64,000 nt of DNA from NCBI RefSeq assembly GCF_038957035.1, contig NZ_CP152412.1, forward strand, positions 434,001-498,000, read 5' to 3'. Source of the DNA: Bradyrhizobium sp. B097 (GTDB lineage: Bacteria > Pseudomonadota > Alphaproteobacteria > Rhizobiales > Xanthobacteraceae). The position numbers and the translations under genes are program-made. This document shows positions 1 through 64,000 of the stretch, in pieces (within the stretch, counting starts at the first letter, position 1; each line of letters opens with the position of its first letter). The notes under the pieces are model-generated. The model was not told the DNA's origin. It searched no databases and worked only from the letters and a program-made list of their open reading frames with translations.

Positions 1-116
1 AGACCGCCAATGATCCGCCGTTGCACAATCCATACTACGATTTCAATGACGCCATCCTGCCGCTCGGCGCCGCCTATTGGGTCGAGCTGGTGAAGCAACA
101 ACTGCCTGCTGCCTGA
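1..116 (+). CDS. M20-family amidohydrolase, C-terminal fragment
   Basis: Only the last 37 codons lie in the window, read from base 3 to the TGA at 114-116. The tail contains HNPYYDFND followed by LPLGAAYW, which resembles the C-terminal end of M20 peptidase-family amidohydrolases (hippurate hydrolase / N-acyl amino acid deacylase type), where the His and the FND segment are conserved. Its stop codon overlaps the start codon of the serine dehydratase gene (TGATG), so the two are probably co-transcribed and translationally coupled. Catalytic residues other than this tail lie outside the window, so the substrate cannot be judged. Confidence 0.65.
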   Translation, partial: TANDPPLHNPYYDFNDAILPLGAAYWVELVKQQLPAA

Positions 117-1513
117 TGCTTTCGGTCTTCGACATATTCAAGATCGGTATCGGCCCCTCGAGTTCGCATACGGTGGGGCCGATGCGCGCGGCCGGGCAAT
201 TCGTCCGTGCGCTCGAGCGCGATGGCCTGCTTTCGAGCACGGCGCAGGTCCGCGCCGACCTCTATGGCTCGCTGGGCGCGACCGGGCGCGGGCATGCGAC
301 CGATCTCGGCGTGATCCTCGGCCTGCTCGGCGAAAAGCCCGATACGGTCGATCCGGCCCAGGTGGCGCCGCAGCTTGCGGATATCCGGCGCTCCGGCGAG
401 TTGCGGCTGCTCAATGTTCACCCGGTCCCGTTCCGGCGCGGGCGCGATATTATCTTTCTGCCCGACAGCGCGCTGCCGGAACACCCCAACGGGATTCATC
501 TTGTGGCGTTCGCGGCCGACGGCAGTCTGCTGGCGGAGCGCTATTACTTCTCGATCGGCGGCGGGTTCGTGATCGAACGTGGCTTGGGCGACGTGGCTGG
601 CGGCGCAGGCGGCGAGCTTCCGGTTTGGCCGTATCCGTTCGGCACCGGCGCCGAGCTGGTCGCACGCGCGCAGTCGAGCGGGCGCTCGATCGCCGACATG
701 GTGCTGGCCAATGAGTGCGTGCATCGCACCGACGCTGACGTCCGTGCCGGCCTCCTGAAGATCTGGGAGACGATGAAGCAATGCGTCGACCGCGGCTTCG
801 GGATCGACAATGCGGGCGCGGCTGAACCGCTGCCTGGGCCGCTGAACATTCGCCGTCGCGCGCCGGCTCTCTATCGCGAACTGTCGGCCCGCAACAGCGA
901 CACCGAGAGCGTCGATCCGCTGGCGGCGATGGATTGGGTCAACGCCTTCGCGATGGCGGTGAACGAGGAGAATGCAGCGCGCGGACGGATCGTGACCGCG
1001 CCGACCAACGGCGCCGCCGGCGTGATCCCGGCGGTGCTGCATTACTACGTCAAGTTCTGTCCGGGCGCGACCGACGACGGCGTCGTTACCTTCCTGCTCA
1101 CCGCGGCTGCGATCGGCATGCTCTACAAGGCGAATGCCTCGATCTCCGGCGCGGAAGTCGGCTGTCAGGGCGAGGTCGGCGTCGCCTGCTCGATGGCCGC
1201 AGGCGGCCTGACGGCCGTGCTCGGCGGTGCGCCGGCCCAGGTCGAGAACGCCGCCGAGATCGGGATGGAGCACAATCTCGGTCTCACCTGCGATCCGGTT
1301 GGGGGCCTCGTGCAAATCCCTTGCATCGAGCGCAATGCGATGGGAGCCGTCAAGGCCATCAACGCCGCCCGAATGGCGCTGCGTGGCGACGGCAAGCATT
1401 ATGTCTCGCTTGATGCCGTCATCAAGACGATGCTGCAGACCGGCGAGGACATGAAGTCCAAATACAAGGAGACGTCGCTGGGCGGGCTCGCGGTGAATGT
1501 TGTGGAGTGCTGA
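116..1513 (+). CDS. sdaA: L-serine ammonia-lyase (iron-sulfur, single-chain)
   Basis: 465 aa. Deaminates L-serine to pyruvate and ammonia in the cytoplasm. The N-terminal [20 protein letters not shown] is the family hallmark, and beta and alpha domains follow in one chain. Cys350, Cys392 and Cys403 have the same spacing (42 and 11 residues) as the three [4Fe-4S] ligands of characterised bacterial L-serine dehydratases, so the catalytic cluster looks intact. I chose ATG 116 because the family begins with this Met; upstream codons in frame belong to the overlapping amidohydrolase tail. The preceding stop overlaps the start, suggesting an operon in which an amidohydrolase releases an amino acid that is then catabolised. 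Confidence 0.93.
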
Positions 1514-1684
1514 CCAGAACACGGCGGCGCCGACGAAATACCTCGCGACCGAATTCGGCGTCGCCGGATGCGGTCCGCGTGCGCGCTGCCCGTTGCTGGG
1601 GATAGGGGTAGCCGGCCAGCTGCCGCCAGCATTGCGAATGATTTCGATTTAAGCAAGACTCCAAGCCTAGGGAGGAATACGACC

Positions 1685-2758
1685 ATGAGCGCTGGAAGGC
1701 GTCTGCGAGACGCCGTGCCGGAATGTCAATTGCCGCCGGATTTCGACCAGCATGTGTATTCGGCGCAGCTGATTGCTGCCATCATCGCCGAGCTCGGCAG
1801 GCAACAGGTTCGATCGTCCGTGGCGCTGGCGGGCACCGGCTTGACCGAGGATCAGCTCGAAGCTCACACGACGCGTATCTCGTACCGGCAGATCGACATC
1901 GTGGTTCGCAACGCATTGCGGCTGTCGAACGAACCGACCGTTGCACTCCATGCCGGACAGCGCATGCGGGTGACGGCGCACGGAATGTACGGATATGCAT
2001 TGCTGAGCAGCGCGACCTATGACGATGCGCGCGCCTTCGCCAATCGATACCTTCGGGTCGTTGGCCCACTGTGCGATGCGAAATACTCGTATGACGGCGC
2101 GGCGGTCGTCTGTGCGTTCGAGCCGTTGCATTGGCCGAATCCGACGCAGGACGTGCATCGCTTCGCAGCCGAGTTCGCCCTTTCGTCGCATTTGACAACG
2201 ATGAAGGACCTGGCGGGCGAGTCATTCCGCTTCTCGCAGATTTCCCTCGCCTATGGCGAACCGGCGCATGCCCGCGCCTACCAGGTGATCTTTGACTGCC
2301 CGGTCTTGTTTCGCCAGCGCGGCAACGAGTACAGGTACCAGCTGTCGCAGGCCGACGGGCCGGTGGCGTTGGCGGATTCTCGCACCCACGGAATGGCGCG
2401 CGAGATGTGCGAGCAGGTGTTGTCCGAGGTCAATCATGCCGGCGGGATCGCTGCCGATGTCAGGCGGGTGCTGATCGAGCAGCCCGGCAGGTATCCGAAC
2501 ATCGAGGCGATCGCCGAGAGGCTTTCGATGCATCCTCGCGCGCTGCGGCGGAGGCTCGAAGCGGAGGATACATCATATCGTGAGCTGCTCGCCGAGGTGC
2601 GGACGCGGCTTGCGATCGAATATCTGCGCAAGACCGCGATGACCAACGAGGAGATCGCGAACCGGCTGGGCTATAGCGACGCCGCCAACTTCCGGCATGC
2701 CTTCATCCGCTGGACCGGAAAGAGCCCCTCCGACTTCCGGGTCTCTTCGCCGATGTGA
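1685..2758 (+). CDS. AraC-family transcriptional regulator 1 (arabinose-binding-like N-domain)
   Basis: 357 aa. The N-terminal ~210 residues match the Arabinose_bd-type sensor domain seen in VirS/OruR-like regulators. The C-terminal ~110 residues are a double helix-turn-helix AraC domain (IEAIAERLSMHPRALRRR, then NEEIANRLGYSDAANFRHAF). ATG 1685 is chosen for the strong Shine-Dalgarno GGGAGGAAT just upstream; the frame is open further 5' but without a good ribosome site. It is one of three close paralogues in this window (also at 6420 and 7778). A 38-bp motif shared with those loci starts 53 bases after its stop codon. Unlike the other two, no rightward operon follows it: the next genes run toward it on the other strand. 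Confidence 0.9.
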   Translation: MSAGRRLRDAVPECQLPPDFDQHVYSAQLIAAIIAELGRQQVRSSVALAGTGLTEDQLEAHTTRISYRQIDIVVRNALRLSNEPTVALHAGQRMRVTAHGMYGYALLSSATYDDARAFANRYLRVVGPLCDAKYSYDGAAVVCAFEPLHWPNPTQDVHRFAAEFALSSHLTTMKDLAGESFRFSQISLAYGEPAHARAYQVIFDCPVLFRQRGNEYRYQLSQADGPVALADSRTHGMAREMCEQVLSEVNHAGGIAADVRRVLIEQPGRYPNIEAIAERLSMHPRALRRRLEAEDTSYRELLAEVRTRLAIEYLRKTAMTNEEIANRLGYSDAANFRHAFIRWTGKSPSDFRVSSPM

Positions 2759-2810
2759 AGACCGCGCTGGCAGGACAACGCTCCGTCTGACCGTTCGTTA
2801 CGCCGCGCTG

Positions 2811-2848
2811 TCCATAAGTCACCTCCGAACCGGCCTCGTCGAACCTCC
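2811..2848 (+). promoter_or_regulatory. AraC-type promoter motif, copy A
   Basis: 38-bp motif shared with copies at 6253, 7521, 7665 and 8850. Common features are TCC at the 5' end, TCACC at motif positions 9-13 and ACC at 33-35, 22 bases later. CATAGAT follows with its TA 27-28 bases from the second ACC. This is the least conserved copy in its 3' half (GTCGAACCTCC instead of ATCGAACCTTT). No gene starts downstream on this strand. Confidence 0.6.
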
Positions 2849-3016
2849 TCGTGGTCGAACTCCACGCATAGATTGGCGATCGACAGTAAGCGCGATGGCT
2901 GGTCAAGAAGTAACGGACGCGTCGGGCGCTGATCGTTTCTGCTCGGGGGCGTCCTCCGAACCTCAGCTGCGCCGCATCGCCGCTGTGGTGCCCCCCGGTT
3001 CGGGCGCCTCGAGACT

Positions 3017-3050
3017 GGCCGCGCTCCTCACCCGAGGGCGCGGCCTTTTT
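3017..3050 (+). terminator. Rho-independent terminator
   Basis: GGCCGCGC (3017-3024) pairs perfectly with GCGCGGCC (3038-3045), followed by TTTTT (3046-3050) and CTT. The T-run is on the + strand, so it ends rightward transcripts: those of AraC regulator 1 or of the short transcript expected from motif copy A. The CoA-transferase gene ends just beyond on the other strand. Confidence 0.8.
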
Positions 3051-3087
3051 CTTGTGCGCGCGATGAAGGCGGCCGGTGGTCAGCGTA

Positions 3088-4287
3088 TCATGCCAGGATC
3101 TTGTTTTCGCGCATCCCGGCGATGGCCGCGTCATCGTAGCCGGCCTCGCGCAAGATCTGCGTGCTGTGCTCGCCGACCGCGGGCGCCTTGCGCGGCTTCA
3201 CCTTGGTCGCACCGTCGACAAAGAACGGGCTGTCGATGGTCAGCATCTCGTCGTTCTCGAACGGCACCAGCACGCCGGATGCCAGCATTTGCCGGTCGGT
3301 GCACAGGTCGCCCATCTCGGCAACGCATTCGAAGACGACCCCTGCTTCATCGAGGCGCGCCCGCCATTCGTCCCGGTCCCGTGTCGCGAATGCCGCGTCG
3401 AACAGTGCGATCAGTTCCGCGGAACGGGCGAAGCGATCGGCCTGCTTGGCAAAGCGCGGATCAGTGAGCAGGTCGTCGAGGCCGAGGCATTTCGCCACGG
3501 TCGGAAAGTCACGCTGCTCGTTGACGATCGCGAGCAGCAGCCAGCGGCCGTCGCGGCAGCGGTAGTAGCAGCCGAGCGCATTGAACAAATTCTCGCGTGG
3601 TGGCCGCGGCGTGAACGTCGCCCCGCACAGCGCCGCCTGCGCCATGATGCCGTTCGACCAGACGCCGTTGGCGAGCAGCGAGGAGCCGACCTGGGTGCCG
3701 CGGCCGGTGCGCTCGCGTTGATACAGCGCCACCGCGACGGCCGCGAACAGCGAAACGCCCGACGGGTGATCACCCATGCCGGCGAGCGCCCGCGCCGGCG
3801 GCGTACTGGCGTCGCTTCGCACCATGTCCATCAGGCCCGAACGCGCCCAGTAGGCAGTGACATCGAAGCCCGGCTTTCCCGCCTCGTCGCCGGTTTCGCC
3901 ATAGCCGGTGAAGGATGCGTAGATCAGCCGATCATTCGCCGCGGCAAGTCGCTCGTAGCTGATCGCGAGCTTCCTGCGGACGGCAAGCGGATAATTGGTG
4001 ATGAAGACATCGGCGGTGGAGGCCAGGCGATGCAGCACCGCCTGGCCTTCGGGCTTCGATAGATCCAGCGCAAGGCCGCGCTTGTTGCGGTTGTCGAGCA
4101 ACCAGCCATAGGGTTGGTCCGATCTCGGCATGCCCGGCAGCTTCGGCACCTGACGGAACGCGTCGCCTGCGCCGGGCGGCTCGATCTTGATCACGTCGGC
4201 GCCGAAGTCTCCCAACAGTGTCGCGGCGGTTGGCGCGGCGATGAAGCTGCCGCAGTCGATGACCTTCAATCCCTCGAAGATGCTCAT
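3088..4287 (-). CDS. CaiB/BaiF (class III) CoA-transferase
   Basis: 399 aa. Class III CoA-transferases move CoA between carboxylic acids in the cytoplasm (formyl-CoA/oxalate, carnitine/crotonobetaine, aromatic acids). The N-terminal MSIFEGLKVIDCGSFIAAPT with GDFGADVIKIEPPGAGD is the family signature, and Asp142 in GKPGFDVTAYWARS is at the usual catalytic aspartate position. ATG 4287 is the first Met that fits the family; the upstream in-frame extension is arginine-rich shadow sequence. Third gene of the leftward operon after acetoacetate decarboxylase and the 3-hydroxyacyl-CoA dehydrogenase. The trio suggests activation and oxidation of a short beta-hydroxy or beta-keto acid; carnitine is one candidate because the dehydrogenase is of the carnitine-dehydrogenase type. 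Substrate not assignable by sequence alone. Confidence 0.88.
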   Translation of the reverse strand: MSIFEGLKVIDCGSFIAAPTAATLLGDFGADVIKIEPPGAGDAFRQVPKLPGMPRSDQPYGWLLDNRNKRGLALDLSKPEGQAVLHRLASTADVFITNYPLAVRRKLAISYERLAAANDRLIYASFTGYGETGDEAGKPGFDVTAYWARSGLMDMVRSDASTPPARALAGMGDHPSGVSLFAAVAVALYQRERTGRGTQVGSSLLANGVWSNGIMAQAALCGATFTPRPPRENLFNALGCYYRCRDGRWLLLAIVNEQRDFPTVAKCLGLDDLLTDPRFAKQADRFARSAELIALFDAAFATRDRDEWRARLDEAGVVFECVAEMGDLCTDRQMLASGVLVPFENDEMLTIDSPFFVDGATKVKPRKAPAVGEHSTQILREAGYDDAAIAGMRENKILA

Positions 4288-4393
4288 GAGCGTTCGTCTC
4301 CGCTTGATGCCCGAGGATCCTCCCGGGCGCGTCTGGATTCCGAAAGATCGCGAGCGCCTGTGTCTGCGAGCGCGCGCAGCTTTGAGAGCTCGA

Positions 4394-5368
4394 CTATGTG
4401 CGATCCTTGCCGTTGCGTGCCGCCAGTACGTGCAGCAGCGCCACCTGCGTGTCGTCACGTTCGCGCTCCATCCGCGGGATCGGCGTCCTGCCGAAAGACG
4501 CCGCGGCCTGGTCGATGATCCTGCGCTGTAGCGCCTCGTCGAGATCGACCTGCGGAATCACCTTGAACGACGCGGCCATGTTCTTGCCGAGGTGCTGGAA
4601 GAACGATTCGAGTCCCTTCGGTCCGCCGCCCATGTGGAACGAGCTGAACGGCCCGTTCACGGCCCAGCGCAACCCGATCGAGCTGGTGACGATGTCGTCC
4701 AACTCGTCGACCGTCACGACACCTTCCTGCACGAGATAGCAGGCCTCGCGCATGATCGCGCGCTGCAGCCGGTTGGCGACAAAGCCCTGAATCTCCTTTT
4801 TGAGCACCCGCGGCACCTTGCCGAGCGCCTCGTAGAACGCCACGGCGTCGGCGGTGGCCTGCGGATCGGTTTGCTCGCCGGGAACGACCTCGACGAGCGG
4901 GATCAGATGCGGCGGGTTGAAGGGATGACCGACGAGCAGCCGGCTGGCATCCTTCATCTCCTGCGCCTGCTCGGTGGCCGGCCGCGCCGAGCTCGACGAC
5001 AACAGCAACGCATGCCTCGGCACCGCTGCCTCGATCTGTGCCCAGAGCTGCTGTTTCCATTCGGGTTTCTCCGGGCCGTTCTCCTGCACGAGGTCGGCAC
5101 CGGCGACGGCGCGCGCAAGATCCGGCTCGAAGCGCAGGTTGCGCTCCAACCCCTCGTGCGGCAGGCCGAGCTTCAGCAATGTCGGCGCGATCTTGATCAG
5201 GGCGTCTTTGGTCGTGGCCTCGATGCCGGGCTGCGGATCGTTGATCACGACATTGAGCCCGTGCGCGAGAAACAGCGCCGCCCAGGAGGAGCCGATGACT
5301 CCGGCCCCGATAACGCACACATTGCGATAGCGGTTGAGCGCCGCTGCGCGATCTGCGGATGATGGCAT
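4394..5368 (-). CDS. 3-hydroxyacyl-CoA / L-carnitine dehydrogenase family protein
   Basis: 324 aa. NAD-dependent beta-hydroxy acid or beta-hydroxyacyl-CoA dehydrogenase. A Rossmann GAGVIG motif lies at residues 21-26. The catalytic SSSSARPATE and GHPFNPPHLIPLVEVVPG segments, the latter with the conserved His, are present. The C-terminal helical domain contains the FVANRLQRAIMREA signature. The length (about 320 aa) and the long C-terminal domain fit L-carnitine dehydrogenase-like proteins better than the ~290-aa butyryl-CoA pathway enzyme. ATG 5368 follows a GGAGA ribosome site. It lies 21 bases after the decarboxylase gene and 106 before the CoA-transferase gene, in one leftward operon. Confidence 0.85.
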   Translation of the reverse strand: MPSSADRAAALNRYRNVCVIGAGVIGSSWAALFLAHGLNVVINDPQPGIEATTKDALIKIAPTLLKLGLPHEGLERNLRFEPDLARAVAGADLVQENGPEKPEWKQQLWAQIEAAVPRHALLLSSSSARPATEQAQEMKDASRLLVGHPFNPPHLIPLVEVVPGEQTDPQATADAVAFYEALGKVPRVLKKEIQGFVANRLQRAIMREACYLVQEGVVTVDELDDIVTSSIGLRWAVNGPFSSFHMGGGPKGLESFFQHLGKNMAASFKVIPQVDLDEALQRRIIDQAAASFGRTPIPRMERERDDTQVALLHVLAARNGKDRT

Positions 5369-5389
5369 GGCTTTCTCCGACGTGTCCGC

Positions 5390-6148
5390 TTACCGCGGCT
5401 GATCGAGATAGTTGTGGCAGCGCTTGGCGCGGGACAGCGTCAAGTCGGTCATGATGTGGCTGCACGCGACGATCTCGCGCACCGGAAAATCGGCCATCGG
5501 GGCCAATGCGTGGGCGAACAGCTCCAGCCGGGCCGGGCCGGTCCAGGCGCCCTTGACGGTGATGTCGGTGATCTCGGAGCGCAGCAGCTCGCAGATGCGC
5601 GGCTCGCCCGCCGGCTTCGGACTGTCATAGGTCCACAGGATCTTCAGCATGAAGGTCGGTACGCAGATCTCGGCCTTTGCCTTTTCGAGGTCCAGCGCGC
5701 GGTGCTTGTAACCCATCGTCGCGGTGGCCACGCGCAGGCTGCCATAATCCATTGTGCCGACCAGCGTGTCGGAATCGATATAGAGCTTCGGCTTGCCGAT
5801 CACCTTGGGATAGCCGCTGATTTCGCGGCCGGACGCCAGCGCCGGCAGGCTATCGAGGTACATCGCGTGCAGGTACTCACCCTTTTCGTCGCCAAGGCGC
5901 ACCTGGACGGCCTGGCCGCATTCGGTGTAGTCGCCGAGACCGGAGGTGTCGGGCATCCGCATGATTTCCCAGCGGACCAGCGGATCGTCGATCTCGAGCG
6001 GCTCGGGAACGACGGCGCGCAACGCCTCGATGTCGGTGCGATACAGGATGTTGAGGTATTCGCGGTTGGTGAAGCGAAACGGCCCGCGGGGAAATGCCGG
6101 GGCGCCGATTGGCGTCGTCAGCTGCTTGAGAATGTCCTCCCGTCGCAT
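5390..6148 (-). CDS. adc: Acetoacetate decarboxylase
   Basis: 252 aa. Converts acetoacetate to acetone and CO2, or a related beta-keto acid decarboxylation. The motif GREISGYPKVIGKPKL places Lys at residue 115, the Schiff-base lysine position of the clostridial enzyme, and Glu76 in DYTECGQ also matches a known active-site residue, so it should be active. ATG 6148 is preceded by AGGGAGGAGC. First gene of a leftward operon with the dehydrogenase and CoA-transferase. An AraC-type motif (6253-6290, leftward) sits 105 bases upstream of the start, with a CTAGGC element near 6229-6234 as the likely -10. The divergent AraC regulator 2 is the obvious candidate activator. Confidence 0.9.
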   Translation of the reverse strand: MRREDILKQLTTPIGAPAFPRGPFRFTNREYLNILYRTDIEALRAVVPEPLEIDDPLVRWEIMRMPDTSGLGDYTECGQAVQVRLGDEKGEYLHAMYLDSLPALASGREISGYPKVIGKPKLYIDSDTLVGTMDYGSLRVATATMGYKHRALDLEKAKAEICVPTFMLKILWTYDSPKPAGEPRICELLRSEITDITVKGAWTGPARLELFAHALAPMADFPVREIVACSHIMTDLTLSRAKRCHNYLDQPR

Positions 6149-6252
6149 CCGCTCCTCCCTTGATGGCGCTTGCCGTGGTCCGTGCGGGCCCTCCGGCTGC
6201 GTGCCGGTTGTCGAGCAAGGCATCGCGAGCCTAGCGATCTCGCGAGGCGGAG

Positions 6253-6290
6253 AAAGGTGCGATTGGACCGCCGACCGGGTGACTTCCGGA
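6253..6290 (-). promoter_or_regulatory. AraC-type promoter motif, copy E
   Basis: On the minus strand: TCCGGAAGTCACC at the 5' end (from 6290) and CCAATCGCACCTTT at the 3' end (to 6253). TCACC and GCACC are 22 bases apart, two helical turns. TA of CTAGGC follows 26 bases after the second ACC. It points toward the acetoacetate decarboxylase operon, predicted transcription start near 6222. Confidence 0.75.
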
Positions 6291-6419
6291 CGCGGAATGC
6301 GGCGCGCGCAGCGCGCGGGTACCCGATCATTGCGTCGCGCACGCGATCGGGCTTACGCTTGGAGCGGTAAATCAATCGTGGAGCGGGAACGCGCGGAATG
6401 CGAGGGACATGCGATCGGA

Positions 6420-7484
6420 ATGACTAGGCAAGACTCGCACGCAAGCCAATCGCCGAGCCGAATGCTGCCCAGCTTCGCGCAGCGAATCTTCCCGCCTCAT
6501 TCGATCGCGGCCATCGCGGCCGAGCTTCGCGAGCAGGGCATTGATCCATCTGAGGTTCTCGAGGGCACCGGGCTTGTGATCGGCCAGCTCGAGTCGCATA
6601 CGACGCGAATATCCTATCGGCAGCTGGACACGGTGATCCGCAATGCGCTGCAACTGGCAAGGGACCCCGCCATCGCGCTGCGCTCCGGCGCGCGAATGCA
6701 TGTTACCGCCTATGGCATGTACGGATACGCGCTGCTGAGCAGTGCGACCCACGCGGAGGCCCGCGACTTCGCAGCGCGATACATCCGCGTGGTGGGTCCC
6801 TTCTGCGATTTTGGCCTCTCTTATGATGGTGGGACGGTGGTGGCGACGTTCCAACCCATGCACTGGCCGAATCCGACCGAGAGTGTGCATCGCTTCGCGG
6901 TGGAGTTCGCACTGGCCGCGCATCTGACGACCATTCGCGACCGCTCCGGTCAGGGCTTCGGGTTCTCGCGCGTGCTGCTCGACTATGCGCCGCCGCAGCC
7001 CACAGCGGCGTATCGTGATCTTTTCGGATGCCCAATTCTGTTCAATCAGCATCACTGTGGATACGAATACGTACGCAATGACGGCCCGCGGGCGCTGGCA
7101 AATCCGCGTACCCACGCCATGGCGCGGGAGATGTGCGAGGAGATCCTCGGCGAGGTGAACCGCGCCGGCGGCGTTGCCGCCGATATCCGCCGGATACTGA
7201 TCGAGCAGCCCGGCAGTTATCCAAGTATCGAGGCGATCGCCGAGCAGCTCGACATCTATCCCCGCGCGCTGCGGCGCAGGCTCGAGGCGGAGGGAACCTC
7301 ATATCGCGGCTTGCTTGCGGAGGTGCGCATGCGGCTCGCGATCGAGTATCTGCGCAAGACGCGCATGACCAATGAGGAGATCGCGAGCCGCCTCGGCTAC
7401 AGCGACGCGGCCAACTTCCGTCACGCCTTTTCGCGCTGGACCGGCAGAAATCCATCCGAGTTCCGGGGCGACGCGGGTCTTTAG
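6420..7484 (+). CDS. AraC-family transcriptional regulator 2
   Basis: 354 aa. Close paralogue of the regulator at 1685: same layout of an Arabinose_bd-type sensor domain (residues ~20-215) and a C-terminal AraC double helix-turn-helix (IEAIAEQLDIYPRALRRR, NEEIASRLGYSDAANFRHAF). ATG 6420 has GAGGGA 14 bases upstream; a second in-frame ATG at 6462 is possible and would remove a poorly conserved 14-residue leader. Divergent from the acetoacetate decarboxylase operon, sharing a 271-base gap that carries motif copy E. Motif copy B begins 37 bases after its stop. By position it is the likely activator of the decarboxylase operon. Confidence 0.9.
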   Translation: MTRQDSHASQSPSRMLPSFAQRIFPPHSIAAIAAELREQGIDPSEVLEGTGLVIGQLESHTTRISYRQLDTVIRNALQLARDPAIALRSGARMHVTAYGMYGYALLSSATHAEARDFAARYIRVVGPFCDFGLSYDGGTVVATFQPMHWPNPTESVHRFAVEFALAAHLTTIRDRSGQGFGFSRVLLDYAPPQPTAAYRDLFGCPILFNQHHCGYEYVRNDGPRALANPRTHAMAREMCEEILGEVNRAGGVAADIRRILIEQPGSYPSIEAIAEQLDIYPRALRRRLEAEGTSYRGLLAEVRMRLAIEYLRKTRMTNEEIASRLGYSDAANFRHAFSRWTGRNPSEFRGDAGL

Positions 7485-7520
7485 AGCCCGAGATATCCAA
7501 GCGACGCTTCGCCGGCTCTG

Positions 7521-7558
7521 TCCGTAGTTCACCGGCAAATTGGTTCAATCGAACCTTT
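7521..7558 (+). promoter_or_regulatory. AraC-type promoter motif, copy B
   Basis: Begins TCCGTAGTTCACC and ends CAATCGAACCTTT, aligned without gaps to the other four copies. GTAAGC (7577-7582) follows at the spacing of the -10-like element in the other copies. A terminator (7625-7653) lies only about 40 bases beyond the predicted start, before copy C. Confidence 0.75.
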
Positions 7559-7624
7559 TGCGCGGCCGAAGCGCGCGTAAGCTCGGCGCCGTGGTTGCGC
7601 TCGCGATCGCGTTCTCCCAACCTG

Positions 7625-7653
7625 GACCGCCCTCCCTCGGCGGTCTTTCTTTT
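7625..7653 (+). terminator. Rho-independent terminator
   Basis: GACCGCC (7625-7631) pairs with GGCGGTC (7639-7645) around a 7-base loop, followed by TTTCTTTT. It should end transcripts from AraC regulator 2 and any transcript started at motif copy B, isolating them from AraC regulator 3. Confidence 0.78.
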
Positions 7654-7664
7654 GGCCGGTCTTG

Positions 7665-7702
7665 TCCGGAACTCACCCCCAAACGCGACCAATCGAACCT
7701 TC
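7665..7702 (+). promoter_or_regulatory. AraC-type promoter motif, copy C
   Basis: Begins TCCGGAACTCACC and ends CCAATCGAACCTTC. A TTACTA element (7719-7724) follows at the common spacing. Predicted start near 7732, 46 bases before the GTG of AraC regulator 3, so this is probably that gene's own (auto- or cross-regulated) promoter. Confidence 0.75.
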
Positions 7703-7777
7703 CGCTGCCTGGTCCGGCTTACTACCCTCCCGGATTGCGGGACCGGAAACGGGCGCGCAAGGCGGACGAGGAAGCTC

Positions 7778-8860
7778 GTGTATCACCCGTCACCAAATCT
7801 CCTGCAGTGTCTCTATTCGCCGCAACGGATCGCTGCGGTGGTGGACGTCCTGGCCGAGGACGGGATCTCCGCGTCACGCGCGCTCGGCGGGGCCAATTTG
7901 ACGCGTGCCGACCTGAGGGATTCGTCGGTACGCGTCTCCTATCGGCAGGTCGCGACGGTCTTTCGCAATGCGATGCGGCTGTCGCGGGATCCGTCGGTCG
8001 CGTTTCGCGCCGGAGAACGAATGCATGTCATGGCTTACGGCATGTATGGCTATGCCATGCTGAGCAGCCGGACCCGAGCCGAAGTCATCGACTTCGCGGC
8101 CAAGTATGGTCGCATCCTCGGAACGGTCGCCGACATCGACCTTGCCCGCAAGGACGATACGGTGAGCTGTCTGCTCGAGCCTCTGCTCTCACGCGATCCG
8201 GCCGATGACGTCTATCGCTTCGCGCTTGAATTCGCCTTTGCGACCTATCAGACGCTGAGCCGTGACGTCTATGGCAGCTCGTTCCGTTTCTCGAAGCTGA
8301 GCGCCGCCTATGCGCCGCCGCCGCATGCCGGGACCTACGATCGCATCTTCCAGTGTCCGGTCGAGTTCGGTCAGTGCAAGAACGCACTGGAATTCGACGC
8401 GGCCTGGATCGACCGTCCGGCGGTCTGCCCCGACGAGATGACCAGGGCGACGGCAGGTCGATTCTATGATCAGCTGTTCGATCATGTCGCGCGGGACGAC
8501 GGCCTCGCCGCCGACATCCGGCGACGGCTCGTCGAGCATCCCGGCCGCTTTCCGAGCATCGAGGCAATGGCGGCGGAACTCGCGATTCATCCGCGGACGT
8601 TCCGCCGCAGGCTACAGCTGCAGCGGAAAACCTACCGGCAGATCGTCTCCGAGGTCCGTATGCAGCTCGCCGTCGGCTATCTGCGCAACACGCAAATGAC
8701 CAATGACGAGATCGCCGCGCGGCTCGGTTACAGCGACGCGGCGAACTTCCGTCACGCTTTTGTCCGCTGGACCGGCAAGAGCCCTTCGGACTTCCGCGAT
8801 CGCCCGGCATCAAGCATCGCAGCAGGGACGCAAGATTTATTGGCGGATGTCCCAAACTAA
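7778..8860 (+). CDS. AraC-family transcriptional regulator 3
   Basis: 360 aa from GTG 7778, preceded by GAGGAAGCTC as a ribosome site. This start gives a length and N-terminus (LYSPQRIAAVVDVLAEDG) matching the two paralogues at 1685 and 6420; no ATG fits. Arabinose_bd-type N-terminal domain, then AraC helix-turn-helix (IEAMAAELAIHPRTFRRR, NDEIAARLGYSDAANFRHAF). It is the most divergent of the three, for example in the ligand-domain middle (residues ~200-245). The last codons overlap motif copy D (8850-8887), which probably serves the lipid operon starting at 9041. By position it is the likely activator of that operon, much as VirS-type AraC proteins sit beside lipid-modification operons. Confidence 0.88.
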   Translation: MYHPSPNLLQCLYSPQRIAAVVDVLAEDGISASRALGGANLTRADLRDSSVRVSYRQVATVFRNAMRLSRDPSVAFRAGERMHVMAYGMYGYAMLSSRTRAEVIDFAAKYGRILGTVADIDLARKDDTVSCLLEPLLSRDPADDVYRFALEFAFATYQTLSRDVYGSSFRFSKLSAAYAPPPHAGTYDRIFQCPVEFGQCKNALEFDAAWIDRPAVCPDEMTRATAGRFYDQLFDHVARDDGLAADIRRRLVEHPGRFPSIEAMAAELAIHPRTFRRRLQLQRKTYRQIVSEVRMQLAVGYLRNTQMTNDEIAARLGYSDAANFRHAFVRWTGKSPSDFRDRPASSIAAGTQDLLADVPN

Positions 8861-8887
8861 CCGGTCAAGCGGGCCAATTGCACCTTT
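8850..8887 (+). promoter_or_regulatory. AraC-type promoter motif, copy D
   Basis: Begins inside the last codons of AraC regulator 3 (TCCCAAACTAACC) and ends CCAATTGCACCTTT. GATAGC (8906-8911) follows at the common spacing, giving a predicted start near 8918 and a ~120-base leader before the first hydrolase gene of the lipid operon. Confidence 0.72.
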
Positions 8888-9040
8888 TACGGGTCTGACC
8901 CGCTCGATAGCGTTTTGAGACCAAGAGGATGCGCGGTTGCGCGATCGGGTCCGCACGGAGCCGCTCGCGGAGCGAGGCAGCAATCATAAAATGTCGGGTC
9001 GTGCGGGACACACTGCATGATCCGGGAGGGGACATTCTGC

Positions 9041-9850
9041 ATGAATACGGTCGTCGACCGCTCTGCGCCGCCGTCGCAATTGCTGCTCGCGCTCGAGGTG
9101 CGTGGGATCTGGGAGCTGCAGGCGTTCTTCGCAAGCTACCCGCTGCTTCGCCGCGCGCCGCGCGGCGACGGACATCCGGTCCTCGTATTGCCGGGGCTCT
9201 CCGCCAGCGATATCTCGACGCGACCGTTGCGCGCCTACCTGAAGGCGCAAGGCTACGCAGTACATGGCTGGAAGCTTGGACCCAATCGCGGACCGCGTCC
9301 CGGCGTCGAGGCAGCCATGGACGCAAGGCTGGCCGAGCTTGCCGAGCGATACAAGCGCAAGGTCAGCCTGATCGGCTGGAGCCTCGGCGGCGTCTTTGCC
9401 CGCGAGATTGCGCGGCGCACACCCGATCTGGTCCGCCAGGTGATCACGCTCGGCAGCCCGTTCGCCAACGAGCCGAAGGCAAGCAATGCCTGGCGTCTCT
9501 ACGAGATCCTGAGCGAGCGCCAGGTCGACGACTGGCCCGACAGGGACATGATGAAGTTGCCGCCGCCGGTACCGAGCACGGCGATCTACTCACGCACCGA
9601 CGGCATCGTCTCGTGGTGGGGTTGCCGCGAGCAGCATGCCGACCGGACGCAGAACATCGAGGTCGAAGGCAGTCATTGCGGGCTCGGACACAATCCGGCC
9701 GTGCTCTATGCGATCGCGGACCGGCTCGCGCTCGGGGAGGGTGAATGGTCGCCATTCGACCGCAGCGGTCTCCGCGGCATGGTTTACCCCGATCCGGATC
9801 GAGCCAATGACAGCGTCGCCCTGTTTCGGCCGCGCTGGCCGGCGGCCTGA
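9041..9850 (+). CDS. Alpha/beta hydrolase (lipase/PHA-depolymerase-like) 1
   Basis: 269 aa. Predicted serine hydrolase: nucleophile elbow GWSLGG with Ser114, an HPVLVLPGLSASD oxyanion-hole region, and a late GSHCGLGHNP segment that can supply the catalytic His. No signal peptide is seen. ATG 9041 has GGGAGGGG about 9 bases upstream. First gene of the lipid-storage operon, directly downstream of AraC motif D, and paralogous to the last gene of the same operon (17886). Next to a phasin and a wax-ester synthase it may hydrolyse storage lipid or polyester; this is inference from context. Confidence 0.85.
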   Translation: MNTVVDRSAPPSQLLLALEVRGIWELQAFFASYPLLRRAPRGDGHPVLVLPGLSASDISTRPLRAYLKAQGYAVHGWKLGPNRGPRPGVEAAMDARLAELAERYKRKVSLIGWSLGGVFAREIARRTPDLVRQVITLGSPFANEPKASNAWRLYEILSERQVDDWPDRDMMKLPPPVPSTAIYSRTDGIVSWWGCREQHADRTQNIEVEGSHCGLGHNPAVLYAIADRLALGEGEWSPFDRSGLRGMVYPDPDRANDSVALFRPRWPAA

Positions 9851-9910
9851 CGCGTAGTCCAAGGATCGGCGTTTCGGCGCCGCCAGCCAAGCACCAGAGG
9901 GAGGACGTCG

Positions 9911-10351
9911 ATGGGGACCGATGACAGGCAATCCGACGCAGGTGGCACGGGCGCGATGCCGTGGCTCGGCGATCTGAAGAAAATGGCCGAGAAGTTCGCG
10001 CTGCCCGGGTTCGATATGGCCGCGTTGGTCGAGTGGCAGCGCAAGGACATGGAAGCGTTGGTGGAGGCGAACCGGCAGGCCTACGAAGGCATCCAGGCGC
10101 TGGTCAGCCGGCGCAACGAGATCCTGCAGGAGACGCTCGCGCAGTGGCAGGCGGCGATGAAGGGCTTCGCGAGCGGTGAAGCCATGACGAAGCAGACGGA
10201 GACCGCCAGACAGCAGGTCGAGAAGGCGGTCGCGGATTTCCGCGAGCTGTCGCAGCTGGAGGCGCAGGCGCGCAACAACGCCTGGAAGGTCATGCAGGAG
10301 CGCATGCAGGAGAACCTTACGAACCTTCAGAAGCTGTTGCAGCCGAAGTAG
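9911..10351 (+). CDS. Phasin-family protein
   Basis: 146 aa. Phasins coat polyhydroxyalkanoate or lipid granules in the cytoplasm. The protein is almost wholly amphipathic helix: the FALPGFDMAALVEWQRKDME segment followed by ANRQAYEGIQALVSRRNEIL and a long Gln/Glu/Ala-rich coiled region ending in LQKLLQPK, the normal size and composition for the family. ATG 9911 follows AGAGGGAGGACGTCG. Lying 60 bases after the hydrolase and 38 before the SDR gene, it is clearly in the same operon, and suggests that the operon builds or manages storage granules. Confidence 0.88.
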   Translation: MGTDDRQSDAGGTGAMPWLGDLKKMAEKFALPGFDMAALVEWQRKDMEALVEANRQAYEGIQALVSRRNEILQETLAQWQAAMKGFASGEAMTKQTETARQQVEKAVADFRELSQLEAQARNNAWKVMQERMQENLTNLQKLLQPK

Positions 10352-10389
10352 TGCTGCGCGTGCGAGGCGCCAACCATCGGGGGAAAGCC

Positions 10390-11157
10390 ATGAGTCTGGC
10401 CAAGTTGCAGGACTTGACGGGTCGCGTCGCGCTCGTCACGGGCGGATCGCGAGGTCTCGGTCTTCAGATCGCCGAGGTGCTGGGCGAGCTCGGCGCCAAG
10501 GTCGCGATCACCGCGCGCAAGCGGGATGAGCTCGATGCCGCGGCTGCTCACCTCAAAGGGCTTGGCATCGAGGCGCTCCCGGTGGTTTGCGACATGGGCA
10601 GGCTGGAGACAATCGCGCCGATGATCGAGCAGGTCGTGGCCGCGCTGGGCCCGATCGACATCCTCGTCAACAATGCCGGGACGTCCTGGGGTGCCGCCAC
10701 GATCGAGCATACGCTCGACGGCTGGAACAAGGTGATCAACCTGAATGTAACCGCGATCTTCATCGCCACCCAGGAGGTCGGCCGCCGCTGCATGGTGCCG
10801 CGGCGGAGCGGTAAGGTGATCAACATCGCGTCGATCCAGGGCCTTACCGGCTGCTATCCGGAAGGCACGCCGACGCTGGCCTACAACACGAGCAAAGGCG
10901 CGGTCGTCAACCTGACCCGCACGCTCGCCAATGAATGGGCGCCGCTCGGCATCAACGTCAACGCGATCGCGCCGGGCTATTTCCCGACCAAGATGACCGC
11001 GCAGCTCGACCAGAGCGCGACCGCGCATATGGCGCCGATGAATCGCGAGGGCGGCCCCGAAGACCTCAAGGGCGTCGCCGCGCTCCTCGCCTCCGATGCC
11101 TGTGCATTCATCACCGGCCAGACCATCGCGGTCGACGGCGGCGTGACCGCCGTCTGA
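10390..11157 (+). CDS. Short-chain dehydrogenase/reductase 1
   Basis: 255 aa. Classical SDR: TGGSRGLG cofactor loop at residues 17-24, NNAGTS, and a catalytic YNTSK (Tyr-x3-Lys) preceded by the Ser of NIASIQG, plus C-terminal GQTIAVDGGVT. The motif fits an NAD(P)-dependent 3-oxoacyl or secondary-alcohol reductase. ATG 10390 has GGGGGAAAG in front. Within the lipid operon it may supply hydroxyacyl substrates or act in fatty alcohol/aldehyde interconversion; the exact substrate cannot be read from sequence. Confidence 0.9.
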   Translation: MSLAKLQDLTGRVALVTGGSRGLGLQIAEVLGELGAKVAITARKRDELDAAAAHLKGLGIEALPVVCDMGRLETIAPMIEQVVAALGPIDILVNNAGTSWGAATIEHTLDGWNKVINLNVTAIFIATQEVGRRCMVPRRSGKVINIASIQGLTGCYPEGTPTLAYNTSKGAVVNLTRTLANEWAPLGINVNAIAPGYFPTKMTAQLDQSATAHMAPMNREGGPEDLKGVAALLASDACAFITGQTIAVDGGVTAV

Positions 11158-11186
11158 TCCGAGAGACCATAGAAGGGAGAGATCTC

Positions 11187-12896
11187 ATGAACGACATGCC
11201 CTGGATCCGATCCTATCCCGACGGCGTGCGCTGGGACATCGAGATCGCTGCCGGACCCGTGCAGAAGATATTGGGCGATGCCGTTGCCAAATGGCCGGAT
11301 CGTCCCGCGATCGATTTCATGGGCAAGCGGATCAGCTATGCCGAGCTCGGGCGGCTCACCGATCGTGTGGCCAAGGGGCTGCAGCTGCTCGGCGTGAAGC
11401 CGGGCGTTCATGTCGGCCTCTATCTGCCCAACACGCCGCACTACATCATCTCGTTTTTCGGCATCCTCAAGGCAGGTGGCACGGCGGTCAATTACTCGCC
11501 GCTGGACGCCGCCATGGTGCTCGAACACAAGATCGAGGACAGCAAGACCGACATCCTGATCACGCTCGACATGGTTTCGCTCTATCCGCAGATGGCGGCG
11601 ATGCTGGGCAAGACGAGATTGAAGAAGCTGGTGGTCGGCTCGCTTGGCGAGATCACGGCCGACCCCGACACCGTCGTCAACGAGATGAAGGCGACCAAGC
11701 AGCTGAGCGAAGTCGCCTGGGATGATCATCACATCAGCTTCGGCCAGCTGACCCATAATGATGGCGCCTACCGGGCCTATCCGATCGATGATCCGCGCGA
11801 GACGATCGCCGTGCTGCAATACACCGGCGGGACGACAGGGTTGCCGAAGGGGGCGATGCTCACCCACGCCAACCTGACCAGCGCGTGCCAGCAGTACCGG
11901 GCGACCACGGCCGGCTCGCCACCGGTGTTGGTCGATGGGCAAGAGCGCTTCCTGGCCGTCTTGCCACCGTTCCACATCTACGCGCTTTCCGTGAACGTGC
12001 TGTTCGGCGTCTTGATGGGTGCGGAGATCATCCAGCACGTCCGTTTCGATCCGAAAGCCGCGCTCGAGGAAATCTCGACGAAGTCGGTCAGTGTCTTCTG
12101 CGGGGTCCCGACCATGTTCACCGCGCTGATCAACCATCCGGAGACGCCGAAGCACAGCCTGCGCGCGCTGAAATATTGCGGATCCGGCGGCGCGCCGCTG
12201 CCGCTCGAGGTGGCGCAGCAATTTGCCTCGATCACCGGCTGCAATTTGAGTGAAGGCTGGGGCATGACCGAGACCTCGCCGAGTGGCACCTACACGCCGG
12301 CGCAGCATGGCGCCATGCGCAAGGCCGGCTCCTGCGGCATGCCGATGCCCGGCATCGTCATCAAGTTCCTCAACGTCGACGACGGCAGCGGATACGTCCC
12401 GCTCGGCGAGCGCGGCGAGATCTGCATCAAGGGCCCGAATGTCATGAAGGGCTACTGGAACAAGCCGGACGCCACTGCCGAGGTGACGACCGCAGACGGC
12501 TACCTGCGCACCGGCGACGTCGGCTACATGGATGAGGATGGCTTCATCTTCATCGTGGACCGCACCAAGGACATGCTCCTGTGCAGCGGATTCAACGTGT
12601 ATCCGCGCGTCCTCGAGGAGGCGATCTACAAATATCCGGCGGTCGAGGAGGTCGCCGTGATCGGCATCCGTGACGAATATCGCGGCCAGTCGCCGAAGGC
12701 GTTCATCAAGCTGAAGGCGGATGCCAAGCCGTTCAAGCTCGAAGAGCTGCAGGCGTTCCTGAAGGACAAGCTCGGCAAGCACGAGATGGTGCAGGCGCTC
12801 GATATTCGCGCCGAACTGCCGAAGACCGCGGTCGGCAAGCTTTCGAAGAAGGAGCTGTACGACGAGGAAGAGCGCGCGGCCCGGGCGCGGGCCTGA
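11187..12896 (+). CDS. fadD: Long-chain fatty-acid-CoA ligase
   Basis: 569 aa. AMP-forming acyl-CoA synthetase that activates fatty acids with ATP and CoA. The AMP-binding P-loop YTGGTTGLPKGAM is intact, as are the A5-type GWGMTETSP, the A7-type YLRTGDVG, the RTKDMLLCSGFNVYP hinge, and the C-terminal PKTAVGKLSKKEL with the catalytic Lys. ATG 11187 follows GAAGGGAGAG. It would supply acyl-CoA to the wax-ester synthase two genes downstream (13033), in the same operon. Confidence 0.93.
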   Translation: MNDMPWIRSYPDGVRWDIEIAAGPVQKILGDAVAKWPDRPAIDFMGKRISYAELGRLTDRVAKGLQLLGVKPGVHVGLYLPNTPHYIISFFGILKAGGTAVNYSPLDAAMVLEHKIEDSKTDILITLDMVSLYPQMAAMLGKTRLKKLVVGSLGEITADPDTVVNEMKATKQLSEVAWDDHHISFGQLTHNDGAYRAYPIDDPRETIAVLQYTGGTTGLPKGAMLTHANLTSACQQYRATTAGSPPVLVDGQERFLAVLPPFHIYALSVNVLFGVLMGAEIIQHVRFDPKAALEEISTKSVSVFCGVPTMFTALINHPETPKHSLRALKYCGSGGAPLPLEVAQQFASITGCNLSEGWGMTETSPSGTYTPAQHGAMRKAGSCGMPMPGIVIKFLNVDDGSGYVPLGERGEICIKGPNVMKGYWNKPDATAEVTTADGYLRTGDVGYMDEDGFIFIVDRTKDMLLCSGFNVYPRVLEEAIYKYPAVEEVAVIGIRDEYRGQSPKAFIKLKADAKPFKLEELQAFLKDKLGKHEMVQALDIRAELPKTAVGKLSKKELYDEEERAARARA

Positions 12897-13032
12897 GAGC
12901 GCCTGCGTGAACCGGATCGGCAGCGGCGGAGAGGTATCAGGCCTGACCGCAATGCAATGACCGTGACGCGCGAGATATCGGCATACGGTCATCAAGACGG
13001 CGATCGCCGTCACAGAGTTATCGGAGGGAAGA

Positions 13033-14586
13033 ATGGATCAACTCAGCAGCATGGATGCATCGTTCCTGCATCTCGAAACGCCGGAGACGCCGATGCATGT
13101 CGGCAGCTTGATGGTCTTCGATCTCCCCGAGGGCTATCAGGGCGACTACTACGAGGATGTCAAGGAGATGCTCGGCAAGCGTCTCCATCTCTCGGCATTG
13201 CTGAACCGCAAACTGGCGCAGATGCCCTTCCAGCTCGCGGAGCCGGTCTGGATCGAGGACGATGATATCGAGCTCGATTATCATGTGCGGACCGTCACCT
13301 TGCGGCGGCCAGGCACCATGGCGCAGCTCGAGCAACTCGTTGCGCGGTTGCACGCCTCGCTGCTCGACCGCAGCCGTCCGCTGTGGGAGATGTATGTCAT
13401 CGATGGCCTCGAGAACGGCCAGGTCGCGTTCTACACCAAGGCGCATCACAGCGGCGTCGACGGCAAGGCCGGTGTCGAACTCGCCAAGGTGCTCTATGAT
13501 GTCTCGCCCAAGATGCGCGAGGTGCCGCCGCCACGGCGCAAGCGCGCCGCCGTGCAATACCAGCTCGGCGTGACCGAGCTATTGCAGGCGGCGGCCAACA
13601 ACGCGGCCCAGCAATATCGCAAGCTCGCGGAGCTCCTGCCGACGGCGGCCAAGGCGCTCGGCACGGCCGCGAGCGTGGTTGCCAGCCAGCGGTCGCAAAA
13701 GGGGGAGCGCTCGCTCAGCCTCGGGCTGGCCCCGAAGACGGTGTTCAACGACTCCATCACCAATCAGCGCTCCTACAGTACGATGTCGTTGCCGCTTGCC
13801 GACATCAAGGTCCTGGGCAAGCGTGTCGGCGGCACCGTCAACACCATCGTCATGGCGATGTGCAGCATCGCGCTGCAACGCTTCCTCGCCGAGCGCGGCC
13901 TGCTGCCCAAGGAGGCCCTGATCGCGATGGTGCCGGTTAGCCTGCGTGCCGAAGGCGACAAGGCGATGAACAACCAGGTCTCCGCGGTACGCGTCGACCT
14001 GGCGACCGATATCGATGACCTGCCGACCCGCTTCAAGGCGATCCATGCGTCATCCGAGGCGGCCAAGGCGGTGGTGCGCGAACTCAAGCCGGTGCTCGGT
14101 GTCGATGTGCCGATCACGGGTTCGCCGTGGCTGATGACCGGGCTCGCCTCACTGCTTGGGCGCTCCAACCTCGCCAGCCGCATGCCGGCGGCGGGCAACG
14201 TGCTGATCTCCAATGTGCCGGGACCAGGGCAGAATCTCTACATGGCCGGCGCACGGATGGTGCATTATTTCCCGGTCTCGATCCCCTATCACGGCAGCGC
14301 GCTGAACATCACGGTGCACAGCTATGCCGGCCTGCTCGAATTCGGTCTGACGGCATGCCGGCGCGTCCTCACGCAGGACGAGTCCTACGAGATGATCGAG
14401 CATCTCCGGGCGGCCTTGCGCGCGATCGAAGCCCTGCCGCCGGTCGAGGCCGAGATCGTCGAGCTGACAACGCAGGCTGCGGCTCAACCGAAGGCGGCAT
14501 CGGCGGCCGCGGCGTCGGTGACGGTCATCCAGACAGACGAGGTGCCGCCGGCCGCCGCAAACGACAAGGCGAGCCGGGCCAGCTAG
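13033..14586 (+). CDS. Wax-ester synthase / acyl-CoA:diacylglycerol acyltransferase
   Basis: 517 aa. WS/DGAT enzymes join acyl-CoA to fatty alcohol or diacylglycerol to form wax esters or triacylglycerol at the membrane or lipid-body surface. The active-site motif HHSGVDG is at residues 138-144, the N-terminal LSSMDASFLHLETPETPMHVG is diagnostic, and NVLISNVPGPGQNLYMAG near the C-terminus is the conserved second motif. The last ~45 residues are Ala/Gln-rich and look like a disordered tail. ATG 13033 follows GGAGGGAAG. Centre of the lipid operon with acyl-CoA ligase upstream. Confidence 0.95.
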   Translation: MDQLSSMDASFLHLETPETPMHVGSLMVFDLPEGYQGDYYEDVKEMLGKRLHLSALLNRKLAQMPFQLAEPVWIEDDDIELDYHVRTVTLRRPGTMAQLEQLVARLHASLLDRSRPLWEMYVIDGLENGQVAFYTKAHHSGVDGKAGVELAKVLYDVSPKMREVPPPRRKRAAVQYQLGVTELLQAAANNAAQQYRKLAELLPTAAKALGTAASVVASQRSQKGERSLSLGLAPKTVFNDSITNQRSYSTMSLPLADIKVLGKRVGGTVNTIVMAMCSIALQRFLAERGLLPKEALIAMVPVSLRAEGDKAMNNQVSAVRVDLATDIDDLPTRFKAIHASSEAAKAVVRELKPVLGVDVPITGSPWLMTGLASLLGRSNLASRMPAAGNVLISNVPGPGQNLYMAGARMVHYFPVSIPYHGSALNITVHSYAGLLEFGLTACRRVLTQDESYEMIEHLRAALRAIEALPPVEAEIVELTTQAAAQPKAASAAAASVTVIQTDEVPPAAANDKASRAS

Positions 14587-14685
14587 GCGCCCGGGCCTTC
14601 AACGCGTCACATCGCCGGGGCTGGGGACGCCACCGCGGTCTCCCGCTCGGCGCCGGAATCAAAAGAACATTTGGAGGACACCAGG

Positions 14686-16020
14686 ATGCACCCACCCGCC
14701 GCAAAGGGATCTCTGTCGGTACTGGAAAGCCCGGCGCACAAATCCCTGTTCTCGAAGATCGATTGGCGCCTGATCCCGCTTTTGTTGATCGCCTATATGA
14801 TCGCCTATCTCGACCGCATCAATATCGGCTACGCACAGCTGCAGATGAAGCAGACGCTGCCGTTCGACGATGCGGTCTACGGTCTGGGCGCAGGCATCTT
14901 CTTCGTCGGATATTTTCTGTTCGAGGTGCCGAGCAACCTGCTGCTGGAGCGGATCGGTGCGCGTAAGACCCTGCTGCGCATCATGGTGCTATGGGGGCTC
15001 GCGGCCGCCGCCATGATGTTCGTGTCGACGCCGTTCCAGTTCTATCTCGTCCGGTTCCTGCTCGGTGTGTTCGAGGCCGGCTTCTTTCCCGGCGTGATTC
15101 TGTACTTCACCTATTGGTATCCGTCGGCGCGGCGCGGGCAGGTGATCGCCACCTTCATGTCGGCGACAACGATCGTGTCTGTGATCGCCGGCCCGCTATG
15201 CGGCTCGATCTTGAAATATCTCGACGGTGCCGGCGGCCTTCACGGCTGGCAGTGGCTGTTCCTCGTCCAGGGTCTGCCGGCGTTGATTCTTGGCATCCTG
15301 GTTTACGCCTTGCTCGAGGACAAGCCCGCGCAGGCCGCGTGGCTCTCGAAGGACGAGAAAGCCCTGCTCGAAGATACCTTCCAGCACGATGAGAAAGACA
15401 TCGCGAGCGAACCCTCTGGAACGTTCGGGCAGATGCTGAAGGACCCCAAGGTCTATGTGCTGTCGTTCGTCTATCTCCTCCTGCTCGGCGCGACTTATAC
15501 GATGGTGTTCTGGATGCCGACCCTGATCCAGAGCTGGGGTGTCAAGGATCTGTTCCTTGTCGGCGTTTATGCCGCGATCCCGAATGCCGCCGGCGTCATT
15601 GGCATGATCCTGATCGGCCGCCACTCCGACAAGTGGCACGAGCGTCGCTGGCACTATGCCGCCTGCGTCGCGATCGCCGCTTTCGGCCTGTTCATCACCA
15701 CGATGCTGCAAGGCAACCTCGTCGGATCAATCCTTGCGCTGTCCTTTGCGGTGATCGGAATTGCGTCGGCGACGCCGCTGTTCTTCGCGCTGACCAGCGA
15801 ATATCTTTCCACCGGCGCCGCCGCCGGAGGGCTTGCGCTGATCAGCAGTCTCGGCAACCTCGGTCCGGCGATCAGCCCTTCGATCAATGGACTGATCGTG
15901 CGAGGCACCGGCGACAACATCTACAGCATGTACTTCGTGATGGCGCTCTACGTGTTGTCGGGATTGCTGTTGCTGCTGTCGATGCGGCCTGCTCCCAGTG
16001 CGCGGCTGGCGATGGCATGA
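14686..16020 (+). CDS. MFS transporter (anion:cation symporter-like)
   Basis: 444 aa with about 12 predicted membrane segments; inner membrane. YMIAYLDRINIGYA and the LLERIGARKTLLRIMVLWG loop are typical of the ACS family that imports organic acids. ATG 14686 is preferred over 14671 because TTGGAGGA lies 8-15 bases ahead of it. It sits between the wax-ester synthase and adenylate kinase genes in the lipid operon, so it may import a carboxylate that the operon activates or stores. No substrate can be named. Confidence 0.88.
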   Translation: MHPPAAKGSLSVLESPAHKSLFSKIDWRLIPLLLIAYMIAYLDRINIGYAQLQMKQTLPFDDAVYGLGAGIFFVGYFLFEVPSNLLLERIGARKTLLRIMVLWGLAAAAMMFVSTPFQFYLVRFLLGVFEAGFFPGVILYFTYWYPSARRGQVIATFMSATTIVSVIAGPLCGSILKYLDGAGGLHGWQWLFLVQGLPALILGILVYALLEDKPAQAAWLSKDEKALLEDTFQHDEKDIASEPSGTFGQMLKDPKVYVLSFVYLLLLGATYTMVFWMPTLIQSWGVKDLFLVGVYAAIPNAAGVIGMILIGRHSDKWHERRWHYAACVAIAAFGLFITTMLQGNLVGSILALSFAVIGIASATPLFFALTSEYLSTGAAAGGLALISSLGNLGPAISPSINGLIVRGTGDNIYSMYFVMALYVLSGLLLLLSMRPAPSARLAMA

Positions 16021-16114
16021 GGATCATTCGGGCGACCCGGCCCGCACGGAGCCGGGTTGCTCGACGCTCCGTCGGAAATCTGCCGGTGATCAAGCGAATA
16101 TCGGGACACATGCG

Positions 16115-16711
16115 ATGAGGATCGTTCTGCTGGGGCCGCCCGGTGCGGGCAAGGGAACGCAGGCGAGGCGCCTGGTCGAGGAGTACGACATACCGCACCT
16201 TTCGACTGGCGACATGCTGCGTGCTGCGGTCGACGCGGACACCGGCATCGGACGGAAGGTCAAGGATATCATGGTGAGTGGTGGGCTGGTTCCGGATCAG
16301 CTCGTGATCGCCGCGGTGATCGAACGCATCTCGCAAGCGGATGCCGAGCGTGGCTTTGTGCTCGACGGCTTCCCGCGGACGATGGCACAGGCGGTCAGAT
16401 TCGACGATCTGCTCGATACCGAAGGTCTTGCGATCGACCACGTCGTTGAGCTCCAGGCCGACGAGACGGTGTTGCTGGATCGGATCGAGGCGCGGGCCCG
16501 CGAAGCGCGAGAGCAGGGCGGCGCGGTGCGCGCCGACGACAACCACGAAACGCTCAAGCTGCGTATCGACGCCTACAACGAGCAGACCGCACCGCTGGTC
16601 GACTACTATCGATCGCGGAACATCCTCAGAACCGTCGACGGACTGCAGCCGGTCGAGGCCGTCGCCCTCGACGTTGTCAGGGCGATCGGCCAAGATCGTT
16701 CGGTGATGTGA
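16115..16711 (+). CDS. adk: Adenylate kinase (extra copy, short LID)
   Basis: 198 aa. Interconverts ATP + AMP and 2 ADP. Walker A GPPGAGKGT at residues 7-15, AMP-binding HLSTGDMLRAAV, and LDGFPRTMAQA are all intact. The LID is the short form without a zinc-binding Cys set. The normal bacterial adk sits in the ribosomal-protein cluster; its presence here, far from such genes, implies a second copy. AMP-forming acyl-CoA ligase upstream gives a reason: adenylate kinase would recycle AMP from fatty-acid activation. Its stop overlaps the start of the next small gene (GTGATGTGATG). Confidence 0.92.
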   Translation: MRIVLLGPPGAGKGTQARRLVEEYDIPHLSTGDMLRAAVDADTGIGRKVKDIMVSGGLVPDQLVIAAVIERISQADAERGFVLDGFPRTMAQAVRFDDLLDTEGLAIDHVVELQADETVLLDRIEARAREAREQGGAVRADDNHETLKLRIDAYNEQTAPLVDYYRSRNILRTVDGLQPVEAVALDVVRAIGQDRSVM

Positions 16712-17028
16712 TGCCGGCGACGCAAAATCGCGATCCGCAGGCCCGACTGTCGGGCCATGTCGACCGGATCGAGGTGCTGGAGCCGTTGCGCAAATCGCTT
16801 GGCGAGGTGAACGAAACGGCCGATCAATTCGAGCAGGCCCAGGCGTTGCTGCGGGCGATCGAACGGTTCTCCCGCACATATGCTGCCGACCGGAAGTGCG
16901 CCGGCACGCCTGCCGGGCTGGCGCAGCGCGACGAACGTCGGCTGGCGCGGGGTCGGCTTGTTGCGCGCGCCGTTCGTGGATTGCGCAGAACCGTTCTGGC
17001 AGCGAAGGGAGGCGCCTCATGTCGGTGA
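16711..17028 (+). CDS. Small conserved-looking protein of unknown function
   Basis: 105 aa, not recognised. The start overlaps the adenylate kinase stop by one base and the stop lies 10 bases inside the next SDR gene, which argues for a real, translationally coupled gene. Residues ~10-60 are predicted helical with heptad-like spacing (IEVLEPLRKSLGEVNETADQFEQAQALL); the C-terminal 40 residues are Arg/Ala-rich and basic. No signal peptide or membrane segment. The role may be linked to the acyl-chain operon, but nothing in the sequence says how. Confidence 0.55.
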   Translation: MPATQNRDPQARLSGHVDRIEVLEPLRKSLGEVNETADQFEQAQALLRAIERFSRTYAADRKCAGTPAGLAQRDERRLARGRLVARAVRGLRRTVLAAKGGASCR

Positions 17029-17816
17029 GCGGAAATGAAGGTCAATGCGCGCTGGTGACCGGCGCATCGGGCGGCATTGGGCTCGAGCTCGCGCGCGTGC
17101 TCGCGGCCAATCGCTTCAGCCTTGTGCTGCTGGCGCGCAGCCGCGACAAGCTGCAGGAGCTCGCCCGCGAGCTCAAGGCCGATCATGGCACCAAGGTGAC
17201 CATCGTTGCCGCCGATCTGAGCGAGCCGGCGGCGCCGCAGGCGGTGTTCGATTCGCTGAAGGACGCCGGCGTGCGGGTCGACCTCTTGGTGAACAACGCC
17301 GGCATCTTGCTCGAAGGACGCGTCAGCGCAATCGGCCTCGATGACCAGTTGCGGCTGCTGCAGGTCAATGTCGTCGCCATGACGGCATTGACTCGTCTCT
17401 TCCTCGCGCCGATGCTCGAGCGCAACAGTGGACGGATCCTGAATGTTGCGTCAGTCGCGGCGTTCATGCCGGTGCCAAACCTTGCGGTCTACGCCGCGTC
17501 GAAGGCCTATGTGCTGTCGTTCGGCGAGGCGTTGTCCCAGGAATTGAGCGGCAGCAAGATCACGCTGACGACGTTATGTCCCGGCGTGACGGATACCGGG
17601 ATGGTCCACGGCACCAATCTCGGCAACATGCCGAGCATGATGATCATGGATGCGAAGACCGTCGCACAGGAGGGCTACCGCGCCTGCATGGCGGGAAAGC
17701 CGGTACATGTCGCAGGACTTGCCAACGAGCTGGCGGTCCAATGGATCAAGTATCAGCCGAGTTGGCTGTTGCGGGCCATCGGCGGGGTGTTCGGAAAGGC
17801 CGCACCGCCGAACTGA
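17019..17816 (+). CDS. Short-chain dehydrogenase/reductase 2
   Basis: 265 aa. SDR with TGASGGIG at residues 14-21, NNAGIL, and YAASK catalytic pair. The C-terminal extension with VQWIKYQPSWLLRAIGGVFGK is like the DltE/YqjQ and acyl-CoA/fatty-aldehyde reductase-related SDRs that end in a membrane-associating segment. ATG 17019 follows GAAGGGAGGCG. It overlaps the small upstream gene. In a wax-ester operon, reduction of fatty aldehyde or acyl-CoA to alcohol is a plausible role but unproven. Confidence 0.88.
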   Translation: MSVSGNEGQCALVTGASGGIGLELARVLAANRFSLVLLARSRDKLQELARELKADHGTKVTIVAADLSEPAAPQAVFDSLKDAGVRVDLLVNNAGILLEGRVSAIGLDDQLRLLQVNVVAMTALTRLFLAPMLERNSGRILNVASVAAFMPVPNLAVYAASKAYVLSFGEALSQELSGSKITLTTLCPGVTDTGMVHGTNLGNMPSMMIMDAKTVAQEGYRACMAGKPVHVAGLANELAVQWIKYQPSWLLRAIGGVFGKAAPPN

Positions 17817-17885
17817 CGTCTCGTGCTCGCCGGGCGATGCACAGTTGCAAGGGCTCTTCTTGACCATCAACAACGGACGTTACTC

Positions 17886-18662
17886 ATGGGACGTGACGAG
17901 CAGACCGTCGAACCACCCTCGCTCGCTCTGCTTGCCGCGGAAGGGCGCGGCTTTCTCGACATCCCGGCGCTGCTTGCCGTGGCGGCGCCGCTTCTGGCGA
18001 CCGCGCCGCGGGGGCAGCGGCATCCGGTCATGGTTCTGCCTGGGCTCGGCGCCGATGACCGGTCGACGTTGGCCATACGCTCATTCCTCGAGTTCCTCGG
18101 TTATCAGGTTCATGGATGGGGCCGCGGCCGCAATGTGCGCGCGCCGGACGCGGACCTTTCCGCCGTGGTGGCGCGGGTCATCGAACTCGAAAGGCAGGGC
18201 GGCTCGAAGGTCAGTCTGGTCGGCTGGAGCCGCGGCGGCATCATCGCGCGAGAGGTTGCGCGGCAGATCCCCACGGCGGTGCGGATGGTCATCACGCTCG
18301 GCAGTCCGTTCGCGGCTCCGGGTGCGAGCAATGTCCGCGCGATCTGGCGGCTTCTGACCGGCCAGAAATATGAGTCGCCGACCGCCGAGCGGATCAGCCG
18401 CCTCGCGCAACCGATTCCCGTGCCGACAACATCGATCTATACCCGCACCGATGGAGTGGTGGCGTGGCGCGCCTGCCTGGAGCAGGAGGGTGGGGAGCGC
18501 GAAAACGTCGAAGTGAACACGACGCATATCGGGCTTGGCTTTCACGCGCCGGCGCTGTGGGTGATTGCCGATCGCCTCGCCCAGCCGACGGGCAGCTGGA
18601 AGCCGTTTCGACCGCCTCCGCAGGTCGCGATCTGGTTTCCGGCAACGGCGCGTCGCGATTGA
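17886..18662 (+). CDS. Alpha/beta hydrolase (lipase-like) 2
   Basis: 258 aa. Paralogue of the hydrolase at 9041 with the same order of motifs: HPVMVLPGLGADD, GWSRGG with nucleophile Ser115, a DGVVAW strand and a late TTHIGLGFHAP His region. No signal peptide. ATG 17886; only a weak ribosome site. It lies 69 bases after the SDR gene and is the last gene of the lipid operon. The two related hydrolases thus bracket the operon. Confidence 0.84.
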   Translation: MGRDEQTVEPPSLALLAAEGRGFLDIPALLAVAAPLLATAPRGQRHPVMVLPGLGADDRSTLAIRSFLEFLGYQVHGWGRGRNVRAPDADLSAVVARVIELERQGGSKVSLVGWSRGGIIAREVARQIPTAVRMVITLGSPFAAPGASNVRAIWRLLTGQKYESPTAERISRLAQPIPVPTTSIYTRTDGVVAWRACLEQEGGERENVEVNTTHIGLGFHAPALWVIADRLAQPTGSWKPFRPPPQVAIWFPATARRD

Positions 18663-18689
18663 GGTCGCAAAGGCGCGGCCTGCCTCAGT

Positions 18690-19616
18690 CTACCGCGCAC
18701 TGCTTCCCGGTGATCGCATCTCGCCGACCATCATCCGCAGCAGCTGCATCGCGGCAGGCGACAACGTACGTCCCTGACGCGAGACCACATGGGTGCGGCC
18801 ACGATGCAGCAGCGCGTTCTTCATCGGCAGCGCCACCACCTTGGCGGCATCGGCCTCCGTCATCGCGAGGCGCGATGCCAGCGCATAGCCAAGTCCGGCG
18901 GTCACGTAATGGGCGAGCGCATCGAACGAGGCGGTCGTAAACGCGAAATTGAGGCGGACGCCTTCGCTGATCTCGGCGGCCTGGACATGCTGGCGCAGGC
19001 CGAAATTCGGATGCATTGCGGCTCCCGGGTAGGGTGCGAGGTCGGCGAGCTTGAGCGGCCGACCGAGCTGGGTCAGCGGATGCCCGCGCGGCACCACGGC
19101 CCTGATCGGATGCGGCTGCGAATGGTGCGAGCGCAGTCGATCGTCGCGAGGCGGATTGAACAGGACACCGATATGCGCGCGTTCTCCGACGACTTGCTGG
19201 ACGATCTCGTCGGTGCTTCCGATGTCGAGGCTGATCGTGATCTTCGGGTGGGTTTGCATGAAGCGGCACAGGCAGCTCTTGGCCAGCCAGTCGACATAGC
19301 CTTCACCCGTCACGAGATCGATATGACCCGACTCGACCTTGCGGATGCTGTCCATCTGCGCGAGCAACGCCTGTCGTTCGCCCTGCTGGCGGTGCAGGTA
19401 GGCGGCCAGCAGCTGGCCGGCGTCGGTTGGCGCAACGCCGCGGCCCCGCCGTTCGAGCAGGCGCGAGCCATATTCCTTCTCGAGCAGGCCGAGCGCCCGG
19501 CTGACCGCCGAGGCATCCATGCCAAGCGCACCAGCGGCGCCGCGCACGGAGCCGCTATTGAGCACCTCCATGAAATAGTGCAGTCGACGCGGCTCCAGCT
19601 TGGCGCTCATCGGCAT
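18690..19616 (-). CDS. LysR-family transcriptional regulator 1
   Basis: 308 aa. Winged helix-turn-helix at residues ~8-67 (LHYFMEVLNSGSVRGAAGAL, DASAVSRALGLLEKEYGSRLLERRGRG), then a type 2 periplasmic-binding-like effector domain. ATG 19616 or 19610 both fit. A palindromic LysR box TTGCA-N5-TGCAA lies at 19627-19643, just upstream, so autoregulation is likely. No divergent gene lies next to it: the second LysR gene ends 213 bases away in the same direction. Converges on the lipid operon. Its targets cannot be named from this window. Confidence 0.9.
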   Translation of the reverse strand: MPMSAKLEPRRLHYFMEVLNSGSVRGAAGALGMDASAVSRALGLLEKEYGSRLLERRGRGVAPTDAGQLLAAYLHRQQGERQALLAQMDSIRKVESGHIDLVTGEGYVDWLAKSCLCRFMQTHPKITISLDIGSTDEIVQQVVGERAHIGVLFNPPRDDRLRSHHSQPHPIRAVVPRGHPLTQLGRPLKLADLAPYPGAAMHPNFGLRQHVQAAEISEGVRLNFAFTTASFDALAHYVTAGLGYALASRLAMTEADAAKVVALPMKNALLHRGRTHVVSRQGRTLSPAAMQLLRMMVGEMRSPGSSAR

Positions 19617-19625
19617 GGTCCTGAT

Positions 19626-19644
19626 CGTTGCAAACAGTGCAACG
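19626..19644. promoter_or_regulatory. LysR box upstream of LysR regulator 1
   Basis: Perfect 7-base inverted repeat CGTTGCA (19626-19632), spacer AACAG, TGCAACG (19638-19644). It fits the T-N11-A LysR-box rule and lies 9 bases upstream of the regulator's start codon. Confidence 0.7.
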
Positions 19645-19829
19645 AATATTCAATCGTGCGGCCATTTATGCAAGCACGTTGGGGCGGGGTCGCGATAACG
19701 GCCAGGCATCGGGAGTTGGGTTCGCGATGCGGTCACGCATCAGTTTGCGCCGAAGCTCCAGCTTGTCGGATTGACGCGTTTTCCTCACGCGAACCGGTGT
19801 CCGCTTCGCTCGAAGCCGCTGTGATCGGT

Positions 19830-20732
19830 CTACAAGATTGTATCCTGCATCATGGCCTTGAGCATCTCGGCGAGAACACTCGCAATGGCGCTGCTGCCGC
19901 GCTCGTGACCGATCAGCATCAGCGCCTGGGCATCACTGGTGAGTTCGCGAACCGGAACGTAAGCCAGCCGCCCCGCCCGGCGTTCGAACTCGATGTCGAA
20001 CGGAGTGAGGAACGTGATGCCGTTGTCCAGGATTGCGGCGTGCCTCATGATCTCGATGGAATTCGTCTCGATGATCGGCCGGAGATCCAGCGCGGCCCTG
20101 GTGAAAGCGGCGTCGAGGTAGGGTCGTATCGCGCTGCTGGTGTCAGCAATGATAATCGGAAAGTCGACACAGTCGTTGAGACGAATACTGGCGCGTTTCG
20201 CCAATGGATGGTCCGGGGCCATGACCCCGCCAAGCTTGGCGACCGCGCGCGCGAGCAACTTCAGGTTCGCATCTTTGGCGAAATCGAAGCCGATCCCGAG
20301 ATCGGCCTCTCCATTTGCGACCGCCGATTGGATCTCTGTCCCGGTATTGAAGAGCGTCAGGTTCAGCTTGACGCGGGGGTTGGCGAGGCGGAATTCCTTC
20401 ACCGTGCCCGGTACGAGGTTGGAGGCGAGCCCGCTCATCATCGCGACCGTAATCTCGCCGCGGCGCAGTCCCTTGAGTTCCTCGATCTTTGCCTGAGCCC
20501 GCGTCAACTCCTTCAGCGTCTGCCGGATGTGCCCGATCAGGACTTCGCCCGCGGCGGTCAGGATCAGCTTCTTCGGCAGACGCTGGAAGATCGGGGTGCC
20601 CAGTTGCGTTTCGAGGGCGAGGATCTGGCGGCTGATGGCGGAGGCTGCGACGTTGAGGTGGTTTGCCGCCTTGCGGATCGACCCGGTCCGCGCGACCTCG
20701 TCGATGTAGCTCAGGAGGCGGCTGTGCAGCAT
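19830..20732 (-). CDS. LysR-family transcriptional regulator 2
   Basis: 300 aa. N-terminal winged helix-turn-helix (RLLSYIDEVARTGSIRKAAN, ASAISRQILALETQLGTPIF) and an effector-binding domain. ATG 20732 is chosen because the family begins at MLHSRLLSYI; the upstream in-frame extension has no resemblance. Divergent from the creatininase-family operon; the 161-base gap holds a LysR box (20773-20791). The same box occurs between RidA and the ABC importer (25511-25529), so this protein probably controls both units. Confidence 0.92.
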   Translation of the reverse strand: MLHSRLLSYIDEVARTGSIRKAANHLNVAASAISRQILALETQLGTPIFQRLPKKLILTAAGEVLIGHIRQTLKELTRAQAKIEELKGLRRGEITVAMMSGLASNLVPGTVKEFRLANPRVKLNLTLFNTGTEIQSAVANGEADLGIGFDFAKDANLKLLARAVAKLGGVMAPDHPLAKRASIRLNDCVDFPIIIADTSSAIRPYLDAAFTRAALDLRPIIETNSIEIMRHAAILDNGITFLTPFDIEFERRAGRLAYVPVRELTSDAQALMLIGHERGSSAIASVLAEMLKAMMQDTIL

Positions 20733-20772
20733 GGTTACCGATCCGAAAGACGATGCGGCGACCATGGCGCGG

Positions 20773-20791
20773 CGTTGCCCAAAAGGCAACG
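20773..20791. promoter_or_regulatory. LysR box, creatininase operon
   Basis: Perfect inverted repeat CGTTGCC (20773-20779), spacer CAAAA, GGCAACG (20785-20791), 41 bases upstream of the LysR 2 start and about 100 upstream of the divergent creatininase-family gene. An additional half site GGTTGCC follows at 20794-20800, as is common for LysR activation sites. Confidence 0.75.
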
Positions 20792-20893
20792 GGGTTGCCG
20801 AATCTAAGCGCTTTGAAGTGATGGATGCGCGTGCAAGATCCTCCGTCGGTGGCCGACGCATGTGCGCGGCTGGCCAACGGCTTGGGTCTTGCA

Positions 20894-21721
20894 ATGGCAG
20901 TCAAATCTCGCTGGTGGTGGGATCTCTCGACACGTGACTTTGCCGAACTCGATGGCGAACGAGCGGTCGCGATCCTTCCGGTCGGCGCCGTCGAGCAGCA
21001 TGGACCGCATCTGCCGGTCAAGGTCGATGCGGCGATCGGATGGGGGATCGTGACCCGCGCGGTCGAGTTGATGCGCCCCGATTGTCCCGCGCTTGTGCTT
21101 CCGCCGTTGCCGTACGGCAAGTCCGACGAGCACCTGGCTTTTCCGGGCACGCTGACGCTCTCGTATGAAACGCTTGGGAAAGTGTGGTCCGAGATCGGAG
21201 AGTCGGTGTACCGCGCCGGGATCCGCAAGATCCTGTTCCTGAACTCGCATGGCGGTCAGCCGCAGCTGCTCGAGATCGTTTGCCGCGACCTTCGCGTCCG
21301 CTTGGGCATGTTCGCGGCGACGGCGATGTGGCCGCAACTGATCGACATGACCGATCTGTTCGACGCGGACGAGATCCGTCACGGGATTCACGGCGGCCAG
21401 ATCGAGACCAGCGCGATGTTGCATTTGGCGCCGGACTCCGTGGTGATGAGCCGGGCCGAAAACTTCGAGCCCGCGACGACACGGATCGCGCGCGATTTCG
21501 AGATGCTGGGGCTCGAAGGCGTCGTCAAATTCGGCTGGCAGACCCAGGATCTCCACCCCAAGGGTGCCTGCGGCGATGCCACCAGGGCTACCGCCGAGCT
21601 CGGCAGGGTGGTGGTCGAGCGCGCGGCCGCGCGCCTGGTCGCGCTCGTCGACGAGATTGCCCGATATCCGCTGGCCGCGGTTGCGACCCGCACCGCGTTT
21701 GATCGGGCCGGGCCGATCTGA
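20894..21721 (+). CDS. Creatininase-family amidohydrolase
   Basis: 275 aa. Creatininase-fold metal-dependent amidohydrolases open cyclic amides or cut formamides (creatininase, FAPy deformylase, MftE). Metal-binding signatures are in place: LPVGAVEQHGPHLPVKVDAA (Glu/His/Asp), FLNSHGGQ, and HGGQIETSAMLHL (Glu). ATG 20894 gives the usual N-terminus (WWWDLSTRDFAELDGERAVA); in-frame upstream codons overlap the LysR-box gap. Leads an operon of five genes (to 24928) under LysR regulator 2. Substrate is unknown: no creatinase or sarcosine oxidase is nearby, so creatinine is not favoured. Confidence 0.88.
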   Translation: MAVKSRWWWDLSTRDFAELDGERAVAILPVGAVEQHGPHLPVKVDAAIGWGIVTRAVELMRPDCPALVLPPLPYGKSDEHLAFPGTLTLSYETLGKVWSEIGESVYRAGIRKILFLNSHGGQPQLLEIVCRDLRVRLGMFAATAMWPQLIDMTDLFDADEIRHGIHGGQIETSAMLHLAPDSVVMSRAENFEPATTRIARDFEMLGLEGVVKFGWQTQDLHPKGACGDATRATAELGRVVVERAAARLVALVDEIARYPLAAVATRTAFDRAGPI

Positions 21722-21740
21722 CCACGACAGGAGCCGACGC

Positions 21741-22166
21741 ATGGCATTCGGTATCGCGCAACTTGCCAAGGCCAAGGCCTTTCGCATCTCGCCGAACGAC
21801 ACGAACTACTTCGCAATCCTGTTCGATCATACGACCGATCAAATAGACAACATCTTCGTCATCGAGATTTTCCGGCCCGGCGGCGCCACGCCGCCGAACG
21901 AGCACGCCATTGCGCATGAGTTCTTCCACGTCCTGCACGGCGAAGGACTTGCCAGCTGTGACGGCAGGACGGTGCCGATCCGGAAGGGCGATTCGCTGCT
22001 GCTGCATCCAGGCTCCGAGCACGTGATCGAGAATACCGGTGCCGGCAAGCTCTACACGCTCACGGTGATGACGCCGAACGAGGGATTTGCGGAGCTGATC
22101 CGTGGCGGCGAGCCGGCCGAGCTCGATGCGGAGGATCTTCGCGTGCTGCAGGGGCACCAGGCATGA
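21741..22166 (+). CDS. Cupin-domain protein
   Basis: 141 aa. Single conserved cupin barrel: FRPGGATPPNEHAIAHEFFHVLHGEGL (motif 1 with metal-type His/Glu) and GDSLLLHPGSEHVIENTG (motif 2 with His). Could be a small dioxygenase, an isomerase or a ligand sensor. ATG 21741 follows ACAGGAGCC. Its stop overlaps the start of the cysteine-hydrolase gene (ATGA), so it is translationally coupled and probably acts in the same pathway. Confidence 0.85.
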   Translation: MAFGIAQLAKAKAFRISPNDTNYFAILFDHTTDQIDNIFVIEIFRPGGATPPNEHAIAHEFFHVLHGEGLASCDGRTVPIRKGDSLLLHPGSEHVIENTGAGKLYTLTVMTPNEGFAELIRGGEPAELDAEDLRVLQGHQA

Positions 22167-22990
22167 ACTTCGCTCCCCGCCGTGACCCGGCCGCCGAACC
22201 GCTGACGCCGTTGGGCTCGAGCGAGCGCAACCGCTGGCTGGTGTCGGACAGCCGCGCCGATTTGGTGCGACAGCCGGCCGCGCCGCGCCCGGTTACGCTC
22301 CGGACCGACGGCAAGGTGATTTCGATCGACCTTGCGCGCAGCGCAATCATCATCGTCGATATGCAGAATGATTTCTGCCATCCGGACGGTTGGCTGGCCC
22401 ATATCGGGGTCGACATTGCGCCGGCGCGTGCACCCATCGAACCGTTACGGCGCCTGCTGCCGGTGCTGCGCGATTGCCGACTGCCGGTGATCTGGGTCAA
22501 CTGGGGTAACCGGCCCGACCGGCTCAATCTCAGCCCGGCATTGCTGCATGTCTACAAGCCGAGCGGCGCCGGCGTCGGGCTCGGCGACGCGCTGCCGCGC
22601 TCCGGGGCGAAAGTGCTGGAACGTGGCAGCTGGTCTGCCGCCGTCGTCGAGGAACTCGCCGTCGGCTCCTCCGATATCGAGGTCGCAAAATACCGGATGT
22701 CGGGTTTCCAGGATACCGAGCTCGACAGCATTCTGCGCAATCTCGGCGTCACGACGCTGATGTTTGCCGGCGTCAATGCCGACCAGTGCGTGCTGTGCAC
22801 GCTGCAGGACGCCAATTTCCGCGGCTACGATTGCCTGCTGCTGCAGGATTGCACGGCCACGACGTCGCCGGACTATTGCCTTGCCGCCACGCTTTACAAC
22901 GTTCGTCAGTGCTTTGGCTTTGTCGTCAAATCGGACGAGGTCCTGTCCGAGCTCAGCCAGGTGCACTGCAGCGGGGGCGAGACATCGTGA
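22163..22990 (+). CDS. Isochorismatase-superfamily cysteine hydrolase (RutB-like)
   Basis: 275 aa. Members hydrolyse amides or ureido compounds (ureidoacrylate, biuret, carbamoyl-amides). The catalytic triad is visible: Asp66 in IIIVDMQNDF, Lys176 in EVAKYRMSGF, Cys209 in GVNADQCV. The segment DTELDSILRNLGVTTLMFAG resembles RutB ureidoacrylate amidohydrolase. The first ~50 residues are an extension beyond the usual core. ATGA overlap with the cupin gene and GTGA overlap with the oxidase gene show tight coupling. Likely removes a carbamoyl or amide group in the pathway. Confidence 0.88.
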   Translation: MNFAPRRDPAAEPLTPLGSSERNRWLVSDSRADLVRQPAAPRPVTLRTDGKVISIDLARSAIIIVDMQNDFCHPDGWLAHIGVDIAPARAPIEPLRRLLPVLRDCRLPVIWVNWGNRPDRLNLSPALLHVYKPSGAGVGLGDALPRSGAKVLERGSWSAAVVEELAVGSSDIEVAKYRMSGFQDTELDSILRNLGVTTLMFAGVNADQCVLCTLQDANFRGYDCLLLQDCTATTSPDYCLAATLYNVRQCFGFVVKSDEVLSELSQVHCSGGETS

Positions 22991-24342
22991 GCGAAGTTTC
23001 AGCCGGCGCGCTGGACGGGCTGGTCGCCGATCTCGGCGACATGACGGTGATCAGCGACCACAAGGTGGTGCGGCGCCGTTCGCGTGACTTCTTCTGGTAC
23101 AGCCCCATCCTGAATGATCTGCTGAATGATAAATCAGCGGACCTGATCGTCGTCCCGCGGGACGAGCGCGACGTCCTTCGGCTCGCCGCGGCCTGCGCGC
23201 GCCATCGCGTGCCGCTGACAGTCCGCGCCGGCGGTACGGGAAACTATGGTCAGGCCGTGCCGCTCCAGGGCGGCGTGCTGCTGGATATCACGGCGTTGTC
23301 AGCCATTGAATGGACGGCGCCCGGAGCGATACGGGTTGGCGCGGGCGCCAAGCTCAATGCCATCGACGCCGAGCTGCAGCCGACGGGCTGGGAACTGCGC
23401 ATGCATCCGTCCACCAAGCGCACGGCGACGATCGGTGGCTTTGTTGCCGGCGGCTCCGGCGGCATCGGATCCGTGACGTATGGCGGATTGCGCGAACCGG
23501 GCAATATCCAGGCGGCGCGGGTCGTCACCGTCGAGGAAACGCCCCGGATCATCGAATTGCGCGGCGAGGCGGCACAAAAGATCAACCGCGCCTATGGCAC
23601 CACCGGTATCATCACGGCACTGGAAATGCCGCTGGCTCCAGCCTGGCGCTGGATCGACGTCGTTGTCTGCTTCGACGACTTCCTGGATGCGGTGGCGGTC
23701 GGCTACGAGGCAGCTCTTGCCGATGGCATCACGAAGAAGTTGCTGTCGCCGGTCAGCTGGCCGCTTCCCTCCTACTTCGGTGCGTTGAGACCATGCGTGG
23801 CCGAGGGACAGAGCATCCTGATCGCGATGATCGCCGAGCCGTCGCTCGAAAGCTTTAAATCGCTGCTCGGTCGTCGCGGGACCATCACGCTGGAGACCCC
23901 GACCGACGACAGCCCGGGCCAGGTGCCGCTCTACGAATACACCTGGAATCACACCACGCTGCAGGTCCTGAAGTCCGATCGCACCGTCACCTATCTGCAA
24001 TGTCTCTATCCGCATGATGCCCTGATGGAGAAAGTTGCCGAGATGAGGGCGCTGTTTCCCGATGAGGTGCTGCAACATCTCGAGTTCATCCGCTTTGGCG
24101 GCCGGGTCACCTGCAGCGGCTTGCCGGTCGTTCGCTACCGCGGCGCTGAACGGCTGAACGAGATCATCCGGATGCATGAGGAGCGCGGCGTTTTCATCGC
24201 CAATCCGCACGTCTACACGGTCGAGGACGGCAGCCGCTACAAGCGCGCCGACGCCGATCAACTGGGCTTCAAGCGCGAGGTCGATCCGCACAATCTGCTC
24301 AATCCCGGCAAGATGCGGAGTTTCGTCGCTGCCGGGCCGTGA
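22987..24342 (+). CDS. FAD-linked oxidase (PCMH/GlcD-type)
   Basis: 451 aa from GTG 22987, overlapping the previous stop. PCMH-type FAD-binding domain in the first ~220 residues: LIVVPRDERDVLRLAAACAR, TVRAGGTGNYGQAVPLQGG, GGFVAGGSGGIGSVTYGG; C-terminal NPGKMR ending common to glycolate-oxidase / cresol-dehydrogenase-type enzymes (HNLLNPGKM). No signal peptide, so probably cytoplasmic. It would oxidise an alcohol, hydroxy acid or amine in the pathway. A flavodoxin-fold reductase gene follows one base after its stop. Confidence 0.88.
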   Translation: MSEVSAGALDGLVADLGDMTVISDHKVVRRRSRDFFWYSPILNDLLNDKSADLIVVPRDERDVLRLAAACARHRVPLTVRAGGTGNYGQAVPLQGGVLLDITALSAIEWTAPGAIRVGAGAKLNAIDAELQPTGWELRMHPSTKRTATIGGFVAGGSGGIGSVTYGGLREPGNIQAARVVTVEETPRIIELRGEAAQKINRAYGTTGIITALEMPLAPAWRWIDVVVCFDDFLDAVAVGYEAALADGITKKLLSPVSWPLPSYFGALRPCVAEGQSILIAMIAEPSLESFKSLLGRRGTITLETPTDDSPGQVPLYEYTWNHTTLQVLKSDRTVTYLQCLYPHDALMEKVAEMRALFPDEVLQHLEFIRFGGRVTCSGLPVVRYRGAERLNEIIRMHEERGVFIANPHVYTVEDGSRYKRADADQLGFKREVDPHNLLNPGKMRSFVAAGP

Positions 24343-24343
24343 C

Positions 24344-24928
24344 ATGCGCGTCCTCTATGTCTACTGCCATCCGCTTGCCGACAGCTTCCACGCCGCGCTC
24401 CGTGGGGAAGCGCTGGCCGGGCTCGCCGAAGCCGGCCACGCCGTTGATCTGCTCGATCTCTATGCGGAGGGGTTCGATCCGATCCTGACGGCCGAACGTC
24501 GGCGCGACTACCATGATCCCGTGCGCAACCGGCACAACAATCAGGCCTACGCCGACCGCCTGATGGCGGCCGACGCGATCGTGGTACAGTTTCCGACCTG
24601 GTCGTTCGGGCCGCCGGCCATGCTCAACGGCTGGTTCGATCGCATGTTCGGCCCCGGCATCGCGCTCGATCTGTCCGATCCCGCGCGGGCGCGGCCGATG
24701 CTGCATCACATTCGCCGCATCTCCGGCATTGCGACCTACGGCCGCCCGCGCTGGCAGGCGATTGCGATGGCCGATCCGCCGCGCAAGCTCATCAAGCGAT
24801 ATCTGCCGTGGTTCACCGGGGCAAAGGCGACGACGCGCTATCTCGCGCTCTATCACATGAACGTTGCCACGCCGGCCAAGCGTGCGCACTTTCTGGCCAG
24901 GGTCAGGCGCGAAATGCGCCGGTTCTAG
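24344..24928 (+). CDS. Flavodoxin-fold NAD(P)H oxidoreductase
   Basis: 194 aa. NQO1/MdaB-like fold: MRVLYVYCHPLADSFHAAL, VQFPTWSFGPPAMLNGWFDRMFGPG and ISGIATYG are family signatures. Reduces quinones or provides reduced flavin in the cytoplasm. Starts one base after the FAD-linked oxidase stop. It could regenerate flavin or support the Rieske oxygenase further downstream, though a two-electron quinone reductase is not a usual Rieske partner. Last gene of the creatininase-family operon. Confidence 0.85.
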   Translation: MRVLYVYCHPLADSFHAALRGEALAGLAEAGHAVDLLDLYAEGFDPILTAERRRDYHDPVRNRHNNQAYADRLMAADAIVVQFPTWSFGPPAMLNGWFDRMFGPGIALDLSDPARARPMLHHIRRISGIATYGRPRWQAIAMADPPRKLIKRYLPWFTGAKATTRYLALYHMNVATPAKRAHFLARVRREMRRF

Positions 24929-24989
24929 AGCCTGTTCCGTCCCAAGACGCGCTTTCTCCGCAACGAGATGCACTCCGCGCGGAAGCTCT

Positions 24990-25391
24990 CTAGCTCGGGT
25001 TCGGCGCGGCCGCGACCGCTTCGATCTCGACCAGGAATTCCGGCCGGCTGAAGCCGGACACGATCATCAGGGTCGAGGACGGCGGCGTCCCGGGAAAGTG
25101 CCGGTCACGCGACCGCATGTAGCCCTGCATGTGCTCGCGGGCCGTCACATAGGCGTTGAGCCGAACAATGTCCGCCAGTGTCATCCGATCTTCGGCGAGG
25201 ATTGCTGCGATGTTCGCAAAACAGAGATCGGACTGCGCCTCGCTGTCCGGCGGGACCGTCTCGTCGTCGCCAGCGATGCCGAGCTGCCCGGACGTGAACA
25301 CGAGGCGGTGTCCGGCCGGCACGACGATGCCGTGGCTGTATCGTGCGAACGGGGGACGAATTGCAGGAGGGGAAAGCGCGCGGAAGCTCAT
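24990..25391 (-). CDS. RidA/YjgF/RutC-family enamine/imine deaminase
   Basis: 133 aa. RidA-family proteins hydrolyse reactive enamines/imines or aminoacrylate. YSHGIVVPAGHRLVFTSGQLG at the N-terminus and SGFSRPEFLVEIEAVA at the C-terminus are the signatures; Arg116 corresponds to the substrate carboxylate-binding Arg of RidA. ATG 25391 is chosen over ATG 25415 because the family starts near MSFRAL. It is transcribed toward the reductase gene and away from the ABC importer, with the second LysR box between. Fits a pathway that makes imine intermediates. Confidence 0.87.
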   Translation of the reverse strand: MSFRALSPPAIRPPFARYSHGIVVPAGHRLVFTSGQLGIAGDDETVPPDSEAQSDLCFANIAAILAEDRMTLADIVRLNAYVTAREHMQGYMRSRDRHFPGTPPSSTLMIVSGFSRPEFLVEIEAVAAAPNPS

Positions 25392-25510
25392 CGCTACAGG
25401 CTCAAAAGTTGTCATTGCTGCTGCGAGCTTAGGCCAAGGCGGGCGACGCCGGCATGCCGAAATTTGGCTGATCCGCGCCGCCATTTGATGCCCCTTGCTC
25501 AAAAAATCGG

Positions 25511-25529
25511 CGTTGCCGGAAAGGCAACG
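25511..25529. promoter_or_regulatory. LysR box, RidA/ABC importer gap
   Basis: CGTTGCC (25511-25517), spacer GGAAA, GGCAACG (25523-25529): arms and spacer length identical to the box at 20773. It lies 120 bases upstream of ridA-like gene (leftward) and 151 upstream of the ABC solute-binding gene (rightward). Confidence 0.75.
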
Positions 25530-25679
25530 GATCGCTCGAATCAAAATGCTTTCGGGCGACAGTGGTCGCGTGCATCCTGAGTTCATCGAGGATGCGGTCC
25601 GTGCGCGAGCACATTCCCGTCCAGACAGTATTGACGTCATCCGCAGCCGGCATTCACCGGACGATCAAAGGTAGCCACG

Positions 25680-26675
25680 ATGGCCATGACGATTGCCTCC
25701 CGAACGATTGCTTCCGCCCTGGTCGGGACCGCCATGTTTGCGATGTCGTTCGCACCTGCCCTGGCCGCCGACAAGGTCACCTTCCTCACCAGCTGGTTCG
25801 CGCAGGCCGAGCATGGCGGATTCTACCAGGCCAAGGCGACCGGTCTCTATGACAAGGCCGGTCTCGACGTGACCATCAAGATGGGTGGTCCCCAGGTCAA
25901 CGGCACGCAGCTCCTGCTCGCAGGCGATGCGGATTTCATCATGGGTTACGACATCCAGGTGATGAAAGGACGCGAGCAGAACCTGCCGCTCGTGACTGTC
26001 GCGTCGTCGTTCCAGTTCGACCTGCAGGGGATCATGACCCATGATGACGTGCCGGACCTGGCGGCGCTGAAGGGCAGGCCGGTGCTGATCGCGGGATCCT
26101 CGCGGGTGACGTTCTGGCCGTGGCTCAAGGCCAAGTACGGTTACAGCGACGACCAGATCCGGCCCTACACGTTCAACCTGCAGCCGTTCTTCGCTGACAA
26201 GACTATGGCACAGCAGGCCTACCCGTCATCCGAGCCATATCAGGCGCAGGAGCAAAAGGAGAAGGTGAAGTTCTTCCTGCTGGCCGATGGCGGGTATCCA
26301 CCCTACGGCTCGACAATCGTGACGACTGAGAAAATGGTCGCCGAGAAGCCGGATGTGGTGGCTCGCTTCGTCAAGGCGTCGCTCGAAGGTTGGCGCGACT
26401 ATTTGCAGAATCCTGCTCCGGCCAACGGCCTGATCAAGGCCGACAATCCCAAGATGACCGACGGTCAGATCGCGTTTGCGATCGAGAAGCTCAAGGAGAG
26501 CAAAGCGGTCGACGGCGGCGACGCAGCGAAGCTCGGTATCGGCATCATCACCGCCGAGCGCTACAAGCAAGTCTACGACTTCCTGGTGGCCGGCGAGCTG
26601 CTCGATCCCAAGACCGCCTGGCAAAAGTCGTTTGACGACCGTTTCGTCAAGGATCTCAGGATTGGCGTGAAATAG
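25680..26675 (+). CDS. ABC transporter solute-binding protein (NMT1/SsuA-like)
   Basis: 331 aa. Periplasmic binding protein with a signal peptide (cleavage after APALA, near residue 29). DKVTFLTSWFAQAEHGGFYQAKATGLYDKAGLDVTI is the NMT1/ThiY/SsuA-type start. Together with the next two genes it forms an importer of the taurine/nitrate/pyrimidine-precursor class. ATG 25680, with GGTAGCCACG upstream (weak ribosome site). Neighbour genes (deaminase, Rieske oxygenase) suggest an N-heterocycle or aromatic amine as cargo. Confidence 0.9.
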   Translation: MAMTIASRTIASALVGTAMFAMSFAPALAADKVTFLTSWFAQAEHGGFYQAKATGLYDKAGLDVTIKMGGPQVNGTQLLLAGDADFIMGYDIQVMKGREQNLPLVTVASSFQFDLQGIMTHDDVPDLAALKGRPVLIAGSSRVTFWPWLKAKYGYSDDQIRPYTFNLQPFFADKTMAQQAYPSSEPYQAQEQKEKVKFFLLADGGYPPYGSTIVTTEKMVAEKPDVVARFVKASLEGWRDYLQNPAPANGLIKADNPKMTDGQIAFAIEKLKESKAVDGGDAAKLGIGIITAERYKQVYDFLVAGELLDPKTAWQKSFDDRFVKDLRIGVK

Positions 26676-26683
26676 GAGCGTCC

Positions 26684-27538
26684 ATGAACGTTCTGCCGCC
26701 GCCCTACACGTTCGACGACGACACCGAACCGATGACGACCTCCGAAGGCCGCCCGCCCGTCGTCGAGGTGCTCTCGGCGGAGAAGCTGTTTCCGAACGGC
26801 ACGCGGGGCCTTGCGCCGATCGATCTCACGATCGCGGACGGCGAATTCCTGACGCTGATCGGCCCCTCCGGCTGCGGCAAGAGTACGCTGCTCAAGCTGA
26901 TCGCCAACTTGATCGAGCCAACCGACGGTCGGCTGTTGTGGTGGCGCGGCGACCACCGCCAGGTCGGGCAGCAGGGGAGGCGGCTCGCCTTCGTGTTCCA
27001 GGAGCCGACCCTGATGCCCTGGGCGCGTGTCGAGACCAATGTCCGACTGCCTCTGGAGCTTGCCGACATGCCCAGGGCGAAGGCGGCCCCGCTGGTCGAG
27101 GATGCGATCGCGCGTGTCGGCTTATCGGCGTTCACACAACACTACCCGCGGCAGCTGTCGGGCGGCATGAGGATGCGGGTATCGATCGCCAGGGCGCTGG
27201 TGACGCAGCCCAACCTCCTCCTGATGGACGAGCCGTTCGGCGCGCTCGACGAGTTCACGCGAAACAGACTGGACGACGATCTGGTTCGGCTATGGTGGGA
27301 ACGCAAGCTCACGACAGTGTTCGTCACCCATTCGATCTATGAGGCTGTGTTTCTCTCGACCCGGATCATCGTCATGGCTGCCGGTCCCGGCCGCATCTTC
27401 CGCACCATGACGATCGACGAGCCGCAGCCGCGCGAGGTCGGGTTTCGCGACAGCCCGAAGTTCGCCGCCTATTGCCGGGAGCTCTCGACCTGGCTCGCTG
27501 AAGCTTCGCTGCCTCGGTCGGGCGGGAGCGAAGCATGA
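26684..27538 (+). CDS. ABC transporter ATP-binding protein
   Basis: 284 aa. SsuB/TauB-type ATPase on the inner membrane's cytoplasmic face. Walker A GPSGCGKST, Q-loop VFQEPTLMPW, signature LSGGMRMRVSIARAL, Walker B LLLMDEPFGALDE and H-loop VTHSIYEA are intact. It follows the binding protein by 8 bases and overlaps the permease start by four (ATGA). Confidence 0.93.
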   Translation: MNVLPPPYTFDDDTEPMTTSEGRPPVVEVLSAEKLFPNGTRGLAPIDLTIADGEFLTLIGPSGCGKSTLLKLIANLIEPTDGRLLWWRGDHRQVGQQGRRLAFVFQEPTLMPWARVETNVRLPLELADMPRAKAAPLVEDAIARVGLSAFTQHYPRQLSGGMRMRVSIARALVTQPNLLLMDEPFGALDEFTRNRLDDDLVRLWWERKLTTVFVTHSIYEAVFLSTRIIVMAAGPGRIFRTMTIDEPQPREVGFRDSPKFAAYCRELSTWLAEASLPRSGGSEA

Positions 27539-28335
27539 AGCCGCTCCTGCAATCGGACGCCTTCGTCCGGGTCGCGGCTCCGGTCGCCGTCGGGATCGTG
27601 CTGTTCGGCCTGTGGGAGGCCAGTTTCCGCCTGGCCTCCGTTCCCGTGTACCTGTTTCCCAAGCCGAGTGATATCTTCATAAGTCTTGTGCAGCACGGGC
27701 CGTCACTGCTGCGAGCCCTGCTGGTGACCCTGCGGGTGACGCTGCAGGCCTTCATCGCGGCGACCGTGCTCGGCACCCTGATCGCATTCATGTTTGTGCA
27801 GAGCCGGGCGATCGAGGTCAGCCTGTTTCCCTATGCGGTCCTGCTGCAGGTGACGCCGGTGGTCGCGATTGCGCCGCTGATCATCATCCTCGTGAAGAAC
27901 ACCCAGCTGTCGCTGACGATCTGCGCAACCCTGGTCGCGCTATTCCCGATCATCTCGAACACCACGCTGGGTCTGCGCAGCGTCGATCCAGGCCTTGCCA
28001 ATTACTTTCGGATGAACCGGGCGAGCCGCTTGAAGACCTTGATCAAGCTTCGCATCCCCGGCGCGTTGCCCTACTTTTTCGGCGGGCTGCGCATCTCGAG
28101 CGGCCTCGCGCTGATCGGCGCAGTGGTCGCGGAATTCGTGGCGGGCACGGGAGGGCGGTCGTCGGGCCTCGCCTATGAGATCCTCGATGCCGGCTTCACG
28201 CTCGATATTCCCCGCATGTTCGCGGCGCTGTTCCTGATCACGTTGACCGGCGTCGTGCTGTTCAGCGTCATGGCGGCGCTTTCGCGGTTTGCGTTATCAA
28301 ACTGGCATGAAAGCGAGATCCGGGCCGAGACATGA
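27535..28335 (+). CDS. ABC transporter permease
   Basis: 266 aa, about six membrane segments. The EAA loop region reads MNRASRLKTLIKLRIPGALPYFFGGLRI, normal for SsuC/TauC-type permeases. Overlaps the ATPase gene before it and the deaminase gene after it (ATGA at both junctions), so importer and enzymes are made together. Confidence 0.92.
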   Translation: MKPLLQSDAFVRVAAPVAVGIVLFGLWEASFRLASVPVYLFPKPSDIFISLVQHGPSLLRALLVTLRVTLQAFIAATVLGTLIAFMFVQSRAIEVSLFPYAVLLQVTPVVAIAPLIIILVKNTQLSLTICATLVALFPIISNTTLGLRSVDPGLANYFRMNRASRLKTLIKLRIPGALPYFFGGLRISSGLALIGAVVAEFVAGTGGRSSGLAYEILDAGFTLDIPRMFAALFLITLTGVVLFSVMAALSRFALSNWHESEIRAET

Positions 28336-29693
28336 CATCAATGCTGATCGAGAATGCCGCCGGGATCTTCACGGGCCTGCCAGGCGATGCGATGCGAACG
28401 ACGGGTGCGATCCGGATTCGCAACGGTGTGATCGTCGCAATCGGCATGTTGCAGCCGGAGCCAGGCGAACGCAGGCTCGACGCAAAAGACTGCGTGATCT
28501 ATCCAGGTCTCGTATCGACCCATCACCACATGTTCCAGAGCGTGATGAAAGGCGTCCGCGAAGGCATCAATCTTCCGCTCGCAGGGTGGCTGCGTTCGGT
28601 GCCCTACCGCTTCTGGTCGGCCATCGACGAGGAGGCTTTGGCGGTTGCCGCGCGGATTGCGCTCGCCGAACTGCTTCTCTCGGGCACCACCACGGTCGCC
28701 GATCACCACTATCTGTTCAGCGACACGTTTCGCTTTGATCCGGCGCAGGTGATTTTCGATGTCGCCCGCAGCCTCGGCATCCGCCTCGTGTTCTGCCGCG
28801 GGGGTGCCACCGTCAGCCGCCATTTCGATACCGATCAGTCCGTGCCGATGCCGGTCGAAACGCTGGACCGGATGCTGCAATCGGTCGAGGCCTGTGCGCA
28901 GCGCTTCCACGATCCGTCGCCGGACAGCCTGACCCACGTCGCGCTGGCGCCGACCACGCCCACCTGGTCGCTGGATCCTGGCGAGTTGCGCGAGGTGATC
29001 GCCGCCGCGCGGCGAATGAAGCTGCGGCTGCACAGCCATCTTTCGGAAACGTCGGATTATGTCGACTTCTGTTTGTCGGTTCATGGCAAACGGCCGGTCC
29101 ACTGGCTCGCAGAGCACGACTGGCTCGGCGAGGACGTCTGGTTCGCGCACCTCGTACATCTCGATCCGGAGGAGGTGGAGATCCTGGCCCGCTCCGGCAC
29201 CGGCATGGCGCATTGTCCGCAATCCAATTGCCGTCTCGGTTCCGGCGTCGCACCGGCGGACGCGATGGCGCGGCTCGGCGGCGCGGTGTCGCTCGGCGTG
29301 GATGGCGCAGCCTCCAACGAGGCGGCCGACATGATCAGCGAGATGCATAGCTGCTGGCACACACATCGCGCCGTGAAGGGAGCCGACGCGGTGACCGCGG
29401 AAGACGTGGTGCATTGGGCCACGGCGGGAGGTGCGCGCGTGCTGGGCCTGCCGCGGATCGGTACGCTGGCGCCGGGCCAGCAGGCCGATATCGCCATCTT
29501 CGGCCTGGACCAGCCGCGCCACTTCGGCATGCACGATCCCATGATCGCGCCGGTGACGTGCGCAGGTTCGGCGCACGTTCGCCATTTGCTGGTCGGTGGT
29601 CGCCCTGTCGTCGAGGACGGCGCGATTCCCGGCCTCGACGTGCAGAAGCTGAAATTCGATGCGGCCCGCGTTGTCTCGCGTCTGGCTGCCTGA
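28332..29693 (+). CDS. COG0402 amidohydrolase / aminohydrolase (8-oxoguanine- or triazine-type deaminase) 1
   Basis: 453 aa. Amidohydrolase superfamily metal enzyme that deaminates N-heterocycles. Ligands visible: STHHHMFQSVMKG (two metal His), HSHLSETSDYVDFC (His and substrate Glu), AHLVHLDPEEVE (His), LGVDGAASNEAADM (Asp). Nearest named families are 8-oxoguanine deaminase and hydroxyatrazine ethylaminohydrolase (AtzB/TrzN group). A homologue lies at 39404 in the purine module, but this copy is in the LysR-linked transporter operon, translationally coupled to the permease, and is followed 12 bases later by a Rieske oxygenase, so its substrate may differ. Confidence 0.88.
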   Translation: MTSMLIENAAGIFTGLPGDAMRTTGAIRIRNGVIVAIGMLQPEPGERRLDAKDCVIYPGLVSTHHHMFQSVMKGVREGINLPLAGWLRSVPYRFWSAIDEEALAVAARIALAELLLSGTTTVADHHYLFSDTFRFDPAQVIFDVARSLGIRLVFCRGGATVSRHFDTDQSVPMPVETLDRMLQSVEACAQRFHDPSPDSLTHVALAPTTPTWSLDPGELREVIAAARRMKLRLHSHLSETSDYVDFCLSVHGKRPVHWLAEHDWLGEDVWFAHLVHLDPEEVEILARSGTGMAHCPQSNCRLGSGVAPADAMARLGGAVSLGVDGAASNEAADMISEMHSCWHTHRAVKGADAVTAEDVVHWATAGGARVLGLPRIGTLAPGQQADIAIFGLDQPRHFGMHDPMIAPVTCAGSAHVRHLLVGGRPVVEDGAIPGLDVQKLKFDAARVVSRLAA

Positions 29694-29705
29694 ACCGCGG
29701 AGGAA

Positions 29706-30734
29706 ATGATGCTCGTTACCAAGCAACCCGTGTTGCGCCGCTTCTGGTACGCAACGATGCCCGTCGACCATCTCAAAGACGGCCCGCAGCCGTTCACCCT
29801 GCTCGGGGAGCCGATCGTGCTGTTCCTGGATGCCAATGGCGAGCCGGCCGCGCTGGAGGATCGCTGCTGCCATCGCACCGCCAAGCTGTCGAAAGGCTGG
29901 TGCAACAACGGGAATATCGTCTGCGGCTATCACGGTTGGGAGTACGACCGCGACGGCAAGCTGGTCATGGTCCCGCAGTTTCCCTTCGAGCAGCCGATTC
30001 CCGACGCCAGGGCGCGCTCGTTCCGGGCCAGCGCACGGTATGGTTATGTCTGGGTCGCTCTGGATGAGCCACTGCGCGGCATTCCCGACATTGCCGAGGA
30101 GAACGAGGCGGGCTATCGCCGCATCCATCAGTTTTATGAAAAGTGGGACACGGCGGCGCTCCGCCTGATGGAAAACTCGTTCGACAATGCCCATTTCGCA
30201 TTCGTGCACAAGGGGACGTTCGGCGACATCAATCAGCCAAAGCCCGAGAAGTACGAGATCACCGAAACCGAGGATGGCTTCGACGCCGAGACGATCATCA
30301 CCATCCGCAATCCGCCGAACGCTTTCCGGATCAGCGGCACAACCGATCCGACCACGAAGCGTCATCAGCGCAACAAATGGTTCATGCCGTTCTGCCGCCG
30401 CCTCGACATGGAGTATCCGTCCGGCATTCGTCACATCATCTTCAATTGCGCGACGCCGATCTCCGATGGCCAGATCCAGGTCGTGCAGCTGCTGTTCCGC
30501 AACGATACCGAAGCCGATTGCTCCACCCAGGAGCTGATCGATTGGGACGCCGCCATCATCGCAGAGGATCGCGAGATGCTCGAATCGACCGACCCTGACG
30601 CGATCGTCGACATGAGCCGGAAGCTCGAAATGCACATGCCTTCCGATCGGCCCGGAATGATCATGCGAAAGCGCCTGCTCGACCTCTTGGGCGAGCACAA
30701 CGAAAAGGAGCAGCCGAGGGACAGGGTCGCTTGA
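29706..30734 (+). CDS. Rieske non-heme iron oxygenase (VanA/NdmA-size)
   Basis: 342 aa. N-terminal Rieske [2Fe-2S] site Cys54-x-His56 and Cys73-x2-His76 (CCHRTAK and CGYHGWEYDR), then a catalytic domain with SFDNAHFAFVHKG giving His163 and His168 as iron ligands and Asp160 as bridging Asp. The single-component size matches O- and N-demethylases and hydroxylases such as VanA, DdmC and NdmA. No ferredoxin or reductase gene lies beside it. ATG 29706 or 29709 after GCGGAGGAAATG. Last gene of the LysR-linked importer operon; together with the deaminase it points to an N-substituted heterocycle. Confidence 0.9.
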   Translation: MMLVTKQPVLRRFWYATMPVDHLKDGPQPFTLLGEPIVLFLDANGEPAALEDRCCHRTAKLSKGWCNNGNIVCGYHGWEYDRDGKLVMVPQFPFEQPIPDARARSFRASARYGYVWVALDEPLRGIPDIAEENEAGYRRIHQFYEKWDTAALRLMENSFDNAHFAFVHKGTFGDINQPKPEKYEITETEDGFDAETIITIRNPPNAFRISGTTDPTTKRHQRNKWFMPFCRRLDMEYPSGIRHIIFNCATPISDGQIQVVQLLFRNDTEADCSTQELIDWDAAIIAEDREMLESTDPDAIVDMSRKLEMHMPSDRPGMIMRKRLLDLLGEHNEKEQPRDRVA

Positions 30735-30884
30735 ACCGAGGCGAACTTCCACCGTTGAGGCCTGGAGAGCCTGCGTTGCTTCGGCGGAATCAGGTCTGGC
30801 AATTCACCGACAAGATTGGCCGCACGCTGCCTCCGACGCTTGGAGCATAGACCGATCGATGCGCCTGGGACTTGGAGTGGTTCT

Positions 30885-31118
30885 GTGAGATACACGGCGG
30901 GTGTTGTTCGGACCGCGCTCGTGCAGGAGTGCCTTCGGCAGATCCGGCTCTGGCCGGGATGCGAAGCCGTGGAGGAGGTCGGGGTGCTCGGAGACCCCAG
31001 CGGCGGCTTCTCGGTTCATGTCGTCCAGTACGGCACTGCAAAAAAGTGGCTCGCTGATCGCGCCATTCGTTGCATCACACGTGAGAAGCTCCGGTGGTAC
31101 CACCTTGAAGCAGAGTAG
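30885..31118 (+). CDS. Small hypothetical protein
   Basis: 77 aa from GTG 30885 (GGAGTGGTTCT upstream). Not recognised. It has an alternating hydrophobic pattern (GCEAVEEVGVLGDPSGGFSV) and a basic C-terminus (KKWLADRAIRCITREKLRWY). The codon pattern is consistent with coding but evidence is limited to an open frame with a plausible start. Confidence 0.45.
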   Translation: MRYTAGVVRTALVQECLRQIRLWPGCEAVEEVGVLGDPSGGFSVHVVQYGTAKKWLADRAIRCITREKLRWYHLEAE

Positions 31119-31245
31119 CCATGTCTGACGGTGAAACGGATGTTGGATGAACGGCTCGCGCAGCGAGCCGTTGCGGGCGCGACTGCGGCCGGACGGGCAG
31201 GCATCGGGCCGAAGTTGTCTTGGCGCGCCAGAGTCTGGAATTCGC

Positions 31246-31473
31246 CTAATGTCCGGCCGGAGCCGAATAGCCGCCGGTGTAATAAGAGGAAACGGGGCTG
31301 TTTACCCTGGGTTGCTGCCAAGCCGCATAGGCGTCGGTCGGACGGGACAGCGATTGCTGAACCGGTGCAACCTGTGGCTTGCGATGGCGCTCTGAGGCCA
31401 TAGCGCTTTGCAAGGTCGATCCGAGCAGCAGACCGGCCGTCACGACGTAAATAACGCGAGTGTTTTTCTTCAT
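31246..31473 (-). CDS. Small secreted protein of unknown function
   Basis: 75 aa. MKKNTRVIYVVTAGLLLGST is a clear Sec signal peptide with cleavage expected after SAMA (residue ~26). The mature ~49 residues are rich in Gln, Pro, Ser and Tyr (SSYYTGGYSAPAGH). ATG 31473 follows AAGGGAGAACCC. A second small exported protein is encoded divergently at 31667. Function unknown; similar short periplasmic proteins are common in Bradyrhizobium-type genomes. Confidence 0.65.
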   Translation of the reverse strand: MKKNTRVIYVVTAGLLLGSTLQSAMASERHRKPQVAPVQQSLSRPTDAYAAWQQPRVNSPVSSYYTGGYSAPAGH

Positions 31474-31666
31474 TGGGTTCTCCCTTGGGCTCCCGGCCGG
31501 AGGAATCGCTCGGCCTGGTTTTCCGCAAATAGTGCTTGCAACAGCGTTGCTTAGCCCGGCGGCGATCACGAAGTGGTGCGCAAAATAATTGGGCGCGACT
31601 AAACTTTTGGCAGGGTCTATCGTTGGCAGAGTCCAATCGCACGCACCATCCGAGAACACACAGCCG

Positions 31667-31957
31667 ATGAAGACGAAAATCTTGTTAGTCATGCTGTTGG
31701 CCGCTTCGCCGGCGGCGGCCGAGACCCGGACGGCGCCCAAAGCCGCTCCGAAAGCTGCGGCCGTACCAGCAGACATTTGCGCCCCGATCGGCCGGACTGC
31801 GAAAGGCGAGCTGGTCTATTCGATGAAATGCCAGGACGTGCCGGTCGCTGCAGCGCCGGCGGCCGAGTCCAAGGAAGCTGCGCCGCCGCCCGAACCGGAA
31901 ACGCAGCGGACCGGATTGTTCGGTTTGTCCTACGACCGGCGGAAACCGGGAGACTAG
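31667..31957 (+). CDS. Small Pro/Ala-rich secreted protein
   Basis: 96 aa. Signal peptide MKTKILLVMLLAASPAAAE with cleavage near residue 18, then an Ala/Pro/Lys-rich stretch, a short conserved-looking core with two Cys (ADICAPIGRTAKGELVYSMK, then CQDV) that may form a disulfide, and a GLFGLSYDRR tail. ATG 31667. Divergent from the small exported gene at 31246. Function unknown. Confidence 0.65.
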   Translation: MKTKILLVMLLAASPAAAETRTAPKAAPKAAAVPADICAPIGRTAKGELVYSMKCQDVPVAAAPAAESKEAAPPPEPETQRTGLFGLSYDRRKPGD

Positions 31958-32045
31958 TGCATTGCAGCGTGCGGTGCATCGCGCGGAATGACCCTGCGCG
32001 CCGCATGTCGAAGAGCCATCCATCGATGGACCAGCGGACGAATTC

Positions 32046-32927
32046 ATGACGACGTTGATCGATCTCAACAATGCGAGCCGAGATGACTTTGTCGCGGTCC
32101 TCGCCAATGTCTTCGAGCATTCGCCCTGGGTTGCCGAACAGGTTGCGATGAAGCGGCCGTATGCCGGGATCGCTCAATTGTTCATGGCGATGAAGGCGGC
32201 GGTCGAGCAGGCGCCGTCCGAACTGCGACTGGCACTGATCAAGATGCATCCCGATCTCGCCGACAAGACGCAGCGTGCAGCGGGTCTCACCAGCGAGTCC
32301 AACGCCGAGCAAAACAGCGTGGGGCTCGATCGGCTGTCCGAGGCGGAGTACGACGCGTTTCAACGCGTCAATAGTGCCTATCGCGCCAAGTTCGGCTTCC
32401 CCTACATCGTCTGCGTGCGCCGCCACACCAAGGATTCCATTCTACGTGATTTCGAGCGACGCCTGCCGAATGACGCCGCTGTCGAGATGCAAAACTCGGT
32501 TGAGGAGATCTGCCGCATCGCGGCGCTGAGGCTCGACCAGACGGTGGCGGCCGACGACAGGCTTGCCGTGCATGGGCGTCTTTCAACCCATGTGCTGGAT
32601 ACTCACAGCGGCAAGCCCGCGGCGGGTGTTACGGTCGAACTGATCGAACTCGCCGAACAGGGCGCGAGCCGCACGGTGACGCGTACCGCGACGAACGCCG
32701 ACGGACGCACCGATCACCCCTTGATCGGTGGACGTCCCGTTCCCGCAGGACAGTACGAGTTGCTGTTCGAGGTGGGCGATTACTTCGCCAAGCGTGGCGT
32801 GCCCTTGTCCAATCCGCCGTTCCTGGACAAGATACCGTTGCGCTTTTCGGTCAGCGAACCCGAAGGCCATTTGCATGTACCGCTCCTCGTGACGCCATGG
32901 AGTTACGCGACCTATCGCGGAAGCTAG
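32046..32927 (+). CDS. Bifunctional OHCU decarboxylase / 5-hydroxyisourate hydrolase (UraD-UraH fusion)
   Basis: 293 aa. The first ~165 residues are 2-oxo-4-hydroxy-4-carboxy-5-ureidoimidazoline decarboxylase (catalytic His68 in KMHPDLADKTQ; SEAEYDAFQRVNSAYRAKFGFPYI). Residues ~175-293 are transthyretin-like HIU hydrolase (LSTHVLDTHSGKPAAGV, and the C-terminal YRGS essential to the family). Together they convert HIU, the product of urate oxidase, to OHCU and then S-allantoin. The domain order equals that of plant allantoin synthase. Urate oxidase follows 223 bases downstream. ATG 32046. Confidence 0.93.
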   Translation: MTTLIDLNNASRDDFVAVLANVFEHSPWVAEQVAMKRPYAGIAQLFMAMKAAVEQAPSELRLALIKMHPDLADKTQRAAGLTSESNAEQNSVGLDRLSEAEYDAFQRVNSAYRAKFGFPYIVCVRRHTKDSILRDFERRLPNDAAVEMQNSVEEICRIAALRLDQTVAADDRLAVHGRLSTHVLDTHSGKPAAGVTVELIELAEQGASRTVTRTATNADGRTDHPLIGGRPVPAGQYELLFEVGDYFAKRGVPLSNPPFLDKIPLRFSVSEPEGHLHVPLLVTPWSYATYRGS

Positions 32928-33071
32928 GTACGGAATCGCAAGCGGCTGATGACTGCTGAAAGGTGCGGCAGGGATGGTGAAGATTCCGGCAGCGAGGCCA
33001 TACCGTGGGTGCCACTTCCGGTGATCGAACCTGGTCTATCCATGACGCGGTGGGTGGCGCGAGCTTGCTGA

Positions 33072-33087
33072 TGGCACAAACGTTGCT
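33072..33087 (+). promoter_or_regulatory. Sigma-54 promoter of urate oxidase
   Basis: TGGCAC (33072-33077), five bases, TTGCT (33083-33087): an exact match to the -24/-12 consensus with the required GG-GC spacing. Predicted start near 33098, 53 bases before the urate oxidase GTG. Other sigma-54-like sites lie at 39323, 39352, 52185 and 54361. Confidence 0.75.
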
Positions 33088-33150
33088 CAATACTGGCCAC
33101 GACGGGCGGCGAGCCATGCCAGCCCTGGTGCCATTGCTGGAGACTTTGAC

Positions 33151-33993
33151 GTGCCGCTGATCAAGAACCGATATGGCAAGGGCCGCGTCCGCGTGATGCG
33201 GATTCACCGCGATGGAGAGCGGCAGGAGGTCAGTCAGCTCAACATCAAGGCGATGGTCGAAGGCGACTTCGCGCGCACCTATACCGATGCCGACAATATC
33301 ATGACGGTCTCGACCGACACCATCAAGAACATCGTCAATGTCGTCGCTCGCGAAAACACCGGTCTGTGCGCCGAGGAGTTCTGCCAGGTGTTGGCGAGAA
33401 AATATCTCGACACCTATCAGCAGATTTCATCGGTCGCGATCACCTCGCACGAGACCAAATGGAGCCGGCTGAGTTTTGACGGCAAGCCACACCCGCACAG
33501 TTTCGTGCTCGATGGCAACGGCCGCCCGACGGTCGAGGCCACGATGACGCGCGATGGCTCCTCGACGCTGAGTTCGGGTGTCGATGGGCTCGCATTCATG
33601 AAGTCGACCCAGTCGGGCTGGGAGAACTATGTCAAGGATCGCTACACCACGATCCCGGAGACCGCGGATCGCATCTGCGCGACCAGCATGGTCGCGTCGT
33701 GGGCATGGTCCGCAAAGCCCGAAAGCTATCCGGCGACGAACGCGAAGATCCTTGACACCATGCTAAGGGTCTTCTCGACGACCTACAGCAGGAGCGTGCA
33801 GGACAGTCTTTACCGCATGGGCGAGGCGGCGCTTGCCGCGGTCCCTGAGATATCCGAGATCAGCATGGCCTGCCCAAACATGCACTTCATCCCGATCAAC
33901 CTCTCTGCTTTCGGACTGGATAACAACAACGACGTATTCCTGCCCACCGACGAGCCTCATGGACAGATCGAGTGTACGGTGGGGCGGAAGTAG
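33151..33993 (+). CDS. Urate oxidase (uricase, cofactor-free)
   Basis: 280 aa from GTG 33151. Oxidises urate with O2 to 5-hydroxyisourate and H2O2. The T-fold catalytic pair is present: Lys10 in NRYGKGRVR and Thr57 in MTVSTDTIKN. SHETKWSRLSFDGKPHPHSF and the late CPNMHFIPINL (with the third catalytic His) and QIECTVGRK segments are typical. No ATG is available near the family N-terminus (MPLIKNRYGKGRVRV), so GTG is used. Next to the UraD-UraH fusion, and preceded by a sigma-54 promoter, which implies control by nitrogen status. Confidence 0.93.
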   Translation: MPLIKNRYGKGRVRVMRIHRDGERQEVSQLNIKAMVEGDFARTYTDADNIMTVSTDTIKNIVNVVARENTGLCAEEFCQVLARKYLDTYQQISSVAITSHETKWSRLSFDGKPHPHSFVLDGNGRPTVEATMTRDGSSTLSSGVDGLAFMKSTQSGWENYVKDRYTTIPETADRICATSMVASWAWSAKPESYPATNAKILDTMLRVFSTTYSRSVQDSLYRMGEAALAAVPEISEISMACPNMHFIPINLSAFGLDNNNDVFLPTDEPHGQIECTVGRK

Positions 33994-34120
33994 GCCGGTG
34001 CTCCTGCCCCGCGTTGCGAGCCGCGTTGACGGCGGCCACCCCGCAGCGGGCGCGCTGCCAAAATATCGAAAACAACCCCATGCAAAGTAGCTGGCGGCTG
34101 CCGGCGTTCGACGAGGCAAT

Positions 34121-34161
34121 TTGACACGTCGGGCAACTCAGGAATATATTTCCAATATTCC
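34121..34161 (+). promoter_or_regulatory. Strong sigma-70-type promoter with overlapping inverted repeat
   Basis: TTGACA (34121-34126), 18-base spacer, TATATT (34145-34150). An inverted repeat GGAATAT (34141-34147) ... ATATTCC (34155-34161) covers the -10 and the expected start, so a repressor could act here. Downstream lie a possible 38-aa gene (34208) and, 390 bases on, the membrane protein gene. Confidence 0.6.
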
Positions 34162-34198
34162 GAAATCGTGCACCCTCCTCGCCCGCACCGGAGCTATT

Positions 34199-34223
34199 TC
34201 CGTTCCGATGGAATCGGAACGGA
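34199..34223. repeat. 11-bp perfect inverted repeat / hairpin
   Basis: TCCGTTCCGAT (34199-34209), spacer GGA, ATCGGAACGGA (34213-34223). No T-run follows, so it is not a normal terminator. In RNA it would hold the ATG of the small frame at 34208 at the top of a stem. Confidence 0.7.
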
Positions 34224-34324
34224 GCTCTAACAAGCGGGGAAGACCAAAGCTCAAATTTTATGAGTTTAAGCAATCGAAACGTGACCGACGTCAAGCCACG
34301 TCCCCGCCGTTAAAGTCGCTTTAA
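34208..34324 (+). CDS. Possible 38-aa AT-hook-like small protein
   Basis: Frame MESERSSNKRGRPKLKFYEF..., ending at TAA 34322-34324. KRGRPK is the core of an AT-hook DNA-binding motif and the peptide is strongly basic. It lies about 50 bases downstream of a strong promoter. Against it: no clear ribosome site, and its start codon is inside a perfect hairpin. Reported as a candidate only. Confidence 0.25.
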   Translation: MESERSSNKRGRPKLKFYEFKQSKRDRRQATSPPLKSL

Positions 34325-34550
34325 TCGCCTGCGCGGCAGTCTCCGGCAGCAGTCCTGAAGCAAGACGATACGCTTAAGATTGATCGTCGCGGCGGCTGTG
34401 GACGGATTTGTCGCTTGCTTCGCGGCTGAGGCTGGCGCGTTTCCCGAACGATCGGAAATTGCATTCGCGCGACATTCCCAGGGTGCTTGCCTCGAAGGAC
34501 CAGGCAGACAAACGCCCGAACTTTATGCGGGTCCGACCGGAAGCAGAGGT

Positions 34551-35582
34551 ATGAGCATGACATGGGTCGAGCGCCAGATACGCAACACGAGCTTGCGTCA
34601 GCTCGGCGCATGCCTTCTGCTGTTCGCGTTTGCGGCTGTCATGGTGCTGGAAAACGTACAGTTTCTCGGCAACTACGCCAGAGGCGTCGTTGCGATGTCG
34701 CAAGACCAAGTGCGCGCGGTGACGAATCTTCCGCAACTGTCGCGCAACTGGGTCGCGCTGCAGGCCGATAAAGTCGTTTCGACCGGCGTCTACTCCCGGC
34801 ACAAACATGACCGCGCGATCTTCTCTATTGCTCAGCTCGGAGACCGCTTGCTCTTGATCAAGGCGGCTCCGGATCGCGTTCTCGACGCGAGAGCGCTGAG
34901 CGGCGGCCTGCTTGCCGCCGACATTGAGACAATCGACCGGATCAGTCGCCTCGTTAAGCGGAGTGGCGATGCCAGCGCGGCGTTCCTCCCTGTCATGCTC
35001 GACACGGAGAAATACACCTCCGCCGCCGTTGCGGCCGTGCTGATCTTGATTGCGGTACCATTGGCGCTCGTTGCCTGGATCGGCGGGCGAGCACTATCGC
35101 GATTAAACGCGCCATCATCGCATCCCGATTTGCGTGCGGTCTGCAGCCAGTCCGCCAATGCGTTGGAAATGCTCAGCGCGCGGCTGGAGCACGACATTGT
35201 GACAGCCAGATCTGCCTTGAAGCTTCGCGGCCACGTGCGGATCACTGACACGCACGTGTTGCAAAGGGGCTGGTTCAGGTTCCGACTGATGCCGCTGTCG
35301 GACATGCTCTATGCCTATAGCATGACGACTACGACACTGATGTACGGCGTGATACCGACCAGCCGCTCGCATTCGCTGATGCTTTACTTCTCCAACCAGA
35401 AGATGCGGGCTTCTGTCCGGAAGGCGCAAACTGCTGAGGTCATGGAGCACTTGGGGAGAGTGGCGCCATGGGTGTTGCTCGGCCACGTCCGTGAGCTCGA
35501 CAAGGCGTACAAGAAAAACAGGTCCAGGCTCATTGACCTCGTCGCGGCGCGGCGCAAGCTAGTCGCGGCCGGTTCGCCATAA
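34551..35582 (+). CDS. Two-segment membrane protein of unknown function
   Basis: 343 aa from ATG 34551 (ATG 34557 also fits). One membrane segment at residues ~17-33 (LGACLLLFAFAAVMVLENVQ), a ~125-residue extracytoplasmic region, a second segment at ~160-180 (AAVAAVLILIAVPLALVAW), and a ~160-residue cytoplasmic C-terminal part rich in basic residues. No recognised catalytic motif. Not clearly linked to its neighbours; it lies between urate oxidase and the xanthine-dehydrogenase-type genes. Confidence 0.75.
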   Translation: MSMTWVERQIRNTSLRQLGACLLLFAFAAVMVLENVQFLGNYARGVVAMSQDQVRAVTNLPQLSRNWVALQADKVVSTGVYSRHKHDRAIFSIAQLGDRLLLIKAAPDRVLDARALSGGLLAADIETIDRISRLVKRSGDASAAFLPVMLDTEKYTSAAVAAVLILIAVPLALVAWIGGRALSRLNAPSSHPDLRAVCSQSANALEMLSARLEHDIVTARSALKLRGHVRITDTHVLQRGWFRFRLMPLSDMLYAYSMTTTTLMYGVIPTSRSHSLMLYFSNQKMRASVRKAQTAEVMEHLGRVAPWVLLGHVRELDKAYKKNRSRLIDLVAARRKLVAAGSP

Positions 35583-35736
35583 AACGAGGCTGCATTCCGC
35601 GCGGGCATTTGCTTCCGACTTGCCGCTTTTGGCCCATCGCGACATATTGCGCTGCCGCGCTAACTTGGTCGCGATATGGGGAAATCGACGTAGTCACCAG
35701 TCACGTCACGCCGCGCGGCGTTTATAGGCACACGGC

Positions 35737-38457
35737 CTAGCCAAATTTCTTCAGTAGTTCCGGAAACAGCCGGTCAGGCTTGAAGGGAACGTCGGTAAAG
35801 CGGATGCCGGTGGCGTCGGCGATGGCGTTGCCGAGCGCGGCGGCGACGGGGTTGTAGGGGCTCTCGCTCATCGATTTCGCTCCCATCGGGCCGACGCTGT
35901 CGGACGTGTCGGCAAAATAGACGTCGGTGCGCGGCACGTCTGCGAAAGCTGGTAAGTGATAGTCCCGGAAGCTCGGATTGATCACGCGGCCGCCGCTGTC
36001 GATCACCAACTCCTCAAAGAGTGCCGCGCCCAGCGATTGCGCCACGCCGCCCTCGACCTGACCGCGGCACTGCATCGGGTTGGCGACACGGCCGGCATCG
36101 GCGGCCTGCACGCTCCTCAGGATCTTGAGCGCGCCGGTACCCTTGTTCACTGCGACACGGAACCCCTGCACGTTGAATGCGACCGAACGCGGCGTTCCCT
36201 CCGACGTGCCGCTGGCTTGCAGGAGCTGGCCGCTGCCGCGCGCCGAGCGCGCAAGCTCGATATAGGGCAGTCGCTCCTTGCCGCAGACCGCGTGATCGGC
36301 CTCCAGCACGCAGGTGCCAGGATCACCTCCAGCCAGACGGCAGGCCAGTGCCTTCAGGTCGCCCGCCAGATTCTCGGCCGCGGCCTGCGTCGCGCTTCCG
36401 GCCACGAAAATCCCCGCGCTGCCATAGGCGCCGGTGTCGTGGCCGCCATGCGCGGTGTCGGATTGTCTCAGGCGGATGCGATCGACCGACGTGGCGAGCG
36501 CGGTGGCCGCGATCTGGCGATGCACCGTGCTGGTGCCGTTACCGAATTCCGCGGTGCCGACGGTCAGCTCGAAATGCCCGTCGTCGCAGAGCCTGATCCT
36601 GCAATCCGCGAGGTGGCCGGCGGGTGGTACGGTATCGATCATGGTCAGGGCGATGCCGTCGCCGACCAGCCAGTCAGCGGAGAGCTGCGGTGTCGGGGTT
36701 TCCGCTGACATCGCGCGCTCAACCAGGTCGAGACACTGGTCGAGGCCGTAGGAGCCGTACGTCACGTCGTGATATTCGGAGCCGGGTGGCGCGAGCATCG
36801 GGTCGCCTGGCTTGACCACATTGCGACGGCGCATATCGAACGGCGAGATGCCGAGCTGTCTGGCGAGTTCGTCGATGGCCGCCTCGACGGCGATCAGCGT
36901 CTGCGGCAGACCATAGCCGCGGAAGGCGCCGGCCGGCAGCGTGTTCGTGTAGCAGGCAATCGCATCAACCTTCTTGTTCGGGCAGTTGTAGACGCTGATG
37001 GATTCGCTGACCGCGTGGAAGAGCACAGGGCCTGCGTGATTGCCATAGGCACCCGTGTTCGAGAGCACATCGAGCTGCAGGGCCGTCAGATTGCCGTCCT
37101 TGTCTGCCCCGGCCTTGACTGTCACTTGCATTGGATGCCGCGTCGAGGTCGCCGTGAATTGCTCTTCGCGTGTGAATTCGAGCTTGACCGGCCGCCCCGT
37201 GCGGAGTGCGGCGAGCGCCAGGATGTCCTCGACGAGCATCTCCTGCTTGCCGCCGAAGCCGCCGCCGACGCGCTCGCAGAACACCCGGACCTTGTCGGCC
37301 GGCAGCTTGAAAAGGCTGGCCAGCGCGCGGCGGGTCAGGAATGGGACCTGCGTGCTGGAACGGACGTTGAGCACGCCCGAGGCGTCAAGCCATGCCAGCC
37401 CGCCATGGGTCTCGAGTGCGGCGTGCTGGACGCGCTGGGTGGTGAAGGTCCCCTCATAGGTGACAGCCGCCTCGGCGAATCCGCGTGTGACGTCGCCAAA
37501 TTCGCCATGCGTTTCGGCGACAATGTTGCGCGCGGCATTGGCGACGCGATGCGCGGTCGTCTTGTCGGCATGAATGGCCGGAGCGCCCGCGGCGATGGAT
37601 TCGGTGGGATCGAACACGGCGGGAAGGATCTCATACGCGACCTTGATCAGCCGGCAGGCATTTTCCGCGGCGGCTTCGCTGTCCGCCACGACAGCTGCGA
37701 CCTTCTGACCGATGAAGCGGACGGTGGTGTCGAGCACCCTGGTGTCATCGGGATCCATCCAGTCGCGCTCGTGGCGCGCGGTCGAGAACAGGCAATCGGG
37801 CGCGTCCTCATGCGTCAGCACCGCGTGGACGCCGGCGGCCTTCAGCGCATCCGTCTTGTCGATCGCGACTATTCTCGCGTGGGCGTGAGGAGAGCGCAGC
37901 AGCTTGATGTGCAGCAGGCCGTCGATCGTCGTGTCGAAGGTGTAGGGCGCTGCACCGCGCACGATCAGGGGGCCCGCGGGGGCGGGCAGGCTGCGGCCAA
38001 AGGCCGTGCCGGCCGTGGCATCCTCTATGTTGGTCTTGCCGTCGAGCGCGTCCTGGATCGAACGATAGCCGGTGCAGCGGCAGATATTGCCCTTCAACGC
38101 CGCGTCCAGGTCCTGCCGTTGTGCCTGGTTCAGCGAGGCACAGGTCAGGATCATGCCGGCAGTGCAGAAGCCGCACTGAAATCCCTGCGCATCGAGAAAC
38201 GCCTGCTGCAGCGGATGCGTGCCGGTGATGCCGGCAAAACCCTCGATGGTGGTTATCGCATGGCCGTCGGCGCGGAATGCCGGGATCAGGCAGCTATGGA
38301 CCGGCTCGCCGTCGAGCAGCACCGTGCAGGCGCCGCAGTCGCCGGCATCGCAACCCTTCTTGACGCCGAGATGACCGAGCTCGCGCAGGAACGTGCGCAG
38401 GCATTGTCCGGGACGTGGTGGATTCGAGAACGTCTTGCCGTTGATCTCGAACGTCAT
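35737..38457 (-). CDS. Molybdopterin hydroxylase, fused [2Fe-2S] + Mo subunit (xanthine dehydrogenase family)
   Basis: 906 aa. Residues 1-~155 are the two-cluster iron-sulfur subunit: Cys36/41/44/56 (plant-type cluster) and Cys95/98/126/128 (FQCGFCTAGM, CRCTGY). Residues ~170-906 are the molybdopterin-binding chain, including RVGGGFGGKQEML, a GAFRGYG segment and, near the C-terminus, AKSMSESPYNPVAAAL with the catalytic Glu (usually in GxGE; here Ser-Met-Ser-Glu). The FAD subunit is encoded separately just upstream and overlaps by 4 bases. Fits hydroxylation of xanthine/hypoxanthine, but uracil or another N-heterocycle is possible in this context. ATG 38457 is the family start. Confidence 0.9.
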   Translation of the reverse strand: MTFEINGKTFSNPPRPGQCLRTFLRELGHLGVKKGCDAGDCGACTVLLDGEPVHSCLIPAFRADGHAITTIEGFAGITGTHPLQQAFLDAQGFQCGFCTAGMILTCASLNQAQRQDLDAALKGNICRCTGYRSIQDALDGKTNIEDATAGTAFGRSLPAPAGPLIVRGAAPYTFDTTIDGLLHIKLLRSPHAHARIVAIDKTDALKAAGVHAVLTHEDAPDCLFSTARHERDWMDPDDTRVLDTTVRFIGQKVAAVVADSEAAAENACRLIKVAYEILPAVFDPTESIAAGAPAIHADKTTAHRVANAARNIVAETHGEFGDVTRGFAEAAVTYEGTFTTQRVQHAALETHGGLAWLDASGVLNVRSSTQVPFLTRRALASLFKLPADKVRVFCERVGGGFGGKQEMLVEDILALAALRTGRPVKLEFTREEQFTATSTRHPMQVTVKAGADKDGNLTALQLDVLSNTGAYGNHAGPVLFHAVSESISVYNCPNKKVDAIACYTNTLPAGAFRGYGLPQTLIAVEAAIDELARQLGISPFDMRRRNVVKPGDPMLAPPGSEYHDVTYGSYGLDQCLDLVERAMSAETPTPQLSADWLVGDGIALTMIDTVPPAGHLADCRIRLCDDGHFELTVGTAEFGNGTSTVHRQIAATALATSVDRIRLRQSDTAHGGHDTGAYGSAGIFVAGSATQAAAENLAGDLKALACRLAGGDPGTCVLEADHAVCGKERLPYIELARSARGSGQLLQASGTSEGTPRSVAFNVQGFRVAVNKGTGALKILRSVQAADAGRVANPMQCRGQVEGGVAQSLGAALFEELVIDSGGRVINPSFRDYHLPAFADVPRTDVYFADTSDSVGPMGAKSMSESPYNPVAAALGNAIADATGIRFTDVPFKPDRLFPELLKKFG

Positions 38458-39275
38458 GGGTGCGCCTGCAATTCGTCGCGGATCTCCTCGGCAAGCCGCA
38501 ACGTCATGTGCTTGCGCCACAGCGGCCTGCCATGAACGTCGGCGTGGTAGAGGCCATCCGCAATGCGCCGCTGGATCGTGTCGCGGAGTTGGTCGGCACG
38601 AGGCATGGCAGGAAACGACAATTGCACCGGCCGCACCGTCGAGGCGGTGACGGTCAGTGTGAAGCTGCCGTTGTTGTCGACGCTGCCGATCAGCAGCACG
38701 GCTGAGCGGCCGACCGGCGTCAGCGAAATCTGGCGGAATGCCGAGCGCCGCTTCAGGGCAGCGATCGGGATATCGATTTGCCGCAGCAGGTCACCGGGGG
38801 CCAGCACGTTTGCATGATCGCCGGTCACGAAGTCCATGACCGGGATGGTTCGCTCGCCGCCGCGGGCTGGCCAGATCGTGCACACGCCATCGAGCGCCGA
38901 GGTCAGTGAAATCATCGGTCCCGCCGGCAGCGACATGCAGATGTTGCCGCCGATGGTCGCGGTCTTCCAGATCTTGAACGAAGCGAGAAAAGCACGGCAG
39001 CACTGGTTGATCAGCGGCGCGGCCATCCAGTCCGGCGGACAGGCCAAGGCATCGAGCTGCGCGACCGTACAGGTCGCCGCAATGCTCAGATGCGTGTCAC
39101 CAATCGTGAGGGCCGGCCAATTCAGCTCAGCGAGATCGATCAGGCGGATGAGATGCACCTGGGGCTCCGAGAACAGCCAGGTCCCGCCCGCGAGCCAGGC
39201 ATCGCCTGCCGTCCAAACGGGCAGTTGCGCCCGCGAGAGCGGATGGACAACCTCGGTGATGGTGTTCAAGTCCAT
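38454..39275 (-). CDS. Molybdopterin hydroxylase FAD-binding subunit
   Basis: 273 aa. CO-dehydrogenase/xanthine-dehydrogenase FAD domain: AGGTWLFSEPQVHLIRLIDL (FAD loop), ATIGGNICMSLPAG (second FAD loop) and a C-terminal CoxM-type domain. Transfers electrons from the Fe-S clusters to NAD or another acceptor. ATG 39275 is preferred to ATG 39308, because the sigma-54 promoter at 39323-39338 predicts a start near 39311, leaving a 36-base leader for 39275 and almost none for 39308. First gene of the leftward pair. Confidence 0.88.
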   Translation of the reverse strand: MDLNTITEVVHPLSRAQLPVWTAGDAWLAGGTWLFSEPQVHLIRLIDLAELNWPALTIGDTHLSIAATCTVAQLDALACPPDWMAAPLINQCCRAFLASFKIWKTATIGGNICMSLPAGPMISLTSALDGVCTIWPARGGERTIPVMDFVTGDHANVLAPGDLLRQIDIPIAALKRRSAFRQISLTPVGRSAVLLIGSVDNNGSFTLTVTASTVRPVQLSFPAMPRADQLRDTIQRRIADGLYHADVHGRPLWRKHMTLRLAEEIRDELQAHP

Positions 39276-39322
39276 GGATACGCCAGCGCTTTCAACGAGA
39301 TGCATCATTGACTATGAAGTCC

Positions 39323-39338
39323 TGCAAGAGCAACGCCA
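39323..39338 (-). promoter_or_regulatory. Sigma-54 promoter for the molybdopterin hydroxylase genes
   Basis: On the minus strand: TGGCGT (39338-39333), TGCTC, TTGCA (39327-39323). Keeps the essential GG and GC and spacing; two mismatches in the -24 half. Divergent to the site at 39352, with only 13 bases between them. Confidence 0.65.
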
Positions 39339-39351
39339 AGTCTCGTGGACG

Positions 39352-39367
39352 TGGGACGGTCCTTGCA
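39352..39367 (+). promoter_or_regulatory. Sigma-54 promoter for the 8-oxoguanine-deaminase-like gene
   Basis: TGGGAC (39352-39357), GGTCC, TTGCA (39363-39367): one mismatch to the consensus. Predicted start near 39379, 25 bases before ATG 39404, with GGAGA in the leader. Confidence 0.68.
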
Positions 39368-39403
39368 GGTCAGGAATGGCGTTCGCCGGCTCGGGAGACG
39401 AAA

Positions 39404-40756
39404 ATGACGGATCAAATGCAGGCAATCTGGATCAAGGATCCCCTGTCGATTCTCGCCAACGGAGCCGAACGCGGCGTTGTGGTCCATGGCGGCAAGATCG
39501 TCGAGTGCGTGGGCGCCGGGCAACAGCCGACGACGGCGAATGTTGCGGTCTACGACGCGAGCGCCCATGTCGTGCTGCCCGGGCTGATCAATACCCACCA
39601 TCATTTCTATCAGACGCTGACGCGGGCGCTGCCCGCTGCGATGGATCGCGAGCTGTTTCCATGGCTGCAGGCGCTGTATCCGGTGTGGGCGCGACTGACC
39701 CCGCAATCGCTCGAACTCGGCGTCAGCGTCGCGATGTCCGAGCTGCTGCTGTCCGGTTGTACCACGACCACCGATCACCACTACGTGTTTCCGGCGGGGC
39801 TCGAGGAGGCGATCGACATCGAGGTCGCGGTGGCCAGGCGACTGGGTATCCGTGTGCTGCTCACCCGCGGCTCGATGAACCTCTCGCAGCGTGACGGTGG
39901 ATTGCCGCCGGACAGTGTGGTGCAGGACGAGGATGCGATCCTTGCCGACAGCGAGCGGCTGGTGTCGAAGCATCATGAGCGCGGCGGGGACGCGATGGTG
40001 CAGATCGCCCTGGCGCCGTGTTCGCCGTTTTCGGTGACGACGTCGCTTATGCGCTCGACCGCCGATCTCGCCGGCAGGCTCGACGTCCGGCTGCACACGC
40101 ATCTTGCCGAGACCGAGGACGAGAACAGGTTTTGCCAGCAGATATATGGCTGTCGCCCGCTCGATTACCTCGAGCGGTGCGGATGGCTGAATGCCCGGAC
40201 CTGGCTGGCTCACGGCATCTTCTTCGATGCACAGGAGATGAAGCGGCTGGCCGGGGCCGGAACGACCATCAGCCATTGCGCCTGCAGCAACCAGATCCTG
40301 GCGTCCGGTTGCTGTCCGGTCTGCGAGATGGAGGAGGCCGGCGTGGTGATCGGGCTCGGTGTCGACGGCTCGGCGTCGAACGACGGATCCAACCTGATGC
40401 AGGAAGTCCGCGCCGCGTTCCTGTTGCAGCGCGCCCGTTACGGCGTCACGAAGGTCAGCCACAAGGATGCGTTGCGATGGGCGACCAGGGGCTCCGCCGC
40501 CTGCGTCGGCCGTCCGGAACTGGGCGAGATCGCCGTCGGCAAGGCGGCTGATCTCGCGCTGTTCAAGCTTGATGAGCTGCGCTTCTCCGGCTCCGGCGAC
40601 CCGCTTGCCGCGTTGGTGCTTTGCGGCGCACATCGTGCTGATCGGGTGATGGTCGGAGGGAGATGGGTCGTGATCGACGGAGCCATTCCCGGGCTCGATG
40701 TTCCGGACCTGATCCGACGTCACAGCGCAGCCGCGAATGCAATGCACGCGGGATAG
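39404..40756 (+). CDS. 8-oxoguanine deaminase-like COG0402 aminohydrolase 2
   Basis: 450 aa. Amidohydrolase: LINTHHHFYQTLTRALPAAM (metal His pair), HTHLAETEDENRFC (His and substrate Glu), AHGIFFDAQEMK (His), ISHCACSNQILASG and GVDGSASNDGSNLM (Asp). The cysteine-bearing HCACSNQ and SGCCPVCEME segments match the 8-oxoguanine deaminase group, which makes urate from 8-oxoguanine. That product would feed urate oxidase and the UraD-UraH fusion encoded nearby. ATG 39404 follows GGGAGACGAAA. Divergent from the molybdopterin hydroxylase genes with back-to-back sigma-54 promoters. Converges on the BMP lipoprotein gene. Confidence 0.9.
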   Translation: MTDQMQAIWIKDPLSILANGAERGVVVHGGKIVECVGAGQQPTTANVAVYDASAHVVLPGLINTHHHFYQTLTRALPAAMDRELFPWLQALYPVWARLTPQSLELGVSVAMSELLLSGCTTTTDHHYVFPAGLEEAIDIEVAVARRLGIRVLLTRGSMNLSQRDGGLPPDSVVQDEDAILADSERLVSKHHERGGDAMVQIALAPCSPFSVTTSLMRSTADLAGRLDVRLHTHLAETEDENRFCQQIYGCRPLDYLERCGWLNARTWLAHGIFFDAQEMKRLAGAGTTISHCACSNQILASGCCPVCEMEEAGVVIGLGVDGSASNDGSNLMQEVRAAFLLQRARYGVTKVSHKDALRWATRGSAACVGRPELGEIAVGKAADLALFKLDELRFSGSGDPLAALVLCGAHRADRVMVGGRWVVIDGAIPGLDVPDLIRRHSAAANAMHAG

Positions 40757-40767
40757 CGCGCAAGGAG

Positions 40768-40793
40768 ACTCGGGCCGGATCACCCGAGCCCGA
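40768..40793. terminator. Possible bidirectional terminator hairpin
   Basis: CTCGGGC (40768-40774) can pair with GCCCGAG (40787-40793) in the 56-base gap between two converging genes. There is no clear T-run, so this is a weak call. Confidence 0.35.
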
Positions 40794-40812
40794 GCCTGGT
40801 CGTGATCGGGGT

Positions 40813-41889
40813 CTATTTCCCGGGGAGCTTGTCGTCGATCCCTTTGACGTAGAAATTCATGCCCAGGATCTGGGTGTCCTCGAGGTGATCGCCGCCCTTG
40901 CACTCGACGTCCTTGCCGTCCTGCGTGACGACGGGGCACTTGAATGGATGCAGCTTGCCGGAGGCGATAGCGGCCTGCGTGTCCTCCGCCATCTTCTTCA
41001 CGTCGTCGGGCATGTTGGTGTAGGGAGCCATCTCGAACATCTTGCTGTCGAGGCCGCCCCAGGTGTCTTCGGATTTCCAGGTGCCGGCGAGCTCGGCCTT
41101 GACGCGCTCAATGTAGTAGGGCGCCCAAGTGTCGAGGATCGAGGTCAGCTGCGCCTTGGGACCGAACTTGATCATTTCAGAGTCCTGGCCGAATGCGAGC
41201 TTGCCGCGTTCGCTTGATACCTGCATTGCAGCCGGGCTGTCGGTGTGCTGCATGATCATATCGGCGCCCTGGTCGAGCAGGGCCTTGGCGGCGTCGGCTT
41301 CCTTGCCGGGATCGAACCAGGAGTTCACCCAGATGATCTTGACCTTGATGTTCGGGTTGATGGTCTGGGCGCCCAGCATCGTCGCGTTGATGCCCGACAC
41401 GACCTCCGGAATCGGGAACGAGCCGATGTAGCCGAGCACGCCGGCCTTCGACATCTTGGCCGCGATCTGACCCTGGATGTAGCGGCCCTGGTACCAGCGC
41501 GCCGAATAGGTCGACATGTTCTTGTCGCGCTTGTATCCCGAGCAATGTTCGAAATGCACATTGGGATATTTCTTCGCAACCTTCAGCGTCGGGTCCATGT
41601 AGCCGAAGGATGTGGTGAAGATCAGCTTGTTGCCGGCACGCACAAGCTGTTCGACCGCGCGTTCGGCGTCCGGTCCTTCGGGCACGTTCTCGAGGAATGT
41701 CGTTTCGATCTTGTCGCCGAGTTCCTTCACAAGAGCCTGGCGCGCCAGTTCGTGCTGATAGGTCCAGCCGAGGTCGCCGACCGGTCCGAGATAGATAAAG
41801 CCAACCTTCAGCTTGTCGGCGGCCCAGGCGCCGCTGTTGATGCATCCGGCCAGGAGAATCGCGGCCGCCGCAAATAATGTTCTCTTCAT
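40813..41889 (-). CDS. BMP-family ABC transporter substrate-binding lipoprotein
   Basis: 358 aa. BMP/PnrA-type protein, which binds purine nucleosides or nucleobases. Export signal MKRTLFAAAAILLAGCINSG contains a lipobox (LLAGC, Cys16), though a Sec type I site after AWA is also possible. DKLKVGFIYLGPVGDLGWTYQHE, the IGSFPIPEVVSGINA segment and a HTDSPAAMQ loop are family features. Last gene of a four-gene leftward importer operon. Placed amid purine-catabolic genes, so a purine or its oxidation product is the likely cargo. Confidence 0.9.
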   Translation of the reverse strand: MKRTLFAAAAILLAGCINSGAWAADKLKVGFIYLGPVGDLGWTYQHELARQALVKELGDKIETTFLENVPEGPDAERAVEQLVRAGNKLIFTTSFGYMDPTLKVAKKYPNVHFEHCSGYKRDKNMSTYSARWYQGRYIQGQIAAKMSKAGVLGYIGSFPIPEVVSGINATMLGAQTINPNIKVKIIWVNSWFDPGKEADAAKALLDQGADMIMQHTDSPAAMQVSSERGKLAFGQDSEMIKFGPKAQLTSILDTWAPYYIERVKAELAGTWKSEDTWGGLDSKMFEMAPYTNMPDDVKKMAEDTQAAIASGKLHPFKCPVVTQDGKDVECKGGDHLEDTQILGMNFYVKGIDDKLPGK

Positions 41890-41959
41890 CTCAATCTCCA
41901 AACGGGGAAACCATAGTTCGGAACGTGGGCGCCCCATCGCGGCACGTACCGACATCAAG

Positions 41960-42877
41960 CTAGCGGTCCGGCACGAATACGGTTCCGAGCGCAGCGGGCG
42001 CCGTCGAGCCGCCGGTGCGCGCGCGCGAGAGCAGAACCAGAACGATGATGGTCGCGAGATAGGGCAGCGACGACATGAACTGCGAGGGAATTCCGATGCC
42101 GGCGCCTTGCGCGTGGAGCTGAAGAATGGTGACGGCGCCAAACAGGTAGGCTCCGACGACCAGCCGGGCCGGTCGCCAGCTCGCGAAAACGGTCAGCGCC
42201 AGTGCGATCCAGCCGCGGCCTGCCGTCATGCCGGGAATGAAGAAGGGCGTGTAGGCGAGCGGCAGATAGGCGCCGGCAAGCCCGGCGCAGGCGCCGCCGA
42301 ACATCACCGCATAGAGCCGGATCCGGAGCACCGGATAGCCCAACGCATGGGCGGAGACGTGGTTGTCGCCGCAGGCGCGCAAGATCAGCCCGGCCCGCGT
42401 CCGATACAGGAACCACCAGACGCCGACCACCAGGGCGATCGAAAGATAGACAAATCCGTCCTCCCCGAAGAGGATTCGCCCCGCCAGCGGAATGTCGCTG
42501 AGGCCCGGAATGCGGAGATGCGGTGCAGGTGTGATGCGTTCACCGACGAAGCCGGCGCCGATCAGGCCGGACAACCCGATTCCGAGGATGGTCAGCGCGA
42601 GGCCGGTTGCGACCTGATTGACCGCGAGCCCGAGCGCCATCAACGCAAAGATCAGCGACATCAGGATGCCGGCGACCATGCCGCAGAGCGCGCCGACGAT
42701 GATCGAACCGGAGAGCCACGCGCCGCCGAAGCCGCAGGCGGCGCCGACGATCATCATGCCTTCGACGCCGAGGTTGAGCACACCCGAGCGCTCGGTCACG
42801 AGTTCGCCGGTGGCTGCGAGCAACAGCGGCGTGGAAGCCGCCAGCACCGACAGGATGATGGCCTCAATGAGCCCCAC
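41960..42877 (-). CDS. BMP-type ABC transporter permease 2
   Basis: 305 aa from GTG 42877. Multi-pass inner-membrane protein of the YufQ/BPD-transp-2 class: ERSGVLNLGVEGMMIVGAACGF and NHVSAHALGYPVLRIRLYAV are typical. The start overlaps the end of permease 1 by 14 bases, so they are coupled. The two permeases form the channel of the purine/nucleoside importer. Confidence 0.9.
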   Translation of the reverse strand: MGLIEAIILSVLAASTPLLLAATGELVTERSGVLNLGVEGMMIVGAACGFGGAWLSGSIIVGALCGMVAGILMSLIFALMALGLAVNQVATGLALTILGIGLSGLIGAGFVGERITPAPHLRIPGLSDIPLAGRILFGEDGFVYLSIALVVGVWWFLYRTRAGLILRACGDNHVSAHALGYPVLRIRLYAVMFGGACAGLAGAYLPLAYTPFFIPGMTAGRGWIALALTVFASWRPARLVVGAYLFGAVTILQLHAQGAGIGIPSQFMSSLPYLATIIVLVLLSRARTGGSTAPAALGTVFVPDR

Positions 42878-43955
42878 TTTGCACCTTTGGCGATGAGGAA
42901 ATAAGCCGAAAGCGGTAGAGGATCAGGGAATCGCAGGCGAGCACGTAGAACAGCAGAATGCCCTGGAACACCTTGGTGACGTCCAACGGGATTTTCATCG
43001 CGATCTGGGCCTGCTCGCCGCCGATAAAGGTCAGTGCGAGGAACAGTCCTGCAATTAATATTCCAATTGGGTTCAGTCGTCCGAGGAAGGCGACGATGAT
43101 CGCAGTGAAGCCATAACCCGGCGAAATGCCGGGCTGCAGATGGCCGACCGGGCCGGCCACCTCGATGATGCCGGCGAGCCCGGCCAGCGCGCCGGAGATT
43201 GCAAAGGTCAGCAGCACCAGCTGATTGGCGTTGAACCCGCCGAACCGCGCTGCCCGCGGCGCGGCGCCGACGACGCGGATCTCGAAGCCCTTGATGGTCC
43301 TGCCGAGCAGCACCGCGCCGGCGGCCACCACGAACAGTGCGATGATCGAGCCAAGATGCAGCCGGCCGCCTTCGATCAGCGTCGGCACGGTCGCCACCGG
43401 ATCGAACTCGGCCGTGGTCGGAAAGTTGAAGCCTTGCGGATCACGCCAGGGCCCGCGCACGAGATAGTCCAGCAGGAGGTCGGCGACATAGACCAGCATC
43501 AGCGAGGTCAGGATCTCGCTGGCGCCGAACCGCACCTTGCAGATCGCCGGAATCAGTGCGTAGAGCGCGCCCGCGGCCGCGCCGAGCACGAGCATCGCCG
43601 GCAACACCCAGTGGCCGGCATCGGTGCCCTGGGTCTTCACCGCGAGCCAACTCCCGGCCACCGCGCCGATCAGGAATTGGCCTTCGGCACCGATATTCCA
43701 GGCGTTGGCGAGATAGCACAACGACAGGCCGATCGCGATCATGATCAGCGGCGTCGCCTTGACCGCGATTTCCTGCAGCGAGTAGCCGTCGGTCAGAGGG
43801 GCGATGAAGTAGACGGCGAGCGCGGCAATCGGATTCTTGCCGAGCACCGCGAACACGATGCACAAGGTGGCGATCGTCAGCCCGATTGCGATCAGCGGCG
43901 AGATGAGGGCGATCGTGGCGGAACGCTCGGCGCGCTTCTCAAGCACGAGTTGCAT
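42864..43955 (-). CDS. BMP-type ABC transporter permease 1
   Basis: 363 aa. About nine to ten membrane segments of the YufP class: NAWNIGAEGQFLIGAVAGSW, RVVGAAPRAARFGGFNAN and SPGYGFTAIIVAFLGRLNPI are diagnostic. ATG 43955 overlaps the ATPase gene by 17 bases. Part of the four-gene importer operon (45510 to 40813). Confidence 0.9.
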   Translation of the reverse strand: MQLVLEKRAERSATIALISPLIAIGLTIATLCIVFAVLGKNPIAALAVYFIAPLTDGYSLQEIAVKATPLIMIAIGLSLCYLANAWNIGAEGQFLIGAVAGSWLAVKTQGTDAGHWVLPAMLVLGAAAGALYALIPAICKVRFGASEILTSLMLVYVADLLLDYLVRGPWRDPQGFNFPTTAEFDPVATVPTLIEGGRLHLGSIIALFVVAAGAVLLGRTIKGFEIRVVGAAPRAARFGGFNANQLVLLTFAISGALAGLAGIIEVAGPVGHLQPGISPGYGFTAIIVAFLGRLNPIGILIAGLFLALTFIGGEQAQIAMKIPLDVTKVFQGILLFYVLACDSLILYRFRLISSSPKVQSGAH

Positions 43956-45510
43956 GAGGTGTCTCCGGAGCTTCGATGCTGCTGCCGCCCATCAGCAGGC
44001 CGAGTGTCTCGCGGCTGGCTTCGGCGGTTGGCACGGGGACCGACAAGCGGCCATGGAACATCACGGCGATGCGGTCGGTGATTTCGGCAAGTTCATCGAG
44101 GTCCTGGCTCGTCACCAGCACCGCGGCGCCGCCTGCGGCAAGATCGAGCAAGGCCTGCCGGATCACGGCGGCCGCGCCCGCGTCGACGCCCCAGGTCGGC
44201 TGGTTCACGATCAGCACGACGGGATCGCGGAGGATTTCGCGGCCGACGATGAATTTCTGCAGGTTGCCGCCCGACAGGCTCGCCGCTTCCGGGTCGCGCT
44301 TGGCTTTACGCACGTCGAAAGTCTCAGTGGTGCGGTCGACGGTCTTCAGGGTCGCGGCCGTGTTCACGAAGCCATGAAGCACCATATTGCCGATGGCGTG
44401 GCCGGTCAGGAGGGCGTTTTCCGAGAGCCGCATGCGCGGCGCCGTGCCGTGGCCGAGCCGTTCCTCCGGGATGAAGGCCGCACCCAGCTTGCGGCGCCTG
44501 GTGATCGACAGGTGACCCGCCGCGTGTCCGTCGATCACGATCGTGCCCGGGTCTTTCGCCAGTCGCTCGCCGGAAAGGGCTGCGAACAGTTCGTCCTGTC
44601 CGTTACCGGCAACACCGGCGATGCCTAGAATTTCACCACCCCGGAGCTCGAACGAGATGTGCTCGAGCCGTATGCCGTGCGGATCGTCGGGTGCGAGGCT
44701 GAGATCGTTGACCAGCAGGCGAGGCACGGTGATCTGGCGGCTCGCCGCAGCCTTCACTTCCATGATCTCGCCGCCGACCATCATGCGCGCAAGGGACGCC
44801 GCGGTCTCAGCCCTGGGATTGCAGGTCTCGACCTTGCGTCCGCCGCGCAGGATCGTTGCGGTGTCGCAGAGCCGCTTCACCTCGTCCAGCTTGTGGCTGA
44901 TGTAGAGGATCGCGCGGCCTTCGGCCTTGAGGCGATTGAGCACGATGAAGAGCTGATCGGCCTCCTGAGGTGTCAGCACGGCAGTCGGCTCGTCGAGGAT
45001 CAGGAATTGCGGATTCTGCATCAGCGCGCGCACGATCTCGATACGCTGCCGCTCGCCGACCGAAAGCTGCCAGACCTCCCGCTTCGGATCGAGTGGAAGT
45101 CCGTATGTACGCGACACCTGCTCGAGGCGCGCCGACATGTCCTTGAACGGCTCCTTGCCGTCGAGGCCGAGCGCAACATTCTCGGCGACAGTCAGATTGT
45201 CGAACAGCGAGAAATGCTGGAACACCATGCCGATTCCATGTGCGCGCGCATCCGATGGCCCAGACAGCACGATCGTCTTGCCCTGCCAGCGGATCTCGCC
45301 CTCGCTCGGCTGGATCAGGCCGTAGATCGTCTTCACCAGGGTGGATTTTCCGGCGCCGTTCTCGCCGAGCAACGCATGGATCTCTTGCGGCCGAATATCG
45401 AGATCGATCTTGTCGTTGGCGAGAAACGAACCGTAGCGCTTGGTCAAGCCGACCGTCTGCAGAAGCGGCGTGGCACCTGTGTGCTGCGCGGCAGATGTCG
45501 TGTCTGGCAT
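43939..45510 (-). CDS. BMP-type ABC transporter ATP-binding protein (double ATPase)
   Basis: 523 aa. RbsA/YufO-type fusion of two nucleotide-binding domains. First half: Walker A GENGAGKST, VFQHFSLFDNLTVAENV, LSVGERQRIEIVRAL, LILDEPTAVL. Second half is degenerate at Walker A (GVAGNGQDEL) as usual for the class, with LSGGNLQKFIVGREI and LIVNQPTWGVD. ATG 45510 is taken; ATG 45525 is also possible, and neither has a strong ribosome site. First gene of the importer operon. Confidence 0.9.
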   Translation of the reverse strand: MPDTTSAAQHTGATPLLQTVGLTKRYGSFLANDKIDLDIRPQEIHALLGENGAGKSTLVKTIYGLIQPSEGEIRWQGKTIVLSGPSDARAHGIGMVFQHFSLFDNLTVAENVALGLDGKEPFKDMSARLEQVSRTYGLPLDPKREVWQLSVGERQRIEIVRALMQNPQFLILDEPTAVLTPQEADQLFIVLNRLKAEGRAILYISHKLDEVKRLCDTATILRGGRKVETCNPRAETAASLARMMVGGEIMEVKAAASRQITVPRLLVNDLSLAPDDPHGIRLEHISFELRGGEILGIAGVAGNGQDELFAALSGERLAKDPGTIVIDGHAAGHLSITRRRKLGAAFIPEERLGHGTAPRMRLSENALLTGHAIGNMVLHGFVNTAATLKTVDRTTETFDVRKAKRDPEAASLSGGNLQKFIVGREILRDPVVLIVNQPTWGVDAGAAAVIRQALLDLAAGGAAVLVTSQDLDELAEITDRIAVMFHGRLSVPVPTAEASRETLGLLMGGSSIEAPETPHATRA

Positions 45511-45525
45511 CCCGGGATATCGCAT

Positions 45526-46053
45526 GCGTGGAGAGAGGAGCCGCAATAGTGGGCCAGTTTTCACGCACGCGTAAGTAGGGAAAAAGCGCCAGTGCTTGCT
45601 CAAGGCTTCGGCACGATTGAATCGTCCCGTAAATTTGCGGGGGCGACGGTCAGTCGGCCTTGCTGCCACGTCCGCGGAAGTTGTTGCAGAAATGTGACTG
45701 TCGATCCAATTCGAAAGTGGAGCGGTCAACGATGACGCAAAGTTGAGCAGCGTATCGCTGCAGGATTCCAGCGGATTTCCCGCGCCCCGGCGGTACGTCC
45801 CCGCGCTGCGCGCAAATGTCGCGGAAGTCTAGCAATGATGGGCATAATTCGAAAAATCCAGAATTCTGTCGAAGCGAATTTTGCGGCCGTCAACCGCTAC
45901 GGGACTGACCCAATCAAACTGATCTCGCGGAGGTTGCTGATCAAACACGCGTCAGCGCGTGGAGAAACTTCGGGCTTCCCGTTCGCCCCGAAGCTGCGCC
46001 ACGCTCCTGCATCAGCACGAATTCGTTGCGTTCACTCCTGGGGGTCTTTCACA
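45526..46053. other. Intergenic region, no gene recognised
   Basis: About 530 bases between the divergent importer operon and the outer-membrane protein gene. Short open frames occur on both strands but none has a recognisable product or a good start. A TGGC-N7-ATTGC sequence near 45530 on the minus strand resembles a sigma-54 site but has one base too few between GG and GC. Confidence 0.4.
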
Positions 46054-47148
46054 ATGTTCAACATCCGCCGAACCTTGTCGGCCGCGGCACTATCATTGGG
46101 GTTGATGCCGGTCGCTCACCTTGCAAGCGCCGCAGATCTGCCAGTCAAGGCACCCAAGCCGGCAGCTGATCTGCCATTCTTCCTGGTCATCGACGACCGC
46201 GTGACCTACTCCTACATCTTCTCCGGCACTGATCCGGGCGTATTCTCCGTCCGCCCCGACGGCAGCATCAACGGAAAGACCGCCAAGCAGGTCTACTCGT
46301 TCACGCATTTCGATATCTGGGCCTATGGCCAGAACTTCTTCACGATCTCGATGTACAAGTCGGATCACAACGACCCGGCGTCGCCGTGCTCGAATGTCGG
46401 TGTGACCATCACGGGAGCTCCGGCAATCTGCGCCGGCGCGACCGAGATCTACGGCCTGTTCCGCTCGACCTTCGGCTGGAATCAGATCTTCAACACGAAG
46501 GCGTTCAGCATGGGGCCGCTGAACAACATCTCGTTCGAAGTCGGCATGGACGCCAACACGGAAAACAACTTCCTGGCGCCCGCCAAGCGTGACGTCGTCG
46601 CCGGTCTCCAGTTCGAATTCAATCTTCCGTACAAGGGTTACATCAACGTGTCGCCGTTGATGTACTACGAGTTCTCCAATCACAATGCGTTCGACCAGTG
46701 CGGTCTGTTCGGCCCGGGCGTGCCCGGCGTGACCTGCCTCACCGACGGCAATACCAAGTTCAACCCGACCTGGGCTGTCGAAGTGAACTACTACATGGAT
46801 CTCGGCTTCCTGCCCGAGAACATGCAGTACTTCTCGATCAGTGGTCGCGCGGGCTGGTACGGCAAGAAGGGCACCGAGAACGAACCGATGGCGTTCAATC
46901 CGGTCACCAACATCAGCACGGCCGTCGAGCTCAACTCCGAACCGATCCGTCTGACCTTTGACGCGAGCAAGGCGCTCTGGGGTCCGAAGTATTCACATTT
47001 CGTGGACGTCTGGGTGGCCTACCGGTATTGGCAGAACAAGTTCGGCCTCGATCACGCCAAGAGCGTCGTCTGCAATGTCTCGCCCGGCGTCAGCAACAAT
47101 TCCTGTACCGAAGAATCGCTCTACTCCGGTATCTCTGTGAAGTTCTGA
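46054..47148 (+). CDS. Outer-membrane beta-barrel protein (possibly nucleoside-channel-like)
   Basis: 364 aa. Signal peptide (MFNIRRTLSAAALSLGLMPV ... LASA, cleavage near residue 26) then AADLPVKAPKPA, the mature start common in Bradyrhizobium-type outer-membrane proteins. The rest has alternating hydrophobic/aromatic strands (YINVSPLMYYEFSN, SISGRAGWYGKKG, VDVWVAYRYWQNKFG) and ends in VKF with a terminal Phe, as beta-barrels do. Divergent from the purine importer and followed by the deaminase gene, so a Tsx-like role in nucleoside/purine passage is a reasonable guess but I cannot confirm the family. ATG 46054. Confidence 0.75.
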   Translation: MFNIRRTLSAAALSLGLMPVAHLASAADLPVKAPKPAADLPFFLVIDDRVTYSYIFSGTDPGVFSVRPDGSINGKTAKQVYSFTHFDIWAYGQNFFTISMYKSDHNDPASPCSNVGVTITGAPAICAGATEIYGLFRSTFGWNQIFNTKAFSMGPLNNISFEVGMDANTENNFLAPAKRDVVAGLQFEFNLPYKGYINVSPLMYYEFSNHNAFDQCGLFGPGVPGVTCLTDGNTKFNPTWAVEVNYYMDLGFLPENMQYFSISGRAGWYGKKGTENEPMAFNPVTNISTAVELNSEPIRLTFDASKALWGPKYSHFVDVWVAYRYWQNKFGLDHAKSVVCNVSPGVSNNSCTEESLYSGISVKF

Positions 47149-47179
47149 TCCACCCGATCCGTTCCACGGGTGGCTCCTG

Positions 47180-47211
47180 GTGGCGCCGCGACACACCGCG
47201 GCGCCACTTTT
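47180..47211 (+). terminator. Rho-independent terminator of the outer-membrane protein gene
   Basis: GTGGCGCCGCG (47180-47190) pairs with CGCGGCGCCAC (47197-47207) around ACACAC, followed by TTTTC. Very stable stem 32 bases after the stop. It also lies 47 bases beyond the stop of the converging deaminase gene. Confidence 0.85.
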
Positions 47212-47257
47212 CACGTTCCTGCACGGCGGGATTCCGGCCGGCAGGGTCGCTGCGCGA

Positions 47258-47758
47258 CTATCGGCTCCAGATGCCCTCATGCACGACCGCGGCCTCGTCT
47301 TCAAGCAACGGGCCGACGACTTCGGTTGTGCGTTGACCGCTATCGAACACGTTGCGGCAGGGCAGATCGAGCGTCGGATTATCGGGGTGATTGCCGGTCA
47401 GTTCGCGCAGACGGTGTTCGCTCAGTCCGTAGACGACGCGGCCGATGCCGGCCCAGTAGATCGCGCCAGCACACATCGCGCACGGCTCGGCGGATGAATA
47501 CAGCGTCGCAGTCGCGCGGACCTCAGCGGACAACGTCGTGCATGCCAGGGTCGCCAGCAGTCGCTCGGCGTGGGCCGTGCCGTCGCGCGACGGCATGAAG
47601 CCGTTCTCGGCCTCGAGCAGGACGCTGCCTTCGCGACTCACGAGAACGGCGCCGAACGGATGATTGCCATGGCCGATCGCGCGGCGCGCAACCGCGAACG
47701 AGTGCCGCAGAAAGCTCCCGTCGTCGAGCAGGTGGTTCGCGTTGTTCGCGTCGCTCAT
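47258..47758 (-). CDS. Cytidine-deaminase-fold nucleoside/guanine deaminase
   Basis: 166 aa. Zinc deaminase of the CMP/dCMP/guanine-deaminase/TadA group: His63-Ala-Glu65 in GTAHAERLL and Cys93/Cys96 in SSAEPCAMCAGAIYW. NHPFGAVLV is shared with guanine deaminase of the CDA fold. The length fits GuaD-like enzymes. In this setting it would convert guanine to xanthine, upstream of the molybdopterin hydroxylase. ATG 47758 follows AAGGAGATCG. The permease gene of the next operon ends 181 bases upstream. Confidence 0.87.
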   Translation of the reverse strand: MSDANNANHLLDDGSFLRHSFAVARRAIGHGNHPFGAVLVSREGSVLLEAENGFMPSRDGTAHAERLLATLACTTLSAEVRATATLYSSAEPCAMCAGAIYWAGIGRVVYGLSEHRLRELTGNHPDNPTLDLPCRNVFDSGQRTTEVVGPLLEDEAAVVHEGIWSR

Positions 47759-47938
47759 GAACGATCTCCTTGCCAGTCATATCTGCGCGGCCGCGAATTG
47801 CCGGCCGGCGTCTTCCTTGCCTGAAATCGTGACGACGGCAATCTCGGCTCTCACGGCTGCAATAGCGTCACTGGCCCGGCCATTCTCTCCCGGTCAGGGC
47901 GGCGGTGCCATTCGACGATCCGGATGCGTGTGAGGATT

Positions 47939-48817
47939 TTACACCAGTCCCTTGCCCGCGTCCGATCCGTGACGTCGCTGCCGGGCCTGAAGCACAAGAA
48001 TGACAACCAGCGCCAGAAAGATGACGAGAAAGGAAACCGCGCTCGTCAATGTTCCGAGCGCATAGATATCTGGCTTCGTGACGGTGGTCGTCAGGCCCTG
48101 CAGGTCAAGGGGCAGTGTATTGACAGGGCCGATGGTCTGGCTTGAGCGCGCGAGTTCGTCCCAGGACAAGGTGAACCCAAACAGGCCGATACCGACGACC
48201 GACGGCAATATGATCGGCAGCACAACATGCCAAAATGTCTGCCACGGTGTGGCGCCGAGGTCGCGCGCCGCTTCTTCAAGCCGGCTATCGAACCTGTTGA
48301 AGATCGCAAACATGATCAGGAGACCAAACGGCAAGGTCCAGGTCAAATGCGCACCGAGGCCCGATGTAAAAAGCCCCATTGCCGTTGTCCAATCTGTGGC
48401 GCCGCTCTTGATGACGAAGTCGTCGAGCAGCCTGAATTCCAGGGCGATGCCGAGCGAGGTAATAATCGACGGCATGATCAGGCTGGCAATAGCCACGTAG
48501 AATAGAAAGGTTGCGCCGCGGAACGATCTGCGGAAGGCCAGACCTGCCGAAACCGAGAGAACGACCGTCAGCACCATGACGACGAGGCCGAGCTGAAGCG
48601 ATCGCCTGAAAGCCGCAGCGATGTCGACGATGCCTGAGCCGGAGAACACCTTGCCGAACCACACCAGGGACACCCCATTCATGGGGAATGTCAGGCCGCC
48701 ATCCGGCCCCTGAAACGACAGGATGTAGATCGCGAACATCGGTCCGTATAAAAACAGGACGTAAGCGGTGAAAAATGCGGCGAGAAGATAGAAGGATCGC
48801 GATCGCTTCTCGTTCAT
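47939..48817 (-). CDS. ABC transporter permease (PotC-like)
   Basis: 292 aa, six membrane segments. Polyamine/opine-type permease with the EAA loop EEAARDLGATPWQTFWHVVLPIILP. ATG 48817 follows AAGGAGCTGTG; the previous permease stop is one base away. Last gene of the four-gene importer operon starting at 52120. Confidence 0.9.
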   Translation of the reverse strand: MNEKRSRSFYLLAAFFTAYVLFLYGPMFAIYILSFQGPDGGLTFPMNGVSLVWFGKVFSGSGIVDIAAAFRRSLQLGLVVMVLTVVLSVSAGLAFRRSFRGATFLFYVAIASLIMPSIITSLGIALEFRLLDDFVIKSGATDWTTAMGLFTSGLGAHLTWTLPFGLLIMFAIFNRFDSRLEEAARDLGATPWQTFWHVVLPIILPSVVGIGLFGFTLSWDELARSSQTIGPVNTLPLDLQGLTTTVTKPDIYALGTLTSAVSFLVIFLALVVILVLQARQRRHGSDAGKGLV

Positions 48818-48818
48818 C

Positions 48819-49700
48819 TCACAGCTCCTTGCGAACATCGACGATTCGGGTCAGCGCCGAAATGATCAGGATCGTGATGCCGAGCAGGATGACCGCATTG
48901 GCCGCAGCGGCCGGGAATTGCAGCGCATTCAGGCGCGTCTCGATGATCTTGCCTGCAGATGCAATCTGCTGGCCGCCCATCACGCCGATCGTGACAAAAT
49001 CGCCCATTACGATCGTGATCACGAAGATCGAACCAATGACGATTCCGGGTTTTGCCAGCGGAATAACGACGTTCACCAGCGTCTGCCATCCGGTGGCGCC
49101 GGCGTCATAGGCGGCTTCGATCAAACGCTTGTCGATGCGAATCATCGAGTTGAAGATCGGCACCACCATGAAGAATGTGAAGAGGTGAACGAGGGCAAGG
49201 ACGACGGAAAACTCCGAGAACAAGAGCCACTCCAGCGGTTGCCGGATCAGTCCCACGCCCTCGAGCCCTCTGTTGACCAACCCGTTCCGGCCAAGCAACG
49301 GAATCCATGCGATCATGCGGATCACATTCGACGTCCAGAACGGGATGGTGCAAAGCAGGGTAAGGACGATCTGCCAGGTTTTGGACCGGACGTGGAACGC
49401 GAGAAAGTAGGCGACGGTGAAGCCGATCAGAAGGGTCAGGCACCAGGTCAGCAGGCACAATTTCAGCGTCTTCAGATAGGTCTTCAAGATAGTGCAGAGG
49501 TTGGGCAGATCGGCGATGCATCCCTCGAACGTGTCGCTGTAGCCACGCAGGCTAAAGGCCGGGATCATTTCATACTCGTTGTAGTCCCACGCGCTGACTA
49601 TCGTCACAAGGAGCAGCGGCAAGAGAAAGAACACCGAGAAAACAACCATCATCGGTGCAGCCTGAAGCCAGGCAACGAAGGTCTTGCGGCCTTGCATCAT
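48819..49700 (-). CDS. ABC transporter permease (PotB-like)
   Basis: 293 aa, six membrane segments with the loop IEAAYDAGATGWQTLVNVVIPLAKPG. ATG 49700 or 49697. Partner of the PotC-like permease. It lies 66 bases after the binding-protein gene. Confidence 0.9.
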   Translation of the reverse strand: MMQGRKTFVAWLQAAPMMVVFSVFFLLPLLLVTIVSAWDYNEYEMIPAFSLRGYSDTFEGCIADLPNLCTILKTYLKTLKLCLLTWCLTLLIGFTVAYFLAFHVRSKTWQIVLTLLCTIPFWTSNVIRMIAWIPLLGRNGLVNRGLEGVGLIRQPLEWLLFSEFSVVLALVHLFTFFMVVPIFNSMIRIDKRLIEAAYDAGATGWQTLVNVVIPLAKPGIVIGSIFVITIVMGDFVTIGVMGGQQIASAGKIIETRLNALQFPAAAANAVILLGITILIISALTRIVDVRKEL

Positions 49701-49766
49701 CGAACGGTGAATCGCGGTGATGGCGCGGTAGGACTTGTCAAACGCCTTGGCCTCCTTTGGATTGCA

Positions 49767-51059
49767 TCAGGCGGCGATGAATTCATTCCACTTGCGCACC
49801 ATGTAGTCGTTCTCGTCCATAACGGCGTTCCAGCAGGCGACCGCGCCCATGCGGTCTTCGTAGGATCCCCCGTCACGCTTGGTGCCGGCCTTCTCGAGAA
49901 CCGTGCCGTCGGGTGCCTTGATGTCGCTGACGGCGGCCTTGCCTTCCATCCAGTAGCCCCACTCGTCTGCCGTCATGTTGGCCTTCGCAGTGGACAGCAC
50001 AGCCGAATAGTAACCCTGGCGGTTGAGATAGGCGCCGGCCCAACCCGACAAGTACCAGTTCACGAACTCATAAGCCCAATCGAGCTTTGGCCCCGAAACC
50101 GCCTTCGATACGCAGAACCCCGACGCCCATGAGCGATAGCCTTCCTTGAGCGGCTGGAATGTGCAGGCGATCCCCATCGAGCGTACCTTGGTGACCGCGG
50201 GCGACCACATCGACTGGATGACGGTTTCACCCGAGGCCATCAGGTTGACGGATTCGTTGAAATCCTTCCAGAACGCGCGGAACTGGCCGGCCTTCTTGGC
50301 TTCCGTCATGATCTTCATGGTGAGATCGATCTCGGCCTTCGTCATGTTGCCCTTGTCGGCATAGGTGTGCTGACCGCTGGCTTCGACCACCATCGCGGCA
50401 TCCATGATTCCGATCGACGGAATGTTGAGAATCGAGGCTTTGCCCTTGAATTCGGGATTGAGCAATTCGGTCCACGATGAAATTGGCCGCTTGATCAGAT
50501 CCGGCCGGATGCCGAGCGTATCGGCATTGTAGACCGTCGGGATCAGCGTCACGAATTCGGTCGGCGTTTTTGAGAACGTCTTGGAGTTTGCACCCTCAAG
50601 ATAAAGCACCTTCCACGGCGCGGTGCCCTGATCGCCGATCTTCTTGCCGTTCGGCAGCTGACCCTTGGTGAACACCGGGGTGATGTTGTCGAATTCCTTG
50701 ATCTTCCTGGCGTCCAGCGCAAAAATGTTGCCCGACGGCACCAGCTTCCTCAGCGAGAAATATTCGGTATCCAGCACATCAAACGAGTTCGGCTGGGTGA
50801 TCACGCGTTTGGTCACGTCGTCGGTGGTTGCCGTGATGTATTCGATCTTGATTCCGGTATCTTCCAGACACTTCTTTGAGATCTCGTCACCTTCGTTCAC
50901 CGCCGTTCCGAGATAACGCAGAACCTTCGGATCGGCTGAATGGACGTAGGGAAATCCGGTAATTGCGCCCGAACCCGCCGCAAGGCCGACCGCTCCGGCC
51001 GCACCCTTCAGCATGGTGCGACGGCTCATGCGACGATCGAATTTCGAGGATTTGCTCAT
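49767..51059 (-). CDS. ABC transporter substrate-binding protein (PotD/spermidine-type, Tat-exported)
   Basis: 430 aa. Twin-arginine signal SRRTMLKGAAGAVGLAAG (Arg13-Arg14), so it is exported folded to the periplasm. Extracellular-solute-binding family 1 fold, larger than PotD. ATG 51059. The operon order is ATPase, binding protein, two permeases. The divergent barbiturase gene suggests a pyrimidine, barbiturate or ureido compound as cargo rather than a polyamine, but sequence cannot decide. Confidence 0.88.
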   Translation of the reverse strand: MSKSSKFDRRMSRRTMLKGAAGAVGLAAGSGAITGFPYVHSADPKVLRYLGTAVNEGDEISKKCLEDTGIKIEYITATTDDVTKRVITQPNSFDVLDTEYFSLRKLVPSGNIFALDARKIKEFDNITPVFTKGQLPNGKKIGDQGTAPWKVLYLEGANSKTFSKTPTEFVTLIPTVYNADTLGIRPDLIKRPISSWTELLNPEFKGKASILNIPSIGIMDAAMVVEASGQHTYADKGNMTKAEIDLTMKIMTEAKKAGQFRAFWKDFNESVNLMASGETVIQSMWSPAVTKVRSMGIACTFQPLKEGYRSWASGFCVSKAVSGPKLDWAYEFVNWYLSGWAGAYLNRQGYYSAVLSTAKANMTADEWGYWMEGKAAVSDIKAPDGTVLEKAGTKRDGGSYEDRMGAVACWNAVMDENDYMVRKWNEFIAA

Positions 51060-51076
51060 GATTGTCTCCTTGGGTG

Positions 51077-52120
51077 TCACGCCGCCCTTTCAGGCGACCG
51101 GGCGATTACAGAACTCGTGGTTTTGAGAAGGCTGGCCTGCGTCGGGTCCCATGTGGCGAGAACACGTTCACCGACAGCGTAGTTGGCCGCATCGAATTGA
51201 GTTTCCGTGACCTGGGCCGAGATCTCGGTGCCCGCCTCGACGGCAATGACGACGCGCACATAGGTTCCCTGGTATTCGACCTCGCTGATAGTGCCTGCAA
51301 CCGATGGACCAGCGACAGCTTCGTTCGGCCGCTTCAGCGTCAGCCGGTCAACCCGAACGGCGAAGGTCTCGGGACCCACAGCAATGACATTGTGGCCGCC
51401 GATGAATTTCGCCGTGAATTCGGTTCGCGGGTGGTTGAAGATTTCACGCGGCGAACCCTGCTGCTCGATCCGGCCCGCGTTCATGAGAACCACGATATCG
51501 GCCAGCGCCATCGCCTCGTCCTGGCCATGCGTCACATGGATGAAGGTAAGCCCGAGCTCGCGCTGCAGCTTCTTCAGTTCGGCTCTCATCCGCAGCCGCA
51601 AGAACGGATCGAGCGCCGACAGCGGCTCGTCGAGGAGCAGGATTTGAGGAGAGGTGATCAGCGCGCGCGCGAGTGCGACGCGCTGCTGCTGGCCTCCGGA
51701 AAGCTGACCTGGCAGCCTTGCCGCATAGGGCTGCATGTCGACGAGCTCCAGCAACTTGTTGGCCTCGGCATGGCGTGCAGCCTTGGCAACGCCTTTCATC
51801 TTCAAGGCGAAGGCAACGTTGTCGATGACCGAGAGATGGGGGAACAGGGCGTAAGACTGGAACATCATCGCCGTGCTTCGATCGGCTGGGGGCAGGCCGG
51901 TTACATTCTTCGGCCCGACCAGGATGTCGCCTGAAGTGACCGATTCGTGGCCGGCCACCATGCGCAGCGTCGATGTCTTGCCGCAGCCGGACGGCCCGAG
52001 CAGGCAGCAATAGGAGCCGGGGGGAATCCTGAGGTTGATGGCGTCAACGGCGGTGACGCCGCCATACATCTTGGTCAACTGTACGAGTTCGAGCGCCGCC
52101 GTCGTCGTCATCCGCACCAT
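51077..52120 (-). CDS. ABC transporter ATP-binding protein (PotA-like)
   Basis: 347 aa from ATG 52120 (ATG 52111 also fits). Walker A GPSGCGKTS, MFQSYALFPHLSV, LSGGQQQRVALARAL, LLLDEPLSALD, THGQDEAMALAD, then a C-terminal TOBE domain (~260-347). First gene of the leftward importer operon. An exact sigma-54 promoter lies at 52185-52200, with a predicted 54-base leader. Confidence 0.92.
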   Translation of the reverse strand: MVRMTTTAALELVQLTKMYGGVTAVDAINLRIPPGSYCCLLGPSGCGKTSTLRMVAGHESVTSGDILVGPKNVTGLPPADRSTAMMFQSYALFPHLSVIDNVAFALKMKGVAKAARHAEANKLLELVDMQPYAARLPGQLSGGQQQRVALARALITSPQILLLDEPLSALDPFLRLRMRAELKKLQRELGLTFIHVTHGQDEAMALADIVVLMNAGRIEQQGSPREIFNHPRTEFTAKFIGGHNVIAVGPETFAVRVDRLTLKRPNEAVAGPSVAGTISEVEYQGTYVRVVIAVEAGTEISAQVTETQFDAANYAVGERVLATWDPTQASLLKTTSSVIARSPERAA

Positions 52121-52184
52121 TCCGCATAGTCTTGCCAGGGATCTTGAACGACATTGTCGCCCCGGCGCGCGACCCGGAATTCGA

Positions 52185-52200
52185 TGCAACAGATGTGCCA
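52185..52200 (-). promoter_or_regulatory. Sigma-54 promoter of the barbiturase-linked ABC importer
   Basis: Minus strand TGGCAC (52200-52195), ATCTG, TTGCA (52189-52185): exact -24/-12 consensus with correct spacing. Predicted start near 52174. Confidence 0.8.
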
Positions 52201-52292
52201 AATCTTGCGACAGGCCGGACAAAAATTGGGCAGATTCCGCCGGCCGACGAGGTCGACCGCGCCGCTTCGACCGAGATCGGGGGGCAGTTGCC

Positions 52293-52308
52293 AGGCACGC
52301 TGTCTGCG
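52293..52308 (+). promoter_or_regulatory. Weak sigma-54-like site toward the barbiturase gene
   Basis: AGGCAC (52293-52298), GCTGT, CTGCG (52304-52308). GG and GC and their spacing are kept, but there are three mismatches. About 160 bases upstream of ATG 52471. Its divergence from the strong site at 52185 mirrors the arrangement at 39323/39352. Confidence 0.35.
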
Positions 52309-52470
52309 AAGCTTGAGTTCCGGACGTGGGCGATCGAGGCGATGTTGAAGGTCGATCCCTTTGCCAAAGCCATCTCGATGCGATCAACCGGTCCCGTGCC
52401 CGCAGGCGCCGGGAGACGTTTTGGCTTGCCATGTCTTTTCGCGAGCCCGAAGATATCCGAGAGGAAGAGC

Positions 52471-53604
52471 ATGCGTACAAAATCGGTCGACGTCGTTCGA
52501 ATTTCCACCAAGGGCCCCGGTGATGTCTCCGGCCTGCTGAGCCTGATCGAGCAAGGCAGGATCGATCCAAAGTCGATCGTCGCGATCTTGGGGAAGACTG
52601 AGGGCAATGGTGGCGTCAACGATTTCACGCGTGAGTTCGCCGTTTCGGCTCTCCGTACGGCCCTGGCGCCTTATCTAGATCTGCCGCCGCATCGCGTTGA
52701 GCAACGGATTGCGTTCGTGATGTCGGGCGGGACGGAAGGTGTGCTCAGTCCACATATCACCGTGTTTACGCGTGACGGTGCCGCCAATCACGATTCAGGT
52801 ATCTCCGGGAAACGCCTTAGCATCGGGATGGCACAGACGCGGGATTTTCTGCCCGAGGAGATCGGTCGCGACGTGCAGATCAGGGAAACCGCAAGGGCGG
52901 TGGCTGCCGCCATGGCCGATGCTGGGATCGTCGATCCGCAAGACGTTCATTTTGTGCAGATCAAATGCCCGCTTCTGACCAGCGACCGCATCGAGGCAGC
53001 GGTGGCGCGGGGTCATGAGACCGTGACCAACAGCGCTTACGGTTCGATGGCGTATTCCCGTGGCGCGTCAGCGCTGGGCGTGGCCGTCGCGCTTGGCGAG
53101 GTTGAGAGCGAGATTGACGACGAACACGTTCTCCGGCGGTTCGATCTGTTTTCGTCGGTCGCCTCCACGTCGGCGGGCATCGAACTGATGCATAACGTGG
53201 TCATCGTGCTGGGCAATACGACGTCGTCGGCGGCTCCATTCGAGATCGGACACGCCGTGATGAACGACGCCATTGATTCGGCAGCGGTGATCGATGCGTT
53301 GAAAAGCGTGGGGCTGCACATCGACGGCGCCTCCAGGCCGCCGCCGGCGTCGCGGCAGCTCGTCAATATCTTTGCCAAGGCGGAAGCCGCGCCGAACGGG
53401 AGCATCCGCGGATTTCGTCACATCATGCTTGAGGATACCGACATCAGCTCAACCCGGCACGCTCGCGCGGCCGTCGGCGGATTGATCAGCGGCTTGTCGG
53501 GAACCAGCGCTGTGTATGTTTCCGGCGGAGCCGAACATCAGGGACCCCCAGGTGGCGGGCCGGTTGCCGTCATCGCTCGACTGTTGGCAAACGGGTCCGA
53601 CTGA
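52471..53604 (+). CDS. Barbiturase / cyanuric acid hydrolase (AtzD/TrzD/Bar family)
   Basis: 377 aa. Ring-opening amidohydrolase of a small, distinctive family. From ATG 52471 (ribosome site AGAGGAAGAGC) the three Ser-Lys pairs fall at Lys42/Ser85, Lys165/Ser232 and Lys303/Ser351, close to the AtzD positions; Lys42 and Ser85 match exactly, which supports this start over the longer open frame upstream. The C-terminal SGGAEHQGPPGGGPVAVIAR is the family signature. Opens barbiturate to ureidomalonate or cyanurate to carboxybiuret. With uracil phosphoribosyltransferase and no s-triazine genes nearby, barbituric acid is favoured. Which substrate it prefers is not settled by sequence. Confidence 0.92.
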   Translation: MRTKSVDVVRISTKGPGDVSGLLSLIEQGRIDPKSIVAILGKTEGNGGVNDFTREFAVSALRTALAPYLDLPPHRVEQRIAFVMSGGTEGVLSPHITVFTRDGAANHDSGISGKRLSIGMAQTRDFLPEEIGRDVQIRETARAVAAAMADAGIVDPQDVHFVQIKCPLLTSDRIEAAVARGHETVTNSAYGSMAYSRGASALGVAVALGEVESEIDDEHVLRRFDLFSSVASTSAGIELMHNVVIVLGNTTSSAAPFEIGHAVMNDAIDSAAVIDALKSVGLHIDGASRPPPASRQLVNIFAKAEAAPNGSIRGFRHIMLEDTDISSTRHARAAVGGLISGLSGTSAVYVSGGAEHQGPPGGGPVAVIARLLANGSD

Positions 53605-53673
53605 GCATAGGGCGTCGGGTGGCGTTGCGAACGGCATCTGTTCACCCTTCAGCACGAACGCGCTGCAGACGGC

Positions 53674-54306
53674 TCACCTGGTGCCGAACATTCTGTCTCC
53701 TGCATCGCCCAAGCCTGGCACGATATACCCGTGATCATTCAGTCTTTCGTCGATCGCAGCGGTCCAGATCGGAACGTCCGGACACTCGTCCTGGAATCGG
53801 GCAATTCCTTCGGGGGCTGCGAGCAGGCAGACGAACCGAATGTCTTGCGCGCCTCGCGATTTGAGCAGGCGGGCCGCCGCGCTGGCGGAATTTCCCGTAG
53901 CAAGCATTGGATCCAGCAAGATCACGATGCGCTCCGAAACATCCTGCGGCGCCTTGAAGAAGTACTCGACGGCCTGAAGTGTTTCCGGATTCCGGTAAAG
54001 GCCGATGTGCGCGACGCGTGCCGATGGGACCAGCGCCAACATTCCGTCGAGAAACCCGACACCCGCCCGCAAGATCGGAGCGAATGTGAGTTTCTTGCCC
54101 GCAATTTTGGGTGTCCTCATTGCAGCGAGCGGCGTATCGATGTCGACCATCTCCAGGGGCAGATCCCGGGTGACCTCATAACAGAGCAGCATTCCGATCT
54201 CGTTCAGGAGCTCGCGAAACCCTTTGGTGGAACGATCCTTGTCGCGCATCAGCGAGAGCTTGTGCTGGACGAGGGGATGGCTGACGAGGTTCACGTTCTT
54301 GCTCAT
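53674..54306 (-). CDS. upp: Uracil phosphoribosyltransferase
   Basis: 210 aa, full length. Makes UMP from uracil and [20 protein letters not shown], the PRPP loop [13 protein letters not shown], and the C-terminal [23 protein letters not shown] uracil-binding region are intact. Converges on the barbiturase gene. A sigma-54-type site (54361-54376) is positioned to start its mRNA near 54350. Its place beside a barbiturase suggests a choice between salvage and oxidation of uracil. Confidence 0.95.
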
Positions 54307-54360
54307 GATATCGCTTTCTCAATAAAGGGGCGCGTGCGAGTTCGTCCAAGTCGTCGCGTG

Positions 54361-54376
54361 TGCAAGTAGCGTGCCC
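54361..54376 (-). promoter_or_regulatory. Sigma-54-type promoter of upp
   Basis: Minus strand GGGCAC (54376-54371), GCTAC, TTGCA (54365-54361): one mismatch to the consensus, with correct spacing. Predicted start near 54350, 44 bases before ATG 54306. Confidence 0.6.
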
Positions 54377-54755
54377 GGCTTTTTCTGACCGTCGAGCGCG
54401 GCCGCATTCATTGGCGGGAGGGCCATTCGGAGGATAGGGAATCTGCTCGTCGAAACCAACGCATGACTGCGCAAGGTCTACCAGGCTGTCGAAAGTCCGG
54501 TGTCGAGGTTAAGCTGCGCCTGCCGAACGCGAGCTTGTCGCCGCGGATGAGGCTAGCGATTGGTGTTCTCGCCGAGATCACCGGTGACGCCGCTCACGCG
54601 ACCGGGCGCCGGTTGCGCGAACTTCCCATGATGCCCGAGCGCGTGAAGGCGCGCTGTCCCGATCGCCGCTGCGCGAATGCGCTGGCGGCCTCCCGCACGG
54701 ATCGGTCGGCGTCTGCCGACGTCAATTGTTCCACCTGCAGGACACACCGTTCCAT
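54377..54755. other. Intergenic region, no gene recognised
   Basis: About 380 bases between the upp promoter and the CocE-type gene promoter. Frames on both strands are open for ~100 codons, but the proteins are Arg/Cys-rich and match nothing I know; I regard them as chance openings in GC-rich DNA. Confidence 0.4.
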
Positions 54756-54785
54756 TTGACGTTCCCGCGGCGTGAAAATTATACT
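54756..54785 (+). promoter_or_regulatory. Sigma-70-type promoter of the CocE-type operon
   Basis: TTGACG (54756-54761), 18-base spacer, TATACT (54780-54785). The -10 is overlapped by a 20-bp palindrome. Start expected near 54792, about 107 bases before ATG 54899. Confidence 0.65.
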
Positions 54786-54801
54786 TTACGATCGTAAAGT
54801 A
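54782..54801. promoter_or_regulatory. 20-bp palindromic operator (TetR-type)
   Basis: TACTTTACGA / TCGTAAAGTA, a perfect palindrome over the -10 and start site of the operon whose third gene encodes a TetR regulator. The TTTAC-N4-GTAAA core is typical of TetR-family operators. Confidence 0.7.
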
Positions 54802-54898
54802 GAATGCGATGGTTGGTGCGGCCAGAGGGAGAGGCCTGCCTCTCCCTTGTGATGGTCGAAGTCGACGGAAAGCGTCGCGGAAACGCCGGGGAGAAACG

Positions 54899-56644
54899 AT
54901 GATCGAGGAGCGGGACATCAGCGTCGTGATGCGGGACGGCACCCGGCTGGCGGTCGACGTCTACCGCCCGGATGCGACCGGCAAGTACCCGGTGTTGTAC
55001 GCGTCAGCGCTGCACAACAAGGACATCCAGGGGCCCGACATCGCGGACATCCTGCCGCCGCAGCCGGCGCATGCGCCGCTCTGGTTCGGTCCGATCGAGG
55101 CCGGCGATACGCGGCGCTTCATCGCCAACGGCTACGTCCATGTGATCGCGCAGCCGCGCGGCTCAGCCAAGTCGGAAGGGCATTACGGCCATGAGGATAC
55201 CGACCACTACGACCTGATCGAGTGGATCACGCAGCAGCCCTGGTCGGACGGCAAGGTCGGGATGGTCGGCATCTCCGGATTTGCCGGCGAACAGTGGCGT
55301 GCCGCAGCCCAGGGACATCCGGCGCTCAAGGCGATCTTTCCCTACGACGCCTGCAGCGCCTATGGTGGCATGTTCGGATTCCGGGATTTCAATCCGGGCG
55401 GCGTGCTGCACAGCTTCCCCTATCTGCTCGACGTCTTCAGCACGGTTCACGAGTCGCGTGACCGTCCCGCCGAGCTGCCCGCCGCGGAAGAAGCGCTCTG
55501 GCGCCGGGCAATGCAGAATCCGGACTTCAAGCAGTACATCAACCTCTACAACATCCTCACCCAGAAGGGGCAGCGGACGTTCGTCATGTATCTCATGATG
55601 ACCCACCCGTGGGAGCTCGACGGCACTGTCGAGCGCGCCGAGGAGATTTTCAAGAAGATCAAGATTCCCTTCTACACCGGCTCCGGCGCCTATGCGTACA
55701 CCTACAAGCTGCACTGGCTCGGGGCGCAGCATTACTTCCAGAACGTCGATGCGCCCAAGAAGCTGCTGTTCACCGGGCCGGCGCATCTCGAGCGGCCGTT
55801 TCACCAGCACCATGACGAGATCATCCGCTGGTACGACCATTGGCTGAAGGGCCATGACACCGGTATCATGAACGAGCCGCCGGTGCGCTATTGGCTGATG
55901 GGGGCCAACGAGTGGCGAACCGGAACCAACTGGCCGCTGCCGGAGACGCAGTGGACCAAATACTATCTCTCGCATTGGGAGACGCTGTCGACCGAGCCGC
56001 CACGGCCGGCCTCCGAGGTCGGAGCTTCGGCACGGGAGCCTGACGTCTTCACGCAGATGCCTGTCACGCGCACGACCAAGATCGAGCGGCTGCGCTACAT
56101 GACCGAGCCATTGCCGCATGACGTCACCGTCGCCGGCCCGATCACACTGACGCTCCACGCGGCGATCGACCAGGACGACACCAACTGGATCGTCGTGCTC
56201 AAGGATGTCGGCCCCGACGTTTCGGTTCGGACCGCGCGGGAAGGCGAGCGGGACGTGCCGTCGACGTTACCCGAGCGCGAGCTGACGCGGGGGTGGCTGA
56301 AGGCATCCTATCGTGCGCTCGACGAAAAGCGCTCCAAGCCGTGGGAGCCGTTCCACAAGCTGACGCAGGATGCGATTGCGCCGGTCAAGCCGGGTGAGGT
56401 GGTCGAGTATCAGATCCAGATCCTCGCCACTGCGAACCAATTCAAGGCGGGTCATCGCATCTGCGTCGACATTACGTCCATGGATGTCCCGACCGGGACA
56501 GGAGCCATGACCAACGTCGAGTACATCCCGTACCACGTCTGCAGCAGCAGGACCGTCACTCACAAAATCTACCGCGACGCGGAGCGGCCGTCACATCTGC
56601 TGCTGCCGATCATTCCCGAGCCTGCCGACCGGCGTCCGGCCTGA
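54899..56644 (+). CDS. CocE/NonD-family hydrolase (X-Pro dipeptidyl-peptidase-like)
   Basis: 581 aa. Alpha/beta hydrolase of the cocaine-esterase group: N-terminal MRDGTRLAVDVYRPDATGKY, nucleophile Ser126 in VGMVGISGFAGEQW, late GPAHLERPFHQHH His region, and a C-terminal jelly-roll (PVTRTTKIERLRYMTEPLPH ... QILATANQFKAGHRICVDIT). The elbow GISGFAG differs from the usual GxSYxG. No signal peptide. ATG 54899 follows GGGGAGAAACG. First gene of an operon with an enoyl-CoA hydratase and a TetR regulator. Likely hydrolyses an ester or amide substrate that is then degraded through CoA steps. Confidence 0.9.
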   Translation: MIEERDISVVMRDGTRLAVDVYRPDATGKYPVLYASALHNKDIQGPDIADILPPQPAHAPLWFGPIEAGDTRRFIANGYVHVIAQPRGSAKSEGHYGHEDTDHYDLIEWITQQPWSDGKVGMVGISGFAGEQWRAAAQGHPALKAIFPYDACSAYGGMFGFRDFNPGGVLHSFPYLLDVFSTVHESRDRPAELPAAEEALWRRAMQNPDFKQYINLYNILTQKGQRTFVMYLMMTHPWELDGTVERAEEIFKKIKIPFYTGSGAYAYTYKLHWLGAQHYFQNVDAPKKLLFTGPAHLERPFHQHHDEIIRWYDHWLKGHDTGIMNEPPVRYWLMGANEWRTGTNWPLPETQWTKYYLSHWETLSTEPPRPASEVGASAREPDVFTQMPVTRTTKIERLRYMTEPLPHDVTVAGPITLTLHAAIDQDDTNWIVVLKDVGPDVSVRTAREGERDVPSTLPERELTRGWLKASYRALDEKRSKPWEPFHKLTQDAIAPVKPGEVVEYQIQILATANQFKAGHRICVDITSMDVPTGTGAMTNVEYIPYHVCSSRTVTHKIYRDAERPSHLLLPIIPEPADRRPA

Positions 56645-56668
56645 CACCTCATAGAAGGAGACGCGACC

Positions 56669-57457
56669 ATGAAGACGATCCGATTTGAACGAGATGGCGC
56701 CATCGGCAACATTGTCCTGGCCAATCCGCCGTTCAATCGCCTCGACGCGCGCTTCGCGGAGAACCTGCGAGCCGCGGTGCATGAAGCCAGTCAGAGCGAC
56801 ATCCGCGTGCTGGTGGTTCGTGCCGAGGGGCCGCATTTCAGCTTCGGCGGCGAGGTGCGGGAATGGCCGGGCAAGGACATCAACTGGTTCCGGACATTCG
56901 TCGCGGACGTGAACGTCTCCTATCGCGCAATCGAGTTGCTGAAGATCCCGACCGTCGCCGTCGTGCAGGGAATAGCCTTCGGCGGCGGCTTTGAGCTTGC
57001 GTTGGCGTGCGACTTCCTGGTTGCCGCCGACAATGCGACCTTCCGTTGCGTCGAGGTCACGACTGCGATGCTGCCGATCGCAGGTGCACTGCAGCGGATC
57101 GCCGAGCGCGCCGGGCGGGCGCGCGCCTCGCGACTAGCCATGCTCGGCGAGCCGATTTCCGGACGTGAAGCCGGAGCGCTCGGAATTGCGACGCATGTGG
57201 TGGCCGAGCACGATCTGACGGCGACGGCGACGGCATTGGCCCGCCAGCTCGCGACCGGGCCGACCAGGTCATACGCTGCGACACGCACCCTGCTCAAGGC
57301 GTGGTCGAGCGGAGGGGTGGCTGCGGCCGATCTCGTGATGCTCGACGTCGCGATGGAGCTCTACAACGGCGCGGACGCCCAGCGCGGCTTTGCGAGCACG
57401 GCGGATGCCTTCAACAAGGACATCGAGCCGCCGACACTTGTCTTCGAAGGAAAATAG
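56669..57457 (+). CDS. Enoyl-CoA hydratase/isomerase family protein
   Basis: 262 aa. Crotonase fold with the oxyanion-hole segments EGPHFSFGGEVREW and QGIAFGGGFELALACDFLVA. The usual catalytic Glu of the second loop region is replaced around RCVEVTTAMLPIAGALQRIA, where a Glu is still seen in CVEVT, so it may be a hydratase or a thioesterase/hydrolase-type member. ATG 56669 follows AGAAGGAGACGCG. It is 24 bases after the CocE-type gene. Confidence 0.87.
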   Translation: MKTIRFERDGAIGNIVLANPPFNRLDARFAENLRAAVHEASQSDIRVLVVRAEGPHFSFGGEVREWPGKDINWFRTFVADVNVSYRAIELLKIPTVAVVQGIAFGGGFELALACDFLVAADNATFRCVEVTTAMLPIAGALQRIAERAGRARASRLAMLGEPISGREAGALGIATHVVAEHDLTATATALARQLATGPTRSYAATRTLLKAWSSGGVAAADLVMLDVAMELYNGADAQRGFASTADAFNKDIEPPTLVFEGK

Positions 57458-57547
57458 GCCGGCGCAGGATGGGCTTGCGTAAGCGACGGAGGGATTCGTG
57501 CGGCGCGAAAGCCTTTCGACGCGCCGCTTGGCGGCCGGTCCGGAACC

Positions 57548-58258
57548 ATGTTAATCGAAGATCAAATGGCGAAGAAAACGGGGCCGGCAGCCGGACGCCG
57601 GGAGCGGCCGCGCAAGAGGGCCGAACAACAGCGTTCGATTGAAACGCGTACCTCGATCCTCGATGCCGCCATTGCGGAGTTTGCCGAGCGAGGATTCGAC
57701 GGCGCCAGTATTCGCGCCATCGCCGACCGGCTTGGCTTGCAACACCCGCTGATCACCTATCATTATCGAAGCAAGGACATTCTGTGGCGTGCCGCCGCCG
57801 AGCACGCCTTCACGCAGATCCGTGCCGAATGGGATAGATCGGTGGAGGAGGGGATCAATCCATCACCGTTGGCGCGGCTGCGCCAGGAATATACGACGCT
57901 GTTCCGCTACACGGTCGCATTTCCCGAGTTTCATCGGTTCATGCGCCAGGAGACCCTGACCAACAATCCGCGGCTGAAATGGGTGGCAGAAGCGGTCCTG
58001 GCCCCGCTTCTGGGCCGGTTATTGCCCCAGATCACCGAGGCTCAGAAGCAGGGTCTGCTTCCCGCCGCGGACCCGATTCTGTTTCACTACATGATGGTCA
58101 GTCTCACCGCCACGCTTTCGGAATTCGGTCCTGAAATGCAGGTGACCAGCGGACTGTCATCCGGCGACCCGAAGGTTGTTGCCGCCTATTGGCGGCTTGT
58201 CGAGGAGATGGTCTTCGGCGGCGAGCCAAACGATGGTCGGCGTCGAAGGCAGCCATGA
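57548..58258 (+). CDS. TetR-family transcriptional regulator
   Basis: 236 aa. N-terminal basic tail, helix-turn-helix at residues ~32-80 (RTSILDAAIAEFAERGFDGA, SIRAIADRLGLQHPLITYHY), then an all-helical ligand domain of the TetR_C type. ATG 57548 is listed; ATG 57566 would shorten it by six residues. Ninety bases after the enoyl-CoA hydratase gene, so probably in the same operon and autoregulating it through the palindrome at 54782. Confidence 0.9.
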   Translation: MLIEDQMAKKTGPAAGRRERPRKRAEQQRSIETRTSILDAAIAEFAERGFDGASIRAIADRLGLQHPLITYHYRSKDILWRAAAEHAFTQIRAEWDRSVEEGINPSPLARLRQEYTTLFRYTVAFPEFHRFMRQETLTNNPRLKWVAEAVLAPLLGRLLPQITEAQKQGLLPAADPILFHYMMVSLTATLSEFGPEMQVTSGLSSGDPKVVAAYWRLVEEMVFGGEPNDGRRRRQP

Positions 58259-58292
58259 CGCTGCGCCGAAACGGTTCGAGATGTGGCCCGCG

Positions 58293-59057
58293 TCAGGCGG
58301 GCGCGCCGCGTTTGCGAGGCAGGCTTTCGGGCAGATAAGCCTCGCCTGGTTTCGCCTTTGCGGATTCCTGAGCCGTCTCGCGCCCGGCCAATACGGAATC
58401 GAGGATGACCTTCGTGGTCATTTGCAGGTGCTGGTTCATCAGCGTGACGGCGCGTTCGCTGTCCCGCGCCAGAGTGGCTTCAGCGATCTCCCGATGTTCC
58501 CTGTCCAGGTCCCTGTCGACTTTGGACAAGGGACCGGAAAACGCGCGGTAGCGTTCGGAGTGATTGTAAAGTGTCGTGCGCAAGTGAAGCAGCCAGGGGC
58601 TGCCGCATCCCGACGCGAGCGCTTCATGAAAAATCTCGTGCGCCCGCGAATACTCTTCGCTGTAGCGTCGCGCGGCCTTATCTGCCCATACCGGCGTGTG
58701 CGACAGGCGATGCAGCGCGGCGACCACCTGCGACTGCCACTCGATCCCGCCTTTCTCGATCGCGCCCCGAAGACACAACGCCTCGATGCTGCATCGAACA
58801 TTCGTGAGGTCGCTGAGGGCGTCGACGGACAGCGGCGCCACGCGGAAGCCGCGCTGCGGCTCGCTGACCACAAACCCCTCTGATGCGAGGCGCGATAGTG
58901 CCTCGCGCACGGCGCTCGAGCCGACCTCGAAGCGGCGGCACAGATCGTCGATCTTCAGCTTTTCTCCGGGCGCGAAGCGGCATGCCAGCAATTGCGAGCG
59001 AAGCTTGGCATAGGCCCCGTGGGTCAGACTCGTCGGTGATTCCATGGGCTTAGCCAT
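58293..59057 (-). CDS. GntR-family (FCD) transcriptional regulator
   Basis: 254 aa. Winged helix-turn-helix at residues ~10-75 (GAYAKLRSQLLACRFAPGEK, DDLCRRFEVGSSAVREALSR, GFVVSEPQRGFRVAPLS) and an FCD ligand domain with metal-binding-type His/Asp positions (EEYSRAHEIFHEAL, DREHREIAEATLARD). ATG 59057 is taken; ATG 59081 and 59045 are possible. Divergent from the aromatic-degradation operon; the 113-base gap holds three TGCA-centred sites. It probably represses that operon until a pathway metabolite binds. Confidence 0.9.
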   Translation of the reverse strand: MAKPMESPTSLTHGAYAKLRSQLLACRFAPGEKLKIDDLCRRFEVGSSAVREALSRLASEGFVVSEPQRGFRVAPLSVDALSDLTNVRCSIEALCLRGAIEKGGIEWQSQVVAALHRLSHTPVWADKAARRYSEEYSRAHEIFHEALASGCGSPWLLHLRTTLYNHSERYRAFSGPLSKVDRDLDREHREIAEATLARDSERAVTLMNQHLQMTTKVILDSVLAGRETAQESAKAKPGEAYLPESLPRKRGAPA

Positions 59058-59089
59058 AACAAAAGGGGTGATGCGAGTCATTCAAAATA

Positions 59090-59131
59090 TGCACGCTTCC
59101 AAAATAATGCATTTTTATTTATAAAGTGCAT
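59090..59131. promoter_or_regulatory. Array of TGCA-centred sites (GntR operator candidate)
   Basis: TGCA cores at 59090, 59108 and 59127, spaced 18 and 19 bases, in very AT-rich DNA (AATAATGCATTTTT, TAAAGTGCATTTTA) that is unlike the surrounding sequence. The first two thirds of the gap between the GntR gene and the FAH-family gene is covered. Confidence 0.6.
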
Positions 59132-59170
59132 TTTATATGCTACAGGAGACGAACACGGAGGAAACACCCC

Positions 59171-60049
59171 ATGCGGTTCATCGCTTACGAAAGAAACGCG
59201 AAGCGCGGCCTCGCCGTGGCCGATCCAGCCGGCCGATATCGGGGACTTGATGATGGCGCCGCGCACGGCCGGCTGGAGCGCGCCCTCGCCGGCGGGCATG
59301 AAGGGCTGAAGGATCTCGCGGCGGCGCTTCTCAAGGGCGAGCCGCTCGATCCGGACGCCGTGACCTTCCTTCCTCCGCTGTCCTCACCCGGCAAGATCAT
59401 CTGTGTTGGACTGAACTACGCGGACCACACCGCCGAAAGCAGCATCCAGCAGCCCGACTACCCGACGCTCTTCGGCCGGTTCTCGTCGAGCCTGATCGGG
59501 CACGGTGCGCCGATCGTGCGGCCGAAGGTTTCGGCAGCGCTCGACTATGAAGGCGAGCTTGTCGCGGTCATCGGGCGCGGCGGCCGCCATATCCCTCAAT
59601 CCGCGGCCCTCGATCATGTCGCCGGCTATTCGATCTTCAATGACGGCACGATCCGGGATTATCAGTTCCGGACGCCGCAATGGACCATGGGCAAGAACTT
59701 CGACGGCACCGGAGCGTTCGGGCCCGCGCTCGTGACGGCCGACGAACTTCCGTCCGGCGCCCGCGGCCTGACGCTCGAGACGCGCCTGAACGGCACGGTG
59801 ATGCAGAAGACATCGACCTCCGACCTCATCTTCGATGTCGCAACGCTGGTCGCGCTGATCAGCGAGGGTATAACGCTGTATCCGGGCGATCTGATCGTGA
59901 CCGGCACGCCGTCCGGCGTCGGCGCAGCCCGCAAGCCGCCGCTCTACATGAAGCCCGGCGACGTCTGTGAGATCGAGATCGAGGGATTGGGGGTCCTCCG
60001 CAATCCGATCGTGCAAGAGGGCGATGATGCGGTACGCGCAGCTGCCTGA
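59171..60049 (+). CDS. Fumarylacetoacetate hydrolase (FAH)-family protein
   Basis: 292 aa. Metal-dependent C-C hydrolase or hydratase/decarboxylase/isomerase of ring-cleavage pathways. Ligands are in DYEGELVAVIGRGG (Glu pair) and IFNDGTIRDYQFR (Asp); KNFDGTGAFGPALV and VTGTPSGVGAARKP are conserved. ATG 59171 follows CACGGAGGAAAC. First gene of the aromatic-degradation operon facing GntR. Acts after ring cleavage by the VOC dioxygenase at 63001. Confidence 0.92.
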   Translation: MRFIAYERNAKRGLAVADPAGRYRGLDDGAAHGRLERALAGGHEGLKDLAAALLKGEPLDPDAVTFLPPLSSPGKIICVGLNYADHTAESSIQQPDYPTLFGRFSSSLIGHGAPIVRPKVSAALDYEGELVAVIGRGGRHIPQSAALDHVAGYSIFNDGTIRDYQFRTPQWTMGKNFDGTGAFGPALVTADELPSGARGLTLETRLNGTVMQKTSTSDLIFDVATLVALISEGITLYPGDLIVTGTPSGVGAARKPPLYMKPGDVCEIEIEGLGVLRNPIVQEGDDAVRAAA

Positions 60050-60182
60050 CCTTCGCCGGCATCGCTGCGCGCGGCTGCACACTGCCCGGAGTTGAGGAGT
60101 CGATCAGACCAGTTCTTGATCTGGTGTCATGCGGAAGCGGCAACACAAAACAATCCGCCGCCGGTCCTTATGGGAGGAAAGA

Positions 60183-61805
60183 ATGAAATCGGTTCCGGTT
60201 TTGATTGCAGGGGGCGGTCCCGTCGGGATGACGCTTGCGAACGTCCTGGCCCATTTCGGCATTCGCTCCATGCTGGTCGAGCGGAATGCGACGACGACCC
60301 GTCATCCGAAGATGGACATCACCAACAGCCGCAGCATGGAGCTGTTCCGCCGGTTCGGCCTGTCGGATGCGTTGCGAAAGGTCGCGGTAGCGGAAGATCA
60401 TCCCTTCGACGTCTCCTGGATCACGAGCCTCGCGGGATATGAGCTGCATCGGTTTCGGTACATGAGCCCGAGCGAGTTTCGAAAGCACAGCCGAACCCGT
60501 AACGACGGCACCCAGCCGCTCGAACCGCCGATGCGCGTTTCGCAGGTCGAGATCGAACCTGTCCTGAAGAAGGCGATCGACGCCCGTCCGGAAGTCGAGT
60601 TGCGGTTCGGCGTCGCCTTTGAAAGCTTTGAAGCGAAGGACGATGGCGTCGTCGCCGTGCTGCGGGAGCAGGGCAGTGGCGCGCAAGAGCAGGTCAGCTG
60701 TCAGTATCTGATCGGTTGCGACGGCGGCTCCAGCCGCGTCCGCGCGGGACTGGATATCGCGCTGGAGGGCCAGTCGCGCGTCGGCGAGCTCTACATGATC
60801 CACTTTCGATCGACGGAGCGCGACCTGTTGCAGCGCTGGGGTGTCGCCTGGCACTACCAGTCGCCGCTTGGAACCATGATTGCCCAGAACGATGATGATA
60901 TCTGGACCGTGCACGTTCCCGTGCTGCCCGGGCAGGATGCGACCAAGCTCGATCCACGCGCGCTCGTCGAGGCCTATGCCGGCCGGCCGTTTGCGTTCGA
61001 GATCCTGGTCGCGAATGCCTGGACGCCGCATCTCCTTGTCGCCGAATCCTATGGCAAGGGACGTGTCCTCCTCGCCGGCGACTCCGCGCATCAGTTCATT
61101 CCGACCGGCGGCTACGGGATGAACTCCGGGGTCGGCGACGCCATCGACCTCGGCTGGAAACTGGCCGCGACGCTGCAAGGTTTCGGCGGGCCCGGCCTGC
61201 TCGCCTCATACGAAGTCGAGCGGCGCCCCGTCGCCGCACGAAATCGCGACGCGTCCGGCCGCCATATGCAAGTGCGAATGCAGATTGCCGAAGCCTATGG
61301 AAACCTGCTGCAAGGCGACAACAGCGAAAATCCCGTGCGCCGCGCCGAAGTCGGCGCAGAGCTCGCCAGGCTCGGCAACGCCGAGAACGAATCTTTCGGG
61401 ATCGAGCACGGCTTCGTCTATGAAGGATCGCCGATCGTCGCCGACGCGGCGGCCGCTCCGTTTCCGTTCAATCCGGTCGTCTACAAGCCGACGACCACGC
61501 CCGGTGCCCGCCTGCCCAGCACGTATCTGAAGGACGGGACGGCGCTGTACGATCGGCTGGGTGCGCATTTCACGCTGATCGATTTCCGCGGCGCCGACTT
61601 GTCGCCCTTCGTCGATGCCGCGGCGCGACGCCGGATCCCGCTGTCGATCCTGCAACTCGACGAGCCCGATCTGAAGGGCGTCTATGGCCGGGACATGCTT
61701 CTGGTGCGCCCCGACCATCACATCGCGTGGCGCGGAACGGGCGGCAAGGCACCCAATGCAGATGCGATCCTCGCGACGGCTCTCGGCTGGGGAGGCGAGC
61801 GGTGA
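60183..61805 (+). CDS. FAD-dependent aromatic monooxygenase (PheA/MhpA-type)
   Basis: 540 aa. Class A flavoprotein hydroxylase: FAD GxGxxG variant IAGGGPVG at residues 8-15, DG motif GCDGGSSRVR, GD motif LAGDSAHQFIPTGGYGMNSG, and the C-terminal thioredoxin-like domain with LVRPDHHIAWRG, as in MhpA and phenol hydroxylases. Uses NAD(P)H and O2 to hydroxylate a phenol. ATG 60183 follows GGGAGGAAAG. The GTGA junction couples it to the second monooxygenase. Confidence 0.92.
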   Translation: MKSVPVLIAGGGPVGMTLANVLAHFGIRSMLVERNATTTRHPKMDITNSRSMELFRRFGLSDALRKVAVAEDHPFDVSWITSLAGYELHRFRYMSPSEFRKHSRTRNDGTQPLEPPMRVSQVEIEPVLKKAIDARPEVELRFGVAFESFEAKDDGVVAVLREQGSGAQEQVSCQYLIGCDGGSSRVRAGLDIALEGQSRVGELYMIHFRSTERDLLQRWGVAWHYQSPLGTMIAQNDDDIWTVHVPVLPGQDATKLDPRALVEAYAGRPFAFEILVANAWTPHLLVAESYGKGRVLLAGDSAHQFIPTGGYGMNSGVGDAIDLGWKLAATLQGFGGPGLLASYEVERRPVAARNRDASGRHMQVRMQIAEAYGNLLQGDNSENPVRRAEVGAELARLGNAENESFGIEHGFVYEGSPIVADAAAAPFPFNPVVYKPTTTPGARLPSTYLKDGTALYDRLGAHFTLIDFRGADLSPFVDAAARRRIPLSILQLDEPDLKGVYGRDMLLVRPDHHIAWRGTGGKAPNADAILATALGWGGER

Positions 61806-63004
61806 AGCCGCTGCATGCTCTCGTGATCGGGGCCGGCATCGGCGGCACGGCCGCCGCCATTGCGCTGCGCCGGGCTGGTCTCGACGTTTCCCTGTTCGAG
61901 CAGACGATGGCGCAACGCGAGGTCGGCGCCGGCATCCAGATCAGCCCCAACGCTTCCCGGCTGCTTCGGCGCTACGGGCTTGGCGACGCCATGGCGCGAG
62001 CCGCCGTTCGCCCAGCCGCGGTGGTCTTTCGTCGCTGGCAGGACGGCCGTGTGCTGGGGCGCGAGGAATTGGGCGACGTCCTCGAGGACCGCTACGGTTC
62101 GCCCTACTACCATTTCCACCGGGCGGACCTCATCGCTCTCCTGGCGGACGCGTTCGGCCGCAAGGAGATCAAGCTCGGACGTCGCCTGATCAATGTCGCG
62201 CAAGACGATAGCGGCGTGACCGCCCATTTTGACGATGGCACGTCCGCGCGCGGCGATCTCCTGATCGGAGCCGACGGCATCCACTCCAGGGTTCGCGAAT
62301 GTCTGTTCGGCGAGGAAAAGCCGAGGTTCTCGGGGCAGATCGCGTATCGCGGGCTTGCGCCTGTGGAACGCGTCGCGCATCTCGACCTGCCGCTCGATGT
62401 CACGAACTGGGTGGGGCCGGGCGGACACTTTGTCCATTACTTCGTTGCCGCCGGCCGCTTTCTGAACTTTGTGGCGGTGAGCGAAGCGGCGACCTGGACG
62501 CGGGAGCAGTGGTCCGACCGCGGTTCGATCTCCGATGCCGTCAAGATCTATGAAGGGTGGCATCCGCAGATTGCGACGATCCTCAACGCGGTCGACGAGA
62601 CGTTCAAATGGGCGCTGTTCGATCGCAATCCATTTCCGGAATGGACGAAGGGGCGCATCGCGCTTGTCGGGGACGCCTGTCATCCCATGCTGCCGTTCAT
62701 GGCACAAGGTGCCGCACAGGCCATCGAGGATGGCGCGGCGCTGGCGGCCTGCCTGAAACACGCCGCCTTCGACATTCCGTCCGCGTTTCGCGCTTACGTC
62801 ACCTTGCGCAAGCCGCGTGCGACCGAGGTGCAGGAAAGATCCCGTGCCAATTCCACGAGCTTCCACATGCCGGATGGACCGCAGCAGATCGAGCGGGATC
62901 ACGTCCTCGCCACGCGCGGCGTGCGCGGCAGCCCCGAGGCAATGAACCGACTTTATGGCTACGACGCAGAAGCCGTCGCGGCGACGCTGGAGGAAAAACC
63001 ATGA
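61802..63004 (+). CDS. FAD-dependent monooxygenase (salicylate-hydroxylase-type)
   Basis: 400 aa from GTG 61802. VIGAGIGGTAAAIAL, DG motif GADGIHSRVR, GD motif LVGDACHPMLPFMAQGAAQA. The shorter form lacks the thioredoxin-like domain of the partner upstream and resembles salicylate, 3-hydroxybenzoate and 6-hydroxynicotinate monooxygenases. Overlaps neighbours on both sides (GTGA and ATGA). Two different flavin hydroxylases in a row suggest two successive ring hydroxylations before cleavage. Confidence 0.92.
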   Translation: MKPLHALVIGAGIGGTAAAIALRRAGLDVSLFEQTMAQREVGAGIQISPNASRLLRRYGLGDAMARAAVRPAAVVFRRWQDGRVLGREELGDVLEDRYGSPYYHFHRADLIALLADAFGRKEIKLGRRLINVAQDDSGVTAHFDDGTSARGDLLIGADGIHSRVRECLFGEEKPRFSGQIAYRGLAPVERVAHLDLPLDVTNWVGPGGHFVHYFVAAGRFLNFVAVSEAATWTREQWSDRGSISDAVKIYEGWHPQIATILNAVDETFKWALFDRNPFPEWTKGRIALVGDACHPMLPFMAQGAAQAIEDGAALAACLKHAAFDIPSAFRAYVTLRKPRATEVQERSRANSTSFHMPDGPQQIERDHVLATRGVRGSPEAMNRLYGYDAEAVAATLEEKP

Positions 63005-63876
63005 CCCGCGCTTTCCAAATCGCCTATGTCGATCTCGATACGCCCGCCGCAGAACAGGAGATCGCCTATTATGATCGCGTGATCGGCGCAACTCAGACCG
63101 AGCGTGGTTCCGACGGCCGCACCTATTTCAGCCTCGGTGTCGATCACCACAACATCACCATCAAGCCGGCGTCCGATAAACGCCTCACCGCGCTCGGCCT
63201 GAGGATCGGTCAAGAAGCGGTCGACGAGACCATCCGCTCCCTGCGCGATCTCGGACTTTCTGCGGAAAGGAAGAGCGATGCGCGGCCGGGCGTTCCGGAG
63301 CTGGTGGAGGTCGTCGTCGCCGGGCACACACTTCACCTGGTGCCGGAGATGGCGATGCCCGGTCCCGGCTTCCGCACCTCGGGCGTCATTCCGACGCGCC
63401 TCGGGCATGTCGCCCTGATGGCGCCGGAGGCGGACAAGCTGATCAAATTCTGTTCGGCGATCGGGTTTCGTGCGACCGATTGGTTCGAGGGCATAGCGAC
63501 GTTCCTGACCTGCAACCACGATCACCACGTGCTCAATATCATCGCGGCACCGGAGGCACGCGTTCACCATCTCGCCTTTGAGCTGCGCAGCCGCGCCGCG
63601 CATCACGATGCGGCGGATTTTCTCGCGACGACAGGGCATCCGATGCTTTGGGGCCCGACGCGGCACACCGCGGGCCACAACCTTGCCTCCTATCACTATG
63701 ACCCCAGCCGCTTTCTGATCGAGCTCTACTCCGACATGGACGTGCTCGTTCCAGAACTCAATATTTTCCAACCGCGGCCGTGGCACGATGCATTTCCGCA
63801 ACGCCCTCGGGTGTGGACGATCGATCAGCTCACGACGTGGGGAACCCGCTTCGAGTTCGACTTGAAGACGGCGTAG
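63001..63876 (+). CDS. Extradiol-type VOC-family dioxygenase
   Basis: 291 aa. Two-module vicinal oxygen chelate protein with iron ligands His136 (RLGHVALM), His190 (RVHHLAFEL) and Glu241 (FLIELYSD), the normal 2-His-1-Glu set of BphC/catechol-2,3-dioxygenase. RHTAGHNLASYHYDPSRF fits the conserved C-terminal signature. Meta-cleaves a catechol-type ring. ATG 63001 overlaps the previous stop. Confidence 0.92.
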   Translation: MTRAFQIAYVDLDTPAAEQEIAYYDRVIGATQTERGSDGRTYFSLGVDHHNITIKPASDKRLTALGLRIGQEAVDETIRSLRDLGLSAERKSDARPGVPELVEVVVAGHTLHLVPEMAMPGPGFRTSGVIPTRLGHVALMAPEADKLIKFCSAIGFRATDWFEGIATFLTCNHDHHVLNIIAAPEARVHHLAFELRSRAAHHDAADFLATTGHPMLWGPTRHTAGHNLASYHYDPSRFLIELYSDMDVLVPELNIFQPRPWHDAFPQRPRVWTIDQLTTWGTRFEFDLKTA

Positions 63877-63921
63877 CGCCCGGCAGCTTGCCGATTGAAT
63901 ATCAAAATCGCGAGGAAAGAG

Positions 63922-64000
63922 ATGCCACGGCACGCGCGCGAGGCGAGATCCGCTTGTTTTGGGGTCGCGCTGACGATCCTGACCGGCCTGGCGGTTGCGG
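63922..64000 (+). CDS. N-terminus of an exported protein (probably transporter binding protein)
   Basis: 26 codons before the window ends: MPRHAREARSACFGVALTIL then TGLAVA, a signal peptide with a basic start and a hydrophobic core. CGAGGAAAGAG is a good ribosome site. In this position, 45 bases after the dioxygenase gene, it may be the solute-binding protein of an importer for the aromatic substrate. Confidence 0.55.
   Translation, partial: MPRHAREARSACFGVALTILTGLAVA

What the first reader, a model, noticed from the sequence alone, without database searches (positions are those of the whole stretch)
2811..8887. A 38-bp motif in five copies, each with a -10 at fixed distance, marks AraC-activated promoters
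Copies at 2811-2848 (+), 6253-6290 (-), 7521-7558 (+), 7665-7702 (+) and 8850-8887 (+) align without a gap. Shared features are TCC at the 5' end, TCACC (TAACC in copy D) at motif positions 9-13, and (G/C/A)ACC at 32-35, 22 bases or two helical turns later. In all five, a TA-containing -10-like hexamer begins 23-26 bases after the second ACC, so the 3' end of the motif overlaps a poor -35. That is the layout of AraC direct-repeat activators bound next to RNA polymerase. Copies stand in front of the acetoacetate decarboxylase operon, AraC regulator 3 and the wax-ester operon.
Basis: seen in the sequence. Interest (0 to 1): 0.8.

Follow-up and report, generated by a model that had tools for sequence, protein, structure and literature searches.

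The report
AraC operator regulon with two sRNAs
A repeated 38-base control site in a root-nodule bacterium is a real, widely conserved switch for fat-storage genes, and two of its five copies appear to switch on small non-coding RNAs, one of them resembling a known regulator of carbon-storage granules.

Summary
The five copies are real, beyond chance, and conserved. In the 9.25-Mb Bradyrhizobium genome a consensus pattern drawn from them has five exact matches: these five. Two weaker copies lie left of the window. All five recur in 13 of 13 fetched relatives with the three-regulator locus. Sites lie near regulator homologues in 28 of 44 further loci, down to about 50% identity, including Burkholderiales. 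A TAnnnT hexamer sits 21-24 nt after the second ACC in 49 of 66 dereplicated sites. This supports AraC-type class-II promoters.

The new point is A and C. Neither precedes a recognisable protein gene. Each leads into a conserved, structured, terminator-ended stretch: RNA-A (2933-3050) and RNA-C (7584-7653). RNA-A occurs in 13 of 190 genus genomes, all with the cluster. RNA-C-like units stand at the same place in Afipia and related MAGs. A model of RNA-C, built without the operator, also retrieves the alpha-r8/MmgR sRNA: 15 of 18 non-locus hits examined pass Rfam's cut-off. MmgR affects phasin and PHB in Sinorhizobium, and this regulon contains a phasin. RNA-C itself fails the Rfam threshold. 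Transcription, AraC binding and targets are untested.

The parts
2811..2849 (+). operator copy A (promoter of RNA-A)
   Evidence: 36 of 39 columns invariant in 13 Bradyrhizobium; found in 14 of 14 cluster genomes, own included
2869..2874 (+). -10-like TAGATT of A, 23 nt after ACC
   Evidence: 6 of 8 columns of 2868-2875 invariant
2933..3050 (+). RNA-A body, predicted structured non-coding RNA (transcript probably from about 2880)
   Evidence: 91.4% mean identity vs 62-73% in the stretches on either side; fold z -3.73; CM R2 hits 13 of 190 genus genomes, all with the cluster
3017..3053 (+). intrinsic terminator of RNA-A
   Evidence: conserved 8-bp GC stem plus T run; one compensatory pair, C-G to U-A, among 38. 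The scan found only a smaller hairpin here (3034-3048)
6252..6290 (-). operator copy B (promoter of the ADC / 3HCDH / CoA-transferase genes; lies between ADC and AraC2)
6228..6233 (-). -10-like TAGGCT of B
7521..7559 (+). operator copy C (promoter of RNA-C)
   Evidence: 32 of 39 columns invariant; present in Afipia and MAG relatives
7578..7583 (+). -10-like TAAGCT of C
7584..7653 (+). RNA-C, predicted alpha-r8/MmgR-like sRNA of about 65 nt: 5' hairpin, single-stranded UUCUCCCAACCU, terminator hairpin
   Evidence: 97.1% mean identity, 58 of 70 columns invariant; fold z -3.16 for 7586-7652; diverse alignment A4; CM cross-hits to RF00519
7624..7652 (+). intrinsic terminator of RNA-C
   Evidence: helix 99% paired in 12 diverse sequences, 2 pairs with changes on both sides
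7665..7703 (+). operator copy D (promoter of AraC3)
7723..7728 (+). -10-like TACCCT of D
8850..8888 (+). operator copy E (promoter of hydrolase-phasin-SDR-ligase-WS/DGAT operon)
8908..8913 (+). -10-like TAGCGT of E
1685..2758 (+). AraC-type regulator 1 (PF12625 + HTH_18)
6384..7484 (+). AraC-type regulator 2 (PF12625 + HTH_18), start uncertain
   Evidence: three regulators in 14 genus genomes
7778..8860 (+). AraC-type regulator 3 (PF12625 + HTH_18)
3088..4287 (-). CoA-transferase family III gene
4394..5368 (-). 3-hydroxyacyl-CoA dehydrogenase gene
5390..6223 (-). acetoacetate decarboxylase (ADC) gene, start uncertain
9017..9850 (+). alpha/beta hydrolase gene
9911..10351 (+). phasin (Phasin_2) gene
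10351..11157 (+). short-chain dehydrogenase gene, start uncertain
11187..12896 (+). AMP-forming acyl-CoA ligase gene
13033..14586 (+). wax ester synthase/DGAT gene

Best explanation
The motif is the operator of the PF12625-type AraC regulators encoded beside it. A regulator dimer is proposed to bind the direct repeat, with its downstream half-site next to or over a poor -35, and to recruit RNA polymerase to a TAnnnT -10 placed 22-23 nt further on. It would switch on one local regulon: the ADC/3HCDH/CoA-transferase genes (B), regulator 3 (D), the hydrolase-phasin-SDR-ligase-wax-ester-synthase operon (E), an acyl-CoA ligase just left of the window (copy G), and two short non-coding RNAs (A to RNA-A, C to RNA-C). 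RNA-C is most likely a diverged, AraC-controlled relative of the Hfq-dependent alpha-r8/MmgR sRNA, acting by pairing its single-stranded C-rich linker with G-rich ribosome-binding sites. This would add a post-transcriptional arm to a carbon-storage regulon. Shown: sequence, conservation, promoter and terminator anatomy, specificity in this genome, co-occurrence. Inferred: AraC binding, activation, transcription, Hfq, targets.
For: Operator: five exact matches in the genome, all here; all five present in 14 of 14 cluster genomes, own included, D of L073 with a 1-nt deletion; a site of 23 or more in 28 of 44 further loci with regulator homologues, reversed control max 16.2. Regulators 1 and 2 and orthologues share near-identical HTH helices; regulator 3 reads alike. 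Promoter: TAnnnT at 21-24 nt after ACC in 49 of 66 dereplicated sites; other 4-nt windows average 1.1, max 6. RNAs: RNA-C 97% and RNA-A 91% identical against 62-73% in four adjoining stretches; folding z -3.16 and -3.73; RNA-A in 13 of 190 genomes, each a cluster genome, including the divergent G161 at 68.7 bits; RNA-C in 12 of 190 at 88.8-101.6 bits, next best 31.9; RNA-C-like units at the syntenic place in L158-L162, L164, L166, L169, L080. alpha-r8 link: model R3 over 391 family genomes gives 12 locus hits (51-80 bits), each with an operator; the 18 non-locus hits examined have none, and 15 of them are RF00519 above gathering score. RF00519 scores the L161-type RNA-C at 34.1 bits. MmgR is tied to phasin and PHB (PMC7143759, PMC9049629, PMC12559287: passages read).
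Against: No transcript, start-site or binding data. The window's RNA-C is not listed with RF00519 (lowest listed 14.7 bits); of nine RNA-C loci given to Rfam three were listed, at 34.1, 25.1 and 23.4, all under the 41-bit cut-off. Outside Bradyrhizobium model R1 gives RNA-C only 16.0-24.6 bits (15.0 in the divergent genus member L080), while 11 non-syntenic hits in the same search reach 12.8-19.4, and L159 was placed by eye. The stretch between operator D and its -10 is also 93% and the AraC3 leader 87% identical, so RNA-C stands out less on that side. Terminator-like sites in 1500-10500 number 2 against 5.5 in shuffles. Covariation support is thin. No specific target was found. 17 of 66 sites lack TAnnnT in the expected place; F has no clear -10. 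No copy reads towards regulator 1 or 2. Which of the three proteins binds is not resolved.
Confidence: 0.7

Rival explanations
1. A and C are only accessory or decoy operators (or an upstream promoter with an attenuator for AraC3); the stretches behind them are terminators that insulate neighbouring genes, not functional sRNAs.
For: Both lie between genes and end in terminators; C is followed 144 nt later by operator D of AraC3; the D spacer and AraC3 leader are also well conserved (93% and 87%).
Against: The whole 70-nt RNA-C and 118-nt RNA-A bodies, not just their terminators, are conserved; C keeps its own -10; the CCC linker is conserved in the 12 diverse sequences; the terminator stands before D's own promoter, so an attenuator would not control D.
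Confidence: 0.15
2. RNA-C is an unrelated sRNA that has converged on the anti-SD/terminator layout common in Rhizobiales, not a relative of alpha-r8/MmgR.
For: Below the RF00519 gathering score; C-rich anti-SD loops occur in other Rhizobiales sRNA families (PMC3927594, passages read).
Against: 15 of 18 non-locus hits examined with the RNA-C model are RF00519 itself, and the shared stretch runs from the linker through the terminator stem.
Confidence: 0.4
3. The stretches encode small peptides rather than non-coding RNAs.
For: RNA-C can be read as a short GTG-started hydrophobic peptide, and A is followed by a 191-codon frame.
Against: Indels not divisible by three inside both (RNA-C terminator loop in L069/L071; RNA-A at several places) and a large variable leader insert; much of the 191-codon frame is antisense to the CoA-transferase.
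Confidence: 0.06
4. The motif is recognised by another regulator, not by the neighbouring AraC proteins.
For: Binding is untested; several sites in distant loci lie kilobases from the regulator.
Against: Motif and regulator homologues occur together down to about 50% protein identity and across Alpha- and Betaproteobacteria; in this genome all exact matches are at the regulator locus. The long pattern was not run on relatives that lack the locus.
Confidence: 0.06

Closest known systems
VirS (M. tuberculosis; mymA operon activator, recalled; PDB 8rcx) and another AraC-family chain (5chh)
   Same: Sequence similarity (8rcx E 8e-19, 5chh E 1e-28); a regulator beside acyl-CoA ligase and lipid genes (mymA gene content recalled).
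   Different: Here three paralogues, a defined 39-bp operator in seven copies, and two candidate sRNA promoters; the VirS operator was not compared.
E. coli AraC at araI1-I2 (recalled)
   Same: Direct-repeat half-sites about two turns apart, the proximal one touching the -35.
   Different: 22 rather than 21 bp; different sequence; the repeat is only weakly significant over all lags.
alpha-r8 sRNAs: MmgR (S. meliloti, Rfam RF00519 suhB), SisA-D (Caulobacter)
   Same: 5' hairpin, single-stranded C-rich linker, terminator stem sharing GGACCGC...GCGGUCC; link to carbon storage and phasin.
   Different: Below the family score; altered linker (UUCUCCCAAC in the window, UUUCCUCCCU in RF00519 copies); AraC operator instead of the NtrC/AniA control reported for mmgR; bound to one locus.
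BjsR sRNAs of B. japonicum USDA 110 (PMC5082802; passages and section 12 read)
   Same: Short orphan sRNAs, most confined to Bradyrhizobium.
   Different: 'AraC' occurs 0 times in its main text; sequences were not compared.

Membership tests
AraC/XylS-type activator with class-II operator | C-terminal HTH (HTH_18) with an N-terminal effector-type domain | tested here: met
   PF12625 and PF12833 above cut-off in all three
AraC/XylS-type activator with class-II operator | direct-repeat operator | tested here: met
   lag 22 is the best direct lag; permutation 0.004 single lag, 0.05 over lags
AraC/XylS-type activator with class-II operator | operator at fixed distance from -10, overlapping -35 | tested here: met
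   TAnnnT at 21-24 nt in 49 of 66 sites; the -35 overlap follows from the spacing, no recognisable -35 hexamer
AraC/XylS-type activator with class-II operator | binding and activation | not testable with these tools
   needs gel shift and reporter assays
alpha-r8 / MmgR sRNA (RF00519) | covariance-model score at or above 41 bits | tested here: not met
   nine RNA-C loci: 34.1 (L208 = L161 locus), 25.1, 23.4, six not listed; window copy not listed
alpha-r8 / MmgR sRNA (RF00519) | 5' hairpin, C-rich single-stranded linker, Rho-independent terminator | tested here: inconclusive
   linker and terminator met; a 5' hairpin is predicted in Bradyrhizobium but the 12-sequence consensus fold has none
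alpha-r8 / MmgR sRNA (RF00519) | characteristic 10-mer linker | tested here: not met
   altered in the ten RNA-C rows; RF00519 copies read UUUCCUCCCU; that this is the published 10-mer is my reading
alpha-r8 / MmgR sRNA (RF00519) | Hfq-dependent action | not testable with these tools
   -
known Rfam family for RNA-A | any Rfam 15 family at gathering score | tested here: not met
   only suhB at 19 bits against 41, and ctRNA_p42d at 18.7 against 50 (suhB); nothing listed at E<=5 in seven RNA-A loci, own one included

The most novel reading that the evidence does not exclude
A lipid/carbon-storage AraC regulon has captured a sibling of the alpha-r8/MmgR sRNA and re-targeted it by changing its linker, while a second promoter of the same regulon makes a new structured RNA family (RNA-A). 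Transcriptional and post-transcriptional control of phasin and wax-ester/PHB genes would thus be built into one locus, with RNA-C shared by Bradyrhizobium, Afipia and related MAGs.
Probability: 0.4. Interest if true: 0.72.

Novelty: new variant of a known kind. Interest (0 to 1): 0.56.

Why it matters
It gives an operator for a clade of PF12625 AraC regulators, usable to predict regulons across Alpha- and Betaproteobacteria. It also names two testable small RNAs in soil and nodule bacteria. If RNA-C is an alpha-r8 sibling, it offers a case where a widespread storage sRNA was put under a dedicated activator next to plausible targets; direct base-pairing targets of MmgR were not known in the two papers whose passages I read on this (PMC7143759, PMC12559287).

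Tried and rejected
Target search: the 11-mer complement of the RNA-C linker matches itself and three other places in the genome (reversed control 1). Two lie inside long frames in sense; the third is antisense to a 577-codon frame, 14 nt before an ATG of a 97-codon opposite frame. None looks like a clear ribosome-binding site. Duplex energies of RNA-C with starts of 11 locus genes ignored internal structure and had no background set; the phasin start was best in the window (-42.5) but not in relatives, where ADC and regulator 1 averaged lower; dropped. Small-peptide reading: rejected on indels. RNA-A as MmgR: 19 bits, 13th of 28 in the genome, treated as chance; all 14 control genomes also give RF00519 hits at E<=10. 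The terminator column missed the terminators seen in the sequence and is not used. A 2-mismatch operator at C1:65133 scored 16.4, not followed; the other 2-mismatch hits, G apart, were not examined. The strict pattern proved unspecific. A DNA search of 2700-3090 in the plasmid collection found nothing. Literature: searches showed no paper describing this operator or these RNAs in the titles and abstract starts listed; others listed only 12-20 of 50-221 papers, and only open-licence PMC text is searched. PMC4266540 and PMC12542648 were seen as passages and are not used as evidence.

Dropped or repeated rows: one search reduced 108 distinct sites (score 25 or more) to 66 by requiring more than 18 of 90 differences. 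L081 (one regulator, one site) was left out of the alignments, L080 out of the identities and of models R1 and R2. Of the 72 R3 hit rows (69 genomes) 30 had loci and were examined; 11 of the 12 locus hits come from sequences in the model's own alignment and the twelfth is a close relative, so no new lineage was tested. G216 is not in the hit lists; its copies were aligned.

Full report
Observation. The five sites exist as described. Their weight matrix separates them (39.0-47.7) from everything else in the window (next 11.1). In the complete genome (9,252,481 bases; the window is C1:434001-498000) a consensus pattern written from them has five exact matches, the five sites; the only 1-mismatch match and one of 24 2-mismatch matches lie 5.1 and 3.4 kb left of the window. 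A ten-site matrix confirmed these as copies F and G: F in 9 and G in 14 of 14 left-flank regions read, one region (L126) being too short to hold F; the reversed-sequence control reached 11.7 in 562 kb counted over both strands. G precedes a 537-aa acyl-CoA ligase. F precedes a conserved 64-codon frame and has no clear -10.

Conservation. 15 of 195 same-genus genomes (own included) have a close regulator-2 match, 14 of them with three regulators. All five operators are present in the 13 such relatives fetched. Named relatives at 87-98% are Bradyrhizobium altum, ivorense, embrapense, acaciae, uaiense, tropiciagri, oropedii, macuxiense and unnamed species. Of 44 further loci with regulator homologues, 28 have at least one site scoring 23 or more and 16 have none; three of the 28 repeat genomes already read, and some sites in distant loci lie kilobases from the regulator. 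The 16 are, apart from one Methylocapsa at 69%, at 51% identity or less. Sites occur in Afipia, other Hyphomicrobiales, Trinickia, Caballeronia, Variovorax and Burkholderia. The consensus of 66 dereplicated sites is TCC.aAA.TCACC.gc.aa.cGG.cc.aTcGCACCTTtc, then TAnnnT after 21-24 nt in 49 of 66. A shorter pattern used first is not specific.

Regulators. All three have PF12625 and HTH_18. Regulators 1 and 2 share near-identical HTH helices with each other and with orthologues. The best-matching solved chains are 5chh and VirS 8rcx. Nothing shows which paralogue binds which site, and no copy reads towards regulator 1 or 2.

What lies behind A and C. Sites B, D and E precede the ADC genes, regulator 3 and the hydrolase-phasin-SDR-ligase-WS/DGAT operon. 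A and C do not precede a recognisable gene. Aligned in 13 Bradyrhizobium, the stretch behind C (7584-7653) is on average 97.1% identical to the window with 58 of 70 columns invariant, and 2933-3050 behind A is 91.4% identical; four adjoining stretches are 62-73%, but the D spacer (93%) and AraC3 leader (87%) are high too. Both end in a GC stem plus T run and fold better than shuffles (z -3.16 and -3.73; the divergent L080 RNA-C -2.15). RNA-A's model hits 13 of 190 genus genomes, each a cluster genome; in G161, whose regulator 2 is 72% identical, it still scores 68.7 bits behind its A site. RNA-C's model hits 12 of 190 at 88.8-101.6 bits; 23 more genomes have hits of at most 31.9 bits, not examined.

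RNA-C in more distant relatives. At the same place, between C and D, L158-L162, L164, L166, L169 and L080 (the last a divergent genus member) carry a 60-70-nt unit with a C-rich linker and a GACCGC...GCGGTC-like terminator. Model R1 lists eight of these nine at 15.0-24.6 bits, alongside 11 non-syntenic hits at 12.8-19.4; L159 was placed by eye. The terminator helix is 99% paired over 12 diverse sequences, with two pairs changed on both sides; 26 of 500 shuffles reach that count and 1 of 500 the covariation score. The 5' half is not conserved.

Link to alpha-r8/MmgR. A model from these 12 sequences, made without the operator, was run on 391 family genomes; 69 have a hit at E<=1e-4. Its 12 best hits (51-80 bits) are the locus itself, each with an operator. 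Of 18 weaker hits with sequence at hand none has an operator; 15 of 18 are RF00519 above the curated score, one is at 31.0 bits and two are not listed. Conversely RF00519 gives RNA-C 34.1 bits in one lineage and 25.1 and 23.4 in two others of nine loci tested, below the 41-bit cut-off, and does not list the window's RNA-C. The genome has three MmgR copies above cut-off elsewhere, with no operator within 1.5 kb. So RNA-C works like, and may descend from, alpha-r8, but it is not filed as a member. MmgR is described as an Hfq-dependent 77-nt RNA that limits PHB; one review says it lowers phasin expression, the other words the phasin effect differently (PMC9049629, passages; PMC7143759, passages). 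Caulobacter alpha-r8 RNAs repress mRNAs by pairing and are countered by a sponge (PMC12559287, passages).

Mechanism and limits. The best reading is an AraC-type class-II activator circuit with a post-transcriptional arm in a storage-lipid regulon. Binding, activation, transcription, Hfq dependence and targets are inferred. My target searches were negative or uninformative.

Noticed in passing
L112:10557-10751 (genome C1:428557-428751, minus strand): A conserved 64-codon frame (MFSHDNECSS...) behind operator copy F, with changes that look mostly third-position in nine Bradyrhizobium (by eye); possibly a real small protein. No family search was run on it.
   Followed up: partly
genome C1:7965372-7965448(-), 7336909-7336985(+), 7442539-7442610(-): Three MmgR/alpha-r8 (RF00519) copies above the Rfam cut-off, and a fourth at 40.1 bits (7199170-7199244), in this genome.
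   Followed up: partly
L216-L233 (family genomes): alpha-r8 sRNAs are common in the family: 15 of these 18 loci hold one above cut-off, and L218 holds two about 250 bases apart.
   Followed up: partly
L178, L179: In Trinickia and Caballeronia the operator stands before a 338-342-codon frame (looks like a quinone oxidoreductase by eye, no search) and, kilobases away on the other strand, a 568-codon frame, so the regulon content seems to differ in Betaproteobacteria.
   Followed up: no
L217:410-809: Sub-threshold cspA thermoregulator match (34.5 bits against 78).
   Followed up: no
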